From NCBI RefSeq assembly GCF_003544935.1, contig NZ_CP032098.1, positions 930,001-994,000 of the forward strand: a stretch of 64,000 nt of DNA. The letters run 5' to 3'. The DNA comes from Malaciobacter molluscorum LMG 25693. GTDB taxonomy: Bacteria; Campylobacterota; Campylobacteria; Campylobacterales; Arcobacteraceae. Below are positions 1 through 64,000 of the stretch, piece after piece. The position numbers and the translations under genes are program-made. The stretch's first letter is position 1. The number at the start of each line of letters is the position of its first letter. The notes beneath the pieces were generated by a model that did not search any database, was not told where the DNA came from, and saw only the letters and a program-made list of their open reading frames with translations.

Positions 1-688
1 TACTTTTTAATGTTGTTTCATCAATTAATTTTTTCAAATTATTTAATATATTTGTACACTCTTTTATATTTTCTTCATCAAAGAAAATTATGAATTTATT
101 TTTTATAAATCTTGCAATACTATAATTAAGCTTTTCTTCTTTAATTTTTCTTGTTATATATTTTATTAAAAATATTTGTAAATTATCAAAAATTAATTGA
201 CCATAGTTTTCATAAATATAATCATCATTTTCTATTGTTAATAGTGCTAAAATACCATCTTTTTTAAAGTTGTTATTTGTGTCTAAAAATATATTATAAA
301 TCCATTTTTTATTAAAAGCTTTTGTAACATCATCCCTAAAAATTTTATTGCTAACAGAATCTAACTCTTTTTTTAGTTCATCCATTTGATGATAAATTTG
401 TTGTAGTGTTGATTCATCTTTATTTTCAATAGCTATTTTTGCATCTTTTGTTACATTTTTAACTTTATGTAAACTCTCTAATGTTCTTTTTGCATAATTA
501 TTTATATCTTCATACTCTTTTGCAATAAAAGAATCTAAATTATTGTGAAACTCTTCATCTTCTAAATTTAAATCAAGTATTTTTGCATGTTTATCAAAAG
601 ATTGAAAATAAGTAGAAGGCAAAATTATCTCATTTTGTAAAAGTTCATTTATAGTTTCATCTGTTACTTTTTTAAGAATTTTTTTCAT
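1..688 (-). CDS. GGDEF-like domain protein, C-terminus cut by window edge
   Basis: About 229 codons are visible, reading leftward off position 1. The ATG at 688-686 lies inside the last codons of the preceding EAL gene (17-base overlap), so the two are probably translationally coupled. Residues 1-105 are charged and helical and could form a coiled coil. From about residue 105 there is a degenerate nucleotide-cyclase fold: FRDDVTKAFNKKW resembles the DxLTGLxNRR entry of GGDEF domains, and SIARFIKNKFIIFF sits where the GGDEF loop should be but lacks the GG(D/E)EF signature. It is probably a catalytically inactive GGDEF-like protein acting with its EAL partner in c-di-GMP signalling. The C-terminus is not in the window. 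Confidence 0.7.
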   Translation of the reverse strand, partial: MKKILKKVTDETINELLQNEIILPSTYFQSFDKHAKILDLNLEDEEFHNNLDSFIAKEYEDINNYAKRTLESLHKVKNVTKDAKIAIENKDESTLQQIYHQMDELKKELDSVSNKIFRDDVTKAFNKKWIYNIFLDTNNNFKKDGILALLTIENDDYIYENYGQLIFDNLQIFLIKYITRKIKEEKLNYSIARFIKNKFIIFFDEENIKECTNILNNLKKLIDETTLKS

Positions 689-1907
689 TTAGTTCCTTAA
701 CTATTTCTTCAATTGGTTTTGGCTTACTTATATGATAACCTTGAGCATAATCAATACCAAGTGATCTTATATATCTAAGTATTCTTAAATCACTTACAAA
801 CTCTGCAATTACCTGAATATTTTGTTGTTTACAAAATAAAACAATACTCTTCACTAAGTTTAAATATATCTCTTGATCAATTTTTTTTATAAGAGAACCA
901 TCAATTTTTATATAATCCACATCTATATTTAAAATATATTCATAATTTGAAAAACCAGTACCAAAGTCATCAATAGCAATTTTTACACCATGTTTTTTTA
1001 TATCTTTTATAAAATCATTTACAACTTCATAATTAGAAATTTTATCACTTTCTAATATTTCAAGAGTTATATATTTACCAATATCACTATTTTTTATATA
1101 TCTAAATAGTAACTCTTTTAATTCGGGATTTAAAATATCATGAAAATCAATATTCAAACTTATATGTATTTGATATTTTTCAATATATAAAATAACTTTT
1201 TCTATTAATAAACCCATTAATTTATTATAAAGTCTATATTTTTTTGCTTTATGAATAAAAACATGAGGCATTATTATATTGCCATTTTCATCAAATACTC
1301 TCATTAGTGCTTCATATTTTTCAATTTCTTCAGTATTTGCATTTGCAATAGGTTGAAAATAGGGTTCAACCAAATTTTTTTGAATATTTAGTTTTAATGT
1401 TTGGAGTAAATTTTCATTTGTTTTTTCATCTTCAAAAAAAGTGCTATCTAAATATATAAAATGAACATAATTTATTTTTGCACTATGAAGTGCTTTTTCT
1501 GCATAGATTTTAAGCTTTTTATCACGACTTTTAGAACAACCCATTGTTATATCTATATTTATATAAGAGTTTTTTTCTATAAGTGAAAATTTATGACTTA
1601 TAATTGTATTAAATATTAAATCTTTTATTTTCTCAATTTCATTATGAGTTAAATCTTTATAAATAGTTATACCAAATACATCAACATGTGTATTTACAAA
1701 CTCAATAAAAGAAGATTTTTCTAAAAAAGTATTTATTTTATTCTTTATAGTTTTATTTAATAATTTTTTTAATTGTTTGATTATGTAATCTCCATTATCA
1801 AAGCCATATACTGCGTTTATATCTTTCATATAAAGTATATCAACTAGAAATAGAGTTTTTATATCATTTTTTTTTCTATATTTTGTAAGTTTTTTTAATA
1901 TTGACAA
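672..1907 (-). CDS. EAL-domain c-di-GMP phosphodiesterase with degenerate GGDEF
   Basis: A 411-residue cytoplasmic protein with no membrane segment. Residues 15-150 resemble a GGDEF fold (FLVDILYMKDINAVYG) but lack the GGDEF motif. Residues 170-405 form an EAL domain keeping the residues expected for hydrolysis of c-di-GMP: YEALMR, LNID, LEILES, IDDFGTG, YIKIDG and IAEF. An active phosphodiesterase is therefore likely. The start is a TTG preceded by AAAAGG at proper distance. It overlaps the next gene, another degenerate GGDEF protein, by 17 bases. A perfect GGTAAA-N6-TTTACC inverted repeat lies 53 bases upstream. Confidence 0.85.
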   Translation of the reverse strand: MSILKKLTKYRKKNDIKTLFLVDILYMKDINAVYGFDNGDYIIKQLKKLLNKTIKNKINTFLEKSSFIEFVNTHVDVFGITIYKDLTHNEIEKIKDLIFNTIISHKFSLIEKNSYINIDITMGCSKSRDKKLKIYAEKALHSAKINYVHFIYLDSTFFEDEKTNENLLQTLKLNIQKNLVEPYFQPIANANTEEIEKYEALMRVFDENGNIIMPHVFIHKAKKYRLYNKLMGLLIEKVILYIEKYQIHISLNIDFHDILNPELKELLFRYIKNSDIGKYITLEILESDKISNYEVVNDFIKDIKKHGVKIAIDDFGTGFSNYEYILNIDVDYIKIDGSLIKKIDQEIYLNLVKSIVLFCKQQNIQVIAEFVSDLRILRYIRSLGIDYAQGYHISKPKPIEEIVKELNEKNS

Positions 1908-1960
1908 TAATATACCTTTTGGTCTCTTCCTAAAATGTATTATATATTATTTCCTCTTAA

Positions 1961-1978
1961 GGTAAATAAATATTTACC
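1961..1978. promoter_or_regulatory. GGTAAA-N6-TTTACC inverted repeat
   Basis: A perfect 18-base inverted repeat in the divergent region between the EAL gene and the DedA gene. The same pattern occurs perfectly at 35653, 40678 and 48234, and with one mismatch at 30259 and 35598. It is inferred to be the binding site of an unidentified regulator. Confidence 0.5.
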
Positions 1979-2060
1979 TTATAATTAATTATTTAAATTT
2001 TAATATCGGGTATTAAAATAGTTTTGGATAAAATCCTTAAAAATAAAAAAAAGGTTTATA

Positions 2061-2591
2061 TTGGAAGATTTGATACGAGACTGGGGATATATAGCACTTT
2101 TTGCTTACTCTTTTGGCGGTGGATTTGTAGGACTTGTTTTTGCAGGAGTTTTATCTTATACAGGCGATTTAAATATTTATATATCTATGCTTGTGGCAGG
2201 TATTTCTAATTTTTTGGGTGATCAATTTTTATTTACACTTGCAAGAAAAAATAAATTTTACGCAAAAGATATGATGAAGAAATATGGAAGAAAAGTAGCC
2301 CTTGCTCACTTAATGATGAGAAAATATGGTTCTTTAGTTGTATTTATACAAAAATATATTTATGGAATAAAAACACTTATTCCCTTAGCAATGGGAATTA
2401 CAAAATATTCAAGTGGTAAATTTATTATTTATAATATTTTTGCAACAACTTTATGGAGTTTGGTTGTAGGTTATGCAAGTTACACTGCTGGCCAATATAT
2501 TTTAAGTAGTGCAGATGAATTTAAATATATAGGTTTAGGAATAGTTGCTGTTATACTTCTTTTAGTATCTTATTTTTTTAGAAAAATTTAG
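2061..2591 (+). CDS. DedA/VTT-family membrane protein
   Basis: A 176-residue integral membrane protein of the DedA (VTT/SNARE-associated) family, some members of which flip phospholipids or undecaprenyl phosphate and affect envelope integrity. The family signature is visible as a glycine-rich first segment, FAYSFGGGFVGLVFAG, followed by GDQFLFTLAR and the IYGIKTLIPLAMGI stretch, with a hydrophobic C-terminal helix. It is slightly shorter than the usual 190-220 residues. The start is a TTG at 2061 preceded by AAAAGG. The Tex gene begins nine bases after its stop, so both are probably co-transcribed. Confidence 0.85.
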   Translation: MEDLIRDWGYIALFAYSFGGGFVGLVFAGVLSYTGDLNIYISMLVAGISNFLGDQFLFTLARKNKFYAKDMMKKYGRKVALAHLMMRKYGSLVVFIQKYIYGIKTLIPLAMGITKYSSGKFIIYNIFATTLWSLVVGYASYTAGQYILSSADEFKYIGLGIVAVILLLVSYFFRKI

Positions 2592-2599
2592 GAATATTC

Positions 2600-4699
2600 T
2601 TGATTCAATTAATAGAAATTTTAAAACAAAAGACAAATCTTCAAGTAAATCATATAAATAATATTTTAAAACTCTTACAAGAGGGATGTACAATTCCTTT
2701 TATTGCAAGATATAGAAAAGATATGACAGGAAATGCAACGGATGAGGTTTTAAGAGAGTTTAATGATATTTATGAATACAGTAAAAAATTAATAGAAAGA
2801 AAAGAAGAGATAAGAAATATTTTAGAACAAAAAGAGGTTTTAGATGAAAAAATACAAAAACAAATAGAACAAGCAACTACTCTTGTTGTATTAGAAGATA
2901 TATATTCTGTATTTAAAACGGCAAAAAGTTCTAGAACTCAAAAGGCAATTGATAATAATTTAGAAGGTTTAGCAAATATTATTTCATGTATGAAATATGA
3001 CAAAAAAGAGATAAATCAAAAAGCTAAACAGTTTCTAAATGAAAATATAAAAAGTGAAGATGAAGCAATATTAGGTGCACAAGATATTATTGCACAAAGA
3101 TATGCTGATGATATAAAATCAAAAGAGGTTGTTAGAAATTTACTTCAAAATCATGCTATTTTACAAGTAAAACAAACAAAAACTTTTGAAGAAGAGGGAG
3201 TTTATAAAAACTATAAAGATTTTTCATCTAAAGTGAAGTTTATACCTTCTTATAGATTTTTAGCAATTTCAAGAGCTGTAAATGAAAAACAATTAACTCT
3301 AAAAGTAGAATTAGACGAACAAAGAATTATTGAAAATATAGAAAAATATAAGATACCAAATGGTGCAAATAGTTCAAAAGAGTATGTTTTAAAAGCATAT
3401 ATTGATGGATTAAAAAGATTATTATTACCAAGTCTAAAAAGAGAAGTTTTATCAAATCTAAAAGAAAAAGCAAGTGATGAAGCAATAACATTATTTGGGA
3501 AAAATTTGCATCAACTTTTAATTACTCCTCCATTAATAAACAAAGTTATTTTAGGAGTTGATCCTGGATATAAAACAGGATGTAAACTAGCAGTAATTGA
3601 TGAAAATGCTAATTATTTACAATCAGATGTAATTTATCCTACAAAACCAAAAGAAGATTATGAAACTTCAGCAAAAGTAGTATTACAATTAGTTAAAAAA
3701 TATAATATAAATGCAGTTGCAATTGGTAATGGTACTGCTTCAAATGAGACTGCAAGTTTTTTTGCTAAGTTTATTAAAGAGAATAATTTAGACCTAAAAT
3801 TTGCAGTTGTAAGTGAAATTGGTGCATCTGTTTATTCTGCATCAAAGATTGCAAATATTGAATATCCAAATTTAGATGTTACAACAAAAGGAGCTATTTC
3901 TATTGCAAGTAGATTAAGAGATCCTTTATCAGCATTAGTAAAAATTGATGCAAAATCTTTAGGTGTTGGGCAATATCAACATGATGTAAACCAAACAAAA
4001 TTAGAAAAGAAACTAAATGAAGTTACAGAAGCTTTAGTAAATAAAATTGGAGTAGATTTGAACTCTGCATCATATAAATTATTATCATTTGTTTCTGGTA
4101 TATCTGAAAAATTAGCTTTAAATATAGTAAGCCATAGACAAGATATAAAAGTATTTAAAACAAAAGAGCAATTACTTGATGTAAAAGGTATAGGAAATAA
4201 AGCTTATGAACAAGCAGTTGGATTTTTAAGAATTAAAGATGGCTTATCTATTTTAGATAATACTTCTATTCATCCTGAAAACTATGACTTAGCAAACGAT
4301 TTATTAAAGCAAAAAGATTTAACAAAAATTGATTTATCTTTTTATAGTAACAAATATAATGTATCTATTCAGACAACTAAAGATATTATAAATGAACTTT
4401 TAAAACCAGGATATGATATTAGAGAAGAGTTACCTAAAACTGTTTTTAGAGATGATGAGGTGACAATTGAAAGTTTAAGAATAGATGATGAGTTAAGTGG
4501 AGTTGTCAGAAATCTTACTGATTTTGGGGCTTTTGTTGACATAGGTTTAAAAAATGATGGAATGATTCATATTTCTAAAATGAGTGAAAAAAGAATAAAT
4601 CATCCAATGGAAGTTTTATCAATAAATCAATATTTACCAAGAGTAAAAGTTGTAGATATAGATTTAAAAAGACAAAAAGTAGCTTTAAGTTTAATATAA
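2600..4699 (+). CDS. tex: Tex-family transcription accessory/RNA-binding protein
   Basis: A 699-residue protein of the Tex family (nucleic-acid binding, homologous to Spt6), of near-usual length. In order: N-terminal helical Tex domain (IPFIARYRKDMTGN near residue 33), a YqgF-like RNase H fold (GVDPGYKTGCKLAVID near 318), a helix-hairpin-helix region (LLDVKGIGNKAYEQAVGFLR near 520) and a C-terminal S1 RNA-binding domain (GVVRNLTDFGAFVDIGLKNDGMIH). It starts with TTG after AGGA. It follows the DedA gene closely and converges on the chemoreceptor gene. Confidence 0.95.
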   Translation: MIQLIEILKQKTNLQVNHINNILKLLQEGCTIPFIARYRKDMTGNATDEVLREFNDIYEYSKKLIERKEEIRNILEQKEVLDEKIQKQIEQATTLVVLEDIYSVFKTAKSSRTQKAIDNNLEGLANIISCMKYDKKEINQKAKQFLNENIKSEDEAILGAQDIIAQRYADDIKSKEVVRNLLQNHAILQVKQTKTFEEEGVYKNYKDFSSKVKFIPSYRFLAISRAVNEKQLTLKVELDEQRIIENIEKYKIPNGANSSKEYVLKAYIDGLKRLLLPSLKREVLSNLKEKASDEAITLFGKNLHQLLITPPLINKVILGVDPGYKTGCKLAVIDENANYLQSDVIYPTKPKEDYETSAKVVLQLVKKYNINAVAIGNGTASNETASFFAKFIKENNLDLKFAVVSEIGASVYSASKIANIEYPNLDVTTKGAISIASRLRDPLSALVKIDAKSLGVGQYQHDVNQTKLEKKLNEVTEALVNKIGVDLNSASYKLLSFVSGISEKLALNIVSHRQDIKVFKTKEQLLDVKGIGNKAYEQAVGFLRIKDGLSILDNTSIHPENYDLANDLLKQKDLTKIDLSFYSNKYNVSIQTTKDIINELLKPGYDIREELPKTVFRDDEVTIESLRIDDELSGVVRNLTDFGAFVDIGLKNDGMIHISKMSEKRINHPMEVLSINQYLPRVKVVDIDLKRQKVALSLI

Positions 4700-4712
4700 A
4701 ATAGAGGGAAGT

Positions 4713-7088
4713 TTAAAAACTTTCCCACTCTTTATCATCATCGTTATTTGATGTTATAACACTATTTTTCTTAATTGGTTTGCTATTTTTTATTGTATTT
4801 TCTATTCCTCTTTTTTCATTGCCATCATAATTTTTATCAATTGTAGCTTTTCTTATTTTTATTGAATCTTTTCCTTCAAACTGTTTTGCATCAGCATGTT
4901 CAATAATCATATTTGATATTTTATGAGTCTGTTTTGCAACTGCATCTGCTTGAGAAGCATTTTGTGCATTTTCTTGTGTAATTTTATCTAGATGATTAAC
5001 AGTATCATTTATTTGAACCATACCTTGTGATTGTTCTTTACTTGCAACTGTAACATTATCAATCAAGTCGATTGTTTTTATAATATTTTCATTTAATTTA
5101 TCATATCCATTAATCATATTTGTTGCAATTTGTTTTCCTTGCATTGTTTTTTGTTGAGCGTGTTCAACTAAATTTTTTATCTGTTTAGCAGCCTCTGCAC
5201 TTCTATTTGCAAGATTTCTTACTTCTTGTGCAACTACAGCAAAGCCTTTACCTGCTTCTCCTGCTGTTGAAGCTTCAACGGCTGCGTTTAATGAAAGAAT
5301 ATTTGTTTGAAATGCAATTTGATCAATTACTGTAATTGCTTCAGTAATAGCTGTTGTTTGATTGTTTATATCTTCCATTGAATTTACAGTATCTTTTGCA
5401 AGTTTTTGTCCTGTTTCAACAGATTCTTTTACTTCTTCACCATATTGAGCCATTTTAACTGTTGTTTCTGTATTATTTCTAATATTTGAAGTAATCTCTT
5501 CTAAACTTGCAGCTGCCTCTTCAAGACTTGCTGCTTGATTATTTGCTGCATTTGCAATTTGATGCATATTTTCAGTTAAAGTAGTTGAATTTTGATCAAG
5601 TATCATACCTGTTCTTTTATTTTCAACAAGTGTTTGAGTTATAACATCTCTTAAAATATTTATGTCATCTTCTAACTCTTTTATAATTCCTTCTAATTTG
5701 CTATCTTTTAGTTTTGGTCTAAAATCAAGTTTAGAATATGAACTTAATATTTTCATAATATCTTCAAAATTAGAGTTTAAAGTTTGAAGCATTTGATTAA
5801 TAATATCTTTTAGTTCACTTAATGCAGGATTATTTGATGTAGCTTCAATTCTACTATTTAAATAACCTTTATTAATTTTATTTGTAACTTCAATTGTATT
5901 TTTTATTAAATTCTTATCTGATTGAATATTTGCTTTTGTTTTATTGATATTTTCATTTATAAGTTTAGACATAATACCTAATTCATCTTTTGAATTAATA
6001 ACTTCAAAGTCAATATCCTCTTTTTCAAAATTTATAAATGCAAAGAAATCTGTAAGACCTTTTTTTACAGATTCAACATCTAATAAAATTGTAAAAGCAA
6101 TAGTTCTTGCTAAAACTAAAGTTATTAAAATACCTATTAAACTTAATATCCCAAATATAATAATCTCTTTTTTAGCTTTTTTTATTTCTTGATTAATTGT
6201 ATTAGTTAAATGATTAGAAATAAAGTTTTCAACTTCTTTTAATAGATTTATTTTTTTAGTAATAGTATCAAACCAGTATGTAGGTTCAACTCCAAAATTT
6301 GAGTCTTTACCTTCATATAGCGCTATTTTTCTCATTCTATTTACTTCATCAACAGCATCACCTTTTACGGTATTATGATAAAATTCATCTGTTTGATCAT
6401 CCCCAACTTTTAAAAAAGAATCCATATATGAATTTTGAGCTGCAATAAGATTATAAAATTTAGCTTTCATTCCTTCACCAAAGTTATTTCTAGCAAAAGT
6501 ATTTGTACCAACAGCTCTTTCAATTCCAGCTCTTTCTTTAGATAATAAGAAGTTCATATAAGTAATTAAACCTTGAGAAACTTTAGCATTTGTTGAAAGT
6601 TTTGTAATACTACTAATAGTGTTTAATAAATCACTATTTGTATTTGTATAATATCCAATTGCCTTAGATGTTTGAATATTTAAACCAGTAACATTTTGTC
6701 TTATCTCATTTAATTTTTCTATTTTATTTAAGCTTGATATTAGATTTTCATTAAACTCTTTTCCATAGTCTTTAGAGTCAAATGTTGATAAAAAATTTTG
6801 CATTTGTTTTAATCTTTTATTTGTTAATTCTCTTTGTTGTGGAAGTTTAGATGCAAATTTATTACCTTTACTTCCTAAATATCCTGCTGTCATTCCTCTT
6901 TCTTTTTGAGTTTCATGAACTAATGAGCCAATTTTTGTAGAAAGTATAACTACTTTATCCAAACTTTTAAGATTTTTATAGTATAAGTAAGAATCATAAC
7001 CAAGTTTGGCAGCCAATAAAATAACTATACATAACGGTATAGACATAATTAAGATAAGTTTTTGTTTTATAGACAATTTAGATAACAT
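4713..7088 (-). CDS. NIT-domain methyl-accepting chemotaxis protein
   Basis: A 791-residue transducer. A first membrane helix (about 10-30) is followed by a periplasmic NIT-type sensor domain (HETQKERGMTAGYLGS), a family linked to nitrate/nitrite sensing. A second membrane helix (about 305-330), HAMP-like linkers and the cytoplasmic signalling hairpin with NAAVEASTAGEAGKGFAVVAQEVR follow. The last five residues, EWESF, fit the xWxxF pentapeptide that tethers CheR in other chemoreceptors, at the end of an acidic flexible tail. The ligand is inferred only from the domain type. Confidence 0.92.
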   Translation of the reverse strand: MLSKLSIKQKLILIMSIPLCIVILLAAKLGYDSYLYYKNLKSLDKVVILSTKIGSLVHETQKERGMTAGYLGSKGNKFASKLPQQRELTNKRLKQMQNFLSTFDSKDYGKEFNENLISSLNKIEKLNEIRQNVTGLNIQTSKAIGYYTNTNSDLLNTISSITKLSTNAKVSQGLITYMNFLLSKERAGIERAVGTNTFARNNFGEGMKAKFYNLIAAQNSYMDSFLKVGDDQTDEFYHNTVKGDAVDEVNRMRKIALYEGKDSNFGVEPTYWFDTITKKINLLKEVENFISNHLTNTINQEIKKAKKEIIIFGILSLIGILITLVLARTIAFTILLDVESVKKGLTDFFAFINFEKEDIDFEVINSKDELGIMSKLINENINKTKANIQSDKNLIKNTIEVTNKINKGYLNSRIEATSNNPALSELKDIINQMLQTLNSNFEDIMKILSSYSKLDFRPKLKDSKLEGIIKELEDDINILRDVITQTLVENKRTGMILDQNSTTLTENMHQIANAANNQAASLEEAAASLEEITSNIRNNTETTVKMAQYGEEVKESVETGQKLAKDTVNSMEDINNQTTAITEAITVIDQIAFQTNILSLNAAVEASTAGEAGKGFAVVAQEVRNLANRSAEAAKQIKNLVEHAQQKTMQGKQIATNMINGYDKLNENIIKTIDLIDNVTVASKEQSQGMVQINDTVNHLDKITQENAQNASQADAVAKQTHKISNMIIEHADAKQFEGKDSIKIRKATIDKNYDGNEKRGIENTIKNSKPIKKNSVITSNNDDDKEWESF

Positions 7089-7228
7089 AAAGTTCCCTTT
7101 TTCTGTGACACTTATTAAAAGATTAAGATTTAAAATAATTTTTCTTTATAAGATTATATAAAAAAAACTTAATACTTCGTTAATTTATTTAAGGGCATTT
7201 TAATTTTTTTTTGTAAAAAGGATATAAA

Positions 7229-8602
7229 ATAAATAATTTTAATAGTTTAGATTTAAGAGATGGTTTTTTAGAAAACTTAACATCATTAAATTATATAAAA
7301 ATGACAGATATTCAAAAGAAGTCATTGCCATTATTATTAAAAAATAATAATTTAATCGCACAGTCAAAAACAGGTAGTGGGAAAACTGTCTCTTTTAGTA
7401 TACCAATTGTAAATAAGCTTAAAAATGATAAATTTGCAATACAATCTATGATTATTTGTCCCACTAGAGAATTAGCTAATCAAGTTGCAAAAGAGATAAA
7501 AAAACTTTGTCGTTTTATAAATAATATAAAAATATTGACTTTGTGTGGAGGAGTTCCTTATAAACCACAAGTTCACTCTTTATCTCATAAAGCACATATT
7601 ATAGTTGGTACACCAGGTAGATTGTTAAAACATATTAGTGAAAATAATATAGAATTAGAAAATATTGATACTTTAGTTTTAGATGAAGCAGATAAAATGC
7701 TAGATATGGGTTTTTATGATGATATTATAAAAATTGTAGAAGTATTACCTAAAAAGAGACAAAATATGCTTTTTTCTGCAACATATGATGAACAAATAAT
7801 GGATTTATCAAAGAGTATAACAGATGATGCAATATTTGTTAAAGATGAATCTGTTCACTCAAGACAGAAAATAAATCAAGTATTTTATGAAGTTGATGAA
7901 TCACAGAAAATTGATGTAGTTGATAAATTAATACATAAATATAAAGCAAAATCTGTTTTAATTTTTTGTAATAGAAAATATAGATGTGAAGAGATTGCTG
8001 ATGAGCTATTTGAAAAAGGTTTTGATAGTGTTGTTTTACATAGTGATTTAGATCAAAATCAAAGAGATGAGACAATAGTTTTATTTTCTAATAAATCTTA
8101 TCCTATTATGATTGCAACAGATGTAGCTTCAAGAGGATTAGATATTACAGATATTGATCTTGTGATTAATTATGATATAGCAAAAGATGAAAAAGTACAT
8201 ACACATAGAGTAGGAAGAACTGCAAGAGCAAGTTCAAATGGTACTGCTGTAACTTTATATAATAATGAAGATATTGATATTGTACTAAAAATAAAAGAGC
8301 AGTTTGACGATATATCTTTTCTTAAGATAGATGATTTAAAAGATATCTTAAAAGATAATATTTTAAAACCAATGTATGCAACGTTATATATCAATGGTGG
8401 CAAAAAAGATAAATTAAGAGCAGGTGATATTGTAGGTGCTTTAATAAATAAAGCACAATTAAATAAAGATGATATAGGAAATATCGATATATTTAGATTT
8501 CATAGTTATGTTGCTATTAAAAAAGAGTTTGAGCAAAAATCTTTAAAAGCTTTAAATAGTAATAAAATAAAACAAAAAGAGTTTAGAGTTTATCCTAGAT
8601 AA
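7229..8602 (+). CDS. dbpA: DEAD-box RNA helicase, DbpA-like, with AUA start
   Basis: The frame upstream of the first ATG (7301) is open to 7217 and encodes NNFNSLDLRDGFLENL and then the Q-motif MTDIQKKSLP, both needed by DEAD-box helicases. No ATG, GTG or TTG occurs there, but ATA at 7229 follows AAAAGGA at six bases, so I chose that start (457 residues). Helicase motifs follow: AQSKTGSGKT, PTRELA, DEAD in VLDEADKM, SAT, and HRVGRTAR. The C-terminal 75 residues (ATLYINGGKKDKLRAGDIVG) match the DbpA RNA-binding domain, which in E. coli targets 23S rRNA hairpin 92. A ribosome-assembly role is likely. Confidence 0.85.
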   Translation: MNNFNSLDLRDGFLENLTSLNYIKMTDIQKKSLPLLLKNNNLIAQSKTGSGKTVSFSIPIVNKLKNDKFAIQSMIICPTRELANQVAKEIKKLCRFINNIKILTLCGGVPYKPQVHSLSHKAHIIVGTPGRLLKHISENNIELENIDTLVLDEADKMLDMGFYDDIIKIVEVLPKKRQNMLFSATYDEQIMDLSKSITDDAIFVKDESVHSRQKINQVFYEVDESQKIDVVDKLIHKYKAKSVLIFCNRKYRCEEIADELFEKGFDSVVLHSDLDQNQRDETIVLFSNKSYPIMIATDVASRGLDITDIDLVINYDIAKDEKVHTHRVGRTARASSNGTAVTLYNNEDIDIVLKIKEQFDDISFLKIDDLKDILKDNILKPMYATLYINGGKKDKLRAGDIVGALINKAQLNKDDIGNIDIFRFHSYVAIKKEFEQKSLKALNSNKIKQKEFRVYPR

Positions 8603-8620
8603 AATCTAGGATTTATTTTT
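8592..8620 (+). terminator. Rho-independent terminator of dbpA
   Basis: A perfect 9-base stem (8592-8600 with 8604-8612), AAA loop, then TTATTTTTT. It overlaps the helicase stop codon and lies just before the convergent CorA gene. Confidence 0.75.
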
Positions 8621-9385
8621 TACTCTATTAATTAATATTGTTGTAATTGCTGCACTTAATAATAAAATAATCAAAACAAAAAAAGTTCCATTCTCGATTT
8701 TAGTAAGTGGAAGTCCTGATGTATTCATACCAAAAAAACCAACAACTAAATTTAATGGTAAAAAAATACCTGATAATAAAGTAAGTACATAAATTGTTTT
8801 ATTCATCTTTTCATTGCTGTTTGTAGTATGAAAGTTATATAAAGCATCAAGTTTCTCTAAACTATGTGTACTATTTCTTTGTGCTCTTTCTAAATGTTCT
8901 AATAAATCGTGAAAGTTTATTTCTAAAAAGTCTTCTTCTTTTTTATAATTTAAAATAAATCTTTTTAATTGTTCTATTGTTTTTGAAAGAACTCTATTCA
9001 TTCTTATTAATTGATTTTTTAAAGTAAACCACTTTTTATTAAATCCTTTTATCTCAATATTTTCATAAAACTTATCTTCCATCTCTTCGATTTTGGAAAA
9101 AATTTCTAAAGATAAACATAATGATTCATCAATTTTTTTATTAAGAATATTATAGACTTGTTTAATACTTTTTATATCTATAAACTCTTTTTTATCTTTA
9201 TCAAAATAAAAATATGAATCATTTGTAAAAATAAAAGAGCTGTTATCTGCATAAAAAGTCTCTTCTTGTTTTAAAGGAAGTCTCATTATCAATAAGTCAT
9301 ACTCATCATTTATTATAAAAGTTGAAGGATGAAGTTCATTTTTTATATCTTTTAGGTGAAAATTGCTAATTTTTATATCTAACAT
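8606..9385 (-). CDS. CorA-family divalent metal transporter
   Basis: A 259-residue protein with a long helical N-terminal cytoplasmic domain and two C-terminal membrane helices (about 195-218 and 232-252). The first is followed by FFGMNTSGLP, which carries the GMN selectivity motif of the CorA/2-TM-GxN family. It is shorter than typical CorA (about 315 residues), mainly in the N-terminal domain. It presumably imports Mg2+, with Co2+ or Ni2+ possible. It converges on the helicase gene. Confidence 0.9.
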   Translation of the reverse strand: MLDIKISNFHLKDIKNELHPSTFIINDEYDLLIMRLPLKQEETFYADNSSFIFTNDSYFYFDKDKKEFIDIKSIKQVYNILNKKIDESLCLSLEIFSKIEEMEDKFYENIEIKGFNKKWFTLKNQLIRMNRVLSKTIEQLKRFILNYKKEEDFLEINFHDLLEHLERAQRNSTHSLEKLDALYNFHTTNSNEKMNKTIYVLTLLSGIFLPLNLVVGFFGMNTSGLPLTKIENGTFFVLIILLLSAAITTILINRVKNKS

Positions 9386-9520
9386 TTTAACTCTTTATTT
9401 TTTACTAATTGTAATTAAAAAAACTATAACTTTAAATTAAAAATAGAATATGCAACTTAGTTGCAATTAAGAATAAAGTAATATAATTCCAAAAATAAAT
9501 ATATTATTAAGAGAATTATT

Positions 9521-10096
9521 ATGGAAATAGAACAATCAAATATAGCAAATTTACCAACTAAATATGGGAAATTCAAAATAAAAGCATATAAGCAAAATAA
9601 TCAAGAACATTTAGCAATTATGAGTGAGAACTTTGAATCTTTAAAAGAACCTTATGTCCGAATACATTCAGAGTGTCTTACTGGAGATGCCTTAGGTAGT
9701 TTAAAATGTGATTGTGGAAATCAACTTAATTTGGCACTTCAATTTATAAATCAAAATGGTGGATTAGTAATTTATCATAGACAAGAAGGAAGAAATATTG
9801 GTTTATTAAATAAAGTAAATGCTTATGCACTTCAAGATAAAGGAAGAAATACAGTTGAAGCAAATTTAGAACTTGGTTTTAAAGATGATGAAAGAGAGTA
9901 TTCAATTGTTAAATATATTTTAGAAGATTTAAAAGTTGATAAATTAAAATTAATTACTAATAATCCCAAAAAAATTAAATATATAGAATCTTTAGGTATA
10001 AAAATTACACAAAGAATTCCTGCAATTACAAAGAAAAACATTTATAATGAAAACTATTTAAATACTAAAAAAGAGTATTTTGGGCACTATTTATAA
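9521..10096 (+). CDS. ribA: GTP cyclohydrolase II
   Basis: A 191-residue stand-alone RibA, the usual size, which opens GTP to the pyrimidine precursor of riboflavin. Zinc ligands are visible in ECLTGDALGSLKCDCG (Cys52, Cys63, Cys65), and HRQEGRNIGLLNK is the conserved substrate-binding and catalytic stretch. NNPKKIKYIESLGI is the typical C-terminal segment. It is not fused to RibB and no other rib gene is nearby. I saw no FMN riboswitch upstream, only a short repeat TGCAACTTAGTTGCA at 9451-9465. Confidence 0.96.
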   Translation: MEIEQSNIANLPTKYGKFKIKAYKQNNQEHLAIMSENFESLKEPYVRIHSECLTGDALGSLKCDCGNQLNLALQFINQNGGLVIYHRQEGRNIGLLNKVNAYALQDKGRNTVEANLELGFKDDEREYSIVKYILEDLKVDKLKLITNNPKKIKYIESLGIKITQRIPAITKKNIYNENYLNTKKEYFGHYL

Positions 10097-10418
10097 CAAT
10101 TAAAAAAGCTTTTTATATTTCTAAAAAGCTTTTTAATAAGCCTAAAACTTAAACTATACTTATTAATAAATATAAATAATCTAACTTAAAATATTAAACT
10201 ACTACTTATAAAAAATCACTAAATAAATTATATCAAAATATCATAAAACTATATTTTTGATAAATATTAAAAATGAAATAACTACATTGACACAAAAAAG
10301 ATATATATCTTAAAAAATAATTATTTTTATTAATTAATATTAATTTTTTATAGGAATTAATTTTCATTTAATAAAAATTATCCTATGATTAAAATTATTT
10401 TAATATAAAGGGATGACA
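10097..10418. other. Intergenic region between ribA and peroxidase gene
   Basis: An AT-rich stretch without a convincing reading frame. It holds the ribA terminator candidate near its left end. The right half (about 10250-10400) is unusually A/T-rich and should contain the peroxidase promoter. I could not pick out a specific operator. Confidence 0.5.
10103..10134 (+). terminator. Probable terminator after ribA
   Basis: AAAAAGC (10103-10109) pairs with GCTTTTT (10128-10134) around an 18-base loop. The first arm can also pair with itself, so the exact fold is uncertain. Confidence 0.45.
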
Positions 10419-11444
10419 ATGAAATTAATTAAGACTTTAGCATTTTGTGCTATTAGTACAAGTTTTATGTTTGGTAGTAGTTCTTTAGTTACTAAAGCTG
10501 AAAAAAATGGTTTAAAACCAATACCAGAAAGTAAATTAGAATTGTTAAAGATTATTGATGATAAAAATGATCCAATAACAAAAGAGAAGGTTGAGTTAGG
10601 TAAAAAATTATATTTTGATCCAAGATTATCGAAAAGTGGAATTATTTCATGTAATACATGTCATAATTTAGGATTAGGTGGAAGTGATGGTGTAAGTGCT
10701 GCTATTGGCCATAAATGGACTATGAATCCTCATCATCTAAATTCACCAACTGTTTATAATTCAGTATTTTTTGATGTACAATTTTGGGATGGAAGAAGTA
10801 AACATTTAGCTGATCAAGCACAAGGACCTGTACAAGCTGGACCTGAAATGGCATCACCAAAATCTTTAGTTGAAAAAAGAATAAATTCTATTCCTGATTA
10901 TGTTAATGAATTTAAAAAAGCTTATACTGATGATGTAAAGATTAGTTTTGAAAAAATAACTTCGACAATTGCAATCTTTGAAAAAACATTAGTTACTCCA
11001 TCAAGATTTGATAGTTTTTTAAATGGAAAAGAAAATGCTTTAACAAAAGAGGAGAAAAAAGGTTTAAATACTTTTATTGATAAAGGTTGTGCTTCATGTC
11101 ATAATGGTATTGCATTAGGTGGAACAATGCAACCATTCCAAGTAGCAGCAAAATACTCTTTTGCCAAAGTAGGGGATTTTAAAGGTGATAAAAATTCTAT
11201 GGTAAAAACTCCAACTTTAAGAAATATTACAGAGACTGCTCCATATTTCCATAATGGTCAAATCTGGTCTTTAAGTAAAGCAGTAAAAGAGATGGGTTCA
11301 ACTCAATTAGGAATAAAAATTAGTGATAAAGAAGCAAATGAAATTGTAACTTTCTTAAAATCATTAAAAGGTGATAAACCTCAAATTGTTTATCCACAAT
11401 TGCCAGAATCTACGATAAATACTCCACAACCACAATATAATTAA
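10419..11444 (+). CDS. Di-haem cytochrome c peroxidase
   Basis: A periplasmic di-haem peroxidase of the CcpA/MauG family, reducing H2O2 with electrons from cytochrome c. A Sec signal peptide (KLIKTLAFCAISTSFMFGSS) leads. The two haem sites are CNTCH and CASCH, and FWDGR plus EKTLVTPSRFD are family motifs. The region after the second haem (TPTLRNITETAPYFHNG) is typical. The start at 10419 has AAGGGA at five bases; the in-frame ATG at 10413 abuts this ribosome site and is less likely. A terminator follows directly. Confidence 0.93.
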   Translation: MKLIKTLAFCAISTSFMFGSSSLVTKAEKNGLKPIPESKLELLKIIDDKNDPITKEKVELGKKLYFDPRLSKSGIISCNTCHNLGLGGSDGVSAAIGHKWTMNPHHLNSPTVYNSVFFDVQFWDGRSKHLADQAQGPVQAGPEMASPKSLVEKRINSIPDYVNEFKKAYTDDVKISFEKITSTIAIFEKTLVTPSRFDSFLNGKENALTKEEKKGLNTFIDKGCASCHNGIALGGTMQPFQVAAKYSFAKVGDFKGDKNSMVKTPTLRNITETAPYFHNGQIWSLSKAVKEMGSTQLGIKISDKEANEIVTFLKSLKGDKPQIVYPQLPESTINTPQPQYN

Positions 11445-11472
11445 TAAAATGGCTCAAAAGAGCCATTTTATT
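11443..11472. terminator. Bidirectional terminator
   Basis: A perfect 13-base stem (11443-11455 with 11460-11472) and AAAA loop, with A and T runs at both ends. It serves the peroxidase gene (+) and the MFS gene (-). Confidence 0.85.
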
Positions 11473-11481
11473 TAAGTGTTT

Positions 11482-12714
11482 TTAATTATTATTTTCTTCA
11501 ACCCTTGGGTCAAGGTGAGCAATATCTGCACCTGAAGCTAATGGAACATTTACAAACGTACTAAGTTCATCATCTGCAACTCTTTTCTTAGATAAAGAAT
11601 AAAATGTTAAAAATATTCCTATTACAGCATATAATATAAAAATAGAATTATCATAATATTTAAATAAAAATCCAACAATAATAGGAGCAACAAAAGAACC
11701 TAAACCATACGTAAATAGAAGGGTTCTACTTATTTCTAAAATATCACTATCTTCATTTAGTACATCATTCGCTCTTGCAAGGCTTAAAGGATATAATGAA
11801 AATATTGTAAGTCCTAAAAGAAATGCACAAATATATAAAAGTTTTGTATCTTGTCCTATAAATAAAAATAAAGAGGATGTTATAGCTGTAATAAATGAGA
11901 CAATTGCAATTATTTTTCTTCTTCCATATTTATCTGAAACTATACCAATTGGCCATTCAGCAAGGAGACCACCCAAAATTACAGTTATCATAAAGTATGA
12001 AACAACATGAACAGATTGATATTTTTCTAAAACATAAACTGGTGCCATTGTAAAAAAAGAACCAATAAAAATTCCTCCAATAAAACTTGTAGTTGTTGCT
12101 AGTGGAACTATATCATATATTTTTGGTAGTGAGTATCTTTCAAATGGTAATAGTTTTGGTTCTTTTATTTTTGTTAATGCAATTGATGGAATTGATACTA
12201 ATACTAAAATGGAACCTAATATAAAAATAGAACTACTTAAATTATCTATTGTTAAAAATAATTGTCCTAGTGCTGTTGATAAATAAAAAATTATTTCATA
12301 AATTGCAAGAACTTTTCCTCTTATATCAGTTGTTGATTTTTCATTTAACCAACTCTCAATTACAATTAATATACTAAAATAACAAAAACCTGCAATAAAT
12401 CTTAGAATTCCCCATAAAAATTCATTAAAAAATAGATATTGAACAAGAAAAGTTATAACCATAAGTGCTGCAAAATTTGTATAACTTCTTATATGTCCTA
12501 CTTTTGAAATTATACTTTGACTAAAAATAGATGATAATATTGCTCCTAAGAAAAAACAAGCATTGATAAGACCAATTGATATATCATTTATACCATTCTT
12601 TTTTAGATATACTCCAATAAAAGTTAAAACCATACCATAGCCAATAGCTAAGAAAGTTATTGAAAAAAATAGCGAAGATATAGGCATAATTGAAAACCTA
12701 TTTTTCTTAGACAT
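11482..12714 (-). CDS. MFS transporter (YcaD-like)
   Basis: A 410-residue inner-membrane transporter with about twelve hydrophobic segments. Typical MFS loop motifs are seen as GIVSDKYGRRKIIA between helices 8 and 9, and the N-half has SQSIISKVGHIRSY in the corresponding place. The pattern resembles the YcaD/MFS_1 class; the substrate is unknown. A Fur-box-like sequence lies about 40 bases upstream, and the next genes upstream on this strand are a siderophore esterase and receptor. A role in siderophore or iron-related export/import is therefore plausible but only inferred. Confidence 0.8.
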   Translation of the reverse strand: MSKKNRFSIMPISSLFFSITFLAIGYGMVLTFIGVYLKKNGINDISIGLINACFFLGAILSSIFSQSIISKVGHIRSYTNFAALMVITFLVQYLFFNEFLWGILRFIAGFCYFSILIVIESWLNEKSTTDIRGKVLAIYEIIFYLSTALGQLFLTIDNLSSSIFILGSILVLVSIPSIALTKIKEPKLLPFERYSLPKIYDIVPLATTTSFIGGIFIGSFFTMAPVYVLEKYQSVHVVSYFMITVILGGLLAEWPIGIVSDKYGRRKIIAIVSFITAITSSLFLFIGQDTKLLYICAFLLGLTIFSLYPLSLARANDVLNEDSDILEISRTLLFTYGLGSFVAPIIVGFLFKYYDNSIFILYAVIGIFLTFYSLSKKRVADDELSTFVNVPLASGADIAHLDPRVEENNN

Positions 12715-12756
12715 TTTTATAATCCTTATATTGAAATTTTTTGAGAATTATACATT

Positions 12757-12775
12757 AATAATGATAATTTTATTT
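12757..12775. promoter_or_regulatory. Fur-box-like site upstream of MFS gene
   Basis: AATAATGATAATTTTATTT matches 13 of 19 positions of the classical Fur consensus. It is weaker than the sites at 16495 and 23988. Confidence 0.4.
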
Positions 12776-12778
12776 AAT

Positions 12779-12803
12779 AAAATAGCTCAAAAAGAGCTAT
12801 TTT
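12779..12803 (-). terminator. Terminator after the esterase gene
   Basis: A perfect 10-base stem (12779-12788 with 12794-12803), A5 loop, overlapping the esterase stop codon. The leftward strand continues into an AT-rich tail. Confidence 0.65.
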
Positions 12804-14388
12804 AATTTAAAATTTTTATTAAGGCATTTGCTAGTCTAAACCTCCAATTAAAATAGTCATGTCCTGAAGGAAATTCTTCATATAAAACTTGGTATTTTTT
12901 TGCTTTTAAAACATCTCTTAAATGTCTATTTGATTCTAAAATATCAATTGATTTAAATCCAGTTTCAAATAATCCAGCATTTAAATAAATTTTAATATCT
13001 TTTCTTTTTTCTTTTACAATTTGTCTTGTAAGCCATTGTGTTTCATTATCTTCTTTTTTATTCCACCAAAAGGAACCAGATTGACTTAAAACATTTCCAA
13101 AAATATTTGGATATTTAAAAGCTACATACATAGAGGCTAGTCCTCCATAACTTGAGCCAGTTAAAATAACATTATTTTTTTTCACTTTTTTATTTAATTT
13201 TTTTATTATAAAAGGATATAACTCTGTTGCCATAAATTTTGCAAAATTTTCATTGCAAGGTAACTCTATACCTCTTTTATTCTCAACATTATCTATAAAA
13301 ATTGCAACAGTTTGTTTTATTTTTTTTTCATAAATTAGATTATCTAAGATAGTTGGAGTTGGAACTTTTGATTGATATGCTTTTCCATCAAAAACAAAAA
13401 GTAAAGCAAATTCTTTATTTTTATCAAAATTATAGGGAGTATAAATATCTATATCTCTATTGTTTTTTAAAATTTTACTATTAATAGAATAGTTTTTTAT
13501 GGTTCCTTTATTTTTAGTTTTTGTTATTGTATAGTCTTTTGTATTTTCATCATCAACTATAATAGAAGAATCTGTATTGTATTTATCATTATTTTTAGTT
13601 GTTATATATGGAAATTTATTTAAAGGATCTTTTTGAAGAGTTGCCAATATAGCAACTTTTTGTTGCTCTTTTGTTCCATTTATATTTGGTACATCCGGTG
13701 CAAGTTGATAAGAAAGTCTTGTATTTTTAGGAACAATATAACTTATATACCATATATCACTATTTAAAAGTCTTTTTAATTTATACTTAGAATATTTAGG
13801 TGAACCTAATAATCTTACATTATTTTTAGCACCTCTATATAAAAAAGTAACTATATATTTATCTGCATCAATTTTTTCAATTAAGGGAGTGCCTTTTTTC
13901 TCAACCATCTTCCAAAACTTTGAAGTATCTTTATCTTTTGATAACAACTCTTTTTGTTTTTGAATTATTTTACTAATAATAGGTGAGTCTTTTTTTTGCA
14001 TAGAAATTTGTTTGTCTTTAGGAATAATTTTATTTACTTTAAAATTAAATATTATATCTTTTGTTGAGCTATATACTTTAAATAAATATTTTCCTGTTGA
14101 AGGAATAAGTATATGAATATTTCCATATTTTTGATTGTCTTTTTTTAATATTCTTATTTGAGATTTTTTATCTTTTAAAATAAAGTTTTTAAAATCACTA
14201 CTTGATTTAAAACTAGCAATTAAATAATCTTCTTTTTTTAAATTTAATTTGAATGTATATGAGCTATTTTTATCTATTTTTACAGTTTCTTCAAAATTTA
14301 AATTCTTTGCATATATATTTTGAGTATTTAGTAAAATAAGTAAAGAAAATAGTATATAACTTTTTAATATTTTAGAATTTATAAACAA
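12802..14388 (-). CDS. Exported siderophore esterase (Fes/IroE-like)
   Basis: A 528-residue protein with an N-terminal signal peptide (ending near IYA-KN). The N-terminal half resembles the Fes accessory domain (LLNSDIWYISYIVPKNTRLSYQLAPD). The C-terminal half is an alpha/beta hydrolase of the esterase D type: nucleophile elbow GSSYGGLAS and a histidine in PSGHDYFNWR, with an acid in the preceding strand. Such enzymes cleave trilactone siderophores such as enterobactin; Campylobacter Cee is a periplasmic example. It overlaps the upstream TonB receptor gene by 17 bases, so both are one operon, probably iron-repressed. Confidence 0.85.
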   Translation of the reverse strand: MFINSKILKSYILFSLLILLNTQNIYAKNLNFEETVKIDKNSSYTFKLNLKKEDYLIASFKSSSDFKNFILKDKKSQIRILKKDNQKYGNIHILIPSTGKYLFKVYSSTKDIIFNFKVNKIIPKDKQISMQKKDSPIISKIIQKQKELLSKDKDTSKFWKMVEKKGTPLIEKIDADKYIVTFLYRGAKNNVRLLGSPKYSKYKLKRLLNSDIWYISYIVPKNTRLSYQLAPDVPNINGTKEQQKVAILATLQKDPLNKFPYITTKNNDKYNTDSSIIVDDENTKDYTITKTKNKGTIKNYSINSKILKNNRDIDIYTPYNFDKNKEFALLFVFDGKAYQSKVPTPTILDNLIYEKKIKQTVAIFIDNVENKRGIELPCNENFAKFMATELYPFIIKKLNKKVKKNNVILTGSSYGGLASMYVAFKYPNIFGNVLSQSGSFWWNKKEDNETQWLTRQIVKEKRKDIKIYLNAGLFETGFKSIDILESNRHLRDVLKAKKYQVLYEEFPSGHDYFNWRFRLANALIKILN

Positions 14389-16474
14389 GTGAAGCTCCTA
14401 TTCTTCTAGGTGTTGCATAATTTGCATAAGTTTGTTTGATTAATCCACCATAATACTTTTCATCTGTTAAGTTTGTTGCATTAATATTTAAATCAAGATT
14501 TTTATTGATTTGATAATTTGCCATTAAATCAATTGTTTTAATAGCTCTTTGTCTAATTGTATATGAACTTTTTTGTGTCTTTATTGATTCTTGATAACTA
14601 AATGCTGCACCAACTTTTAATGCAGGTATAAAGCTTGGATTATATGTAATTGAAGCTTTTAATAACTCTTTTGGTAAGTATGTATTGAAATCTTCATCAT
14701 TATCATCTTTTATTGTAAATTTTGTATAGCCAATACTCATATTAATATTATCAGTTAAACTACCATTAGCTTCAATTTCAAAACCTTTTGTTTTTACACC
14801 ATCATTTGAAGTATAATAAGTTCTTCCATCACTTAATGTTCCTCCCCAAGCTGCTATATTGTCTTGTTCTGTTTTAAATACTGAGATATTTGTATTTAAT
14901 TTTCCATTAAAAAATGATGTTTTTATTCCAGCTTCATAACTTTTTCCTTCAGCTGGGTCAATTAAACTTTTATTTTCATCAATATAATTTTGAGGCTCAA
15001 ATGTAGTAGTGTAACTTACATATGTAGATAAATTGTCATTTATTTTATAAACTAACCCTGCATAAGGAGTAAATACACCATTATCTTTAGTCTCTTCTTC
15101 ACTTCCAAAGTTAATACCTTCAGTTTTCCAATTTGTAATTCTTGTTCCTACTAATAAGCTAAGATTATCTAAAATATGATAGTTTGTAGCAAAATATAGT
15201 GCAGCTTGCTTTTCTGTATAGTCAGTTAATACTTTTGTTTTATATGCAGAAGAGTAATCACTTGTATGCCCATTCCAGTGATCTAAATTAATATCAGTTC
15301 CTAGTGAACCTAAAAAGCCTCTATGTGCAGTTTCATCTTTAGTTCTTCTTGCTAAATTAACACCAATTACAGCACTATGCTCTTGACCAAATAAAGAATA
15401 TGTTCCATCATAACTAATATCAATTGAGTGCTCTTTTACATCGCTATTTGTTTTTTGAACTAAGTCTGTTTTATAACCTATTTCATTTATATTTGGTATT
15501 CCCCATAAATTAAGTAAATTTGAATCTTCTTTTGTTCTTTTATATAAATAATTAGTATTTAATTGCCAATCATTAGAAAATGTTTTTTTTATTTTTGCAT
15601 ATGCTTCAAAAGTTTTTACATTTCTATATGCCCAATTGGGAGATGGATTTGCAGAAATATCATAATTTGTTGCTTTACCATTTGAATGTACAGTTGGAAT
15701 TCCTCCCATTTGTGAGCTATCATTATCATCTTTATAGTATGAAAATCCAGTAGTAAGTAATAATGTATCATTTAAATCTGCTTCTACAATTGCAGAAAAA
15801 ACAGATGAATCAGATTCATATCTATCTAAATATGAGTCACTATTTTCTTTAGCTGCAATGATTCTTCCTCTTATAGTTCCTGTTTCATTTAATGCACTTG
15901 ATACATCTAAATCAAATCTTTTATAATTCCACGAAGCAGCTGATAGTTTTACATTTCCTTTTAACTCTTTTGTTGGTTTTTTTCTTATTAAATTTACAGT
16001 TGCACTTGGATTTCCATGTGCACTTGTAAGTCCAGTTGCTCCTTTTGTAATTTCTACTCTATCAAATAGAGCCATATCCATATCACCATTTAAGTAATTT
16101 CCACTTAAAGGAAGACTAACTCCATCAATTTGAATATTTGTTATATTGAATCCTCTTGAAGTGAATTGAACTCTATCTTGTTCTGCTTGTTCAACATAAA
16201 TTCCATTACTACTATTTAAAACATCTTCTAAAGTGGTAAGATTAAAATCTTTCATTTTTTGTGATGTAGTAATACTTATACTTTGAGGTGTTTCTAATAA
16301 ATCTAAATTCATTTTAGTAGCAGATTTTGTTGATTTTATAGTATATGTATCGCTATTTTCTGTGATAGTATCAGATGTATCTATTACATCAACTGTACCA
16401 ATATTTTCAGCATATATATTTGGTATTAATGTAATTGAAGTAATCAAAGACATAATAATTTTTTTGTGAGACAT
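14372..16474 (-). CDS. TonB-dependent ferric-siderophore receptor
   Basis: A 700-residue outer-membrane receptor resembling the FhuE/FpvA class. Signal peptide to about residue 22 (IYAEN), then a plug domain (LETPQSISITTSQKMKDF, FTSRGFNITNIQIDG, ITKGATGLTSAHGNPSATVN) and a beta-barrel ending in an aromatic residue (ASLVYKF). Operon with the siderophore esterase downstream supports a catecholate trilactone or related ligand. A strong Fur-box-like palindrome lies 21 bases upstream of the start. The divergent neighbour is a response regulator. Confidence 0.93.
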   Translation of the reverse strand: MSHKKIIMSLITSITLIPNIYAENIGTVDVIDTSDTITENSDTYTIKSTKSATKMNLDLLETPQSISITTSQKMKDFNLTTLEDVLNSSNGIYVEQAEQDRVQFTSRGFNITNIQIDGVSLPLSGNYLNGDMDMALFDRVEITKGATGLTSAHGNPSATVNLIRKKPTKELKGNVKLSAASWNYKRFDLDVSSALNETGTIRGRIIAAKENSDSYLDRYESDSSVFSAIVEADLNDTLLLTTGFSYYKDDNDSSQMGGIPTVHSNGKATNYDISANPSPNWAYRNVKTFEAYAKIKKTFSNDWQLNTNYLYKRTKEDSNLLNLWGIPNINEIGYKTDLVQKTNSDVKEHSIDISYDGTYSLFGQEHSAVIGVNLARRTKDETAHRGFLGSLGTDINLDHWNGHTSDYSSAYKTKVLTDYTEKQAALYFATNYHILDNLSLLVGTRITNWKTEGINFGSEEETKDNGVFTPYAGLVYKINDNLSTYVSYTTTFEPQNYIDENKSLIDPAEGKSYEAGIKTSFFNGKLNTNISVFKTEQDNIAAWGGTLSDGRTYYTSNDGVKTKGFEIEANGSLTDNINMSIGYTKFTIKDDNDEDFNTYLPKELLKASITYNPSFIPALKVGAAFSYQESIKTQKSSYTIRQRAIKTIDLMANYQINKNLDLNINATNLTDEKYYGGLIKQTYANYATPRRIGASLVYKF

Positions 16475-16494
16475 AATTTAACCTTTATTTAAAA

Positions 16495-16509
16495 TGATAT
16501 TGAGTATCA
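16495..16509. promoter_or_regulatory. Fur box in receptor/regulator divergent region
   Basis: TGATATTGAGTATCA matches 12 of 14 defined positions of the 7-1-7 Fur consensus (TGATAAT-N-ATTATCA). It sits immediately upstream of the TonB receptor gene. Confidence 0.65.
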
Positions 16510-16550
16510 TAACTAAATTAAATCACTATCAAATCACATAAGGTAAATTA

Positions 16551-17273
16551 ATGTCAAAAGTTTTAAATTTTATAAAAGAAGATATTTCTATATTAATAGT
16601 AGAAGATGAAACAGTATTAGCAATTGGAATGGAATATTCATTGCAAAATATGGGTTATAATATCAGTGGAATAGAATCAACCGCACAAAATGCAATTAAC
16701 CATGTTAGAAAAAAAAGACCAAATATTATAATAATGGATATTAACTTAAAAGGTGATATTTCAGGAACAAGTGCAGCAAAAGAAATTTGGCAATATTATA
16801 AAATTCCAATAATATTTTTGACTTCTTATAGTGATGAAAAAACTATAAAAAAAGCTATTGAGTGTGAACCCTATGGATATTTATTAAAACCTTGTAAAGA
16901 TGATGAATTAAATATTGCAATTCAAGTTGCTTTATATAAACATAACTATTTTTTTAAAAATATTAAAACTTTTAATAAAAATGAGAATTTAATTAAATTG
17001 ACTAATAATATAGAATTTCACAAAGGAAAATCTATTGTTTATTATGAAAATAATCCAATAAAGCTAACAGGAAATGAAACAAAACTTTTTGAAATTCTTT
17101 GTGACAATCTTGGAGAAACTGTTAGTTTTGAAAGGATAAGCTCTTATATTTGGAGAGATAGTCTATATGATTTAGGAAAATTAAGAACATTAATTTATAG
17201 GGTTAAACAGAAAATAAAAGAGGACTTAATTCAAAGTGTTTTTGAAGTGGGTTATAAAATAGAAGAAATATAA
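16551..17273 (+). CDS. Response regulator with winged-helix DNA-binding domain
   Basis: A 240-residue regulator. Receiver domain (about 12-130) has the acidic pair in VEDE, phospho-acceptor Asp in IIMDINL, LTSYSD and the lysine in LLKPC. The C-terminal 75 residues (LTGNETKLFEILCDN, LGKLRTLIYRVKQKI) form an OmpR-type winged helix. The kinase gene starts one base after the stop. The receiver is of the type found with HisKA_2 kinases. Location suggests control of the downstream TRAP transporter or the divergent receptor; the former is the usual arrangement. Confidence 0.9.
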   Translation: MSKVLNFIKEDISILIVEDETVLAIGMEYSLQNMGYNISGIESTAQNAINHVRKKRPNIIIMDINLKGDISGTSAAKEIWQYYKIPIIFLTSYSDEKTIKKAIECEPYGYLLKPCKDDELNIAIQVALYKHNYFFKNIKTFNKNENLIKLTNNIEFHKGKSIVYYENNPIKLTGNETKLFEILCDNLGETVSFERISSYIWRDSLYDLGKLRTLIYRVKQKIKEDLIQSVFEVGYKIEEI

Positions 17274-17274
17274 A

Positions 17275-19095
17275 TTGAATCAAATAAAAAGAAAATTACC
17301 TTTATCTTTAAAAATTGTATTATCTTTTTTTATTTTAGGCGTTATATTATTAACTATTCTTTTTATTCTTGTCATTCCTAATATAAAAAAGAAAGATTAT
17401 GAAAGTGCAATTTTTCAAACTGAAAAGATTGTATTATTAACAAGACAAGAGATAAAACTTGTAGTTGAGTATTTTAGAAGATATGGAAAAAGTGAAACAA
17501 ATATCCATAAAATGGATATTACTAATAAAATAGAAAAAATACAATTAGAAGAAAAATATAATAAAAAATATAATAATTTTTATAATGATTTAAAAGATAT
17601 TTCAAATAATTATACATGTAATATTAAGTTAAACAATGATTTAATATTTAAAAATTTAAATATACATAAAAATTATTCAGAAGATATTTTTGAAAATAAT
17701 AAATGGATTATAAAAAGTGCAGTTACTTATAAAACTATTTGTCCTCATGAAAAATATTATTTATATAAAACAAAAATAGCTCAAAATAATCTGTATTTAA
17801 CTTGTGATTCAAACTTTAAACAAAACTCCTTTAACGTTGAAGCTAACGTAAAAAAAACAGTACAAAAGGGATTTGAACTTACTCAAAATATTCATAATGG
17901 AAAGATATATCTTATTTGGGTAAATAATAATATAAAAAATATGAATATTAGTTTTGAAAATTTAAAAAATGAGAATAATAAAAATTTTTGTGTAAGTAAT
18001 ATTTCAAGTTTAAAAATACCTAAAACTGGTAACTTAAAAGTTCAAGATATATTTAATGTGGATGATATAAAAACTTTTGAACATAAATTAGAAAAAAAAT
18101 CTGCTTTAACTTGGGTAAGTAAAATATATGAGGATGAAGATGAAAAATTTTTTTTAATTTTAACATCTTTTAAAAAAGATTTTGAAAATAGTTTAAATAA
18201 TAGTCTTCTTAATATTTTACCTATTTCTATTATTGCTTTAATTGTATCAATTTGTTTAGGATTTTTGTTGTTTAGAAGATGGATAATCAGTGTTGAAAAA
18301 CTCTCTTTTACTGCTCGAAATATATGTAATGGAAATCTAAGTTTAAGAAGCAATATTAAAGGTGATGATGATATTGGAGTTTTAGGTGTTGCTTTTGATT
18401 CCATGTTAAATACATTAGAAGATAATATTAAACAACTAGATTTAAAAGTAGAGAATAGGACAAAAGAATTAACTCAATCTTTAAATGAAAAAGAGATTTT
18501 ATTAAAAGAAATTCATCATAGAGTTAAAAATAATTTAGCTATGACTATAAATTTTATTAGGTTTCAAAAATATAAAGTTGATGATAGCAGTACAAAAGAA
18601 ATGCTTTCACAAATAGAAAATAGAATTTATACAATGGAGTTATTACATAGAAAATTATATGAATCAAAAAACTTAAATCTAATTGATATAAAAAAATATA
18701 TAAGTGAATTAGTAAATGATATTTCAAAAAGTTTTGATGATGGAAATGTCAATATCATTTTAGATATTGATATATTCCTTATGAGTATTGATTATGCAAT
18801 GCCTTGTGGTTTGATAATAAATGAAGCATTAACAAATTCATATAAATATGCATTTAACAATAAGATTGACAAACAAATAAAAATAAGTTTTAAAGTTTAT
18901 AATTCTAAAAATTGTGTCTTAAAAATTAAAGATAATGGAATAGGGTTACCTAAAGGGTTTGATTTTGATAAAGCTAAGAGTTTAGGTTTAAGATTAATTT
19001 ATTCAATTTCAAAAAACCAGCTTTTAGGAGAGATAAATTATAAATATAATAAAGGAACAGAATTTATTATTGAATTCATTTTATTAGATAACTGA
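17275..19095 (+). CDS. Sensor histidine kinase, HisKA_2/LytS-like
   Basis: A 606-residue membrane kinase starting with TTG. Helix one spans about 12-33, a periplasmic sensor of about 270 residues follows, and helix two (LPISIIALIVSICLGFLLF) precedes a HAMP domain. The histidine box is KEIHHRVKNNLAMT, characteristic of the HisKA_2 family. The ATPase has NEALTNSYKYAF and DNGIGLP. It forms a pair with the preceding regulator. The extracytoplasmic domain has scattered cysteines (YTCNIKLN, TICPHEKYY) but I could not assign a known fold. Confidence 0.9.
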   Translation: MNQIKRKLPLSLKIVLSFFILGVILLTILFILVIPNIKKKDYESAIFQTEKIVLLTRQEIKLVVEYFRRYGKSETNIHKMDITNKIEKIQLEEKYNKKYNNFYNDLKDISNNYTCNIKLNNDLIFKNLNIHKNYSEDIFENNKWIIKSAVTYKTICPHEKYYLYKTKIAQNNLYLTCDSNFKQNSFNVEANVKKTVQKGFELTQNIHNGKIYLIWVNNNIKNMNISFENLKNENNKNFCVSNISSLKIPKTGNLKVQDIFNVDDIKTFEHKLEKKSALTWVSKIYEDEDEKFFLILTSFKKDFENSLNNSLLNILPISIIALIVSICLGFLLFRRWIISVEKLSFTARNICNGNLSLRSNIKGDDDIGVLGVAFDSMLNTLEDNIKQLDLKVENRTKELTQSLNEKEILLKEIHHRVKNNLAMTINFIRFQKYKVDDSSTKEMLSQIENRIYTMELLHRKLYESKNLNLIDIKKYISELVNDISKSFDDGNVNIILDIDIFLMSIDYAMPCGLIINEALTNSYKYAFNNKIDKQIKISFKVYNSKNCVLKIKDNGIGLPKGFDFDKAKSLGLRLIYSISKNQLLGEINYKYNKGTEFIIEFILLDN

Positions 19096-19305
19096 TTAAA
19101 AACATCATAAATATAATAATTAATATACAATATTTCTGTAATAAATTTACAAATTTAATGTAAAATATAACATAAATTAAGAAAAAAATTATACTAATAA
19201 TGTTAAATTTTATATGGATTGATATAATAAGCAGATCTTTTGCTTTTATTTTTAGTAAAAATCTTTAATTACTTTAAAATCCAGTTATACAAATAGGAGA
19301 ATGAA

Positions 19306-20307
19306 ATGAATCCGAAATTTATTAAAGGATTGCTATTAAGTTCTTTAATTGCAATAAGTGCACAAGCGGCAACTTGGAAGTATGCAATTGAAGAGAGTAT
19401 TAGTGATGTTCAAGGTGTATATGCCACCAAGTTTAAAGAGTATATTGAAAAGAACTCTAAAAACAAAATAAAGATTTATCCTTATGGTACATTAGGTGAA
19501 TCTGTTGATGTTATGGAGCAATCTCAAGCTGGTATCATTGAGTTTATTGACCAATCTCCTGGATTTACAGGAACTTTAATCCCTGAAGCACAAGCTTTTT
19601 TACTTCCTTATGTTTTTCCTGAAAATAGCAAATCTATAGATAACTTTTTTAAAAACTCAAAAGCAATTAATGAAATGTTTCCTAAACTTTATGCAAAAAA
19701 AGGTTTAACGTTACTAAAAATGTTCCCAGAAGGTGCAGTATCAATTACTACTCAAAAACCTTTTTATAAGCCAGAAGATTTAAATGGTAAAAAAATAAGA
19801 GTAATGACTTCACCTTTACTTGTAGAAACATATAAAGCTTTTGGTGCTGTTCCTACTCCTTTATCATGGGGAGAAGTGTATGGGTCTTTACAAACACGAA
19901 TTATTGATGGTCAAGAAAATCCAATGTTTTGGATAGAATCTGCTAAACTTTATGAAGTATCTAAAGTTATTACGGATATTGGTCATAATATTTTTACTAC
20001 TGCTGTAATGGCAAATAAAAACTTTTTTGATTCTTTATCTAAAGAGAATAAACAATTAATCCAAAAAGCAAATAAATATGCTTTTGATTATATATTAGAT
20101 TATCAAAAAAGAATTATAAAAAAAGCAAAAGATAAAATTAAAAAAGAAAAACCTTCAATAAAATTCGTTACATTATCAAATAAACAAAGAGAACCATTTA
20201 GAAAAGCTGCAAAAGATGTATATAAAAAATATATCGAAATGACTGGTGAGAGTGGAAAGAAAATTTTAGATCAAATGTTATTGGATTTAAAAGAAGCCTC
20301 AAAGTAG
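19306..20307 (+). CDS. dctP: TRAP transporter substrate-binding protein (DctP family)
   Basis: A 333-residue periplasmic receptor with a signal peptide cut near AQA-ATW. DctP-family hallmarks are seen in the conserved region around GKKIRVMTSPLLVETYKAFGA with the substrate-carboxylate-binding arginine, and in SLQTRIIDGQENP. It binds an organic acid; C4-dicarboxylates are common ligands, but the actual substrate is not readable. First gene of dctPQM, 210 bases after a two-component system that may induce it. Start supported by AGGAGA. Confidence 0.9.
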   Translation: MNPKFIKGLLLSSLIAISAQAATWKYAIEESISDVQGVYATKFKEYIEKNSKNKIKIYPYGTLGESVDVMEQSQAGIIEFIDQSPGFTGTLIPEAQAFLLPYVFPENSKSIDNFFKNSKAINEMFPKLYAKKGLTLLKMFPEGAVSITTQKPFYKPEDLNGKKIRVMTSPLLVETYKAFGAVPTPLSWGEVYGSLQTRIIDGQENPMFWIESAKLYEVSKVITDIGHNIFTTAVMANKNFFDSLSKENKQLIQKANKYAFDYILDYQKRIIKKAKDKIKKEKPSIKFVTLSNKQREPFRKAAKDVYKKYIEMTGESGKKILDQMLLDLKEASK

Positions 20308-20311
20308 ATTA

Positions 20312-20881
20312 ATGAAATATTATTTTAATAAAACATCTAAAACTTTACAAGTTTTGCTTGATAAAGTAGATAATACTCTAAGTAAGATAGAATCTATCTT
20401 ACTTGGATTGGGTGTAATATTGATGGCTTTAAATACAATCATCAATGTAATAGGTAGATTTGTTTTTAATCACAGTTTTTTCTTTAGTGCTGAATTAAAT
20501 AGAATTTTAATTATTTTAATTACCTTTGCTGGAATCGGTTATGCTGCAAGAAAAGGTCGTCATATTAGAATGTCTGCAATATATGATGCTCTTCCTAAAA
20601 AATTTAAAAAAGTATTTATGATTTTTATATGTTTAATTACTTCTTTTGTAATGTTTTCACTTTTTTATTTCTCATTAGATTATATAAATAAATTGATAAT
20701 ATCAGGAAGAATTTTACCATCACTTCAAATACCAGTTTATGTTACTTATATTTGGGTTCCAATAGGTTTTTTTATTACAGCAATACAATATTTTTTAACT
20801 GTGATTAAAAATATAATAGAAAAAGATGATGTATATTTATCAACTGAAGTTATTGATGAATATCATGATGTTGATGTATAA
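20312..20881 (+). CDS. dctQ: TRAP transporter small permease (DctQ family)
   Basis: A 189-residue membrane protein with four hydrophobic helices and the family motif of helix two to three (NVIGRFVFNHSFFFSAELNRILIILITFAGIGYAARKGRHI, summarised by its SAELNR and RKGRHI parts). It pairs with the large permease to form the sodium-driven uptake channel. It starts four bases after dctP. Confidence 0.9.
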   Translation: MKYYFNKTSKTLQVLLDKVDNTLSKIESILLGLGVILMALNTIINVIGRFVFNHSFFFSAELNRILIILITFAGIGYAARKGRHIRMSAIYDALPKKFKKVFMIFICLITSFVMFSLFYFSLDYINKLIISGRILPSLQIPVYVTYIWVPIGFFITAIQYFLTVIKNIIEKDDVYLSTEVIDEYHDVDV

Positions 20882-20893
20882 AAGGTAAATTCT

Positions 20894-22180
20894 ATGGCAT
20901 TATTAATATTTTCTGTTATGTTAGGACTTTTACTTTTAGGTTTTCCAATGATTGTTCCTTTAGTTGTAGGAACATTTGTAGGATTTATAGAGATTTTTGG
21001 TGATGTAAGTAAAATGCAGTTTGTTATTCAACAATTTTTGGCAGGAATAAAACCAGCTTCATTAGTTGCTGTCCCAATGTTTATTTTTGCAGCAGATATT
21101 ATGACAAGAGGACAATCTGCAAATAGATTAATAGAAATGGTAATGAAATTTATTGGGCATATCAAAGGAGGATTAGCTGTTAGTACCTCTGCTGCTTGTA
21201 CTCTTTTTGGAGCAGTTTCTGGTTCTACACAAGCAACTGTTGTTGCAGTTGGTTCTCCTTTACGTCCAAAGATGTTAAAAGCAGGATACAAAGATTCTTT
21301 TATTTTAGCATTAATTATTAATTCAAGTGATATTGCTTTCTTAATTCCTCCAAGTATTGGTATGATTATTTATGGAGTAATATCAGAAACTTCTATCGCT
21401 GAGTTATTTATAGCTGGAATTGGACCTGGGCTTTTAATACTATTACTTTTCTCAATTTATAGTGTTATTTATGCAGTTATAAATGATGTACCAACAGAAC
21501 CAAAAGCTAGTTGGAAAAGTAGATTAAACGCAGTAAAACAAGCTTTATGGCCTCTTGGTTTTCCTGTTATTATTGTGGGTGGAATTTATGGTGGAATATT
21601 TAGTCCAACAGAAGCTGCTTCAATATGTGTTTTATATGCAATAATTTTGGAAACATTGGTTTTTAAAACAATGAAATTTAAAGATGTATTTGATACTGCA
21701 AAATCGACTGGATTAATTACAGGTGTTGTATTTATTTTAGTTGCAGCTGGTGCAGCTTTTTCTTGGGTTATTTCATTTGCTCAAATTCCTCAACAACTTT
21801 TATCTTCAATTGGTATAGCTCAAATGCAACCAAAAGAGATATTATTCGTTATTTCAGTAGCATTTTTTATTGGATGCATGTTTGTTGATCCAATTGTTGT
21901 GATTTTAATATTAGTTCCTATCTTTGCACCGGTTGTAAATAGTGTGGGATTAGATCCTGTTTTGGTTGGTACTATTATTACTTTACAAGTGGCAATTGGT
22001 TCTGCAACTCCACCATTTGGTTGTGATATATTTACTGCGATAGCTGTATTTAAAAGACCTTATATAGAAGTAATAAGAGGAACTTTACCTTTTGTTTTAA
22101 TACTATTTTTTGTAACTGCGATGCTTATATTTTTTCCAGATATATCTCTATTTTTAAGAGATTTAGCTTTTAAAGAATAG
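20894..22180 (+). CDS. dctM: TRAP transporter large permease (DctM family)
   Basis: A 428-residue inner-membrane subunit with about twelve hydrophobic segments. DctM features include FAADIMTRG, the GAVSGSTQATVVAVG stretch in the first half, IPPSIGMIIYG, and SATPPFGCDIF in the second half. Length is normal. It ends at a bidirectional terminator. Confidence 0.93.
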   Translation: MALLIFSVMLGLLLLGFPMIVPLVVGTFVGFIEIFGDVSKMQFVIQQFLAGIKPASLVAVPMFIFAADIMTRGQSANRLIEMVMKFIGHIKGGLAVSTSAACTLFGAVSGSTQATVVAVGSPLRPKMLKAGYKDSFILALIINSSDIAFLIPPSIGMIIYGVISETSIAELFIAGIGPGLLILLLFSIYSVIYAVINDVPTEPKASWKSRLNAVKQALWPLGFPVIIVGGIYGGIFSPTEAASICVLYAIILETLVFKTMKFKDVFDTAKSTGLITGVVFILVAAGAAFSWVISFAQIPQQLLSSIGIAQMQPKEILFVISVAFFIGCMFVDPIVVILILVPIFAPVVNSVGLDPVLVGTIITLQVAIGSATPPFGCDIFTAIAVFKRPYIEVIRGTLPFVLILFFVTAMLIFFPDISLFLRDLAFKE

Positions 22181-22201
22181 ACTTCTTAATTGAAGTCTAT
22201 T
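22176..22201. terminator. Bidirectional terminator after dctM
   Basis: A perfect 10-base stem (22176-22185 with 22192-22201) flanked by A and T runs, between convergent genes. Confidence 0.8.
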
Positions 22202-23872
22202 TTATTCACTAAAAATTTCAAATAATATTGATTTTAGTTCGCTTTTCATCTCTTCATTTAATTCTTTTTTATCTGTATAGATATAAAAAGGAACTGTATT
22301 TAACATAGAGTGTTTTAGTCTTTTTCTAAGAGTTGATACTTCATCTAAGTTTATTAGTTCTTCTCCATCATACAAACTAAAATCTTTTTGTACTCCTAAA
22401 TTAAAAGAAACTATTTGATAAGTTAAAAAATACTCTTTTCTTTCAATTTCCCATTTTTTTATAAAATTATCAAGTACAGTTTGTAACTTCTTTAATTTAA
22501 ACTCAGTTATATATCCAAAACTCTCTCTAAATTTATATCTTTCAACAGTAGAAAAATTTAATACTCTATAAAATTCATTTAGATTTTTCCAAGGACTTGA
22601 AAATACCCTTTTACCAAAAAGAACCTCTTCGAAACAGTATAAATATTTTTGGTCTTTTCTTGTTATTTGTTTGCTATTTTTTATTTTGAAATACTCTTCT
22701 TTAAAAAGACTTATTAACCAGTTTTCATCAAGTAAACATATTGTATCTAACTGTTTATTTGAATCTTGTACTTTTAAAAATTTCCATAACATTGATATTG
22801 ATTTTGATACATTATTAACTTCTTTATCTTCTTTAAAGTAGTTGGAAGAAAGGTATTGAACTACGCTTTCTAAAACTGTATCAGTTTTAGCAATTCCATG
22901 ATTATAAATAACTTTTTTATAAAGGTTAAATCTAAGTTCTAGCATATGTTCAATATCAATTAAGGACATATCAAAAAAACTTAATACAAAGCTATTGTCA
23001 TTTTTCACAAGTATTGCTTGTTTTGTAATTCTAATGTGATCAATTGGTCCAGTAATATAACCACTTGCAAGCATATCTCTATTTATATAATCAAGTCTAT
23101 CTGCATCAACTGTACTATCTATATATTTATGTAAAACACTAAAATCAAAATTTTTATAGACTTTATTTTCTAGTATATAAGTTGCTAATATTTTTAAAAG
23201 TTTTAAATAGTTTACATTCTTTTTTAGAAGTTCTGGTAATTCAATATCAAAAAGTAAATCAAGAAGTTTTTTGCCTATTGCTTCGTGTAAAACTAAAGTA
23301 GAATTTTGTGTTATTTGTTCATAAATTTCAATAAACTCTTTCTCTTTTTCATTTAATATCTCTTTTTGTATTATTTTTCTATATACTTTTTTTAATGCAT
23401 GTTCAACTTGATGGGAAAAAGGAAGATGTCCAACATCATGTAATAATCCAACAATTCTTATTGTTTGAAGCATAATTGTATATACAGCTCTTTGAGATTT
23501 TGATTTTGTAGGAATAGTAAATTGATATAATGCTTTATTTGCAAAGTATTCTAAATCTTTAATTTGTAAATCTAAATTATTCTCAATAATAATATCTTTA
23601 ATTACATATTTTAATTGTTTTAAAAACTCATTTTTTGTTAGTTTATCAGCATTTAATATAGAATTTTTGAACATAAATGAAGCTAAATGCATTGTTCCTA
23701 ATGAGTGAATAAATCTTTTAGTTGTAATTGATGGAAAAGAGAAGTATGCAAGTGCATTTTGTGTAATAAATTGTAATCTATTTACTATTTTTGTTTGTAA
23801 AATCTTATCTTCTAATTTTGTGTATTCTATATGATTGTATATAGTATCATTTATTAATCTATTGTGTATGAT
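22202..23872 (-). CDS. HD-superfamily phosphohydrolase, non-AUG start
   Basis: The first ATG (23692) would begin inside the HD domain and lose its first metal-ligand histidine. The frame is open about 60 codons further upstream and encodes INDTIYNHIEY, RLQFITQNALAYFSFP and RFIHSLGTMHLA. This is the usual N-terminus of this family (compare INDPIHG and RFxHSLG). No ATG, GTG or TTG exists there; ATC (23872) or ATA (23869) after AAGGA are the only starts, giving about 556 residues. The HD pair is in GLLHDVGHLPFSHQVEH. The family includes dNTP triphosphohydrolases; the substrate is unknown here. Confidence 0.75.
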   Translation of the reverse strand: MIHNRLINDTIYNHIEYTKLEDKILQTKIVNRLQFITQNALAYFSFPSITTKRFIHSLGTMHLASFMFKNSILNADKLTKNEFLKQLKYVIKDIIIENNLDLQIKDLEYFANKALYQFTIPTKSKSQRAVYTIMLQTIRIVGLLHDVGHLPFSHQVEHALKKVYRKIIQKEILNEKEKEFIEIYEQITQNSTLVLHEAIGKKLLDLLFDIELPELLKKNVNYLKLLKILATYILENKVYKNFDFSVLHKYIDSTVDADRLDYINRDMLASGYITGPIDHIRITKQAILVKNDNSFVLSFFDMSLIDIEHMLELRFNLYKKVIYNHGIAKTDTVLESVVQYLSSNYFKEDKEVNNVSKSISMLWKFLKVQDSNKQLDTICLLDENWLISLFKEEYFKIKNSKQITRKDQKYLYCFEEVLFGKRVFSSPWKNLNEFYRVLNFSTVERYKFRESFGYITEFKLKKLQTVLDNFIKKWEIERKEYFLTYQIVSFNLGVQKDFSLYDGEELINLDEVSTLRKRLKHSMLNTVPFYIYTDKKELNEEMKSELKSILFEIFSE

Positions 23873-23987
23873 TCTAAAATCCTTCTATTTTTTTGTATTA
23901 TATCTATTAAATGATAAAATTGTTTAATTAATTATATAAATTTTTGATTGCATAATAGTTACTAAAGATTTAAAGGAGTATTATTTT

Positions 23988-24006
23988 AATAATGATAATT
24001 ATTAAG
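23988..24006. promoter_or_regulatory. Fur-box-like site before FeoB-associated gene
   Basis: AATAATGATAATTATTAAG matches 15 of 19 positions of the Fur consensus and sits immediately upstream of the small gene at 24015. Confidence 0.6.
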
Positions 24007-24014
24007 GAAATAAG

Positions 24015-24146
24015 ATGAACTATGAAGATATTATAATAGGATTAATAGCATTAGGTTGTATATTTTATTTATATAAAAAATTATTTAGAAAAAAAGGCGA
24101 TTGTGGCTGCGGAGGCGGTGGTAATTGTAACTCAAAGAAAAAATAG
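24015..24146 (+). CDS. FeoB-associated Cys-rich small membrane protein
   Basis: A 43-residue protein with one membrane helix (DIIIGLIALGCIFYLYKKLF) followed by a basic stretch and the cysteine cluster GDCGCGGGGNC. This is the FeoB_associated (PF12669-type) pattern usually found beside the ferrous-iron transporter FeoB. AAGGAAATAAG precedes the ATG. No feoAB gene is nearby, so it stands alone, apparently under Fur control. Confidence 0.8.
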   Translation: MNYEDIIIGLIALGCIFYLYKKLFRKKGDCGCGGGGNCNSKKK

Positions 24147-24166
24147 AGATTAGTCTCTATTTTTTT
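24141..24166 (+). terminator. Terminator after small iron-linked gene
   Basis: A 9-base stem (24141-24149 with 24154-24162), TTAG loop and seven T residues. It overlaps the 3-prime end of the convergent phoH2 gene. Confidence 0.75.
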
Positions 24167-25532
24167 GTTTTTCAAAAATTCTTTCTGTAAACTCAGCAAA
24201 TTTCCCTCTTACTGCTTTTTCTAATTCAATAGCAAACATATTTATTTCATCATGTTTTTCATTTGTTTGTTTTAGAAGTGTAGTAAGACCATTATTATAT
24301 TTATTTAAGTATAGATTATCAATTTGTCTATTTGAACCAATTACTATTGCCATGCAAGATTCATCAAGCCTACTTAAAATTAGTTGAGTTGTTTTTTCAC
24401 TAGAATTTTGCCATTCATCCATTATTACAATTGCAGAACTTAAAGTTCTACCTCTTGCTTCTCCTGGCCATAATGTTTCAATGCAATATTTTGATGTTAA
24501 TTCTGAAATCTTTGATTCAATTGATTCCTTATTTTCTCTATTTTCATTTTTTCTTAATTGTTTTTTCGCAATAAATTCTAAAGTATCAGAAAGTGCCATA
24601 TTATAAATTCTGAATTTTTCGTCATTTCCAGCAAGATATCCTATATCTGCACCTTTATCAAGAGATTCTATTGAATTTCTTACATATACAATTTTATCGT
24701 ATAAGCCTAAATCAATTAATCTCATAGCTGAAACAATAGACATTAAAGTTTTTCCACTTCCTGCTTTTGCATCAATTACTAATAAATCAAACATATTAGA
24801 TAATATTGCTTTCATAAAAAGTTTTTGTTTTAAATTTACTGGTTTTACATTTAATGCTTTAAAATCTGCTTCTGTAAGTAGGTTTATTTTTCCATTTATT
24901 ATAAGTGCATATGTTTTATTTCCATCAATACTTTCAAAACAATATGAAAAATTTTCATATTTATAATCTTCATCAAAATTTAAAATATCAGATTGTTCTA
25001 GACTATTAAATAGTGATGAATCAAGTTCTATATTTTTTACAAATTCAAATTTTGGAACAGTTGATTTATCATCATGTAATGTTTCAGTTTTTATTCCTTT
25101 GAATAGTGCAAATGTTCTTGCATAAACATCAAGTGATAAAAATATAGTTTGTGCACCTTTATAATAATCTTGTGCAATTACTGCAACTTCAATTATTCTT
25201 TTATCATTGCTCTCACTAATATGTACTTGTTCAATTTTTGCTTCATAAATATCTTTTGAAATAATATTTAGATTTAATGTATCGTTAAAAAGTTTTACAA
25301 CTTTGTAGCCAGGTTTATAATCAACCTCTTTTATTTTCATATTAGCTAACAATCTAGCAAACTCTCTTGCATAAAATCCCAGTTCATTCGTCAATTTCTT
25401 CTTATCTTCAAGTTCTAATAGAACAGTTTCAGGAATTACAATTTTATTAGTTTTATTGTCTGAAATTCTATCTAGATTTTGAATATTTTGTAAGATGATA
25501 TTGGTATCTATTACATATATTTTTTCTTTCAT
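24150..25532 (-). CDS. PhoH2: PIN nuclease fused to PhoH ATPase
   Basis: A 460-residue cytoplasmic protein. An N-terminal PIN domain (YVIDTNIILQ with its first acid, VLLELED, FLSLDVYARTFA) is joined to a PhoH-type P-loop domain (VIDAKAGSGKTLMS; Walker B-like IVIMDEWQNS; GSNRQIDN). PhoH2 proteins are RNA-unwinding ribonucleases in other bacteria. It starts 54 bases after selB stops, on the same strand. It could be co-transcribed with selAB, but nothing ties it to selenium. Confidence 0.88.
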   Translation of the reverse strand: MKEKIYVIDTNIILQNIQNLDRISDNKTNKIVIPETVLLELEDKKKLTNELGFYAREFARLLANMKIKEVDYKPGYKVVKLFNDTLNLNIISKDIYEAKIEQVHISESNDKRIIEVAVIAQDYYKGAQTIFLSLDVYARTFALFKGIKTETLHDDKSTVPKFEFVKNIELDSSLFNSLEQSDILNFDEDYKYENFSYCFESIDGNKTYALIINGKINLLTEADFKALNVKPVNLKQKLFMKAILSNMFDLLVIDAKAGSGKTLMSIVSAMRLIDLGLYDKIVYVRNSIESLDKGADIGYLAGNDEKFRIYNMALSDTLEFIAKKQLRKNENRENKESIESKISELTSKYCIETLWPGEARGRTLSSAIVIMDEWQNSSEKTTQLILSRLDESCMAIVIGSNRQIDNLYLNKYNNGLTTLLKQTNEKHDEINMFAIELEKAVRGKFAEFTERIFEKQKNRD

Positions 25533-25585
25533 AAGAAAATTATATCCCGAGTATGATTACATTTTAATGACAAGCTGTATATTTG

Positions 25586-27427
25586 CTACACAAGTTGTGT
25601 AACAAATACTCTTTTTTTATCTATTTTTTTTATTTGTGAGAAATTATCTAAATAGTCAAGATAAGCTATAATATATTTTCTACTTAATTCAAATCTATTT
25701 TTAAAATTTTGAATATCTATATATCCGTCTTCTGTTATTATTTTTTTCATCTCTTTTACAATAAGAGTTAAGTTATTTGCATGTATAAAAAGATTATGTT
25801 GTAGTCTAAAAACTTGTTTTTTTGCACATAAAGATTTTAGAATATTATCACCAAGTTTTCTATCTATATCTAAATCATCATAAATATTATAAGGAGCAGT
25901 TGGACTAAAGCTTTCTTCTTCAAGTCTTTTACAAATTAAATTTTCAAGTGATTGAGTAAAGTCTTCTTCTATATTTGCATTTTTATATAGATTTTTTTCT
26001 CTTTTTAAAAATTCTTCTTTTTCAAGTTCATCTAAAACTATTTGAATAAAAGAGCTACTTGCCCATTTTATTCTAAGTTTTATTGCTGCATTTGAAAGTA
26101 GGGCAAATTTATTTTTTGTATATATTTCTTCTATTTTCTTTTTTATATAATCTTTTGTTTCAATAGGGTAGATTATTAACTCTTTTTCATCACAAAAAAC
26201 ATTAGTTAAGTTTTGTCCAAATTCAATTGCTTCATTGTGGCTAAGAGCAAATCTTTGTGCTGATGAGATTAATCCTAAACCTTTTTTATGAGCTTGTAAT
26301 AATATTTTGTATGCATCATCAAAATTTGATTGATAAAGAGCATCAAGAAGTTCTTTTTTTTGTGTTTTTTTCATTGGATCATTTACACAATTTAATACAA
26401 CTCCACCTGCAATTGTGTCATTTGATTGTCTTAAGATTACTTTTTCTTTATAAATAGAGAAAAATTCATCTTTTGCTTTTATTGTTGCAAAACCTGTTTC
26501 TAAACTTGTTGTTGAGTCAAATAATAAAACTTTTACTTCAACTTTTTTAGAACCAATAAACAAAGAGTATGTTCTATTGTGATAAAGTTTTTTACCTTTT
26601 AAACATTTAAAACTTATATCTAAAGTGTTAAAACCTCTTAAATAGCCTTTTTTAGATATTAAATCTCCTCTTTTTAAATCTGTAGTTTTTATATTTTGAA
26701 GATTTAGAGCTGCTCTATTTGATATATTTGCTTCAAGTGCATTTTTATTATGAACTTGAATGTTTTTTATTTTAGTTTCTTTATTTAACCTAGGAATAAA
26801 TACTTTTTCATTGATTTCACATTTATTTCCTAAAACTGTACCTGTTACAACTGTACCAATACCTTTTACTGAAAATACTCTATCTATATAATATCTAAAG
26901 AAATTTTCTTGTTCTTTATTTGTATTTTTTATTGTAAATAGTTGATCTTTTAAATTCTCAATTGATATTTTATCATTTGTAGATACACTACATATAAATT
27001 TTATATCAAAATTAAAATCTTCTAAAAAATTTTCTATTTGTGTTTGTATTTCTTTTAATTTTTCTTCATTTACTAAATCTTTTTTTGTAATAACTACAAT
27101 TAACTCTTTTATATCAAGTAAATCAATAATTTCAATATGTTCTATTGTTTGAGGCATTATACCTTCATTTGCAGCAATAACAAGCATCACACAATCAAAT
27201 GAAAAAGCTCCTGCAATCATATTCTTTACAAGTTTTTCATGTCCAGGAACATCAATAAAAGCGATATTTTGTTGAGCTTTTCTTAGGTTTGAAAAAGATA
27301 AATCAATAGTAATTCCTCTTTGTTTCTCTTCTTTTGTTTCATCACCTTCAAATCCATTAAGAGCTTTTATTAAAGATGTTTTTCCATGATCAATATGTCC
27401 TGCTGTACCTATAATAATATTACTCAT
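25586..27427 (-). CDS. selB: Selenocysteine-specific elongation factor
   Basis: A 613-residue protein, same length as E. coli SelB. It delivers Sec-tRNA to UGA codons marked by a SECIS hairpin. EF-Tu-like GTPase motifs: GTAGHIDHGKTS, RGITID, DVPGHE and TKKD. Domains II and III follow (GTVVTGTVLG). The C-terminal third is a chain of winged helices; the last (about 555-613) should bind the SECIS. It overlaps selA by four bases, so the two are coupled. Its mRNA targets in this window are fdhA2 and fdhA3. Confidence 0.97.
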   Translation of the reverse strand: MSNIIIGTAGHIDHGKTSLIKALNGFEGDETKEEKQRGITIDLSFSNLRKAQQNIAFIDVPGHEKLVKNMIAGAFSFDCVMLVIAANEGIMPQTIEHIEIIDLLDIKELIVVITKKDLVNEEKLKEIQTQIENFLEDFNFDIKFICSVSTNDKISIENLKDQLFTIKNTNKEQENFFRYYIDRVFSVKGIGTVVTGTVLGNKCEINEKVFIPRLNKETKIKNIQVHNKNALEANISNRAALNLQNIKTTDLKRGDLISKKGYLRGFNTLDISFKCLKGKKLYHNRTYSLFIGSKKVEVKVLLFDSTTSLETGFATIKAKDEFFSIYKEKVILRQSNDTIAGGVVLNCVNDPMKKTQKKELLDALYQSNFDDAYKILLQAHKKGLGLISSAQRFALSHNEAIEFGQNLTNVFCDEKELIIYPIETKDYIKKKIEEIYTKNKFALLSNAAIKLRIKWASSSFIQIVLDELEKEEFLKREKNLYKNANIEEDFTQSLENLICKRLEEESFSPTAPYNIYDDLDIDRKLGDNILKSLCAKKQVFRLQHNLFIHANNLTLIVKEMKKIITEDGYIDIQNFKNRFELSRKYIIAYLDYLDNFSQIKKIDKKRVFVTQLV

Positions 27428-28770
27428 TTAAAAACCTTTTTTATAATTGCAATTATTTCATCTACTTCTGAATCTTTTATACTCCTAAAATCTAATAATA
27501 CTTTTTCATTTTCTATTCTTGCAATAATATTATTTTTTCTTAAAAGTTCTTCTATTTTATTTGGTTTAAAATCCTTATATTCAATACTTAAAGCAATTGT
27601 TGGGATTTTTCTATTTGGAGTTGTTCCTCCACCAATAAGAGATGAAGTTTCTATTATTTCACAATTACAAATATTTTCTAAATTCTGTTTTATGTATTTT
27701 GCTCTTTGTTCTAATGTTTCAATTGTAGTGTATAACATTTGTAAAGTTGGAATATCTTCTAATTGTCCTTTTAAATAAGAGTTTAAATGTTCTTGCAATA
27801 AGCTAAGCGTAATTTTATCAACTCTTAACATTCTTAGTAATTGATTTTTTTTAATTTGATCAATTAATTCTTTCTTCCCAAGAATTACACCAGCTTGTAC
27901 ACTTCCCAACAGTTTATCTCCTGAAAAACTAATTAATGAGGGATTATATTGCATTATTTTTAGAATTGAAGGTTCTTTTTTATCTAAGTTATAAGGTAAA
28001 TCAATTATATGACCACTCCCCATATCATAATAATCAATTACACTTTTTTCTTTTGCAATTTTTATTATATCTTCTAGTTCTACTTCACTCGTAAATCCTT
28101 CAATGGAGTAGTTTGATTTGTGTACTTTCATTAAAATTGAAGTATTCTCATTTATAGCATTTTCATAATCTTTTTTGTGAGTTTTATTTGTAGTTCCTAT
28201 CTCTTTTAATATTGCTCCACTTTGTGACATTACTTCAGGAACTCTAAAACTTCCTCCAATTTCAACTAATTCACCTCTACTTACAATAACTTCTTTGTTT
28301 TTAGCAAAAGTGTTTAATATCAAAAAAACTGCACTTGCATTGTTATTTACAACTAGTGCATCTTCACATCCTGTTAAGTTTTGTAAAGTTTTTACAATAT
28401 GCGAATATCTTTCTCCTCTTTTACCCTCTTTTAAATCATATTCAAGGTTATTATATGAACTTACAATATCTTTTACTTTATCAAAACTCTTTTTTGTTAT
28501 TAAACTTCTTCCAAGATTTGTATGAACAATAATTCCTGTTGCGTTTATTACTTTTTGCAGTGAAGGTTTTATAATATTTTTATACTCTTTTATAATATTA
28601 TTAGTTAATTTTTCTTCTTCTATTTTATTGATTTTATTCGAAAGAATGTCTTCTCTTAGTTTATTGATTTTTTCTTTTGTAATTTTTGTTATTAATTTGG
28701 AAGAGTAATTTTCAAAGATTTTATTTTTAATAAATTTATCAACTTTTGGAATCTGCTTTAGCAAAGTCAT
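27424..28770 (-). CDS. selA: L-seryl-tRNA(Sec) selenium transferase
   Basis: A 448-residue PLP enzyme converting Ser-tRNA(Sec) to Sec-tRNA(Sec) with selenophosphate. The N-terminal tRNA-binding helix region is followed by NATGIIVHTNLGRSL. The PLP lysine is Lys286 in SFSGDKLLGSVQAG. The start lies 54 bases from the divergent tRNA-Sec gene. Operon selA-selB. Confidence 0.97.
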   Translation of the reverse strand: MTLLKQIPKVDKFIKNKIFENYSSKLITKITKEKINKLREDILSNKINKIEEEKLTNNIIKEYKNIIKPSLQKVINATGIIVHTNLGRSLITKKSFDKVKDIVSSYNNLEYDLKEGKRGERYSHIVKTLQNLTGCEDALVVNNNASAVFLILNTFAKNKEVIVSRGELVEIGGSFRVPEVMSQSGAILKEIGTTNKTHKKDYENAINENTSILMKVHKSNYSIEGFTSEVELEDIIKIAKEKSVIDYYDMGSGHIIDLPYNLDKKEPSILKIMQYNPSLISFSGDKLLGSVQAGVILGKKELIDQIKKNQLLRMLRVDKITLSLLQEHLNSYLKGQLEDIPTLQMLYTTIETLEQRAKYIKQNLENICNCEIIETSSLIGGGTTPNRKIPTIALSIEYKDFKPNKIEELLRKNNIIARIENEKVLLDFRSIKDSEVDEIIAIIKKVFK

Positions 28771-28824
28771 TTTTACCCTTTATATTGTTTTAAATTTATA
28801 TATAGTAAAATTATAAACTTATTT

Positions 28825-28922
28825 GGGAGGTATGTGATCCTGGTGGACGCCACGGGCTTCAACCCCGATGTCTGGCTTTGTGTAAAGTTGGAGGTAGGTT
28901 CGATTCCTACACCTTCTCGCCA
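28825..28922 (+). tRNA. selC: tRNA-Sec (anticodon TCA)
   Basis: A 98-base tRNA with encoded CCA. The anticodon arm CGGG-CTTCAAC-CCCG presents TCA. The extended variable arm pairs GGCTTT with AAAGTT, and the T-arm is GTAGG-TTCGATT-CCTAC. The acceptor pairs six positions (two G-U); in my reading positions 7 and 8 (U-C, A-A) do not pair, which is unusual for the 8-pair bacterial tRNA-Sec. Flanked by selA (divergent) and selD. Confidence 0.95.
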
Positions 28923-29066
28923 AACTTCCCATTTTACTACATTATATCAAAATCAATACTTTTATTATTAATTTTATATTTTATTCTCTTAGATTATATC
29001 TTATAGACAATAGTAAAAAGCTTAATTTAGGTAAAGAAAAATTTACTAATTTTTTTTTGAAAGAAA

Positions 29067-29094
29067 AAACCCCTCGAAAAATTTCAAGGGGTTT
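29067..29094 (-). terminator. Terminator of selD
   Basis: An 8-base stem (29067-29074 with 29087-29094). Read leftward it is followed by TTTTTTCTTTC. Confidence 0.8.
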
Positions 29095-29152
29095 GGAAAA
29101 TTGCCACAGAACAGTATTATAACAATTAAATGGTATTTAAAAGTTACTTTTT

Positions 29153-30196
29153 TTAATGAATAATTATATCTTTTGTACCTTTTGGTATAACATCACCAAT
29201 AATTGCTGCATAACCAAAAGATAATTCTTCTATCTCTTTAATATACTCTTTTGCATCTTTTTCACTCATAGATACTAATAACCCACCAGATGTTTGTGCA
29301 TCACTAAGTATAAGTTTAAAAGAATCATCTATATTATTCATAAATAAAACTTTATCTTCTATATATTTTAGGTTTCTTTTTGAACCACCAGGAATAACAC
29401 CTTGTTCACATAATGAAATAGCCTCTTTTATTAAAGGAACATTATTTGAGTAAATACTAAATGTAATTAAATCATTTATACACTCCAAGGCATGACCTAA
29501 AAGACCAAAGCCTGTAATATCAGTACAAGAGTGAACGTTGTACTTTTTCATTATTTTTGATGGTAAATAATTTAATTCAGACATAATATCACTACATTTT
29601 TTTATCATACTATCTGGTAATAAATCTCTTTTTATAGCTGTAGTTAATATACCCATACCAATTGGTTTTGTTAAAACAAGAACATCACCAATTTGAGCAG
29701 TATTATTTCTAACTATTTCATTTGGATGTATCATTCCAGTAACGCTAAGACCATAATACATTTCTGGTGATTCAATAGTGTGTCCACCTAAAAGTACACC
29801 ACCACACTCTTTAATTTTTTCATTACCACCATTTAGTATTTCACCTAAAGCTTCTGAAGATAAGTTTTTTCTATCAAAACCTACGATATTTAATGCTGTT
29901 TTTACTTCTGCTCCCATTGCAAAAACATCACTAAGCGAATTTGCAGCAGCTATCCTCCCATATAAGTACGGGTCATCAATAACTGGAGTGATAAAATCAA
30001 GCGTTTGAACTATTGCTTGTGTATCATTTATTTGATATACACTAGCATCTTCACTTGTATCAAATCCTACTAAGACTCTGCTGTCATTTGGTTTTAAACT
30101 ACAAATTGTTTGTTTTAGATCTCCCGGACCCATTTTTGCAGCACAACCAGCAGCATTTACGAATTTTGTTAACTGATATTCATTATTCATAATCAT
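29153..30196 (-). CDS. selD: Selenide, water dikinase
   Basis: A 347-residue enzyme making selenophosphate from selenide and ATP. The catalytic residue is a cysteine (Cys18 in AAGCAAKMGPGDL, with Lys21), not selenocysteine as in some relatives. Nucleotide-binding and dimer motifs include VQTLDFITPVIDDPYLYGRIAA. Supplies SelA. A GGTAAA-N6-TTTACT repeat lies 62 bases upstream. Confidence 0.97.
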   Translation of the reverse strand: MIMNNEYQLTKFVNAAGCAAKMGPGDLKQTICSLKPNDSRVLVGFDTSEDASVYQINDTQAIVQTLDFITPVIDDPYLYGRIAAANSLSDVFAMGAEVKTALNIVGFDRKNLSSEALGEILNGGNEKIKECGGVLLGGHTIESPEMYYGLSVTGMIHPNEIVRNNTAQIGDVLVLTKPIGMGILTTAIKRDLLPDSMIKKCSDIMSELNYLPSKIMKKYNVHSCTDITGFGLLGHALECINDLITFSIYSNNVPLIKEAISLCEQGVIPGGSKRNLKYIEDKVLFMNNIDDSFKLILSDAQTSGGLLVSMSEKDAKEYIKEIEELSFGYAAIIGDVIPKGTKDIIIH

Positions 30197-30258
30197 ACTT
30201 TGTTGTTTTTATTCATTGTACTTTTTATTTAGTTAAAAATGAATTAATAAAAAAAATT

Positions 30259-30276
30259 GGTAAAAAAAAATTTACT
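30259..30276. promoter_or_regulatory. GGTAAA-N6-TTTACT repeat upstream of selD
   Basis: One mismatch from the GGTAAA-N6-TTTACC pattern found before the fdh genes. It lies between selD and the divergent transglutaminase-like gene and could act on either. Confidence 0.4.
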
Positions 30277-30336
30277 TCTTATTAAGTTTAGTTTTATTTA
30301 CACTATAATATTATTTCAATAATGACACGTTCAAAT

Positions 30337-30351
30337 ACCATAGGTTATGGT
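30337..30351 (+). other. Small hairpin with GGT loop in leader
   Basis: ACCATA-GGT-TATGGT, a perfect 6-base stem, in the leader of the gene at 30418. SECIS apical loops also carry GGU, but this hairpin is not downstream of a UGA codon in a reading frame I can support. Confidence 0.35.
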
Positions 30352-30417
30352 TGACTTAAAGTATTAATTACTTTATATCTTTATTGCTGAACAAATATAT
30401 ATTTTGAGGCAGAAAGT

Positions 30418-31515
30418 ATGCAAAGAAGATCTTTTTTAAAAACGGCAGCAGTTGTGGGTACTACAATGGCTATTACTCCTTCAGTAGTATTATCAGATAC
30501 TAAAACAAACCCTTTTGGAATAACAAAAAAACCAAGAAAATTTACAGTTATAAATACTTTTGATTTAGAAACAAATGACCAAGTTGCAAAACTTTGGGTT
30601 CCATTACCATTAGATTCAAGTTATCAAAAAGTTTTGAAAATTTCATATAATGGTGATTTTGATGAGGCTTTCATTTCAAATAATAATCCTTATAATACAA
30701 AACTTTTATTTGCTAAATGGAATAAAAATTCAAAATCAAGAAAATTAGTTGTTAAATTTGACATAATTATGCAAGAAAGAAGTGTAAACTTCTCAAAAGC
30801 TAAAAATAGCACAATGTATCCAGATGATGTTAAAGAGTTCTTAAAAGGAACGAAACATACACCAATTACAAAAAAACTTACATCTTTTGCAAAAGAAATA
30901 ACAAAAAATGCAAGAACTCCATTGGAAAAAGCACAAGCAATTTTTGATTGGACAGTTGATAATATGTATAGAGATGAAAGTGTTATTGGTTGTGGAGTTG
31001 GTGATGCTTCAAGAATTATAGATAAAAAATTATTTGGTGGAAAATGTACAGATGTAAGTTCTGTTTTTGTTGCATTATTAAGAAATGTAGGAATTCCAGC
31101 AAGAGAAGTATTTGGTATTAGATTAGGTAAATCTATGATTTCTAAATCTTGTGGAAAAGCTGATGCAAATGGATTCGCTAAAATTACTGGTGGTCAACAT
31201 TGTAGAGCAGAATTTTATTTAGTAGGGTTAGGTTGGGTTCCAGCAGATCCAGCTGATGTAACAAAAGTAAGAAAACAAGAAAAACTTACAAATGATGATA
31301 AGAAAATAAAAGACTTAAGAAAATATTTCTTTGGAAATTGGGAAATGAATTGGGCAGCATTTAATTATGCGAGAGATTTTGTTTTAAATCCAAAACCAGC
31401 ACAATATCCATTAAACATGTTAGGTTATCCATATGGTGAAATGGATGATGATGTATTGAATTATTATGCTCCAAAAGAGTTTAAATACTCATATACTTCA
31501 CAAGAAATAAAATAA
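30418..31515 (+). CDS. Tat-exported transglutaminase-like protein
   Basis: A 365-residue protein with a twin-arginine signal (MQRRSFLKTAAVVG). The middle holds a transglutaminase-like catalytic fold: Cys in GGKCTDVSSVFVALLR, His in GGQHCRAEFYLV and Asp in PADPAD. Such proteins are often proteases or amidases acting in the periplasm; the substrate is unknown. It is followed after four bases by MerT/MerP-like genes and is divergent from selD, an arrangement that hints at metal or selenium handling. Confidence 0.85.
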   Translation: MQRRSFLKTAAVVGTTMAITPSVVLSDTKTNPFGITKKPRKFTVINTFDLETNDQVAKLWVPLPLDSSYQKVLKISYNGDFDEAFISNNNPYNTKLLFAKWNKNSKSRKLVVKFDIIMQERSVNFSKAKNSTMYPDDVKEFLKGTKHTPITKKLTSFAKEITKNARTPLEKAQAIFDWTVDNMYRDESVIGCGVGDASRIIDKKLFGGKCTDVSSVFVALLRNVGIPAREVFGIRLGKSMISKSCGKADANGFAKITGGQHCRAEFYLVGLGWVPADPADVTKVRKQEKLTNDDKKIKDLRKYFFGNWEMNWAAFNYARDFVLNPKPAQYPLNMLGYPYGEMDDDVLNYYAPKEFKYSYTSQEIK

Positions 31516-31519
31516 TTAA

Positions 31520-31846
31520 ATGAAAAAAATAGCGTTAATAGTATCAGCAGTTTTTACTGCTATACTATCTACATTATGCTGCATTCCTGCATTTTTATTT
31601 ATTTTTTTTGGTGTCAGTGTAGGTGGATTGACATTTTTAAGTGATTTAGGATATTTACGTATTCCTTTTTTTATAATCACTATAATTTTATTATTCTTTG
31701 CTTTTAAAAAAAGTAATTCAAAAAATATAAAGTGTGCTTGTTCTAAAAAAGAGATCTTAAAAAAGAGTTTTGTTTTTAGTTCTATATTTTTGTTATTTTT
31801 TGTATTACTTTTTTATCCAGAATTTTCTGTTTATTTTATTAATTAG
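31520..31846 (+). CDS. MerT-like membrane transporter
   Basis: A 108-residue protein with three hydrophobic helices. The first carries vicinal cysteines (STLCCIPAF), and the loop before the third carries KCACSKK, the MerT layout for passing thiophilic ions inward. No merR or merA lies nearby, so classical mercury resistance is unlikely. The operon contains a transglutaminase-like protein before it and a MerP-like protein after it. Confidence 0.75.
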   Translation: MKKIALIVSAVFTAILSTLCCIPAFLFIFFGVSVGGLTFLSDLGYLRIPFFIITIILLFFAFKKSNSKNIKCACSKKEILKKSFVFSSIFLLFFVLLFYPEFSVYFIN

Positions 31847-31854
31847 GAAGACCT

Positions 31855-32115
31855 ATGAAAAAATTATTTGTATTATTTTTTATAACTATTTCTCTTTTTG
31901 CAAAAGAAGTATCAATAAAAGTAGAACAAATGCACTGTCCATTATGTACAACAATGATAAAACAAGCTATTAAAAAAGTTGATGGTGTTACAAAAGTAAA
32001 AGTAAAACTACCTACAAAAACTGCAACTGTTAATTATGATGAAACAAAAGTAAATATTGCTGATATATTAAAGGCAATTAAATCAACTTCATATGAAGGT
32101 AAAGTTATCAAATAG
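31855..32115 (+). CDS. MerP-like periplasmic heavy-metal-binding protein
   Basis: An 86-residue protein with a signal peptide (to about SLFA-KE) and a single HMA ferredoxin-like domain. The metal motif is MHCPLC (CxxC), followed by VDGVTKVKVKLPTKTATVNYD. It would pass a soft metal or metalloid to the MerT-like partner eight bases upstream. Selenoprotein versions of such proteins exist elsewhere, but both positions are Cys here. Confidence 0.85.
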   Translation: MKKLFVLFFITISLFAKEVSIKVEQMHCPLCTTMIKQAIKKVDGVTKVKVKLPTKTATVNYDETKVNIADILKAIKSTSYEGKVIK

Positions 32116-32123
32116 CGTTAGAA

Positions 32124-32789
32124 TTAAATATTGTCTAAGGCATTTTCATCAAATCTATAAGTTTTATGTTGAATCTTAATTAAGATATGTTTTTCTGCTA
32201 ACTCTTTAAATAGTTTAATTAAAGTTGGTTTTGAAATATTAATTCTATCCATAATATCACTATATGAGGCAGAAAATATATTATTGTTATCTAAATTATT
32301 TATAATAAATTTAATAATATCAACTTGTTTACTATCTGTAATTGCAGATATAGTCTTAATAACATGGTTATTTCTTCTTAACTCTTTTTCTTGAACTATT
32401 GGTAATAAAATATCATGTAAAGTTGTTAATAACTCTTTTATATTTATTGGTTTTATTATGTAGTTTTCTACTTTTAATTTTATTGCATCTAGTAAATATT
32501 TTGTATCTGTATGAGCTGTTGTAAGAATAGTTGGAATATTTATATTTCTATCTTCTTTTAGATTTTTTAAAAAATCAATACCATTTTCATTTTCAAGTAA
32601 TATATCAGAAATAATAACATCAACTTTTTTATTTTTTAAAACTTCTAAAGCCTCTTTTGAAGTCTTTACAGCATAAATCTCATTTACAAAATCAATTAAT
32701 ACATCATGGGTATGTTTTAATAAATTTTCATCATCTTCAAGATATAAAATATTAAATTTATTTAATATATTTAAATCCTTATTTTGCAT
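32124..32789 (-). CDS. Response regulator with C-terminal winged helix
   Basis: A 221-residue regulator. The receiver (about 13-125) has LEDDEN, phospho-acceptor Asp in IISDILL, and the lysine in IIKPINI. The C-terminal 75 residues carry a HTH (ASYSDIMDRINISKPTLIKLFKELAEKHIL). This winged-helix type is not OmpR-like. It overlaps the kinase gene by 11 bases. Location suggests it acts on the divergent fdh operon. Confidence 0.88.
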   Translation of the reverse strand: MQNKDLNILNKFNILYLEDDENLLKHTHDVLIDFVNEIYAVKTSKEALEVLKNKKVDVIISDILLENENGIDFLKNLKEDRNINIPTILTTAHTDTKYLLDAIKLKVENYIIKPINIKELLTTLHDILLPIVQEKELRRNNHVIKTISAITDSKQVDIIKFIINNLDNNNIFSASYSDIMDRINISKPTLIKLFKELAEKHILIKIQHKTYRFDENALDNI

Positions 32790-34374
32790 CTTCTAACACC
32801 TCATTTACTATTGGAATTTTTATAATAAATAAACTACATGAGTAATTATCTATTTTATCAATTTTATGAATTATATTTTTTTGATAGATTGAACCATACA
32901 TATGTTTTTCAATAATTTGTTTTGACATATAAAGTCCAATTCCAGTACCTGCACTTTTGTATTTTGTAGTATAATATGGTTCAAATATTTTATGGGCTAT
33001 CTCTTCTGGAACACCGCCACCATTGTCAATAAAATTGATAACCATATCTTTCTTGTATTGTTTTACAACTACTTTAATAATTCTATCATTTTTATTTATA
33101 TTAGAACATAAAGCATCTTTTGAATTATTTATTAAGTTTAAGAAAACATGAGATAATTCATTATAATAGCTATTGATATTTATATCTTGTTTTATTAGAA
33201 AAATTATTTTTATTCCAGCTTTTTCTAATGCATATTTTGATAACTCAAAAGAGTGCTCTATACAATCTTTTATGCTAAAGAATTTTTTTGTTTTATCAGG
33301 CGAAAAAAAGTTCTTGAAATCATCTAATGTATTAGACATATTTTCAGCCAAAAATAAAGCATCATTTACTTTTTCATCAATAAACTCATCAGTTAATTTT
33401 CCAAGTTGCATTTTTGTTTGAAAACTTTGAATTATCATAGTAATAGAACCAAGAGGTTGACGCCATTGATGTGCAATATTATTTAACATCTCACCTAAAC
33501 TTGCAAGTCTTGCTTGTTGGAACATGATAATATCTTTTTTTCTATTGTTTTTAACTTCTTGTATTACTCTTTTTTCCAATGAATTATTTAATTCAACTAG
33601 TTGTTTCGTTTTACTTTCAACTTTTGCTTCAAGTAATTTATGTAGTCTTTTAAAGTGATTAATTAATAAAACAGAAAGAATAATTGAAAATAAAAATATC
33701 AATACAATAGAAATCATAGAAACAGCAATAATTACATCAAAACCTTTTTCTGTGTCTCTTTTTTCATTTAATGCAAGTGTTAAATCATAATTAATTAAAC
33801 TTGTAATATAAATATTTATAGCATTGATTTCTAAATGTAATTTATTAAATTCTTTTTTTAAATTTTGTTCATTTTTGTGGGAAAGCTCTAAATTGTGAAG
33901 TCGTGCATTAATATTTATCATTTTTTTATCAATATTTTCTGAAATACTTTTGTGTAAAATTTCATTTTTATAATATTGTTGTTGTGTTGTTAAGAATTTT
34001 TTTATTATATTCCCAATATAAATAGTAGGAGGAGTCATATCATTCGATTTTTTATACTCTTTCCAATTTGTTTCTATTAATTGTAAAGCAAGATTTATTA
34101 CATCATTTGCTTGTTGATAACTAATACTTTTATCTTCAATATCATAAAGTGTATCTTGAATATTTACTTTATAAGTATCTTTGATATTTTCAAGTTTTAT
34201 TAGTGGTTTTGTTCTTTGTTCATAAAGTTTATCAAAGTCGTATTTAATAGAAAAAGTAGTCATTAATGCAAGTATAACTATACCCAGCATACCACTTGAA
34301 ATAATAAAAATAAGAAAGTTTGTTTTTAATGCAAAATTAAAGTTATCAAAGTAAGAAAGTATTTTTTTTAACAT
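32779..34374 (-). CDS. Sensor histidine kinase of fdh-linked system
   Basis: A 531-residue kinase. Helix one (FLIFIISSGMLGIVILALMT) and helix two (near residue 215-240) flank a helical periplasmic domain of four-helix-bundle type. A coiled-coil linker leads to the histidine box NIAHQWRQPLGS, then NLINNSKDAL and DNGGGVPEEI in the ATPase. It shares its end base with the start of the binding-protein gene, so the three genes are one operon. Confidence 0.92.
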   Translation of the reverse strand: MLKKILSYFDNFNFALKTNFLIFIISSGMLGIVILALMTTFSIKYDFDKLYEQRTKPLIKLENIKDTYKVNIQDTLYDIEDKSISYQQANDVINLALQLIETNWKEYKKSNDMTPPTIYIGNIIKKFLTTQQQYYKNEILHKSISENIDKKMININARLHNLELSHKNEQNLKKEFNKLHLEINAINIYITSLINYDLTLALNEKRDTEKGFDVIIAVSMISIVLIFLFSIILSVLLINHFKRLHKLLEAKVESKTKQLVELNNSLEKRVIQEVKNNRKKDIIMFQQARLASLGEMLNNIAHQWRQPLGSITMIIQSFQTKMQLGKLTDEFIDEKVNDALFLAENMSNTLDDFKNFFSPDKTKKFFSIKDCIEHSFELSKYALEKAGIKIIFLIKQDININSYYNELSHVFLNLINNSKDALCSNINKNDRIIKVVVKQYKKDMVINFIDNGGGVPEEIAHKIFEPYYTTKYKSAGTGIGLYMSKQIIEKHMYGSIYQKNIIHKIDKIDNYSCSLFIIKIPIVNEVLEDAK

Positions 34375-35513
34375 TATTTTTTTATCTCTTCAAATTTATT
34401 ATTTTTATATGTAAATAAATAAACATTATTTAAATATTGTTTATTTTTTAAATTAATAGGAATTCCTTTTAGAGTATCTTTAGGAATAAATTTCATTGTC
34501 TTTAAAAATCTTCTTCTTGTTAGTGAACCATTTACATTTTTTAGTCCTGTGACTATTATTTTAGCTGATAAATAAGCTTCTAAAGATATAAAACCAGGTT
34601 TGAAATCTTTATAATATTTACTTACTATTTCATGATATTCTTTTACAATAGGAATTGATGTATCATTATAATCTGGCACAACTTCTGAAAAAATTAGATT
34701 ATTTGTATTTTCACCTAATTCATCTATCATTGCATTTGCATCACCAAATGAGATATTGCAAAATAGTGTATTTTTGAAATTTTTATTGTGTTTTGCCTTT
34801 TTTATAAATAGAGTATTTGCTTTATTTGCTCCAATCATTATTATTGCTTGGGGAGATGCATCTTTTATTTCATTAAAAGCGTGACCTATTGATAAAGTAT
34901 TTCTTTTATAACTTCCTTCTGCAATAAGTTTTAACTCTCTTTTTTTAAGAGATTTTATTACAGATACATAACCTTCTTCTCCAAAATCATCATTTTGATA
35001 AAAAACTGCAAATCTAGTGATTTTTTTTGAATAATGTAGATATTTTATAATTGATTCTATCTCTTGTTCATATGAAGCTCTAAAATTTATAAAATTGTTT
35101 TCATGAGATTTTCTTAAAAAACTAGCTCCTGTAAATGGTGCTATAAAAGGAATATTATCTTCTAAAAGCAAATTTAATATATTCTTTACTGTAGATGTTC
35201 CAACATATCCAAAAAGTGCAAATGCATTATCTTGATATAAAAGTTTTTTTGTATTATTTGCTGTTAATTTAGGTTCATATTTATCATCATATGTAATATA
35301 TTTGATTTTTCTATTTGGAATTAAATTATTCTCATTTGCATAATTAAAATATGCATTTGCGCCAATAAGTACAGATTTTCCCCACTCTTTTACTATCCCT
35401 GTTTTAGGAATTGAACCACCTAATACTATTTGGGTATCTCTATATTCTTTATCTTTAAAAAAAAGATATAACACTGTAAGTATTGATATTAAAATAAATA
35501 ATCGTTTAGCCAT
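34374..35513 (-). CDS. Periplasmic binding protein, leucine-binding type
   Basis: A 379-residue protein with an uncleaved or cleaved N-terminal hydrophobic segment and a Peripla_BP_6 fold (VLGGSIPKTGIVKEWGKSV, ALFGYVGTSTVKNIL, PFIAPFTGASFLR). No permease genes accompany it. Its position as first gene of an operon with a kinase and regulator suggests it is the ligand-sensing part of a three-component system. The ligand is unknown; formate-related control is a guess based on the divergent fdh genes. Confidence 0.85.
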   Translation of the reverse strand: MAKRLFILISILTVLYLFFKDKEYRDTQIVLGGSIPKTGIVKEWGKSVLIGANAYFNYANENNLIPNRKIKYITYDDKYEPKLTANNTKKLLYQDNAFALFGYVGTSTVKNILNLLLEDNIPFIAPFTGASFLRKSHENNFINFRASYEQEIESIIKYLHYSKKITRFAVFYQNDDFGEEGYVSVIKSLKKRELKLIAEGSYKRNTLSIGHAFNEIKDASPQAIIMIGANKANTLFIKKAKHNKNFKNTLFCNISFGDANAMIDELGENTNNLIFSEVVPDYNDTSIPIVKEYHEIVSKYYKDFKPGFISLEAYLSAKIIVTGLKNVNGSLTRRRFLKTMKFIPKDTLKGIPINLKNKQYLNNVYLFTYKNNKFEEIKK

Positions 35514-35597
35514 TAATTATTTTACAAAAAAAATAGTTAAAAGTTGATATTAAATATAAAACTGTTTTTTTGTTTAAATTTGATATTTAATTAATTT

Positions 35598-35670
35598 GGT
35601 AAAAAAAATTTTAACTTTTAAGTATAAGTTAAGAGTAGAAGGAATAAAATTTGGTAAATAAAATTTTACC
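35598..35670. promoter_or_regulatory. Tandem GGTAAA-type operators of fdh1
   Basis: A one-mismatch repeat at 35598-35615 and a perfect GGTAAA-N6-TTTACC at 35653-35670, with start-to-start spacing of 55 bases. The same layout appears before the gene at 40717. Confidence 0.55.
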
Positions 35671-35783
35671 AAAAGGGATTTCAAAATTACTTTTTTAAAT
35701 CTCCTTAAAAATAATTTTATTTTTTTAATTCCTATTTTATAGTATTTAAAGACTATTTTTGTCTTGTTTTACATAAGAAGTAA

Positions 35784-35800
35784 TATGCAAAAATAGCATA
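35784..35800. promoter_or_regulatory. TATGC-N7-GCATA palindrome before fdh1
   Basis: TATGCAAAAATAGCATA, 33 bases before the first ATG of the operon. Repeats at 43122, 43208, 48023 and (one mismatch) 53809. Confidence 0.55.
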
Positions 35801-35812
35801 AAATATTATATA

Positions 35813-36546
35813 AAAATATGCTTGGAGGAAGCCATGAAAGAGAATAGAAGGAGTTTTATAAAAAAGACTCTAAGTGCAAGTGCATTAGTGGCAGCAGGAA
35901 GTACAGTTGCAATAGCAAGTACAAAAAGCGAGAATAATGCAAGTTCAAATGGTGTCGTAGTAGGGAAATCTCCTAAAAAAGAGATTTTATACAAACAAAC
36001 AGCCCAATGGGATGCTTTTTATAAAGCTAGTTATTAATATAAGGGGAAAAGATAATGAGTAAAGATGAGCTCAAAGATATATCTTTGAAACTTGGAAGAA
36101 GAAATTTTCTAAAACTTGCTTCAATCGGTGCAGGAATTGGTGCAACATCAATGTTTGCATCAACAAATAATGTTAGAGAAGCAACAAAAGAAGAGATAAA
36201 AAATCCTTTTCCAGGATCAAAGAAAGTAAAAACAATATGCAGCATATGCTCAGCAGGATGCGGAGTAGTAGCAGAAGTACAAAATGGAGTTTGGGTAAGA
36301 CAAGATGTGGCACAAGACCATCCAATAAGTGAAGGAAGTCACTGTTGTAAAGGTATAGACCAAATAGATTTAGTAAAAAGTAAACAAAGAGTAAAACATC
36401 CACTAAAAAAAGTAGATGGGAAATGGCAAAGAATATCTTGGAAACAAGCAATAGAAGAGATATCAGAGAAGATGCTAAAACTAAGAGCAGAGAATGGTCC
36501 AGATGTGGCGATGTTCTTAGGATCAGCAAAATTTAATCTACAACAA
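35813..36546 (+). repeat. Duplicated block A, copy 1
   Basis: 734 bases that read identically to 43288-44021. Covers the ribosome site and whole Tat-target gene and the first 164 codons of fdhA1. Identity begins and stops abruptly. Confidence 0.85.
35834..36037 (+). CDS. Formate dehydrogenase region Tat-target protein, copy 1
   Basis: A 67-residue protein with a twin-arginine signal (RRSFIKKTLSASALVAAGS) and a short mature part ending KKEILYKQTAQWDAFYKASY. It belongs to the small conserved family found directly before fdhA in many bacteria, function unknown. GGAGG five bases before the ATG decides the start over an in-frame upstream TTG. It is identical to the copy at 43309. Confidence 0.85.
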   Translation: MKENRRSFIKKTLSASALVAAGSTVAIASTKSENNASSNGVVVGKSPKKEILYKQTAQWDAFYKASY

Positions 36547-38895
36547 TCTTTTTATTTTAGTAAATTTGCAGCAATGTGGGGAACAAACAATATAGATCAT
36601 GTTGCAAGAGTTTGTCATAGTGCTTCTGTAGCAGGAGCATCAAATACATGGGGTTATGGTGCTATGACAAATCACTTTGGTGATGTTGTTGGAAACTCAA
36701 AAGCTATATTAATGATTGGAGCAAATTCAGCATCTGCCTGTCCAATTGGGTTTAAGCATTTCCTTCAAGCAAAAGATAGAAATAATGCTAAATTAATTGT
36801 GGTTGATCCAGTTTATACAAAATCTGCAGCAAAAGCAGATCATTATTTAAGAATAAGAACTGGTACAGATGTTGCGTTTATATATGGATTATTACATCTA
36901 ATATTTAAAAATGGCTGGGAAGATAAAGAATTTATCGATAGTCGTGTTTATGGTATGGATAAAGTAAGGCAAGAAGCTAAAAAATGGACACCAGAAGTAA
37001 CAGCTGATGTTACAGGAATTCCTGCTGAAAAAATTATTCAAATAACTAGATTATTTGCGACTACAAAGCCTTCAACTGTTGTTTGGGCTTTAGGTATCAC
37101 TCAACATAGTACAGGTACATCAAATACTAGAATTCTTCCAATACTTCAATTAGTATTAGGAAACGCAGGTAAAAAAGGAGGAGGATGTAATATCATTAGA
37201 GGACATGATAATGTTCAAGGTTCTACTGATATGTGTAATTTAGCAGATTCTCTTCCTGGATACTATGGATTAAGTGATGATGCATGGAAGTATTATTCAA
37301 AAGCATGGGGTGTTGATTATGAATGGATGAAAGGAAGATTTCATTCTCCTAAATGGATGAATGAAAAAGGATTTTCATTAGCAAAATGGTGGCAAGGTGT
37401 TTTACAAGAAGAAAAAACTTATTCTTCAAGTCCAATTAGAGCTTTATGGGTTCAAGGTACTGGTATCACATCTATGACTCAGCAAGTAAAAATACAAGAA
37501 GCAATTAAAAAACTTGATTTACTTGTTATTGCAGAACCTTTTGTAAATGAAGCTGCAATATTAAGTGATAGAAAAGATGGAATATATATCATACCAGCAG
37601 CAACACAATTTGAAACAGAAGGAAGTGTAACTGCAAGTAATAGATCTTCTCAATGGAGAAGTAAAGTTGTAGATCCATTATATGAATCTAAACCTGATCA
37701 TGAGATTATGTTTGAATTTGCTAAAAAATTTGGTTTTTATGATGAGTTTATTAGTGGAATGAAACATGATATAGTTGATGGTGAAATTAAAAAAGTAAAA
37801 GATGATTTTATTTGGCCAGATGATGCAGCAAATGAGTTAGCAAGAACTGTAAAAACAATTGGTCTTGGTGGTTGGACAGCAAAAAGACTTAGAGAACATC
37901 AAGAAAATTGGCATCTATTTGATCCAATAACATTAGCAGGTTATGGAAAAATGAAAGGTCAATATTATGGCTTACCTTGGCCATGTTGGGATACAAAACA
38001 TCCCGGAAGTCCTATTTTATATAATCCAGATGTACCAGTAAATGAAGGTGGTATGGGATTTAGAAATAGATTTGGACTTGAACATGATGGTGTTTCTCAA
38101 CTAGCAAGTAGTTCTGTAACTGTTGAAAAATCTGAAGTAAAAGGTGGATATCCTGAAATCACTAAAGAAAATATTGAAAGAGTTTTAGGAATTAAATTAA
38201 CTCAAGAAGAAAAAAGAAAAATGGGTGCAAACTGGAAAGTTGATTTAAGTGGAATTATTCAAGAAAAATGTAGAGAAAAAGGGGTATGTGTGTATGGAAA
38301 TGCAAAAGCAAGAGCAATTGTATGGACATTCCCAGATCCAGTTCCAAAACATAGAGAACCAATTCATTCTCCAAGATTTGATTTAGTTAAAAAATATCCA
38401 ACTTACCCTGATCAAAAAAATAACTTTAGGGTTGATGTTAAATTTAAATCTGAACAAATGGAACAAGATTGGTCAAAAGAGTTCCCAACTATGATAGTTA
38501 CGATGAGATTAGTTAATTTAAGTGGTGCTGGTATGATTGAAAGAACAAGTAAATATCTTTCTCATATAACTCCTGAAATGTTTGCTCATATTCACCCTGA
38601 ATTAGCAGCTAAACATGGAATTAGAGATAAAGATGATATGTGGTTACACTCTCCTCAAGGAACTAAGATAAAAATTAAAGCTTATTATAATTATAGTGTA
38701 ACACCAGATCGTGTAGCTATGCCATATAATTTTGCAGGTATGATGCAAGGTGTTGATTTAACTCATAGATATCCAGAAGGAACAAAACCTTATGTAAATG
38801 GTGAAAGTTCAAATACTATTACAAATTATGGATTTGATGTAATAACACAAATACCTGAGTTCAATGCAGGTCTTTGTAGAATTGAAAGAGCGTAG
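36055..38895 (+). CDS. fdhA: Formate dehydrogenase catalytic subunit, Cys form (FdhA1)
   Basis: A 946-residue periplasmic molybdopterin enzyme oxidising formate to CO2. Twin-arginine signal GRRNFLK near residue 15, then a [4Fe-4S] motif CSICSAGC with a fourth Cys in HCCKG. The metal ligand is Cys187 (TGT at 36613-36615) in ARVCHSAS, followed by the conserved His. The paralogues have UGA (Sec) at this codon. The SECIS-like hairpin seen in them is destroyed here. Bis-MGD binding motifs continue to the end (GESSNTITNYGFD). Mo or W cannot be told apart from sequence, but nearby tupABC favours W. Confidence 0.95.
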   Translation: MSKDELKDISLKLGRRNFLKLASIGAGIGATSMFASTNNVREATKEEIKNPFPGSKKVKTICSICSAGCGVVAEVQNGVWVRQDVAQDHPISEGSHCCKGIDQIDLVKSKQRVKHPLKKVDGKWQRISWKQAIEEISEKMLKLRAENGPDVAMFLGSAKFNLQQSFYFSKFAAMWGTNNIDHVARVCHSASVAGASNTWGYGAMTNHFGDVVGNSKAILMIGANSASACPIGFKHFLQAKDRNNAKLIVVDPVYTKSAAKADHYLRIRTGTDVAFIYGLLHLIFKNGWEDKEFIDSRVYGMDKVRQEAKKWTPEVTADVTGIPAEKIIQITRLFATTKPSTVVWALGITQHSTGTSNTRILPILQLVLGNAGKKGGGCNIIRGHDNVQGSTDMCNLADSLPGYYGLSDDAWKYYSKAWGVDYEWMKGRFHSPKWMNEKGFSLAKWWQGVLQEEKTYSSSPIRALWVQGTGITSMTQQVKIQEAIKKLDLLVIAEPFVNEAAILSDRKDGIYIIPAATQFETEGSVTASNRSSQWRSKVVDPLYESKPDHEIMFEFAKKFGFYDEFISGMKHDIVDGEIKKVKDDFIWPDDAANELARTVKTIGLGGWTAKRLREHQENWHLFDPITLAGYGKMKGQYYGLPWPCWDTKHPGSPILYNPDVPVNEGGMGFRNRFGLEHDGVSQLASSSVTVEKSEVKGGYPEITKENIERVLGIKLTQEEKRKMGANWKVDLSGIIQEKCREKGVCVYGNAKARAIVWTFPDPVPKHREPIHSPRFDLVKKYPTYPDQKNNFRVDVKFKSEQMEQDWSKEFPTMIVTMRLVNLSGAGMIERTSKYLSHITPEMFAHIHPELAAKHGIRDKDDMWLHSPQGTKIKIKAYYNYSVTPDRVAMPYNFAGMMQGVDLTHRYPEGTKPYVNGESSNTITNYGFDVITQIPEFNAGLCRIERA

Positions 38896-38905
38896 GAGTA
38901 ATAGT

Positions 38906-39046
38906 ATGAATAATATGTTAAATGTAAAGTATTATTATCAAAAAGATATAAGTGAGAGTTCAAACACAATCACGAATTATGGATTTGATGTAATAACACA
39001 AATACCTGAGTTCAACGCAGGTCTTTGTAGAATCGAAAGAGCATAG
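38906..39046 (+). pseudogene. Chimeric remnant: old fdhB1 start fused to FdhA tail
   Basis: A 46-codon frame with a good ribosome site (AGGAG). The first 15 residues, MNNMLNVKYYYQKDI, align with the FdhB start MSEMARMKFYCDEDR at about six positions. From 38952 the sequence switches to an exact copy of the last 31 codons of fdhA2. The most economical reading is that recombination replaced a native, more divergent fdhB1 with block B from operon 2 and left this scrap. It is probably not functional. Confidence 0.75.
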
Positions 39047-39055
39047 GAGTAAAGT

Positions 39056-39658
39056 ATGAGTGAAATGGCAAGAATGAAATTTTATTGCGATGAAGATAGA
39101 TGTATAGAGTGCTTTGCTTGTACAGTAGGATGTTCAGAAGCACATGAACTACCAACAGGAATAAGTAGAAGAAAAGTTATTACATTAAATGAAGGGATAG
39201 AAGGATTAGAATATTCTTTATCAATAGCTTGTATGCATTGTACAGATGCACCTTGCGAACAAGTGTGTCCAGTAGATTGCTTCTATATAAGAGAAGATGG
39301 GATAGTTCTTCATGATAAAGAGAAATGTATAGGATGCGGATATTGTCTATACGCTTGTCCATTTGGAGCACCACAATTTCCAAGAGATGGAGCATTTGGA
39401 ATAAAAGGAGCAATGGATAAATGTACAATGTGTGCAGGAGGACCACTAGAAACAAATAGTGAACACGAAAGAGAACTTTATGGACAAAATAGAATAGCAG
39501 AAGGTAAAGTTCCAATGTGTGCAGCAGTATGTTCAACAAATGCACTATTAGTAGGTGATTCACAAAAAGTATCTGAAATATATAGACAAAGAGTTCTATC
39601 AAGAGGACATAAGCATAATGACTCTCCAGTAGCATGGAGTTCGGCTTATAAATCTTAA
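39056..39658 (+). CDS. fdhB: Formate dehydrogenase iron-sulfur subunit (copy 1)
   Basis: A 200-residue electron-transfer subunit with four [4Fe-4S] clusters in the usual order: CIECFACTVGC, CMHCTDAPCEQVC, CIGCGYCLYAC and CTMCAG with later CAAVC. It takes electrons from FdhA to the FdhC haems. No signal peptide of its own; it would be exported with Tat-targeted FdhA. It is identical in protein sequence to the copy at 46380 because of block B. Confidence 0.95.
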   Translation: MSEMARMKFYCDEDRCIECFACTVGCSEAHELPTGISRRKVITLNEGIEGLEYSLSIACMHCTDAPCEQVCPVDCFYIREDGIVLHDKEKCIGCGYCLYACPFGAPQFPRDGAFGIKGAMDKCTMCAGGPLETNSEHERELYGQNRIAEGKVPMCAAVCSTNALLVGDSQKVSEIYRQRVLSRGHKHNDSPVAWSSAYKS

Positions 39659-39671
39659 AGAAAGAATTAAT

Positions 39672-40565
39672 ATGAAAATAAGAAGTATATTAATCCTAAT
39701 CTTAGCACTAAGTTCACTAGCATTTGCTAGTGAAAGTGCAATATTTGGTAAAGATTTAATACCAAATATATTAGCATACGACAAAGAAGGAAGTTTACAT
39801 TTAGGTAAATGGTTTACACTTTTACAAAGTACATATTTTAAACCTATATTTTTAGGTGTATTAATAGGAGTACCAACAGTCTTTTTTATACACTACAAAA
39901 TAATAGGACCAATGATATTTTCACATGATAGAAAAAAGATATTTGTTTTTTCAGTATTCAACAGAATAATACACACAATAGCAGCAATAGCATTTATATT
40001 AATAGTACCAACAGGATTTGTAATCGTATTTGGAACAACATTTGGAGGTGGAGCATTTGTAAGAATATGCAAAGATATACATGCAATAGCAACAATATTA
40101 TTTGTAATATCAGTAATACCAATGTTAATAATGTGGTTTAAAGATATGCTACCAACAAGTGATGATATAAAATGGCTAATGATCCTAGGAGGATATTTAA
40201 ACAAAAGAAAAGATCCTATTCCAGCAGGAAGATTTAATGCAGGACAAAAGATGTGGTTTTACGTATGTACATTTGGAGGAATTGTAATGATTCTAACAGG
40301 TGCAATAATGTTTTTCCAAGATTTTAAAATAGACTTTATAGCATCATTAGGAATAACACAAATAGATTTATTAAGAGCAAGTGCGATAGTACATAATGTA
40401 TTAGGATTCGCAGTAGCAGCACTATTTATGACTCACATATATATGTCAGTATTTGCAATAAAAGGTGCAATACATAGTATAATAACAGGATATAAAGAGG
40501 AAGAAGAAGTAGAAATATTACATAGCACTTTTTATAAAAAGTTAAAAAATGACAAAAAAATTTAA
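39672..40565 (+). CDS. fdhC: Formate dehydrogenase cytochrome b subunit (copy 1)
   Basis: A 297-residue membrane subunit. A signal-like first segment (ILILALSSLAFAS) is followed by about five helices. Histidines in RIIHTIA, DIHAIA, IVHNVL and MTHIYM are likely haem b ligands. It passes electrons to menaquinone. Identical to the copy at 46996. No terminator was seen after it, so transcripts may run into the next gene. Confidence 0.93.
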   Translation: MKIRSILILILALSSLAFASESAIFGKDLIPNILAYDKEGSLHLGKWFTLLQSTYFKPIFLGVLIGVPTVFFIHYKIIGPMIFSHDRKKIFVFSVFNRIIHTIAAIAFILIVPTGFVIVFGTTFGGGAFVRICKDIHAIATILFVISVIPMLIMWFKDMLPTSDDIKWLMILGGYLNKRKDPIPAGRFNAGQKMWFYVCTFGGIVMILTGAIMFFQDFKIDFIASLGITQIDLLRASAIVHNVLGFAVAALFMTHIYMSVFAIKGAIHSIITGYKEEEEVEILHSTFYKKLKNDKKI

Positions 40566-40622
40566 AATTATAATAATATAAATAATAATTTTTTAAGGGT
40601 ATCATAAAATAATTATAAGATT

Positions 40623-40695
40623 GGTAAAAAAATCTTTAATTATTAAGTGTAAGTTAAGAGTTTAAGGAATAAAATTAGGTAAAAATATATTTACC
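40623..40695. promoter_or_regulatory. Tandem GGTAAA-type operators before FeS/TorD genes
   Basis: A two-mismatch repeat at 40623-40640 and a perfect GGTAAA-N6-TTTACC at 40678-40695, again 55 bases apart. The intervening TTAAGTGTAAGTTAAGAG matches the fdh1 module. The second repeat ends 21 bases before the ATG at 40717. Confidence 0.55.
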
Positions 40696-40716
40696 AAAAA
40701 ACGAGAAAGGCTAAAT

Positions 40717-42396
40717 ATGCAAGAGTTTGTATATTATAACCCAGGTGGGTTGGATTTCCCTTTAGATGAGGCGATTTTCGTTGCTAAAACTATAGAGGAG
40801 ACAAAGGATGCTAACTTCTTAATTTCTAATACTTCTGAAGTTGATAGTGAAGTAAGTGCTAATGAAATAGACTTTTATATTAGAAATAGTAAAGACTCAA
40901 TTTCTGATAAAATAAAAAATGTTTATAAACTATATGAAGTTGCTGCAATTAAATTTGATAATGCTCAAGATATAACTTATACTCAAAAAGTGGGAAATAA
41001 ACTTTTACTTATTGCAAATAAAGAAAATGCAAAAGAATTTATTTCTTCAGTTAAAGCAAATGAGTTTGATATGTATCAAATATCAGAAGATATTATTAAA
41101 TCAATTACAGGACATATTGGAAATTTAAGTGTTATTGTTGATGATGAAGGTAAAGATGTAACATTAAAAGTAGATCAAATTGTTTGGTTTAATATAAAAG
41201 AGATGGGATTAAAACAAAGTGGAAGCTTTGATCCAATAACTTCATCAGTTGATGAAGTTATAAAAACATTAAGAAAAAATATTGAAGAGTATGAGTATAA
41301 AAAAATAACTACATATGATGCAAATATTTGTCAATATCATGAAAGAAGAGAAGAAGTTTGTGGTAGATGTGAAGACGTTTGTCCTACAACAGCTATTATA
41401 AAAATAGATGATAGAAAACATTTAGAATTTTCTCAAATTGATTGTCATGGTTGCGGTGGCTGTATCTCAATCTGTCCTTCTGGTGCATTAGAATATGCAC
41501 CAATTTCTAGAAATTCTATTTATGAAATGGCTCAAGAATTTAGAGGTTCAATTCCTTTAATAGTTCCAGATAAGATGAATATTTCAACTTTGGATATTGA
41601 ATTAAAACCAAATGTTCTTCCTTTTAAAATTGATGGAGAAAAATTTTTACATGAAACTTCATTTTTAACTATTTTACAAGAAAGTGGTTCTCAAATAATT
41701 TTTTATACTGACTTCTTATCTAAAGGAAGTAAAGACGCCATTAGAATATTAAATGATATTTATGAAAAAAAATATGGTAAAAAAGCTATATTTGTAGCAA
41801 TGAATGAAGAAGAATTAAACCAAGCAATACAAAATGCTAATCTAATTGAAGGTTCACATTTTTCTTATAATCAAGAAGATGAAAGAAAAAGAGAAGCATT
41901 TGCTGTAAGATTATCAGGACTTGTAGGAAATGATGATTTAGGAGTAGTAAAAACAGGTGAAAATGTTCATTATGCAAAAGTTAATATAAATCAAGATAAC
42001 TGCACATTGTGTCTTTCTTGTGTTGGTGCATGTAATGTAGATGCATTAAAAGCATATCCAGAAGATAATACTTTAAGATTAAATCCTTCTATTTGTACAG
42101 GCTGTGGTTATTGTGAACTTTCATGTCCTGAAAAAGATTGTTTAACAATTGAACAAGATATTATAGAATTAAATCCAAAATGGTTTTTAGAAAGAGTTGT
42201 AGCAAAAGATGAACTTTTTGCTTGTGTTGAATGTGGTAAAGAGTTTGCTACAAAAAAATCAATAGAAAAAATAGCAAGTATCATGGGTCCTATTTTTGCA
42301 AATGATCCTGTTAAACAAAGAACACTTTATTGTTGTGAAAATTGTAAGCCTAAAGTGATGTTTGCAAATGATGCAGTAAGGAATCAAAGAGTATGA
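40717..42396 (+). CDS. Polyferredoxin-like 4Fe-4S protein linked to fdh
   Basis: A 559-residue soluble protein. Residues 1-200 are of unknown fold. Two cluster motifs (CQYHERREEVCGRCEDVCP, CHGCGGCISICP) follow at about 208-255, and two more (CTLCLSCVGAC, CTGCGYCELSCP) at about 430-475. The C-terminus has two Cys pairs (CVECGKEF, CCENCKP) like a zinc ribbon. Homologues accompany fdh genes in Campylobacterota; a role in electron transfer or enzyme assembly is inferred. It overlaps the chaperone gene by four bases (ATGA). Confidence 0.8.
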   Translation: MQEFVYYNPGGLDFPLDEAIFVAKTIEETKDANFLISNTSEVDSEVSANEIDFYIRNSKDSISDKIKNVYKLYEVAAIKFDNAQDITYTQKVGNKLLLIANKENAKEFISSVKANEFDMYQISEDIIKSITGHIGNLSVIVDDEGKDVTLKVDQIVWFNIKEMGLKQSGSFDPITSSVDEVIKTLRKNIEEYEYKKITTYDANICQYHERREEVCGRCEDVCPTTAIIKIDDRKHLEFSQIDCHGCGGCISICPSGALEYAPISRNSIYEMAQEFRGSIPLIVPDKMNISTLDIELKPNVLPFKIDGEKFLHETSFLTILQESGSQIIFYTDFLSKGSKDAIRILNDIYEKKYGKKAIFVAMNEEELNQAIQNANLIEGSHFSYNQEDERKREAFAVRLSGLVGNDDLGVVKTGENVHYAKVNINQDNCTLCLSCVGACNVDALKAYPEDNTLRLNPSICTGCGYCELSCPEKDCLTIEQDIIELNPKWFLERVVAKDELFACVECGKEFATKKSIEKIASIMGPIFANDPVKQRTLYCCENCKPKVMFANDAVRNQRV

Positions 42397-43097
42397 ATAA
42401 TATAGAATTAAATAAAGCTAGAGCAGTCTATTATGGACTGTTTAGCTCACTTTTCTCATATATAAATAGTGAAAAAGAGTTTAATGAAATTAAAAAATCC
42501 ATTGAACTTTTAAGTCAAGTTCCAATTGATGAAAATAGCAAAATATCTTTTGAAGAGTTAAACTCTTTTTTAGAAGAAAAAGGAATGACTGGTTTAATAG
42601 AAGAAAATAATCAAATTTTCTTTAGTCCTAGTACAACTTTTATTCCTGTAACTGCATCTTTTTATAATGAAGATAGAGATGATGGACATAAAAGAGTTGA
42701 AATGACAAGTATAGTCTTAAAATCTACATTTAGAAAAGATAATACAACTTTTAAAGAGGCTGAAGACCATATATGTTTTATTTTTAGTTTTATTCAAAAG
42801 TTATTAGAAGAAGATTATTCTAAAATAAATAATGAGTTAATAATAGAAACTTTTAGTGTAGTTTTAAATAGTTTTATTGATTCTTTTATTCAAGATGTTT
42901 ATAACCATGAAGAGAGCAAATTTTATAAAAATATTGCAATTATTTTAAAAGTATTTATAGAACTTGAAAGGGCTTTATTAAATATAGAAAAGCCTACAGA
43001 ACATAAAGTTAGAAAACAACATGATATTTTTCATAAAAAGAAAAAAGGTTTTACAAAAAAAGCAAAAAGAAATTTTGACGAAGTTACAAGTTTATAA
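42393..43097 (+). CDS. TorD/DmsD-family chaperone for FdhA
   Basis: A 234-residue all-helical protein of the TorD family, which holds molybdoenzyme precursors and proofreads Tat export. FFSPSTTFIPVTASFYNEDRDDG corresponds to the conserved central loop. Its C-terminus is rich in lysine. The following operon encodes FdhA2, its probable client. Related to the chaperone at 48332. Confidence 0.8.
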   Translation: MNNIELNKARAVYYGLFSSLFSYINSEKEFNEIKKSIELLSQVPIDENSKISFEELNSFLEEKGMTGLIEENNQIFFSPSTTFIPVTASFYNEDRDDGHKRVEMTSIVLKSTFRKDNTTFKEAEDHICFIFSFIQKLLEEDYSKINNELIIETFSVVLNSFIDSFIQDVYNHEESKFYKNIAIILKVFIELERALLNIEKPTEHKVRKQHDIFHKKKKGFTKKAKRNFDEVTSL

Positions 43098-43113
43098 GAG
43101 TTTCTTTTTTTTA

Positions 43114-43146
43114 TATTTAAATATGCAAAAATTGCATATTTAAATA
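43114..43146. promoter_or_regulatory. 15-base perfect palindrome containing TATGC repeat
   Basis: TATTTAAATATGCAA pairs perfectly with 43132-43146 around AAA. It includes the TATGC-N7-GCATA unit at 43122-43138. It may double as a transcript-end hairpin for the chaperone gene. Confidence 0.55.
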
Positions 43147-43207
43147 AACTTTAAGTTTAAATTATAGTGTTTAAAAATATTAAATTATTAATTTTAATAT
43201 TTTTAAA

Positions 43208-43224
43208 TATGCAAAAATAGCATA
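43208..43224. promoter_or_regulatory. Second TATGC-N7-GCATA site before fdh2
   Basis: TATGCAAAAATAGCATA, the same 17 bases as at 35784, 84 bases before the Tat-target ATG. Confidence 0.55.
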
Positions 43225-43287
43225 TTAAAGAGATAAATGAAAAAAGTAAATAGCTTTTTTGATTTATCTCTTTTGAAAAAAAGAGAG

Positions 43288-44021
43288 AAAATATGCTTGG
43301 AGGAAGCCATGAAAGAGAATAGAAGGAGTTTTATAAAAAAGACTCTAAGTGCAAGTGCATTAGTGGCAGCAGGAAGTACAGTTGCAATAGCAAGTACAAA
43401 AAGCGAGAATAATGCAAGTTCAAATGGTGTCGTAGTAGGGAAATCTCCTAAAAAAGAGATTTTATACAAACAAACAGCCCAATGGGATGCTTTTTATAAA
43501 GCTAGTTATTAATATAAGGGGAAAAGATAATGAGTAAAGATGAGCTCAAAGATATATCTTTGAAACTTGGAAGAAGAAATTTTCTAAAACTTGCTTCAAT
43601 CGGTGCAGGAATTGGTGCAACATCAATGTTTGCATCAACAAATAATGTTAGAGAAGCAACAAAAGAAGAGATAAAAAATCCTTTTCCAGGATCAAAGAAA
43701 GTAAAAACAATATGCAGCATATGCTCAGCAGGATGCGGAGTAGTAGCAGAAGTACAAAATGGAGTTTGGGTAAGACAAGATGTGGCACAAGACCATCCAA
43801 TAAGTGAAGGAAGTCACTGTTGTAAAGGTATAGACCAAATAGATTTAGTAAAAAGTAAACAAAGAGTAAAACATCCACTAAAAAAAGTAGATGGGAAATG
43901 GCAAAGAATATCTTGGAAACAAGCAATAGAAGAGATATCAGAGAAGATGCTAAAACTAAGAGCAGAGAATGGTCCAGATGTGGCGATGTTCTTAGGATCA
44001 GCAAAATTTAATCTACAACAA
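43288..44021 (+). repeat. Duplicated block A, copy 2
   Basis: Partner of 35813-36546. Upstream flanks of the two copies are unrelated beyond the TATGC motif. Confidence 0.85.
43309..43512 (+). CDS. Formate dehydrogenase region Tat-target protein, copy 2
   Basis: Identical to the 67-residue protein at 35834. The frame is open further upstream to an ATG at 43237, which would add 24 residues before the twin-arginine motif. GGAGG directly before 43309 and comparison with the copies at 35834 and 49179 favour the shorter form. Confidence 0.85.
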   Translation: MKENRRSFIKKTLSASALVAAGSTVAIASTKSENNASSNGVVVGKSPKKEILYKQTAQWDAFYKASY

Positions 44022-46370
44022 GCTTTTTATTTTAGAAAGTTTGCAGCAATGTGGGGAACAAACAATATAGATCACGTAGCTAGAATCTGACATAGTGCAA
44101 CAGTTGCCGGTGTGGCAAATACATGGGGTTATGGCGCTATGACAAATCACTTTGGTGATGTTGTTGGAAACTCAAAAGCTATGTTAATGATTGGAGCAAA
44201 TTCAGCTGTAGCAAATCCGATTGGGTTTAAGCATTTCCTTCAAGCAAAAGATAGAAATAATGCTAAATTAATTGTGGTTGATCCAGTTTATACAAAATCT
44301 GCAGCAAAAGCAGATCATTATTTAAGAATAAGAACTGGTACAGATGTTGCGTTTATATATGGATTATTACATCTAATATTTAAAAATGGCTGGGAAGATA
44401 AAGAATTTATCGATAGTCGTGTTTATGGTATGGATGAAGTAAGGCAAGAAGCTAAAAAATGGACACCAGAAGTAACGGCTGATGTTACAGGAATTCCTGC
44501 TGAAAAAATTATTCAGCTTGCAACTTTATTAGCAAAAACGAAACCAACTACTATCGTTTGGGCTTTAGGTATCACTCAACATAGTACAGGTACATCAAAT
44601 ACTAGAATTCTTCCAATACTTCAATTAGTATTAGGAAATATGGGTAAAAAAGGTGGAGGATGTAATATCATTAGAGGACATGATAATGTTCAAGGTTCTA
44701 CTGATATGTGTTGTCTTTCTGATAGTTTACCAGGGTATTATGGTTTAAGTGAAGCTTCATGGAAATATTACTCAAAAGCATGGGGTGTTGATTATGAATG
44801 GATGAAAGGAAGATTTCATTCTCCTAAATGGATGAATGAAAAAGGATTTTCATTAGCGAAATGGTGGCAAGGTGTTTTACAAGAAGAAAAAACTTATTCT
44901 TCAAGTCCAATTAGAGCTTTATGGGTTCAAGGTACTGGTATCACATCAATGGCACAAACTGCTAAAGTAAAAGAGGCTTTAGACAAATTAGACCTTTTAG
45001 TAGTAGCAGAACCATTTGTAAATGAAGCAGCTGTTATTACAAATAAAACAGATAATATTTACGTACTTCCTGTTTGTACACAATTTGAAACAGAAGGAAG
45101 TGTAACAGCAACAAATAGATCTTCTCAATGGAGAAGTAAAGTTGTAGATCCATTATATGAAAGTAAAGAAGATCATCAAGTGATGTTTGAATTTGCTAAA
45201 AAATTTGGTTTTTATGATGAATATGTAAAAGCAATGAAAATGGATATCGTGGACAATGAAATAAAAGTTGTAAAAGATGACTTTATTTGGCCAGATGATG
45301 CAGCAAATGAATTAGCAAGAACAGTAAAAACAATTGGTCTTGGTGGTTGGACAGCAAAAAGACTTAGAGAACATCAAGAAAATTGGCATCTATTTGATCC
45401 AATAACATTAGCAGGTTATGGAAAAATGAAAGGTCAATATTATGGCTTACCTTGGCCATGTTGGGATACAAAACATCCAGGAAGTCCAATACTTTATGAT
45501 GTTGATACACCTATGTTAAAAGGTGGTATGGGATTTAGAAATAGATTTGGACTTGAACATGATGGTGTTTCTCAATTACCAGATGAAAGAGTAAGTGTAA
45601 AAGGTTCAAAAGTAAAAGGTGGATATCCTGAAATCACTAAAGAAAATATTGAAAGAGTTTTAGGAATTAAATTAACTCAAGAAGAAAAAAGAAAAATGGG
45701 TGCAAACTGGAAAGTTGATTTAAGTGGAATTATTCAAGAAAAATGTAATGAAGCTGGAGTGTGTGTGTATGGAAATGCAAAAGCAAGAGCAAAAGTGTGG
45801 ACATTCCCAGATCCAGTTCCAAAACATAGAGAGCCAATTCACTCTCCAAGATTTGATTTAGTTAAAAAATATCCTACATATGAGGATCAAACTAATAACT
45901 TTAGGGTTGATGTTAAGTTTAAATCTGAACAAATGGAACAAGATTGGTCAAAAGAGTTCCCAACTATGTTGGTTACTATGAGATTAGTTAATTTAAGTGG
46001 TGCTGGTATGATTGAAAGAACAAGTAAATATCTTTCTCATATAACTCCTGATATGTTTGCGAATATTAATCCAGAATTAGCAGCAAAATATGGATTAAGA
46101 GATGGTGATATGATGTGGTTACATTCACCTCAAGGTACAAAAATTAAAGTAAAAGCTCAATACAGTAATAGAGTTACTCCTGATAGAATTGCTCTACCAT
46201 ATAACTTTGCCGGTGTTATGCAAGGAGTAGATATGAGTGCAAATTATCCAGAAGGGACAAAACCATATACAACAGGTGAGAGTTCAAACACAATCACGAA
46301 TTATGGATTTGATGTAATAACACAAATACCTGAGTTCAACGCAGGTCTTTGTAGAATCGAAAGAGCATAG
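43530..46370 (+). CDS. fdhA: Formate dehydrogenase catalytic subunit, selenoprotein (FdhA2)
   Basis: A 946-residue selenoprotein when TGA at 44088-44090 (codon 187) is read as selenocysteine, in ARI-Sec-HSATVAG. The same reading frame continues without fault for 760 codons after it. Tat signal GRRNFLK and the [4Fe-4S] CSICSAGC motif are as in FdhA1. A SECIS-like hairpin starts 13 bases after the UGA. The first 164 codons are identical to fdhA1 in DNA, and the rest is highly similar in patches. Sec coordinates Mo/W and gives faster formate oxidation than Cys in related enzymes. Confidence 0.95.
44088..44118 (+). promoter_or_regulatory. UGA-Sec codon and SECIS-like hairpin of fdhA2
   Basis: UGA (44088-44090), 13-base spacer, then stem TTGCC (44104-44108) and GGCAA (44114-44118) around loop GGTGT. 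The loop contains the GGU seen in the E. coli fdhF SECIS, and the distance lies in the bacterial range. Confidence 0.85.
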
Positions 46371-46379
46371 GAGTAAAGT

Positions 46380-46982
46380 ATGAGTGAAATGGCAAGAATG
46401 AAATTTTATTGCGATGAAGATAGATGTATAGAGTGCTTTGCTTGTACAGTAGGATGTTCAGAAGCACATGAACTACCAACAGGAATAAGTAGAAGAAAAG
46501 TTATTACATTAAATGAAGGGATAGAAGGATTAGAATATTCTTTATCAATAGCTTGTATGCATTGTACAGATGCACCTTGCGAACAAGTGTGTCCAGTAGA
46601 TTGCTTCTATATAAGAGAAGATGGGATAGTTCTTCATGATAAAGAGAAATGTATAGGATGCGGATATTGTCTATACGCTTGTCCATTTGGAGCACCACAA
46701 TTTCCAAGAGATGGAGCATTTGGAATAAAAGGAGCAATGGATAAATGTACAATGTGTGCAGGAGGACCACTAGAAACAAATAGTGAACACGAAAGAGAAC
46801 TTTATGGACAAAATAGAATAGCAGAAGGTAAAGTTCCAATGTGTGCAGCAGTATGTTCAACAAATGCACTATTAGTAGGTGATTCACAAAAAGTATCTGA
46901 AATATATAGACAAAGAGTTCTATCAAGAGGACATAAGCATAATGACTCTCCAGTAGCATGGAGTTCGGCTTATAAATCTTAA
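46380..46982 (+). CDS. fdhB: Formate dehydrogenase iron-sulfur subunit (copy 2)
   Basis: Same 200-residue four-cluster protein as at 39056, here nine bases after the fdhA2 stop. This is probably the source copy, since it directly continues fdhA2. It differs from FdhB3 (52239) mainly near the first cluster (CIECFACTVGC against CIECDGCSVAC). Confidence 0.95.
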   Translation: MSEMARMKFYCDEDRCIECFACTVGCSEAHELPTGISRRKVITLNEGIEGLEYSLSIACMHCTDAPCEQVCPVDCFYIREDGIVLHDKEKCIGCGYCLYACPFGAPQFPRDGAFGIKGAMDKCTMCAGGPLETNSEHERELYGQNRIAEGKVPMCAAVCSTNALLVGDSQKVSEIYRQRVLSRGHKHNDSPVAWSSAYKS

Positions 46983-46995
46983 AGAAAGAATTAAT

Positions 46996-47889
46996 ATGAA
47001 AATAAGAAGTATATTAATCCTAATCTTAGCACTAAGTTCACTAGCATTTGCTAGTGAAAGTGCAATATTTGGTAAAGATTTAATACCAAATATATTAGCA
47101 TACGACAAAGAAGGAAGTTTACATTTAGGTAAATGGTTTACACTTTTACAAAGTACATATTTTAAACCTATATTTTTAGGTGTATTAATAGGAGTACCAA
47201 CAGTCTTTTTTATACACTACAAAATAATAGGACCAATGATATTTTCACATGATAGAAAAAAGATATTTGTTTTTTCAGTATTCAACAGAATAATACACAC
47301 AATAGCAGCAATAGCATTTATATTAATAGTACCAACAGGATTTGTAATCGTATTTGGAACAACATTTGGAGGTGGAGCATTTGTAAGAATATGCAAAGAT
47401 ATACATGCAATAGCAACAATATTATTTGTAATATCAGTAATACCAATGTTAATAATGTGGTTTAAAGATATGCTACCAACAAGTGATGATATAAAATGGC
47501 TAATGATCCTAGGAGGATATTTAAACAAAAGAAAAGATCCTATTCCAGCAGGAAGATTTAATGCAGGACAAAAGATGTGGTTTTACGTATGTACATTTGG
47601 AGGAATTGTAATGATTCTAACAGGTGCAATAATGTTTTTCCAAGATTTTAAAATAGACTTTATAGCATCATTAGGAATAACACAAATAGATTTATTAAGA
47701 GCAAGTGCGATAGTACATAATGTATTAGGATTCGCAGTAGCAGCACTATTTATGACTCACATATATATGTCAGTATTTGCAATAAAAGGTGCAATACATA
47801 GTATAATAACAGGATATAAAGAGGAAGAAGAAGTAGAAATATTACATAGCACTTTTTATAAAAAGTTAAAAAATGACAAAAAAATTTAA
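46996..47889 (+). CDS. fdhC: Formate dehydrogenase cytochrome b subunit (copy 2)
   Basis: Same 297-residue membrane cytochrome as at 39672. It ends operon 2 and is followed by a terminator, unlike copy 1, whose identity ends just before that hairpin. Confidence 0.93.
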   Translation: MKIRSILILILALSSLAFASESAIFGKDLIPNILAYDKEGSLHLGKWFTLLQSTYFKPIFLGVLIGVPTVFFIHYKIIGPMIFSHDRKKIFVFSVFNRIIHTIAAIAFILIVPTGFVIVFGTTFGGGAFVRICKDIHAIATILFVISVIPMLIMWFKDMLPTSDDIKWLMILGGYLNKRKDPIPAGRFNAGQKMWFYVCTFGGIVMILTGAIMFFQDFKIDFIASLGITQIDLLRASAIVHNVLGFAVAALFMTHIYMSVFAIKGAIHSIITGYKEEEEVEILHSTFYKKLKNDKKI

Positions 47890-47896
47890 AATTATA

Positions 47897-47928
47897 AAAA
47901 ATTCCTCTCTTTTTTGAGGGGATTTTTT
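47897..47928 (+). terminator. Terminator of fdh operon 2
   Basis: AATTCCTC pairs with GAGGGGATT (G-U pairs and one bulge) and is followed by six T residues. Confidence 0.65.
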
Positions 47929-48022
47929 ACTCAATTTGAAAAAATTTCAAAATTTCTTTTTTATTGATTTAAATCAATATCTATCTATAAAAAAATTATC
48001 TTTTATTTTTTAATATTTTTAA

Positions 48023-48039
48023 TATGCAAAATAGGCATA
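48023..48039. promoter_or_regulatory. TATGC-N7-GCATA site before operon 3
   Basis: TATGCAAAATAGGCATA, 309 bases upstream of the chaperone start at 48332. Confidence 0.5.
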
Positions 48040-48233
48040 TTTTTTAAAATATGATAATAAGGGTATATTAAAAATTCTACAAAAATGCTAATAAAAGTTA
48101 ATAGGATTTAATAAATTATTTTTTATCAAAAAAATAGCTATTTTTTTTACTATATAAACTATATAAACAATGATTACATAGGCTTTTAAAGTAAATAATT
48201 AAGTAAGCTTTAAAGTTTCTATATCTACAATTA

Positions 48234-48251
48234 GGTAAATAAAAATTTACC
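48234..48251. promoter_or_regulatory. GGTAAA-N6-TTTACC site before operon 3
   Basis: A perfect 18-base inverted repeat, 80 bases before the chaperone start. Confidence 0.5.
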
Positions 48252-48331
48252 AAAATAAAAAATTTGATAAATTGATATAAACAAGATAAGTTTATTTTGT
48301 TTTAGATTATTTTTTATTTTTAGGATTGAAA

Positions 48332-49093
48332 ATGAAAGAAACAGAAATTAATAAAGCAAGAGCAATATACTATAAAATTTTTAGTTCATTTTTTGTTTAT
48401 ACAACAAATATGAATAAATATAAACATTTATTAGAATTGATTGAAATTGTAAAAAATAATAGTTTAGATAGTTCAAGTAATGAAGCTTTTTTAAATTTAT
48501 CTTATAAATTACCAAAAGATTCTAACGAATTATTATTACAAGAGTATGATCAAATTTTTTATAATCCTCAAACTACACAAGTTAGAACAACAGCTTCATA
48601 TTTTGATGAAGGTGTAGAAAGTGGAAGAAAAAGAGTTCAAATGCTTGATTTTCTTGCTAAAACAAAAATAAGAAGAGATGAAAAACAATTTTCTGAATAT
48701 GAAGATTCAATTGGTTTTGTTTTTACTGTTCTTAGTGAACTTGCTACATTAGTTTCTGAAGGTCAAGAACATTATAAAACAGTTCAACACTGTATTTTTA
48801 AAGATATTTTAAATGGATTTGTTGAAGAGTTTTCAAAAATTATTTATGAACATGAAAAATCTGATATTTTTAAAGAAGTAATTGTTGCATTAGTTTCATT
48901 TATGGAGTTTGAAAGATTATATTTAGAAGTTTCAAAAGTAAAATTAAAAATTATAGAAAAACAAATAGAAGAAAAAGAAGAAATTTCTGAAGAAGAAAAA
49001 GAAAGAAGAGCAAGAAATAAAGCTGCAAAAGCAGCAGGACAAAAACAACAAGATGATGTATTTATTACATATGATGTAGAAAAAGATATTTAA
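48332..49093 (+). CDS. TorD/DmsD-family chaperone, second copy
   Basis: A 253-residue helical chaperone related to the one at 42393. The central loop is YDQIFYNPQTTQVRTTASYFDEG. The C-terminus is a long charged helix rich in Glu and Lys followed by an alanine-lysine stretch. AGGA six bases before the ATG at 48332 decides the start over an in-frame TTG. It leads operon 3 and its client is presumably FdhA3. Confidence 0.8.
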   Translation: MKETEINKARAIYYKIFSSFFVYTTNMNKYKHLLELIEIVKNNSLDSSSNEAFLNLSYKLPKDSNELLLQEYDQIFYNPQTTQVRTTASYFDEGVESGRKRVQMLDFLAKTKIRRDEKQFSEYEDSIGFVFTVLSELATLVSEGQEHYKTVQHCIFKDILNGFVEEFSKIIYEHEKSDIFKEVIVALVSFMEFERLYLEVSKVKLKIIEKQIEEKEEISEEEKERRARNKAAKAAGQKQQDDVFITYDVEKDI

Positions 49094-49102
49094 TATAATT
49101 TT

Positions 49103-49151
49103 CTAAGAGGCTAAGAAAGATTAATTTTATTAGTTTTTCTTAGTCTCTTAG
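49103..49151 (+). other. Strong hairpin between chaperone and Tat-target genes
   Basis: A 16-base stem (49103-49118 with 49136-49151, one G-T pair) and 17-base AT loop, with no T run after it. It may mark an mRNA processing site or a stabilising 3-prime/5-prime structure that lets enzyme and chaperone be made at different levels. Confidence 0.6.
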
Positions 49152-49178
49152 GGACTGAAAAAACAATAAGGATCAACT

Positions 49179-49382
49179 ATGCAAGAAGATAGAAGACAAT
49201 TTGTCAAAAAAAGTGCAATGGTTGTTGGTGCAAGTGTAGCTGTTGGTGCTACTACACTAGCTGCAAGTGGAAAAAGCTATGAAGCTGATTCTAATGGTGT
49301 TGTTGTAGGTGAATCAACTAAAAAAGAGATCATTTACAAAAAAACTAAAGCTTGGGAAGAGTATTACAAACAAGCAAAATAG
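49179..49382 (+). CDS. Formate dehydrogenase region Tat-target protein, copy 3
   Basis: A 67-residue member of the same family as 35834, clearly diverged: MQEDRRQFVKKSAMVVG signal and mature end KKEIIYKKTKAWEEYYKQAK. The conserved part is the NGVVVG(K/E)S(P/T)KKEI stretch. It directly precedes fdhA3. Confidence 0.85.
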   Translation: MQEDRRQFVKKSAMVVGASVAVGATTLAASGKSYEADSNGVVVGESTKKEIIYKKTKAWEEYYKQAK

Positions 49383-49394
49383 AAAGGTGTTAAT

Positions 49395-52229
49395 ATGTCT
49401 AATAGTACATATGATGCACTAAAAGCAAAAGTAGGTAGAAGATCATTTATTAAAATGGCTGCTGTAGCTACTGCTTCTGGTGCGATAAGCGCTTTTGCAA
49501 ATAATAATAATGATGGTGTTACAAGAGAAGCAACAAAAGAGGAAATTAAAAATCCTTTTCCTGGTTCTAAAAAAGTAAAAACTATCTGTACAGCATGTTC
49601 TGTTGGTTGTGGTATTATTGCAGAAGTACATAACGGAGTTTGGGTAAGACAAGAAGTTGCACAAGATCATCCAGTTTCACTTGGAGGGCATTGTTGTAAA
49701 GGTGCTGATATGATCGATATGGTTAGATCAGAAGTAAGACTTAAACATCCAATGGTTAAAGAAAAAGGTCAATGGAAAAGAATTTCTTGGGATGATGCAT
49801 ATGATAGAATTTCTAAGAAACTTAAAGATTTAAGAGAGAAAGAAAGTCCAGACGCGACTATGTTTTTAGGTTCAGCAAAAATGGGTACTGAGCAAGCTTA
49901 TTATTTTAGAAAATTTGCTGCAATGTATGGAACTAATAACATAGATCACCAAGCTAGAATCTGACATAGTGCAACAGTTGCCGGTGTGGCAAATACATGG
50001 GGTTATGGCGCTATGACTAACTCTTTAGGTGATATTCAAAATGCTAAGTCTATAATTATTTTTGGTGCGAATCCAGCAGTTAATCACCCAGTTGGTTTTG
50101 GACACTTTCTTAAAGCAAAAGAGAGAAATAATGCAAAAATAATAGTAATAGATCCAGTATATACTAAAACAGCTGCAAAAGCTGATTACTTTTGTCAAAT
50201 TAGACCAGGTACAGATATTCCATTTATGTATGGAATGTTAAATCTTATATTTAAAAATGGTTGGCATGATGAAAAATTCATAAATGATAGAGTTTATGGA
50301 ATGGATTTGATTAAAGAAGAAGCAAAAAAATGGACTCCTGAAAAAGTTGCAGACATCACAGGTGTACCAGCTGATAAATTAATTCAAATTACAACATTAT
50401 ATGCTAAAAATTCACCAGGTACATTAATTTGGGCAATGGGATTAACTCAACATACAATCGGAAGTTCAAATACAAGATTGGCTCCAATCGTACAATTAGC
50501 TCTTGGAAATATGGGTAGAGCAGGTGGTGGAACTAATATCTTAAGAGGTCATGATAATGTTCAAGGTGCTACAGATATGTGTTGTTTATCACATACATTA
50601 CCAGGTTATTATGGATTAGCTGATGGTTCATGGAAATATTTCGCACAACAATGGAAAGTTGATTATAATTGGTTAAAAGGTCAATTTCAAGCTCCTGAGT
50701 GGATGAATAAAAATGGATTCACACTTGCTAGATGGTGGGCAGGAGTATTAAATGGAAAAGATGGTAATGACAAATCACATAATGGTAAAACAAGTCTGAA
50801 AGCACTTTTTGTAATGGGTAATGGAGTTACATCTGTTGCACAACAAGCAAAAATTAAAGAAGGTTTAGACAATTTAGAATTATTAGTTTTATCTGACCCA
50901 TTTGTAAATGAAGCTGCAATATTAACAGATAAACAAGATGATGTATTTCTTTTACCAGCAGCAACACAATTTGAAACTAGTGGTTCAGTAACAGCAACTA
51001 ATAGATCAGTTCAATGGAGAACTCAAGTAGTTGATCCATTATATGAATCAAAACCAGATCAAGAAGTTCTATTTGAATTATCAAAAAGATTAGGTTTTTA
51101 TGATCAGTATGTAGCAGCGATGAAAGATGAAAAAGGTAACTTTACATGGCCTGAAGATGCTACAAGAGAAATTGCAAGAACTATTAAAACTATTGGTTTA
51201 ACAGGTTGGACACCAGAAAGGTTGAAAAAACATACTGAAAATTGGCATATGTTTGATCAAGTAACTCTAAGAGGTTATGGTGAAATGAAAGGTGAATATT
51301 ATGGTTTACCTTGGCCTTGTTGGACAGAAAAACATGGAGGAAGCCCACTTCTTTATAATACTAATTTAAGTGTAAAAGATGGAGGTATGGGATTTAGAAA
51401 TAGATTTGGACTTGAGCATGAAGGTGTTTCTCAATTAGCAGCAGCTGGAAGTGCACCAAAAGATTCAAAAGTAAATGGTGGATATCCTGAAATTACAAGA
51501 GATAATATTGAAGAAGTTTTAGGTATCAAATTAACTGAAGATGAAAAAAGAAGAATTGGTAAAAACTGGAAAGTTGATACTTCAAATATTATTGCTGAAA
51601 AATGTATGGAAGCAGGTGTTGCACCTTATGGAAATGCAAGAGCAAGAGCAAGGGTATGGACATTCCCAGATCAAATACCAACACATAGAGAGCCATTACA
51701 CTCTCCAAGATTTGATTTAGTTAAAAAATATCCAACATTTGCAGACAAACCAAATCATTATAGAGTTGATACTCAATATATGAGTAAACAATCTCAAAAA
51801 GATTGGTCAAAAGAGTTCCCAATCAACTTGGTAACAGGAAGACTTGTAAATTTAAATGGTGCAGGTATGGAGAATAGAGCTTCTAAATATTTAGCAGCAT
51901 TAACTCCTGAGATGTTCTGTGATATAAATCCTGATTTAGCAGGAAAATTAGGCGTAAGAGATGGAGATATGGTATGGATCCATTCACCTGAAGGAACTAA
52001 AATTAAAGTAAAAGCAAAATATTCTTATGCAGTTAGTCCTGATAGAGTATTTTTACCTTTCCATTTTGCTGGTTATTTCCAAGGTGAAGATATGACTCAT
52101 AAGTATCCTAAAGGAACTAAACCTTATGCAGTTGGTGAAAGTGCAAATACTGTTACAAACTATGGTTATGACATTATTACACAAATACCAGAAACAAAAG
52201 GTGGATTATGCCGAGTAGAAAGAGCGTAG
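49395..52229 (+). CDS. fdhA: Formate dehydrogenase catalytic subunit, selenoprotein (FdhA3)
   Basis: A 944-residue selenoprotein with TGA at 49962-49964 (codon 190) read as Sec in ARI-Sec-HSATVAG. Tat signal GRRSFIK, [4Fe-4S] CTACSVGC, and HCCKG. It is well diverged from FdhA1/2 over its length, except for a 66-base stretch around the UGA that is identical to fdhA2. It is the best candidate for the lineage-typical enzyme, since its operon shows no sign of recent duplication. Confidence 0.95.
49962..49992 (+). promoter_or_regulatory. UGA-Sec codon and SECIS-like hairpin of fdhA3
   Basis: UGA (49962-49964), stem TTGCC (49978-49982) with GGCAA (49988-49992), loop GGTGT. Identical to the element in fdhA2. 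Confidence 0.85.
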
Positions 52230-52238
52230 GAGTTTATT

Positions 52239-52850
52239 ATGAGTAATTCAGAATTATCAAGAATGAAATTTTATTGTGATGAAGGTAGATGTATTGAATG
52301 TGATGGATGTTCTGTAGCTTGTGCAGAAGCTCACGAACTTCCATCTGGAATCAATAGAAGAAAAGTAATTACAATTAATGAAGGTAAAGAGGGATTAGAA
52401 TACTCTTTATCAATAGCTTGTATGCATTGTACAGATGCACCTTGTGAACAAGTGTGTCCAGTAGATTGTTTCTATATTAGAGAAGATGGGATTGTTCTTC
52501 ATGATAAAGATAAATGTATAGGTTGTGCTTATTGTTTATACGCTTGTCCTTTTGGGGCACCACAATTTCCAAGAGATGGTGCATTTGGAACAAAAGGAGC
52601 AATGGATAAATGTACAATGTGTGCAGGTGGTCCACTAGAAACAAATAGTGAACATGAAAGAGAGCTTTATGGACAAAACAGAATAGCAGAAGGAAAAGTT
52701 CCTGTTTGTGCTGCAATGTGTTCTACAAAAGCATTATTAGTTGGTGAATCTCAAGAGATTAGTAAAATTTATAGACAAAGAGTTTTATCAAGAGGTCACG
52801 GTGTTCAAAAAGCACCTATGACTTGGGATACTGCCTACGGGGCAAAATGA
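52239..52850 (+). CDS. fdhB: Formate dehydrogenase iron-sulfur subunit (FdhB3)
   Basis: A 203-residue four-cluster protein with CIECDGCSVAC, CMHCTDAPCEQVC, CIGCAYCLYAC and CTMCAG/CAAMC. It lies nine bases after fdhA3. It ends GAKxx before the cytochrome gene, whose ribosome site overlaps its stop. Confidence 0.95.
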   Translation: MSNSELSRMKFYCDEGRCIECDGCSVACAEAHELPSGINRRKVITINEGKEGLEYSLSIACMHCTDAPCEQVCPVDCFYIREDGIVLHDKDKCIGCAYCLYACPFGAPQFPRDGAFGTKGAMDKCTMCAGGPLETNSEHERELYGQNRIAEGKVPVCAAMCSTKALLVGESQEISKIYRQRVLSRGHGVQKAPMTWDTAYGAK

Positions 52851-52858
52851 GGTATATG

Positions 52859-53755
52859 ATGAAAAAATATATACTACTTTTGTTATTCGTTTTGGCATCA
52901 GTGGCAATTGCCGCTGATGAATCAAGTGCTATATTTGGTAAAGATATAATACCTAATATTTTAGCATATGATAAAGCTGGTTCTTTACATTTAGGAAAAT
53001 GGTTTACTTTGTTACAAGGTAAATATTTTTCAATTGCATTTTTAGCAATTGCATTTGGAGTTCCAGCAGTTTTTTTGGTACACTATTTAATTATAGGACC
53101 AATGATTTTTTCACATGATAGAAAAAAAATACACGTATTTACAATATTTCATAGATTTATTCATTGGCTAGCAGGATTTTCATTTATTGTTTTAATACCA
53201 ACAGGTTTTGTTATGGTATTTGGTACATTTTTTGGTGGAGGAGAGTTTGTAAGAGTTTGTAAAGAACTTCATGCGATCTCAACAGTATTCTTTGCAATAT
53301 CTGTTTTACCAATGTTATTTATGTGGCTTAAAGAGATGTTACCAACAAGTGATGATATTAAATGGCTAATGATTTTAGGTGGATACCTAAATAAAAGAAA
53401 AGACCCTATCCCAGCAGGTAAGTTTAACGCAGGACAAAAAATGTGGTTCTGGACTTGTACTTTTGGTGGAATTATTATGATTATAACAGGTGCAATTATG
53501 TACTTTCAAGATTTTAAACTTGATATTATTGCATCACTTGGGTTATCACAAATTGACTTATTAAGAGCAAGTGCTATAGTGCATAATGTTTTAGGAATGG
53601 CAGTAGCTGCACTATTTATGACACATGTTTATATGTCAGTATTTGCAATAAAAGGTGCAATACATAGTATGATAACTGGTTATAAAGAAGAAGAAGAAGT
53701 TGAAATACTTCATAGTACTTATTATAAGAAATTAAAAGAAAAAAAAGAAATATAA
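52859..53755 (+). CDS. fdhC: Formate dehydrogenase cytochrome b subunit (FdhC3)
   Basis: A 298-residue membrane subunit: signal-like segment ILLLLFVLASVAIAAD and five helices with His in RFIHWLAG, ELHAIS, IVHNVL and MTHVYM. The start at 52859 is set by AGG six bases before it; longer in-frame starts overlap fdhB3 and lack a ribosome site. Ends operon 3 at a strong terminator. Confidence 0.93.
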   Translation: MKKYILLLLFVLASVAIAADESSAIFGKDIIPNILAYDKAGSLHLGKWFTLLQGKYFSIAFLAIAFGVPAVFLVHYLIIGPMIFSHDRKKIHVFTIFHRFIHWLAGFSFIVLIPTGFVMVFGTFFGGGEFVRVCKELHAISTVFFAISVLPMLFMWLKEMLPTSDDIKWLMILGGYLNKRKDPIPAGKFNAGQKMWFWTCTFGGIIMIITGAIMYFQDFKLDIIASLGLSQIDLLRASAIVHNVLGMAVAALFMTHVYMSVFAIKGAIHSMITGYKEEEEVEILHSTYYKKLKEKKEI

Positions 53756-53761
53756 TAGTAA

Positions 53762-53793
53762 AAAACTGGTAAGATTAATCTCTTACTAGTTTT
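53762..53793 (+). terminator. Terminator of fdh operon 3
   Basis: A 13-base stem (53762-53774 with 53781-53793, one G-T pair) with a T-rich tail. Confidence 0.8.
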
Positions 53794-53808
53794 ATTTAAT
53801 ATTAGAAA

Positions 53809-53825
53809 TATGCATAAAATACATA
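53809..53825. promoter_or_regulatory. TATGC-N7-ACATA site before fdhD
   Basis: One mismatch from the TATGC-N7-GCATA palindrome before the fdh operons. It lies 12 bases before the fdhD start, a position suited to repression. Confidence 0.45.
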
Positions 53826-53837
53826 TTATAAAGAAGT

Positions 53838-54632
53838 GTGGGAATGGGAAACGATAAATATTTAAAAAAAGTAATAATAGAAAAAGTTTCAGGTGATGAA
53901 TCTGTTGAATTTGAAGATGTAACGATTGAAGAAGCAAGGTTAAATCTATATTTAAATGGAGAAAAAGCAATTTCTATGATGTGTATTCCAATTGATCAAG
54001 ATGCACATGCAATTGGTTTTTTAATGAGTGAAAATGTTATTTCCAGTGTTGATGATATAAAAGAGTTTCATATTAGTGAAGATGGTTTAAGAGTAGATAT
54101 TACTGCAAGAATAAATGAAGAATCTTTAGAAAATCTTTATAAAGAAAAAACTTTAGTAAGTGGTTGTGGTGGTGGAGTAACTGGAAATGTTGAAGGTAAT
54201 GTAGAAGTTCCTTTTAACCAAATAGCCTTTCAAGTAAAACCTGAAACAATTTCAACAGAAGTAAAAAAGTTTTATGAAGAGAGTGAATTATATAAATTAA
54301 CAGGATGTGTTCATAAAGCAATGATATATTTACCTGATGGAACCACTGTAACATCAGAAGATATTGGTAGGCATAATGCTATTGATAAAGTTGTAGGTAA
54401 ATGTAAAATAAAAGGTTTAGATACTTCTAAAGCAGTTTTATTTGTAAGTGGTAGATTATCATCAGAAATGGTAACAAAAGCAGTAATGCATAGAGTCCCT
54501 ATAGTAGTTTCAAGAACAGCACCAACATATCTTGGAGTACAAACAGCACATAAGCATGGTGTTACATTAATAGGTTTTGCTAGAGGCAAAAGGATGAATA
54601 TATATACTCATCAAGGAAGAATAGATGTCTAG
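53838..54632 (+). CDS. fdhD: FdhD, sulfur carrier for formate dehydrogenase
   Basis: A 264-residue protein that in E. coli moves sulfur from IscS to the molybdopterin cofactor of formate dehydrogenase. Family motifs: VSGCGGGVTG (catalytic loop), GCVHKA, EDIGRHNAIDKVVGK, SGRLSSEMVTKAV and APTYLGVQTAHKHGVTLIGFARGKR. The catalytic loop has one Cys where E. coli has CxxC. The start may be GTG at 53838 or ATG at 53844. First gene of a tight run to tupC. Confidence 0.95.
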   Translation: MGMGNDKYLKKVIIEKVSGDESVEFEDVTIEEARLNLYLNGEKAISMMCIPIDQDAHAIGFLMSENVISSVDDIKEFHISEDGLRVDITARINEESLENLYKEKTLVSGCGGGVTGNVEGNVEVPFNQIAFQVKPETISTEVKKFYEESELYKLTGCVHKAMIYLPDGTTVTSEDIGRHNAIDKVVGKCKIKGLDTSKAVLFVSGRLSSEMVTKAVMHRVPIVVSRTAPTYLGVQTAHKHGVTLIGFARGKRMNIYTHQGRIDV

Positions 54633-55050
54633 TATTGATGATAATGAAAAAATAGAACTTGATAATATTCAAAAAGAGTTAATTTTAACTAATTTAGATG
54701 CAGATGGTAAATTATCTTGTCTTAAAGCTTTTAAAGTTGCAAGATTAATAGGTAAACATCCTAAAGAGATGTCTGCTATTACTAAAAGTTTAGGTATAAA
54801 AATAACAAATTGCGAATTGGGTGTTTTTGGAAAATTAAATTTTCACGATCCACATATATTAGTTTATAATAGATTACAACAAAATTATATGGGAAACAAA
54901 CAAATAGAGTGTAAGGTATTGTGGGATGAAGCACAAAATTCTACATTAAGAATGGTTGGTTCAACAGTGAAAAATTCAGATATAGAAGTTACTCATTGCC
55001 AATTGGGATGTTTTAGGGAAAGGAAAGGCAAAAATGAAAGTAAAAGTTAA
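54625..55050 (+). CDS. Unknown protein with repeated CxLGxF motif
   Basis: A 141-residue soluble protein I do not recognise. It has a helical region (SCLKAFKVARLIGKHP, KEMSAITKSLGIKI) followed by NCELGVFG, and near the end HCQLGCFRE, so the C-x-L-G-x-F motif occurs twice. The middle resembles a helix-turn-helix. It overlaps fdhD by eight bases and the ModE-like gene by 17, so its job is probably tied to sulfur, molybdenum or tungsten control of formate dehydrogenase. Confidence 0.7.
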   Translation: MSSIDDNEKIELDNIQKELILTNLDADGKLSCLKAFKVARLIGKHPKEMSAITKSLGIKITNCELGVFGKLNFHDPHILVYNRLQQNYMGNKQIECKVLWDEAQNSTLRMVGSTVKNSDIEVTHCQLGCFRERKGKNESKS

Positions 55051-55405
55051 AGTTTGGATTGAAGATAATGAAGAAAATTTAATATTTGGAAGTGGTAAAA
55101 CTGAAGTTTTAGAAAATATTGATAGAACTGGTTCTATTTCTGAAGCTGCAAAAGAAGTAGGTATGAACTATAAAAAAGCATGGAGCCATATTAAAGTATT
55201 AGAAAAATTCATTGAAGAAGATTTGGTTCTTGCTTTTAAAGGTAGAGGAGAAAATAGTGGAACTAGTTTAACACCAAAAGCTAGAGAAGTTATTCAAACA
55301 TATAAAATTTTGGAGCATGATATTAAAAAATATGCTGAAAATAGATTTAACGAGCTATTTCATAAAAATGGAGAAAAAATCCTTAAGACAAAGGAGGATA
55401 ATTAG
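55034..55405 (+). CDS. ModE-like winged-helix regulator without Mop domain
   Basis: A 123-residue protein matching the N-terminal DNA-binding half of ModE: EVLENIDRTGSISEAAKEVGMNYKKAWSHIKVLEKF and RGENSGTSLTPKAREVIQTY. E. coli ModE (262 residues) has a C-terminal oxyanion-binding domain, which is missing here. It may sense oxyanion indirectly or with the overlapping CxLGxF protein. It is a reasonable candidate for the protein that binds TATGC-N7-GCATA, but that is a guess. Confidence 0.82.
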   Translation: MKVKVKVWIEDNEENLIFGSGKTEVLENIDRTGSISEAAKEVGMNYKKAWSHIKVLEKFIEEDLVLAFKGRGENSGTSLTPKAREVIQTYKILEHDIKKYAENRFNELFHKNGEKILKTKEDN

Positions 55406-56385
55406 TGTTTAAATTAAATTTTTTACTATATCCAAATGTGCAAGATTTACATATTTCAAATGATTATTCATTAAATGTTTTAGATAATAATGAAGTTTTT
55501 AATCTATTAAAAAAAGATTTTTTAAAAAAATATAATTTTAAAGATTTAAAGACAATTGAATTTAGCAAATTTGGTATTTTAGGTTTTATGATTGAACTAA
55601 ATGGGAAAATTGCTGTAAGTAAAGGTGAAAGCCAGTCAATAGTTGATGGTGCAATAGAGTACGAAAAGCTTGGATTTGAAGTATTGTGGTTAGATTTAAA
55701 TAAAGATGGTAGTGTAAAATTAGATTTATTAGAAAAAAATGAAATTGATTTTATTTTTATATCTTCATATGTAATGGATACTTTTGTTAAAACAGATTTA
55801 CAAAAAGTAAAAAGTTTAACTTTTGCAAAAGTTATATCAAATTCAAGTGCAAACTTTGATGAAAATTGTGATATTGCAATTTTTGATTGTTATAAACTTA
55901 GTGGATATACAAGTAATGCTGTTGTTTTACATAATAATGAATTTGATGAACAAAATCTTGCTAATATTGATGCTTTAAGTATATATTTGTGTTTTGAATC
56001 TTTAAGAAATCAAACTTTCAATACTTCAAATAAAAAACTATTTTTAGAAGAATTAAAAAAACAATTTAATGATGATATATATTTCTTTGTAGAACCAAAT
56101 TCTACATTAGAATACTCTTTACATTTTGCATTAAAAAATATTAAAGCAAGGGAACTTATAAGAACTTCAGCATTATCAAATATTCATATTACAAATGGTG
56201 AAGGTTGCTCTTTAGGTTTATCTAAACCTTCAAGAATAATTCAACATATGCAATATGATGAAACAACAAGTAGAAATGCAATATCTTTATCTTTTTGTGA
56301 AGAATATAAAAAAGAACAAATAGAAAAAGTTGTTCAAATACTTCATAAAAAATATAGACAAATAAGGGTTTTAAATGAGCAATAA
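55405..56385 (+). CDS. Degenerate NifS/cysteine-desulfurase-like protein
   Basis: A 326-residue protein, shorter than normal desulfurases (about 400). Starts with GTG after AAAGGAGG. The C-terminal part fits the NifS pattern: Cys268 in NGEGCSLGLSKPSRII, then SRNAISLSFCEEYKKEQIEKVV. Lys164 in DCYKLSGYTSNAVV sits where the PLP lysine is expected. The N-terminal PLP-stacking histidine region is not recognisable. In E. coli IscS feeds FdhD; here a dedicated sulfur or selenium donor for FdhD or SelD is plausible. Confidence 0.7.
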   Translation: MFKLNFLLYPNVQDLHISNDYSLNVLDNNEVFNLLKKDFLKKYNFKDLKTIEFSKFGILGFMIELNGKIAVSKGESQSIVDGAIEYEKLGFEVLWLDLNKDGSVKLDLLEKNEIDFIFISSYVMDTFVKTDLQKVKSLTFAKVISNSSANFDENCDIAIFDCYKLSGYTSNAVVLHNNEFDEQNLANIDALSIYLCFESLRNQTFNTSNKKLFLEELKKQFNDDIYFFVEPNSTLEYSLHFALKNIKARELIRTSALSNIHITNGEGCSLGLSKPSRIIQHMQYDETTSRNAISLSFCEEYKKEQIEKVVQILHKKYRQIRVLNEQ

Positions 56386-57622
56386 ATTAACATATTTAGA
56401 TTTTGCAGCAGCAGTTAGTAAGAGTTTAGAATTGGCAATACCTACAACATTAACACAAAAAGTATCTTTATTAGATTCTTTAGGAAAAGTTTTATCTCAA
56501 GATATTTTTTGTATAAAAAATTTACCTTCTTTTAATAACTCTGCAATGGATGGATTTGCAATTAGATATTCAGATGCAGGCAAAACACTTAATATTAAAA
56601 GAGTTATTTATGCTGGTGATAAAGAAGATAAAGTGAAAGCTAATTTAAAAGAGAATGAGTGTTATAAAATTATGACAGGAGCACAAGTTCCAACTGATGC
56701 TGATACTATTATTCCTATTGAAAATTGTACAAATGTAACTAATACTCAAGTTACAATTCCAAGTGAAATTAAAAAATCAAGTAATTTAAGATTAAAAGGT
56801 GAAGAGCAAACAAAAGGAAATATTCTTTTAAAAAAGGGTGAAACTATTACTTCTTCAACTATTACTCTTTTGGCTTCTCAAGGAATAGTAATGGTTGAAG
56901 TATTTAAAGATATTTCAATTGCAGTTTTATCAACTGGTGATGAGTTAAAAGAACCTTGGGAAAATTCAAATGATGATGAAATCTATAATTGTAACTCTTA
57001 TGCTTTAGTCTCACTTTTAAAAGAAAATGGATTTAATGCAACATATAGTGGAGTAATACCTGATAATTTAGAAAAATCAAAAGAATTTATTTCAAATCTA
57101 AAAAATTATGATGTTGTTATTACAAGTGGTGGTATTTCTATGGGAGATGCTGATTTTATGGCTCAAGCATTTTTATCAAATGGTTTAGAAACTGCTTTTC
57201 ACGGAGTAAATATAAAACCAGGAAGACCTATAATGATGGGAAAAATGCAAAAAACATTTGTTATATCACTTCCTGGTAATCCACTTACTGCTATGGTAAA
57301 TGCACATTTATTTGTAATTCCTGTGCTTAAAAAAATTCAAGGTAATAGTGGTTTTTATCATGATATTGAAAAAGTAAATAATCAAAAAGAGTTTAAAACA
57401 AAACAAGGAAGAGTAAATGTGGTACTTGGATCTTGTGAAAATGGAGGTTTTATAGTTACAAGAGATAATAAATATGGTTCGGGAATGATTACTGCTTTGT
57501 ATGAAAGTAATGCTTTATTAGTAACAAATGAAGCTACTAATAGTATAAAACATAATCAAGAAGTAGGTGTTATTAGATTTAATAACAAATTTTTAACTAA
57601 ACAAGTAAATATTTTAAATTAA
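56375..57622 (+). CDS. moeA: Molybdopterin molybdenumtransferase MoeA
   Basis: A 415-residue enzyme inserting Mo or W into adenylylated molybdopterin. Motifs: NSAMDGFAIR, IMTGAQVPTDADTIIPIE, TSGGISMGDADF, KPGRPIMMGK and LPGNPLTAMV. It overlaps the preceding gene by 11 bases. Being beside tupABC rather than modABC suggests specialisation for tungsten, which is inference. Confidence 0.95.
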   Translation: MSNKLTYLDFAAAVSKSLELAIPTTLTQKVSLLDSLGKVLSQDIFCIKNLPSFNNSAMDGFAIRYSDAGKTLNIKRVIYAGDKEDKVKANLKENECYKIMTGAQVPTDADTIIPIENCTNVTNTQVTIPSEIKKSSNLRLKGEEQTKGNILLKKGETITSSTITLLASQGIVMVEVFKDISIAVLSTGDELKEPWENSNDDEIYNCNSYALVSLLKENGFNATYSGVIPDNLEKSKEFISNLKNYDVVITSGGISMGDADFMAQAFLSNGLETAFHGVNIKPGRPIMMGKMQKTFVISLPGNPLTAMVNAHLFVIPVLKKIQGNSGFYHDIEKVNNQKEFKTKQGRVNVVLGSCENGGFIVTRDNKYGSGMITALYESNALLVTNEATNSIKHNQEVGVIRFNNKFLTKQVNILN

Positions 57623-57637
57623 AAAAAAGGAAAATAT

Positions 57638-58453
57638 ATGAAAAAAATTTTATTATCAACAGTATTAGCAGCAGCAGTTGCTACAAGTTCTTTAATGGCA
57701 AAAGATTTAATGATGGCTACAACTACAAGTACTGATAATACTGGACTTTTAGATTATTTAGCACCAAAATTCCAAAAAGATACAGGAACTACTTTAAAAT
57801 GGGTTGCAACAGGAACTGGTAAAGCTCTTAAAATGGGAAGCAATTGTGATGTTGATATTCTTTTTGTTCATGCACCAGCAAGTGAGAAAAAATTTGTAAA
57901 TACAGGTTATGGAGTTGATAGAAGACAAGTTATGTATAATGACTTTGTTATTATTGGACCTAAAAAAGATCCAGCTCATGTAACAGGACTTGCTCCAAGT
58001 AAAGCATTAGAAAAAATTAAAGAAAATAAATCTAATTTCTTTAGTAGAGGTGATAACTCTGGAACTAATAAAAAAGAGATTAGTCTTTGGAAAAAAGCAA
58101 TGGCAAAAGCACCAGAAAAAGCTAAATGGTATGTTCAGACAGGTCAAGGTATGTTAAGAACTATTAATATGGCTGCTGAAAAAAATGGATATACTATGAC
58201 AGATAGAGGTACATGGATTAAATATCAATCTCAAAAAGGTGATAAAAACCCAATGAAAATTGTAGTTGAAGGTGATAAATCTCTATTTAATCAATATAGT
58301 GTAATTACAATTAATAAAGATAAATGTTCAAAAGTTAAACCTAAATTAGCTAAACAATTCTCAGATTGGATTGTAAAAGATTCAACTCAAAAAATTATTG
58401 CAGATTTTAGATTATTAGGAAAAGCATTATTTATTCCAAATGCAAATAAATAA
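57638..58453 (+). CDS. tupA: Tungstate-binding periplasmic protein TupA
   Basis: A 271-residue binding protein with a signal peptide (VLAAAVATSSLMA). The TupA signature TTTSTDNTGLLDYLAP lies at the mature N-terminus, with SRGDNSGTNKKE in the middle. TupA proteins bind tungstate with much higher affinity than molybdate. Neighbouring permease and ATPase complete the importer. Confidence 0.93.
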   Translation: MKKILLSTVLAAAVATSSLMAKDLMMATTTSTDNTGLLDYLAPKFQKDTGTTLKWVATGTGKALKMGSNCDVDILFVHAPASEKKFVNTGYGVDRRQVMYNDFVIIGPKKDPAHVTGLAPSKALEKIKENKSNFFSRGDNSGTNKKEISLWKKAMAKAPEKAKWYVQTGQGMLRTINMAAEKNGYTMTDRGTWIKYQSQKGDKNPMKIVVEGDKSLFNQYSVITINKDKCSKVKPKLAKQFSDWIVKDSTQKIIADFRLLGKALFIPNANK

Positions 58454-58481
58454 TTAGTTTTTAAATAAGGATAACTACAGA

Positions 58482-59174
58482 ATGAGTCTATTTATTGATG
58501 GTTTTAATGAAGCTTTACAGCTTTTAGCTTCTGGAAATGATAGTGTTTACTCTGCAATTGCAGTAACAGTCACTGTTTCATCTTGGTCTTTATTAATTAG
58601 TTTATTAATAGGATTACCTTTAGGCTTTTTGCTAGGATATTATAATTTTCCTAGCAAACCTGCAGTTAGAACTATTGTTGATACCTTACTTGCTTTGCCA
58701 ACTGTAGTAATTGGGCTTATTGCATATACGATGCTTTCACGAAGTGGTTTTTTTGGTTCTTTTGATCTTTTATTTAGTCAAAAAGCAATTATTATTGGAC
58801 AGATTGTTTTAGGAACACCAATTGTAATAGCATTAACTGCAACTCAAGTTGAATCTATTGATAAAAGATTATATGTTTCATTAAAAGGTTTGGGAGCAAA
58901 TAAATGGCAAATATTAATAACAACATTAGTGGAAGCTAGATTTGGTCTTATGACAGCTGCTATGACTGCATATGGAAGAATTGTTACTGAAATTGGTATT
59001 TCTATGATGGTTGGTGGTAATATTAAATATCATACAAGAACTATTACAACAGCAATTGCACTTGAAACAGGAAAAGGTGAATTTGTAACTGGAATTGCGT
59101 TAGGATTAGTTTTATTTATAATTGCTTTAATGGTAAATATTATTTTATCTATATTAAAAAGGGAATGGGCATAA
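58482..59174 (+). CDS. tupB: Tungstate ABC transporter permease TupB
   Basis: A 230-residue membrane protein with about five helices and the permease coupling loop (VSLKGLGANKWQILITTLVEARFG). It resembles CysT/ModB permeases. Its stop overlaps the start of tupC. Confidence 0.93.
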   Translation: MSLFIDGFNEALQLLASGNDSVYSAIAVTVTVSSWSLLISLLIGLPLGFLLGYYNFPSKPAVRTIVDTLLALPTVVIGLIAYTMLSRSGFFGSFDLLFSQKAIIIGQIVLGTPIVIALTATQVESIDKRLYVSLKGLGANKWQILITTLVEARFGLMTAAMTAYGRIVTEIGISMMVGGNIKYHTRTITTAIALETGKGEFVTGIALGLVLFIIALMVNIILSILKREWA

Positions 59175-60181
59175 TGAAGCATCTTTATGAACTTGAAAAT
59201 ATTACATATTTTCATGAAGATAAAAAAGTTTTAAATATAGATAAGTTAATACTAGATGAAAAACAAATAATTGGTGTTTTTGGTCCAAATGGAAGTGGAA
59301 AATCAACTCTTTTTTCTTTAATATCTTTTATAAATAAACCAAAAAATGGAAATATATATTTTCAAGGAAAAGATAGTAAAAAATTAGAACATAAAAATAA
59401 ACAAGATGTTGTTATATTACCTCAAAATCCATATTTATTAAAAAAAAGTGTTTATGAAAATATTATATATGGACTAAAATTAAGAAATGATACAAATAAT
59501 TTGAATTATAGAGTAGATGAAGCTTTAAGTCAAGTTGGATTAACATCTTCTTTTAAATATAGATATTACAATCAATTGTCAGGTGGTGAAGCTCAAAGAG
59601 TTGCACTTGCTGCTAGACTTATTTTAAAACCAAAAGTTCTGATTTTAGATGAACCAACATCAGGTGTTGATACAAACTCAGCGCAATTAATAAAAGAGGC
59701 TATCTTTTTAGCTAAACAAAAATGGGATACTACTTTAATCATATCAAGTCATGATCACAATTGGTTAAATCATACTTGTGATAAAAAAATTGCCTTATTT
59801 CAAGGTAACTTAGTAGAAAGTGGGAGTATTAATCTTATATTTCCTCCTTGGCAAAAAGATGAAAATGCAAATTTGGTAAAAGAGTTTATTGATAATCAAA
59901 AGATTGTTTTTGAAAATAGTAATTCAAAGAAAAAAGATTCAATTGTTATGATTAATTCAAAAGATATTTATATAAATTGTAAAGATGAAAAGAATTCTTT
60001 AGATGCAGTAATATCTTCAATATATAAAGATCCTTTAGAAAATAAAATGCAAGTAGAATTTGTAATTGGTGGAATAACTTTTAATATCAAATTATCAAAA
60101 GAAGAAATCAAAGATAATGAATTATTCCCAGGCAGTGATATAAAAGTAAAAATTGATACGTCAAAAGTTTGTTGGATATAA
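59174..60181 (+). CDS. tupC: Tungstate ABC transporter ATPase TupC
   Basis: A 335-residue ATPase: Walker A GPNGSGKST, signature LSGGEAQRVALAARL, Walker B VLILDEPTSGVD, switch His in SSHDHNW. The last 80 residues (IYINCKDEKNSLDAVISS, GSDIKVKIDTSKV) look like a TOBE/Mop regulatory domain that could bind oxyanion. ATG 59174 has AAAGGGA nine bases before it, better than ATG 59165. Confidence 0.93.
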   Translation: MKHLYELENITYFHEDKKVLNIDKLILDEKQIIGVFGPNGSGKSTLFSLISFINKPKNGNIYFQGKDSKKLEHKNKQDVVILPQNPYLLKKSVYENIIYGLKLRNDTNNLNYRVDEALSQVGLTSSFKYRYYNQLSGGEAQRVALAARLILKPKVLILDEPTSGVDTNSAQLIKEAIFLAKQKWDTTLIISSHDHNWLNHTCDKKIALFQGNLVESGSINLIFPPWQKDENANLVKEFIDNQKIVFENSNSKKKDSIVMINSKDIYINCKDEKNSLDAVISSIYKDPLENKMQVEFVIGGITFNIKLSKEEIKDNELFPGSDIKVKIDTSKVCWI

Positions 60182-60371
60182 AATAATCTTAATTAAAATT
60201 ATTTAAAAGCTTGATAATTACATAATTTTGACATTATAACCTAATCTAAGAATTATGCAAAAAAAGAATATTTTTCTTTTGTAACAATTATTAAAAAAAT
60301 ATTATTTTTACTATAAAAAACAACATAAATGTCTTTTTTTAATGATAAAATAAGAAAAAAAGGAGTTTTTT

Positions 60372-60563
60372 ATGTTTGTAAAACTAAACGAAAGAGTTTA
60401 TTTAAATATGAATAAAATCACAAGAATGAAAATCGATCATGTCGAAGATGGAATTAGAGTAAGATTTTATGAGGGACAAGAACAAGTTGCAAAATCTAAA
60501 AGATTTGAAAAAGTAGAAGATGCGGAAAATTGGTTAAATAATATTTTAGAAAAAGTTAAATAA
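60372..60563 (+). CDS. Small conserved-type protein of unknown function
   Basis: A 63-residue acidic/basic soluble protein with predicted beta-strands (LNERVYLNMNKITRMKID, GIRVRFYEGQEQ) and a C-terminal helix (EDAENWLNNILEKVK). AAAGGAG gives a strong ribosome site. Four bases separate it from the hydrolase gene, suggesting co-transcription. I do not recognise the family. Confidence 0.7.
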   Translation: MFVKLNERVYLNMNKITRMKIDHVEDGIRVRFYEGQEQVAKSKRFEKVEDAENWLNNILEKVK

Positions 60564-60566
60564 AAA

Positions 60567-61247
60567 TTGACAAAAAAAAGAGTTTATTTAATAACAGGTT
60601 TTATGTGTGATGAAAGAGTTTGGAATAAAGTTGAAACTTTATTACATGACTCTTATGAATTTATACATATTTCTATACCAAATGAAAATAGTTTTGAAAA
60701 AATAGTAAAAAAAATCAATATTGAAGATGAAAATATTAATTTAATAGGTTTTTCTTTAGGTGGATATATTGCAAGTTATTATGCATTAAAAAATTATCTA
60801 AAAATAAATAAGGTTCTTGTTATTTCTTCAACTCTTTGTTCTTTAAATGATGATGAAATTAGACAAAGAGAATTTGCTTTAGAACTTGTAAAAGAGTATG
60901 GTTTTTCTATTTTAAATGATAAAAAGATTAAAACATTAATAGAAAATAAAAATGATAATTCTTTAATAGCTCTAATAAAAGATATGTATAAAAATAATGG
61001 TAAAGAAAAATTTATAAATCTACTTCAATCAACTACATATCGAAAAGATTTATCAAATATGTTACAAAAATCAAATACTGACTTTAACTTTTTGTATAGT
61101 GAAGATGATATTTTACTTGATAAAAATTGGATTGATACTATTAAAGAAAATACAAACTTTTTATTTGAAAGTATACCAAGTGATACTCATATGATACCAC
61201 TAGAAAAATCTGATATTTTGGAAACTAAAATTAGACAGTTATTCTAA
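60567..61247 (+). CDS. Alpha/beta hydrolase
   Basis: A 226-residue hydrolase. TTG start is chosen because the first strand (KKRVYLITGFMCDERVW) belongs to the fold. Nucleophile elbow GFSLGGYIAS, acid in YSEDDILL and His in SDTHMIPLEK complete the triad. Similar to small carboxylesterases and to BioH/MenH-like proteins; substrate unknown. It converges on the CooA-like regulator. Confidence 0.82.
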   Translation: MTKKRVYLITGFMCDERVWNKVETLLHDSYEFIHISIPNENSFEKIVKKINIEDENINLIGFSLGGYIASYYALKNYLKINKVLVISSTLCSLNDDEIRQREFALELVKEYGFSILNDKKIKTLIENKNDNSLIALIKDMYKNNGKEKFINLLQSTTYRKDLSNMLQKSNTDFNFLYSEDDILLDKNWIDTIKENTNFLFESIPSDTHMIPLEKSDILETKIRQLF

Positions 61248-61877
61248 ACTATCAAGTTTTTGCATATCATTTATGATATACTTGTTTTTATCAATTTTTT
61301 CTATTATTTTTTCCTTTTTTAATTCATTTATAATTGTAGATACAGTTTGTCTTTTTGAACCAATAAAACTAGATAATACTTTTACTGATAAATCAATATT
61401 TATGCAATATTTATCATTTATAATATTATTTTGAGTTTTTGCAATATCTATAAAAAAAGATGCAACTTTCTTTTTGCAACTTTTGAAAACTAAGTTTTTT
61501 ATAATATTTCTTTCTAATTCTGCTCTGTGTTTTAGTGATCTGATAACAGAATTAGAAAACTCTTTATAAGAAAATAATGTAGCAAATTTTTCTGCATTAA
61601 TTAAGTAAACTTCACTATCTTCTGTAAATTCAATAGCACAAGATGTTTCAGGTATTATAATATTGTTTTTTTGTAAAAAATAGAGTATAAATTCTTCTCC
61701 ATCTTCAAATATTGAAGCTTTTGCTTTTCCATTTTTAAATACATAAAGAGTTAACGAACCATCTTCATACTCTAAATTTCCCTTTTTGAATTTTTTAATA
61801 GGAATAGAAGAGAAATCCTCTTTTGATAAAATCTTTGATAAATCAACTGAATCAATCCTTAGCCTGTTAGATTCCAT
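61239..61877 (-). CDS. CooA-like CRP/FNR regulator lacking haem-ligand motif
   Basis: A 212-residue regulator with an effector domain (about 15-105), a dimer helix and a HTH (about 163-188). The recognition helix GSKRQTVSTIINEL matches CooA (GSSRQTTSTALNSL), and ASFFIDIAK and TSCAIEFTEDSEV also align with CooA. CooA binds CO through haem held by Cys75/His77 in FCMHSGC; here the segment reads IIPETSC, so both ligands are missing. ATG 61877 follows AAAGGA; the longer TTG form would hold that site inside the gene. It should recognise TGTCA-N6-TGACA boxes found upstream of itself and hyfA. Confidence 0.8.
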   Translation of the reverse strand: MESNRLRIDSVDLSKILSKEDFSSIPIKKFKKGNLEYEDGSLTLYVFKNGKAKASIFEDGEEFILYFLQKNNIIIPETSCAIEFTEDSEVYLINAEKFATLFSYKEFSNSVIRSLKHRAELERNIIKNLVFKSCKKKVASFFIDIAKTQNNIINDKYCINIDLSVKVLSSFIGSKRQTVSTIINELKKEKIIEKIDKNKYIINDMQKLDSLE

Positions 61878-61977
61878 TCTTATTCCTTTAATAATCAATT
61901 TATATTTAAGTTTAATATTAAAAAATACTATCAGTATTATTCTTTTAGTTGTATAAAATAAAAAAATATAAAAAATC

Positions 61978-61993
61978 TGTCACATTGGTGACA
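61978..61993. promoter_or_regulatory. CooA-type box 1
   Basis: TGTCACATTGGTGACA, a near-perfect palindrome matching the CooA pattern TGTCA-N6-(C/T)GACA. About 100 bases upstream of the regulator gene. Confidence 0.65.
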
Positions 61994-62092
61994 GTTTCTG
62001 AAGAATTATTTTTCTTAATGCTTGTAAAATAGAGATTTTTTATAAAAATAATTATTTTATTATATTTTATATTTAAAAAAAAATCTCATTTA

Positions 62093-62108
62093 TGTCACAT
62101 TGATGACA
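62093..62108. promoter_or_regulatory. CooA-type box 2
   Basis: TGTCACATTGATGACA, 115 bases to the right of box 1 (about eleven helical turns). About 370 bases before hyfA. Confidence 0.65.
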
Positions 62109-62333
62109 GAATAAATATTATTTTTATATTAATATTTAAGTATTTTAAAATAAATTTAAAAAAATAAGTTACTTATTATATTTAAATTTATCAATTAAAA
62201 GGGAAGGAATAAAACAATCTAAATTATATGTACTTATTTTAGAGAAATAGTGATTTTAATTTGAATGAAAAAAAATCAAAAAAGTTCTCTAATAAAAGAA
62301 CATTTGTTAATGATAGTGAACTTTGTTTATAAC

Positions 62334-62372
62334 GTTTATTTAGATAATCATCTTATGAGTTTCTAAATAAAC
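62334..62372 (+). other. 11-base stem hairpin in hyfA leader
   Basis: GTTTATTTAGA (62334-62344) pairs perfectly with TCTAAATAAAC (62362-62372). No T run follows, so it is not an ordinary terminator. Confidence 0.55.
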
Positions 62373-62428
62373 TTATTAAACCAATTTTTTGTAAAAATTT
62401 CAAGTGAAATTTCAAAAAGAGTTTTATA

Positions 62429-62452
62429 CAGATATGCAAATGCATTTATCTG
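62429..62452 (+). other. Hairpin close to hyfA start
   Basis: CAGATA (62429-62434) pairs with TATCTG (62447-62452); the loop includes ATGCAAATGCAT. It ends 28 bases before the ATG. Confidence 0.4.
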
Positions 62453-62480
62453 AATTAAATCAAACATTAAGGAGATAGTT

Positions 62481-63041
62481 ATGAGCTTACCGTTGAATAA
62501 TAAATATATTGTTGCAAATCCAAATACTTGCATAGGCTGTGCCACTTGTATGGCGGCATGTTATGAATCTGCCCATGAAAGAGGTAAGTTAGCGGTTCCA
62601 AGATTAATTGTTACAAGAACAAATAGTGGAACTGTTCCAAATCAATGTAGACAATGTGATGATGCACCTTGTGCAAATGTTTGTCCTGTAGGAGCATTGG
62701 AATTTGGAAAAGATTCAATTTTATTACATGAAGAGTTATGTATTGGCTGCAAAATGTGTACTTTAGTTTGTCCTTTTGGTGCAATTAGACCAGAAGCAGA
62801 ACCAATGCCATCGGTTGATTATTCTACAGAACCTAAATATAACTTAGGTATTGAATCAGAAGTTGGTGCAAAAAGTATAGCCGTAAAATGTGATTTATGT
62901 ATAGGAAGAGAAGATGGGCCTGCCTGTGTTGAAGTTTGTCCAACAGAAGCTTTATCTTTTGAAAATAATAATAGCATAATTGAAGAAAATGCAAAAAGAA
63001 GTCTTGAAGTTTATGTAAAAGAAAGAAAAAAATTCGTATAA
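62481..63041 (+). CDS. hyfA: Hydrogenase-4 iron-sulfur subunit HyfA
   Basis: A 186-residue ferredoxin-type protein with four [4Fe-4S] clusters: CIGCATCMAAC, CRQCDDAPCANVC, CIGCKMCTLVC and CDLCIGREDGPACVEVC. It belongs to the HycB/HyfA/CooF group that links a formate or CO dehydrogenase to a membrane [NiFe]-hydrogenase. GGAGA precedes the ATG. The next gene, a proton-pumping subunit, identifies it as Hyf rather than a free ferredoxin. Confidence 0.88.
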   Translation: MSLPLNNKYIVANPNTCIGCATCMAACYESAHERGKLAVPRLIVTRTNSGTVPNQCRQCDDAPCANVCPVGALEFGKDSILLHEELCIGCKMCTLVCPFGAIRPEAEPMPSVDYSTEPKYNLGIESEVGAKSIAVKCDLCIGREDGPACVEVCPTEALSFENNNSIIEENAKRSLEVYVKERKKFV

Positions 63042-63051
63042 AGGACAATTT

Positions 63052-64000
63052 ATGACACAAGTATATTTTTTATATTTTATTGGCTGTGTTATCTCTTTAT
63101 TATTATATAAACAAAATAGAATTGCTGCAAAAGTTGGATTTTCAATCTCTGCAATTGCTTCTGCGTATGGAGTTTTATATTTTCTAATAAACATAGGTGA
63201 AAGCTCAAGTCTTTCTATGTTTGAAAGTTTATTGTATAGTCCAAAACTTACTTTAAATCCCTTAGGAAATTTTTTCTCATTTATTGTTTCACTTATAGCA
63301 TTTGCATCTTCAGTATATGCAATTCAATATACTCAAGAGTATGAAAAAAAAGGAAGTCTTGCTGTTATGGCAGCTATGTTTAATGGCTTTATTTTATCAA
63401 TGCTTTTATTAATTGCATCATCAGATGTATTTTGGTTTATAATTTATTGGGAATGTATGACACTTATTTCTGCATATTTAATCTGTTTTAATGACTCAAA
63501 AGAGTCGTTAAAGGCAATTATGATTTATTTAGGAATTGCTCATCTTGGTGCTATGTGTATAACTGCAGCATTTTTACTTTTATCTTCTCAAAGTGGATCT
63601 TTAGAGTTTAGTTCATTTGAACATATTACTTTAACTCCAGTAAAAGCAAGTGTGATTTTTATATTAGCTTTTATAGGTTTTGGTTCAAAAGCAGGAATGT
63701 TTCCTATGCATGTTTGGTTACCAAAAGCTCACCCAGCAGCTCCAACAAATGTATCTGCTCTTATGAGTGGGGTTATGATAAAAGTAGCATTATTTGGAAT
63801 TATAAAATTTTGTTTATGGCTTCCTGTAATGAAATGGTGGGGATTATTAATTATAGTAATTGGAGCATTATCTGCTTTATTAGGAGTGTTATATGCTTTA
63901 GTTCAACATGATTATAAAGCACTGTTAGCTTATCACTCTGTTGAGAATATTGGAATTATTCTTTTAGGTTTAGGAACAGGAGTTTATGGAATTGCTGCAC
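63052..64000 (+). CDS. hyfB: Hydrogenase-4 membrane subunit HyfB, partial
   Basis: 316 codons are visible, cut by the right edge. An antiporter-like NuoL/M/N relative: WECMTLISAYL carries the membrane glutamate, and GFGSKAGMFPMHVWLPKAHPAAPTNVSALMSG (its SKAG and KAHPAAP parts) the lysine and histidine of the proton path. ATG at 63052 follows AAAGGAC. With HyfA it marks the start of a group 4 hydrogenase operon, consistent with formate hydrogenlyase-like activity using one of the nearby formate dehydrogenases. Confidence 0.9.
   Translation, partial: MTQVYFLYFIGCVISLLLYKQNRIAAKVGFSISAIASAYGVLYFLINIGESSSLSMFESLLYSPKLTLNPLGNFFSFIVSLIAFASSVYAIQYTQEYEKKGSLAVMAAMFNGFILSMLLLIASSDVFWFIIYWECMTLISAYLICFNDSKESLKAIMIYLGIAHLGAMCITAAFLLLSSQSGSLEFSSFEHITLTPVKASVIFILAFIGFGSKAGMFPMHVWLPKAHPAAPTNVSALMSGVMIKVALFGIIKFCLWLPVMKWWGLLIIVIGALSALLGVLYALVQHDYKALLAYHSVENIGIILLGLGTGVYGIAA

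Follow-up and report, generated by a model that had tools for sequence, protein, structure and literature searches.

A 151-bp chimeric scar between fdhA and fdhB of a Cys-type formate dehydrogenase operon of Malaciobacter molluscorum, a small footprint of recombination between duplicate operons

The locus presented here resembles one described system, the concerted evolution of duplicated operons through gene conversion, both in the long identical tracts found at the two ends of otherwise 60-90 % identical paralogs and in the recurrence of the process in sister species. The difference is that in the present case an apparently decayed short insert, which has no counterpart in the second operon, edges the converted tract. 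Short tandem duplications with minimal sharing at the junction offer another parallel, since here also a 151-bp unit lies head to tail, but the two copies seem to have diverged since, one by conversion from the second operon and the other by decay. Homology at one end combined with illegitimate joining at the other is known from transformable bacteria and E. coli (PMC3240628), and such homology-facilitated illegitimate recombination could yield one non-homologous and one homologous junction. The known cases integrate foreign linear DNA, whereas here the donor would be a paralog from the same genome, by a mechanism that we infer. A search for literature on these operons in this genus found nothing.

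The window, i.e. the whole stretch of DNA that was analysed, comprises 64,000 nucleotides of M. molluscorum LMG 25693 (NZ_CP032098.1, positions 930,001 to 994,000, forward strand) and is part of a single-contig genome of 2.80 Mb. It contains three formate dehydrogenase operons in a row, op1 (35.8-40.6 kb), op2 (43.3-47.9 kb) and op3 (49.2-53.8 kb), and the putative Sec genes selB, selA and selD are placed directly upstream of them. The Cys codon of fdhA1 in op1 is TGT (36613-36615) and stands where op2 has the in-frame TGA for Sec; op3 also has TGA. The features of op1 and their counterparts in op2 are collected in Table 1. A 79-bp repeat (85 % identical) is present before op1 (35596-35674) and again before a ferredoxin gene (40621-40699). 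In genome G059, which belongs to another genus, no operon breaks up the place of this repeat, so that op1 seems to have been inserted between the repeat copies.

Table 1. Features of the scar and of the operons involved (positions in the window)
Feature	Position	Strand	Basis
fdhA1, formate dehydrogenase catalytic subunit, Cys-type	36055..38895	+	Pfam Molybdopterin + Molydop_binding
fdhA2, in-frame TGA at 44088-44090; origin of the tail copy	43530..46370	+	
op1 fdhB, identical to op2 fdhB (46380-46982)	39056..39658	+	sequence identity, Pfam search
op1 fdhC (cytochrome b), identical to op2 fdhC (46996-47889)	39672..40565	+	sequence identity, Pfam search
Native fdhA1 3' tail, copy 1 of the repeated stretch	38801..38895	+	repeat analysis, alignment
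Spacer; TAGGAGTAA(T)AGTATG, the op2 fdhA-fdhB spacer with one extra base	38896..38905	+	
Putative decayed fdhB start (relic), 15 codons and first base of codon 16; found in the M. molluscorum genome only	38906..38951	+	
fdhA tail, copy 2, reading on in frame from the fdhB relic; same sequence as op2 46276-46370	38952..39046	+	
Chimeric frame of 46 codons, ATG 38906 to TAG 39046, no Pfam match	38906..39046	+	
3' converted tract, 1,622 bp identical to 46276-47897; first mismatch 40574	38952..40573	+	
5' converted tract, 734 bp identical to 43288-44021	35813..36546	+	

The fdhA1 gene ends with a TAG stop codon at 38895 and is followed by the chimeric frame, which encodes MNNMLNVKYYYQKDI and then SESSNTITNYGFDVITQIPEFNAGLCRIERA, that is 15 fdhB-like codons joined to 31 codons matching the fdhA2 tail; complete fdhB and fdhC genes lie downstream. 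The sequence-only reading of this DNA had described such a frame after fdhA1, fusing an fdhB-like start to the FdhA2 tail, and the coordinates and identities agree with it. It had placed the switch after 15 residues; the fusion is real, but the exact junction was moved to codon 16 (AGT, 38951-38953), at whose second base the tract shared with op2 begins. The native fdhA1 tail and the second tail copy are about 92 % identical, and an offset of 151 bp separates the direct repeats 38801-38901 and 38952-39052. The op1/op2 offset drops from 7475 upstream of the scar to 7324 downstream of it, and the difference, exactly 151, corresponds to the extra bases in op1. There are thus two head-to-tail copies with a constant offset of 151 that equals the length of the insert, as expected from a tandem duplication. 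The left junction shares only GT, and the right edge is where the op1/op2 homology ends.

The resemblance of the relic to fdhB was examined at both the DNA and protein level. Its 15 codons match the start of FdhB of op2 at 5 of 15 residues and 28 of 45 bases, and of all registers in FdhB the start fits best. The BLOSUM62 score of 28 obtained in this register was reached by none of 20,000 base shuffles and at none of the 2,252 other ATG sites within the window. For the DNA match alone P is about 0.0003-0.0004, and the DNA alignment of the spacer together with the relic start beats 5,000 of 5,000 shuffles. The shuffles and the other ATG sites rule out a chance likeness of these 15 residues to FdhB. 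The relic and the fdhB start are homologous in both DNA and protein, and the earlier description of the residues as aligned with the FdhB N-terminus yet diverged holds.

The same reading took the 15 residues for the start of a divergent native FdhB1, which is contradicted by the comparison with relatives. Among 62 distinct N-termini of FdhB, drawn from Arcobacteraceae and further relatives, the residues F9, D12 and C16 are invariant; the relic has Y9, Q12 and S16 and so lacks the MKFYCDxxRCIxC start with these invariant positions by which a native functional FdhB is recognised. The Cys-type FdhA1 forms a clade with the FdhA proteins of op1 in genome G002 and of G059 (support 100/100). When a full-length FdhB with a relic-like start was sought after a Cys-type FdhA, both of these relatives were found to have standard FdhB starts, MSEMSRMKFYCDEDRC and MSEMARMKFYCDEDRC, respectively. 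Protein, DNA and degenerate-pattern searches in the genus and in 104 genomes of the family, 397 of the class and 399 of the order yielded no full-length FdhB that starts like the relic; the op1 locus was the only match. A 29-bp DNA match to the relic (93 %) on contig C12 of genome G004 lies within an unrelated gene and was rejected as a chance similarity. The relic is fdhB-like but far more diverged than any fdhB start of the genus, as it would be if fdhB1 had been a pseudogene, or a genuinely divergent functional gene, before op2 overwrote it and left only the 15 codons of its start. Against such a history stand the intact standard fdhB of the two Cys-FdhA relatives, the outcome of the searches and the broken family-invariant positions; it is improbable, and its functional variant is refuted for the sampled species.

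The relic matches fdhB starts of the genus at 28-30 of 45 bases (Jukes-Cantor distance to intact starts 0.44-0.53), while the other starts share at least 42 of 45 among themselves. For fdhA1 the synonymous distance (dS) to its Cys orthologs is 0.50 and 0.63, and to fdhA2, outside the converted stretches, 0.62. The divergence of the relic is comparable to these distances, so that the relic looks long unconstrained; it somewhat exceeds what half of the pairwise dS would predict, and with only 45 bases the age estimate is rough. The second tail copy next to it shows no change at all relative to op2, so this copy was refreshed recently. The 15 codons are best read as a decayed remnant and not as the beginning of a native FdhB that diverged.

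Recombination between op1 and op2, as had been proposed, was confirmed, op1 fdhB and fdhC being now copies identical to those of op2. In G002 the Cys and Sec operons do not differ over the 1,689 bp that cover the last 120 bp of fdhA, fdhB and fdhC, and the junction there is normal and free of a scar. Genome G005 (L042, 3352-8051 and 10681-15380) has two Sec-type operons identical over 4,700 bp, and there one operon was apparently wholly overwritten by the other (op1 by op2 or the reverse). The op1 and op2 fdhB genes are identical within each of G000, G002 and G005, and between these genomes 16-28 % of third positions differ. The paralogs are thus closer within a genome than to their orthologs in sister species, in discrete tracts, as gene conversion would leave them, and homogenisation recurs within the genus and does not depend on the scar. 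Since G002 shows the same homogenised tract without a scar, the scar is unneeded to explain the fdhB-fdhC replacement. The proposal that the scar records the replacement of fdhB1-fdhC1 is therefore not required, and the geometry fits a 151-bp tandem duplication.

The account that we favour, at roughly an even chance, is that op1 underwent a short tandem duplication, of which the scar is the fossil, with later op1/op2 conversion and neutral decay of an orphan fdhB start. The stretch duplicated in tandem would have measured about 151 bp, starting close to the fdhA1 end (GTGAAAGTTC, 38801) and reaching into fdhB1 codon 16 (38951). This would have left the downstream operon intact (fdhA tail copy, fdhB and fdhC), preceded by an orphan fdhB start that the duplication fused in frame to the fdhA tail copy. 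Conversion from op2 would then have overwritten the downstream copy (38952-40573), as at the 5' end (35813-36546), and the orphan start, having no function, would have decayed at about the neutral rate. The operon would have stayed usable, with fdhB keeping its own ribosome site (AGGAGT within and after the fdhA-tail stop). The order of events and the duplication as their first step are what we infer; the duplication is deduced from the geometry, because the intermediate, in which the tail copy of the scar would be of fdhA1 type, did not turn up. The absence of this intermediate counts against the account, as do the usual instability of perfect 151-bp tandem repeats and the excess of the relic's divergence over the dS expectation, measured on few bases. 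The conversion must also reach to within 4 bp of the homology edge at 38952, although identity reaches the homology edge at 35813 too.

A serious rival, possible but rather doubtful, is a one-sided illegitimate replacement, in which a piece of op2 (fdhA2 tail, fdhB2 and fdhC2) replaced fdhB1-fdhC1 with a near-random left join in codon 16 of fdhB1 (two shared bases, GT) and a right join by homology, the fdhB1 start decaying afterwards. It yields the same present-day sequence as the tandem duplication and is slightly favoured by the op2 identity that starts exactly at the junction, with zero fdhA1-type bases in the tail copy; the present op2 type of this copy is compatible with later conversion as well as with direct op2 origin. 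On the other hand, a rare type of event is required, the replacement of fdhB-fdhC in G002 left no scar and makes one unnecessary, and the relic must far predate the last conversion, a need shared by the tandem duplication. The tandem duplication is the best model, explaining everything by common steps where the one-sided replacement needs a rarer event. Under both models the tract next to the relic was necessarily renewed long after the relic had ceased to function.

A junction made by misassembly in the repeated op1/op2 region was also considered. The junction lies between long perfect repeats of 734 and 1,622 bp, and a G004 contig has the 127-bp terminal fdhA overlap expected from collapsed repeats; misassembly would not, however, generate an fdhB-like sequence of 56 bp found nowhere else in the genome, which is assembled as a single 2.8-Mb contig, and an artefact is judged unlikely.

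The op1 fdhB gene retains the op2 ribosome site and spacing, so the Cys-type FdhA1 is expected to function with subunits identical to those of the Sec-type FdhA2. The 46-codon frame, which may be translated, has a good ribosome site, and its TAG overlaps the ribosome site of fdhB at a spacing suited to coupling, as would befit a selected small protein or a translation-coupling leader. In agreement with the earlier reading, the 46-residue peptide is not conserved in other species and is found in the M. molluscorum genome only; with no Pfam match and an unremarkable RNA fold around the fdhB start (z -0.56) the frame gave no sign of function, and a selected peptide or leader is most improbable. 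That the frame is kept because it carries ribosomes over the fdhA-tail copy to the fdhB ribosome site is hardly more credible; if true, a Cys-type formate dehydrogenase operon would have gained a new translation-coupling element from a recombination scar.

The 151-base scar is genuine, yet as a mark of recombination between duplicated operons it is small and ordinary. It provides a small, well-resolved example of an orphan fragment decaying beside duplicated operons that are being homogenised. The setting is of broader use: sister species keep, lose or merge Cys- and Sec-type formate dehydrogenases via conversion, and in both genomes carrying a Cys/Sec pair the Cys/Sec codon region is outside the long identical tracts. 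In the window this region of fdhA (36547-36744 versus 44022-44219) is distinct in op1 and op2, and the long identical tracts begin just upstream. Likewise, in G002 the segment from 1507 to 2559 of reversed L041, which contains codon 187, has no long identical run.

In the G004 draft the ends of contig 49 (L044) share a 127-bp identical overlap inside fdhA, and this draft probably holds two near-identical Sec operons, collapsed. The single FdhA of this formate dehydrogenase family in G059 (L145) is of Cys type and shares 93 % identity with FdhA1; neither selA nor selB gave a match in this genome, and a Cys paralog with later loss of the Sec pathway is possible. In genome G100 the FdhA gene (G100:C3) is without an internal stop, and the selB relative (G100:C77:1756-3591) has one internal TAG, which may mark a pseudogene or a sequencing error.
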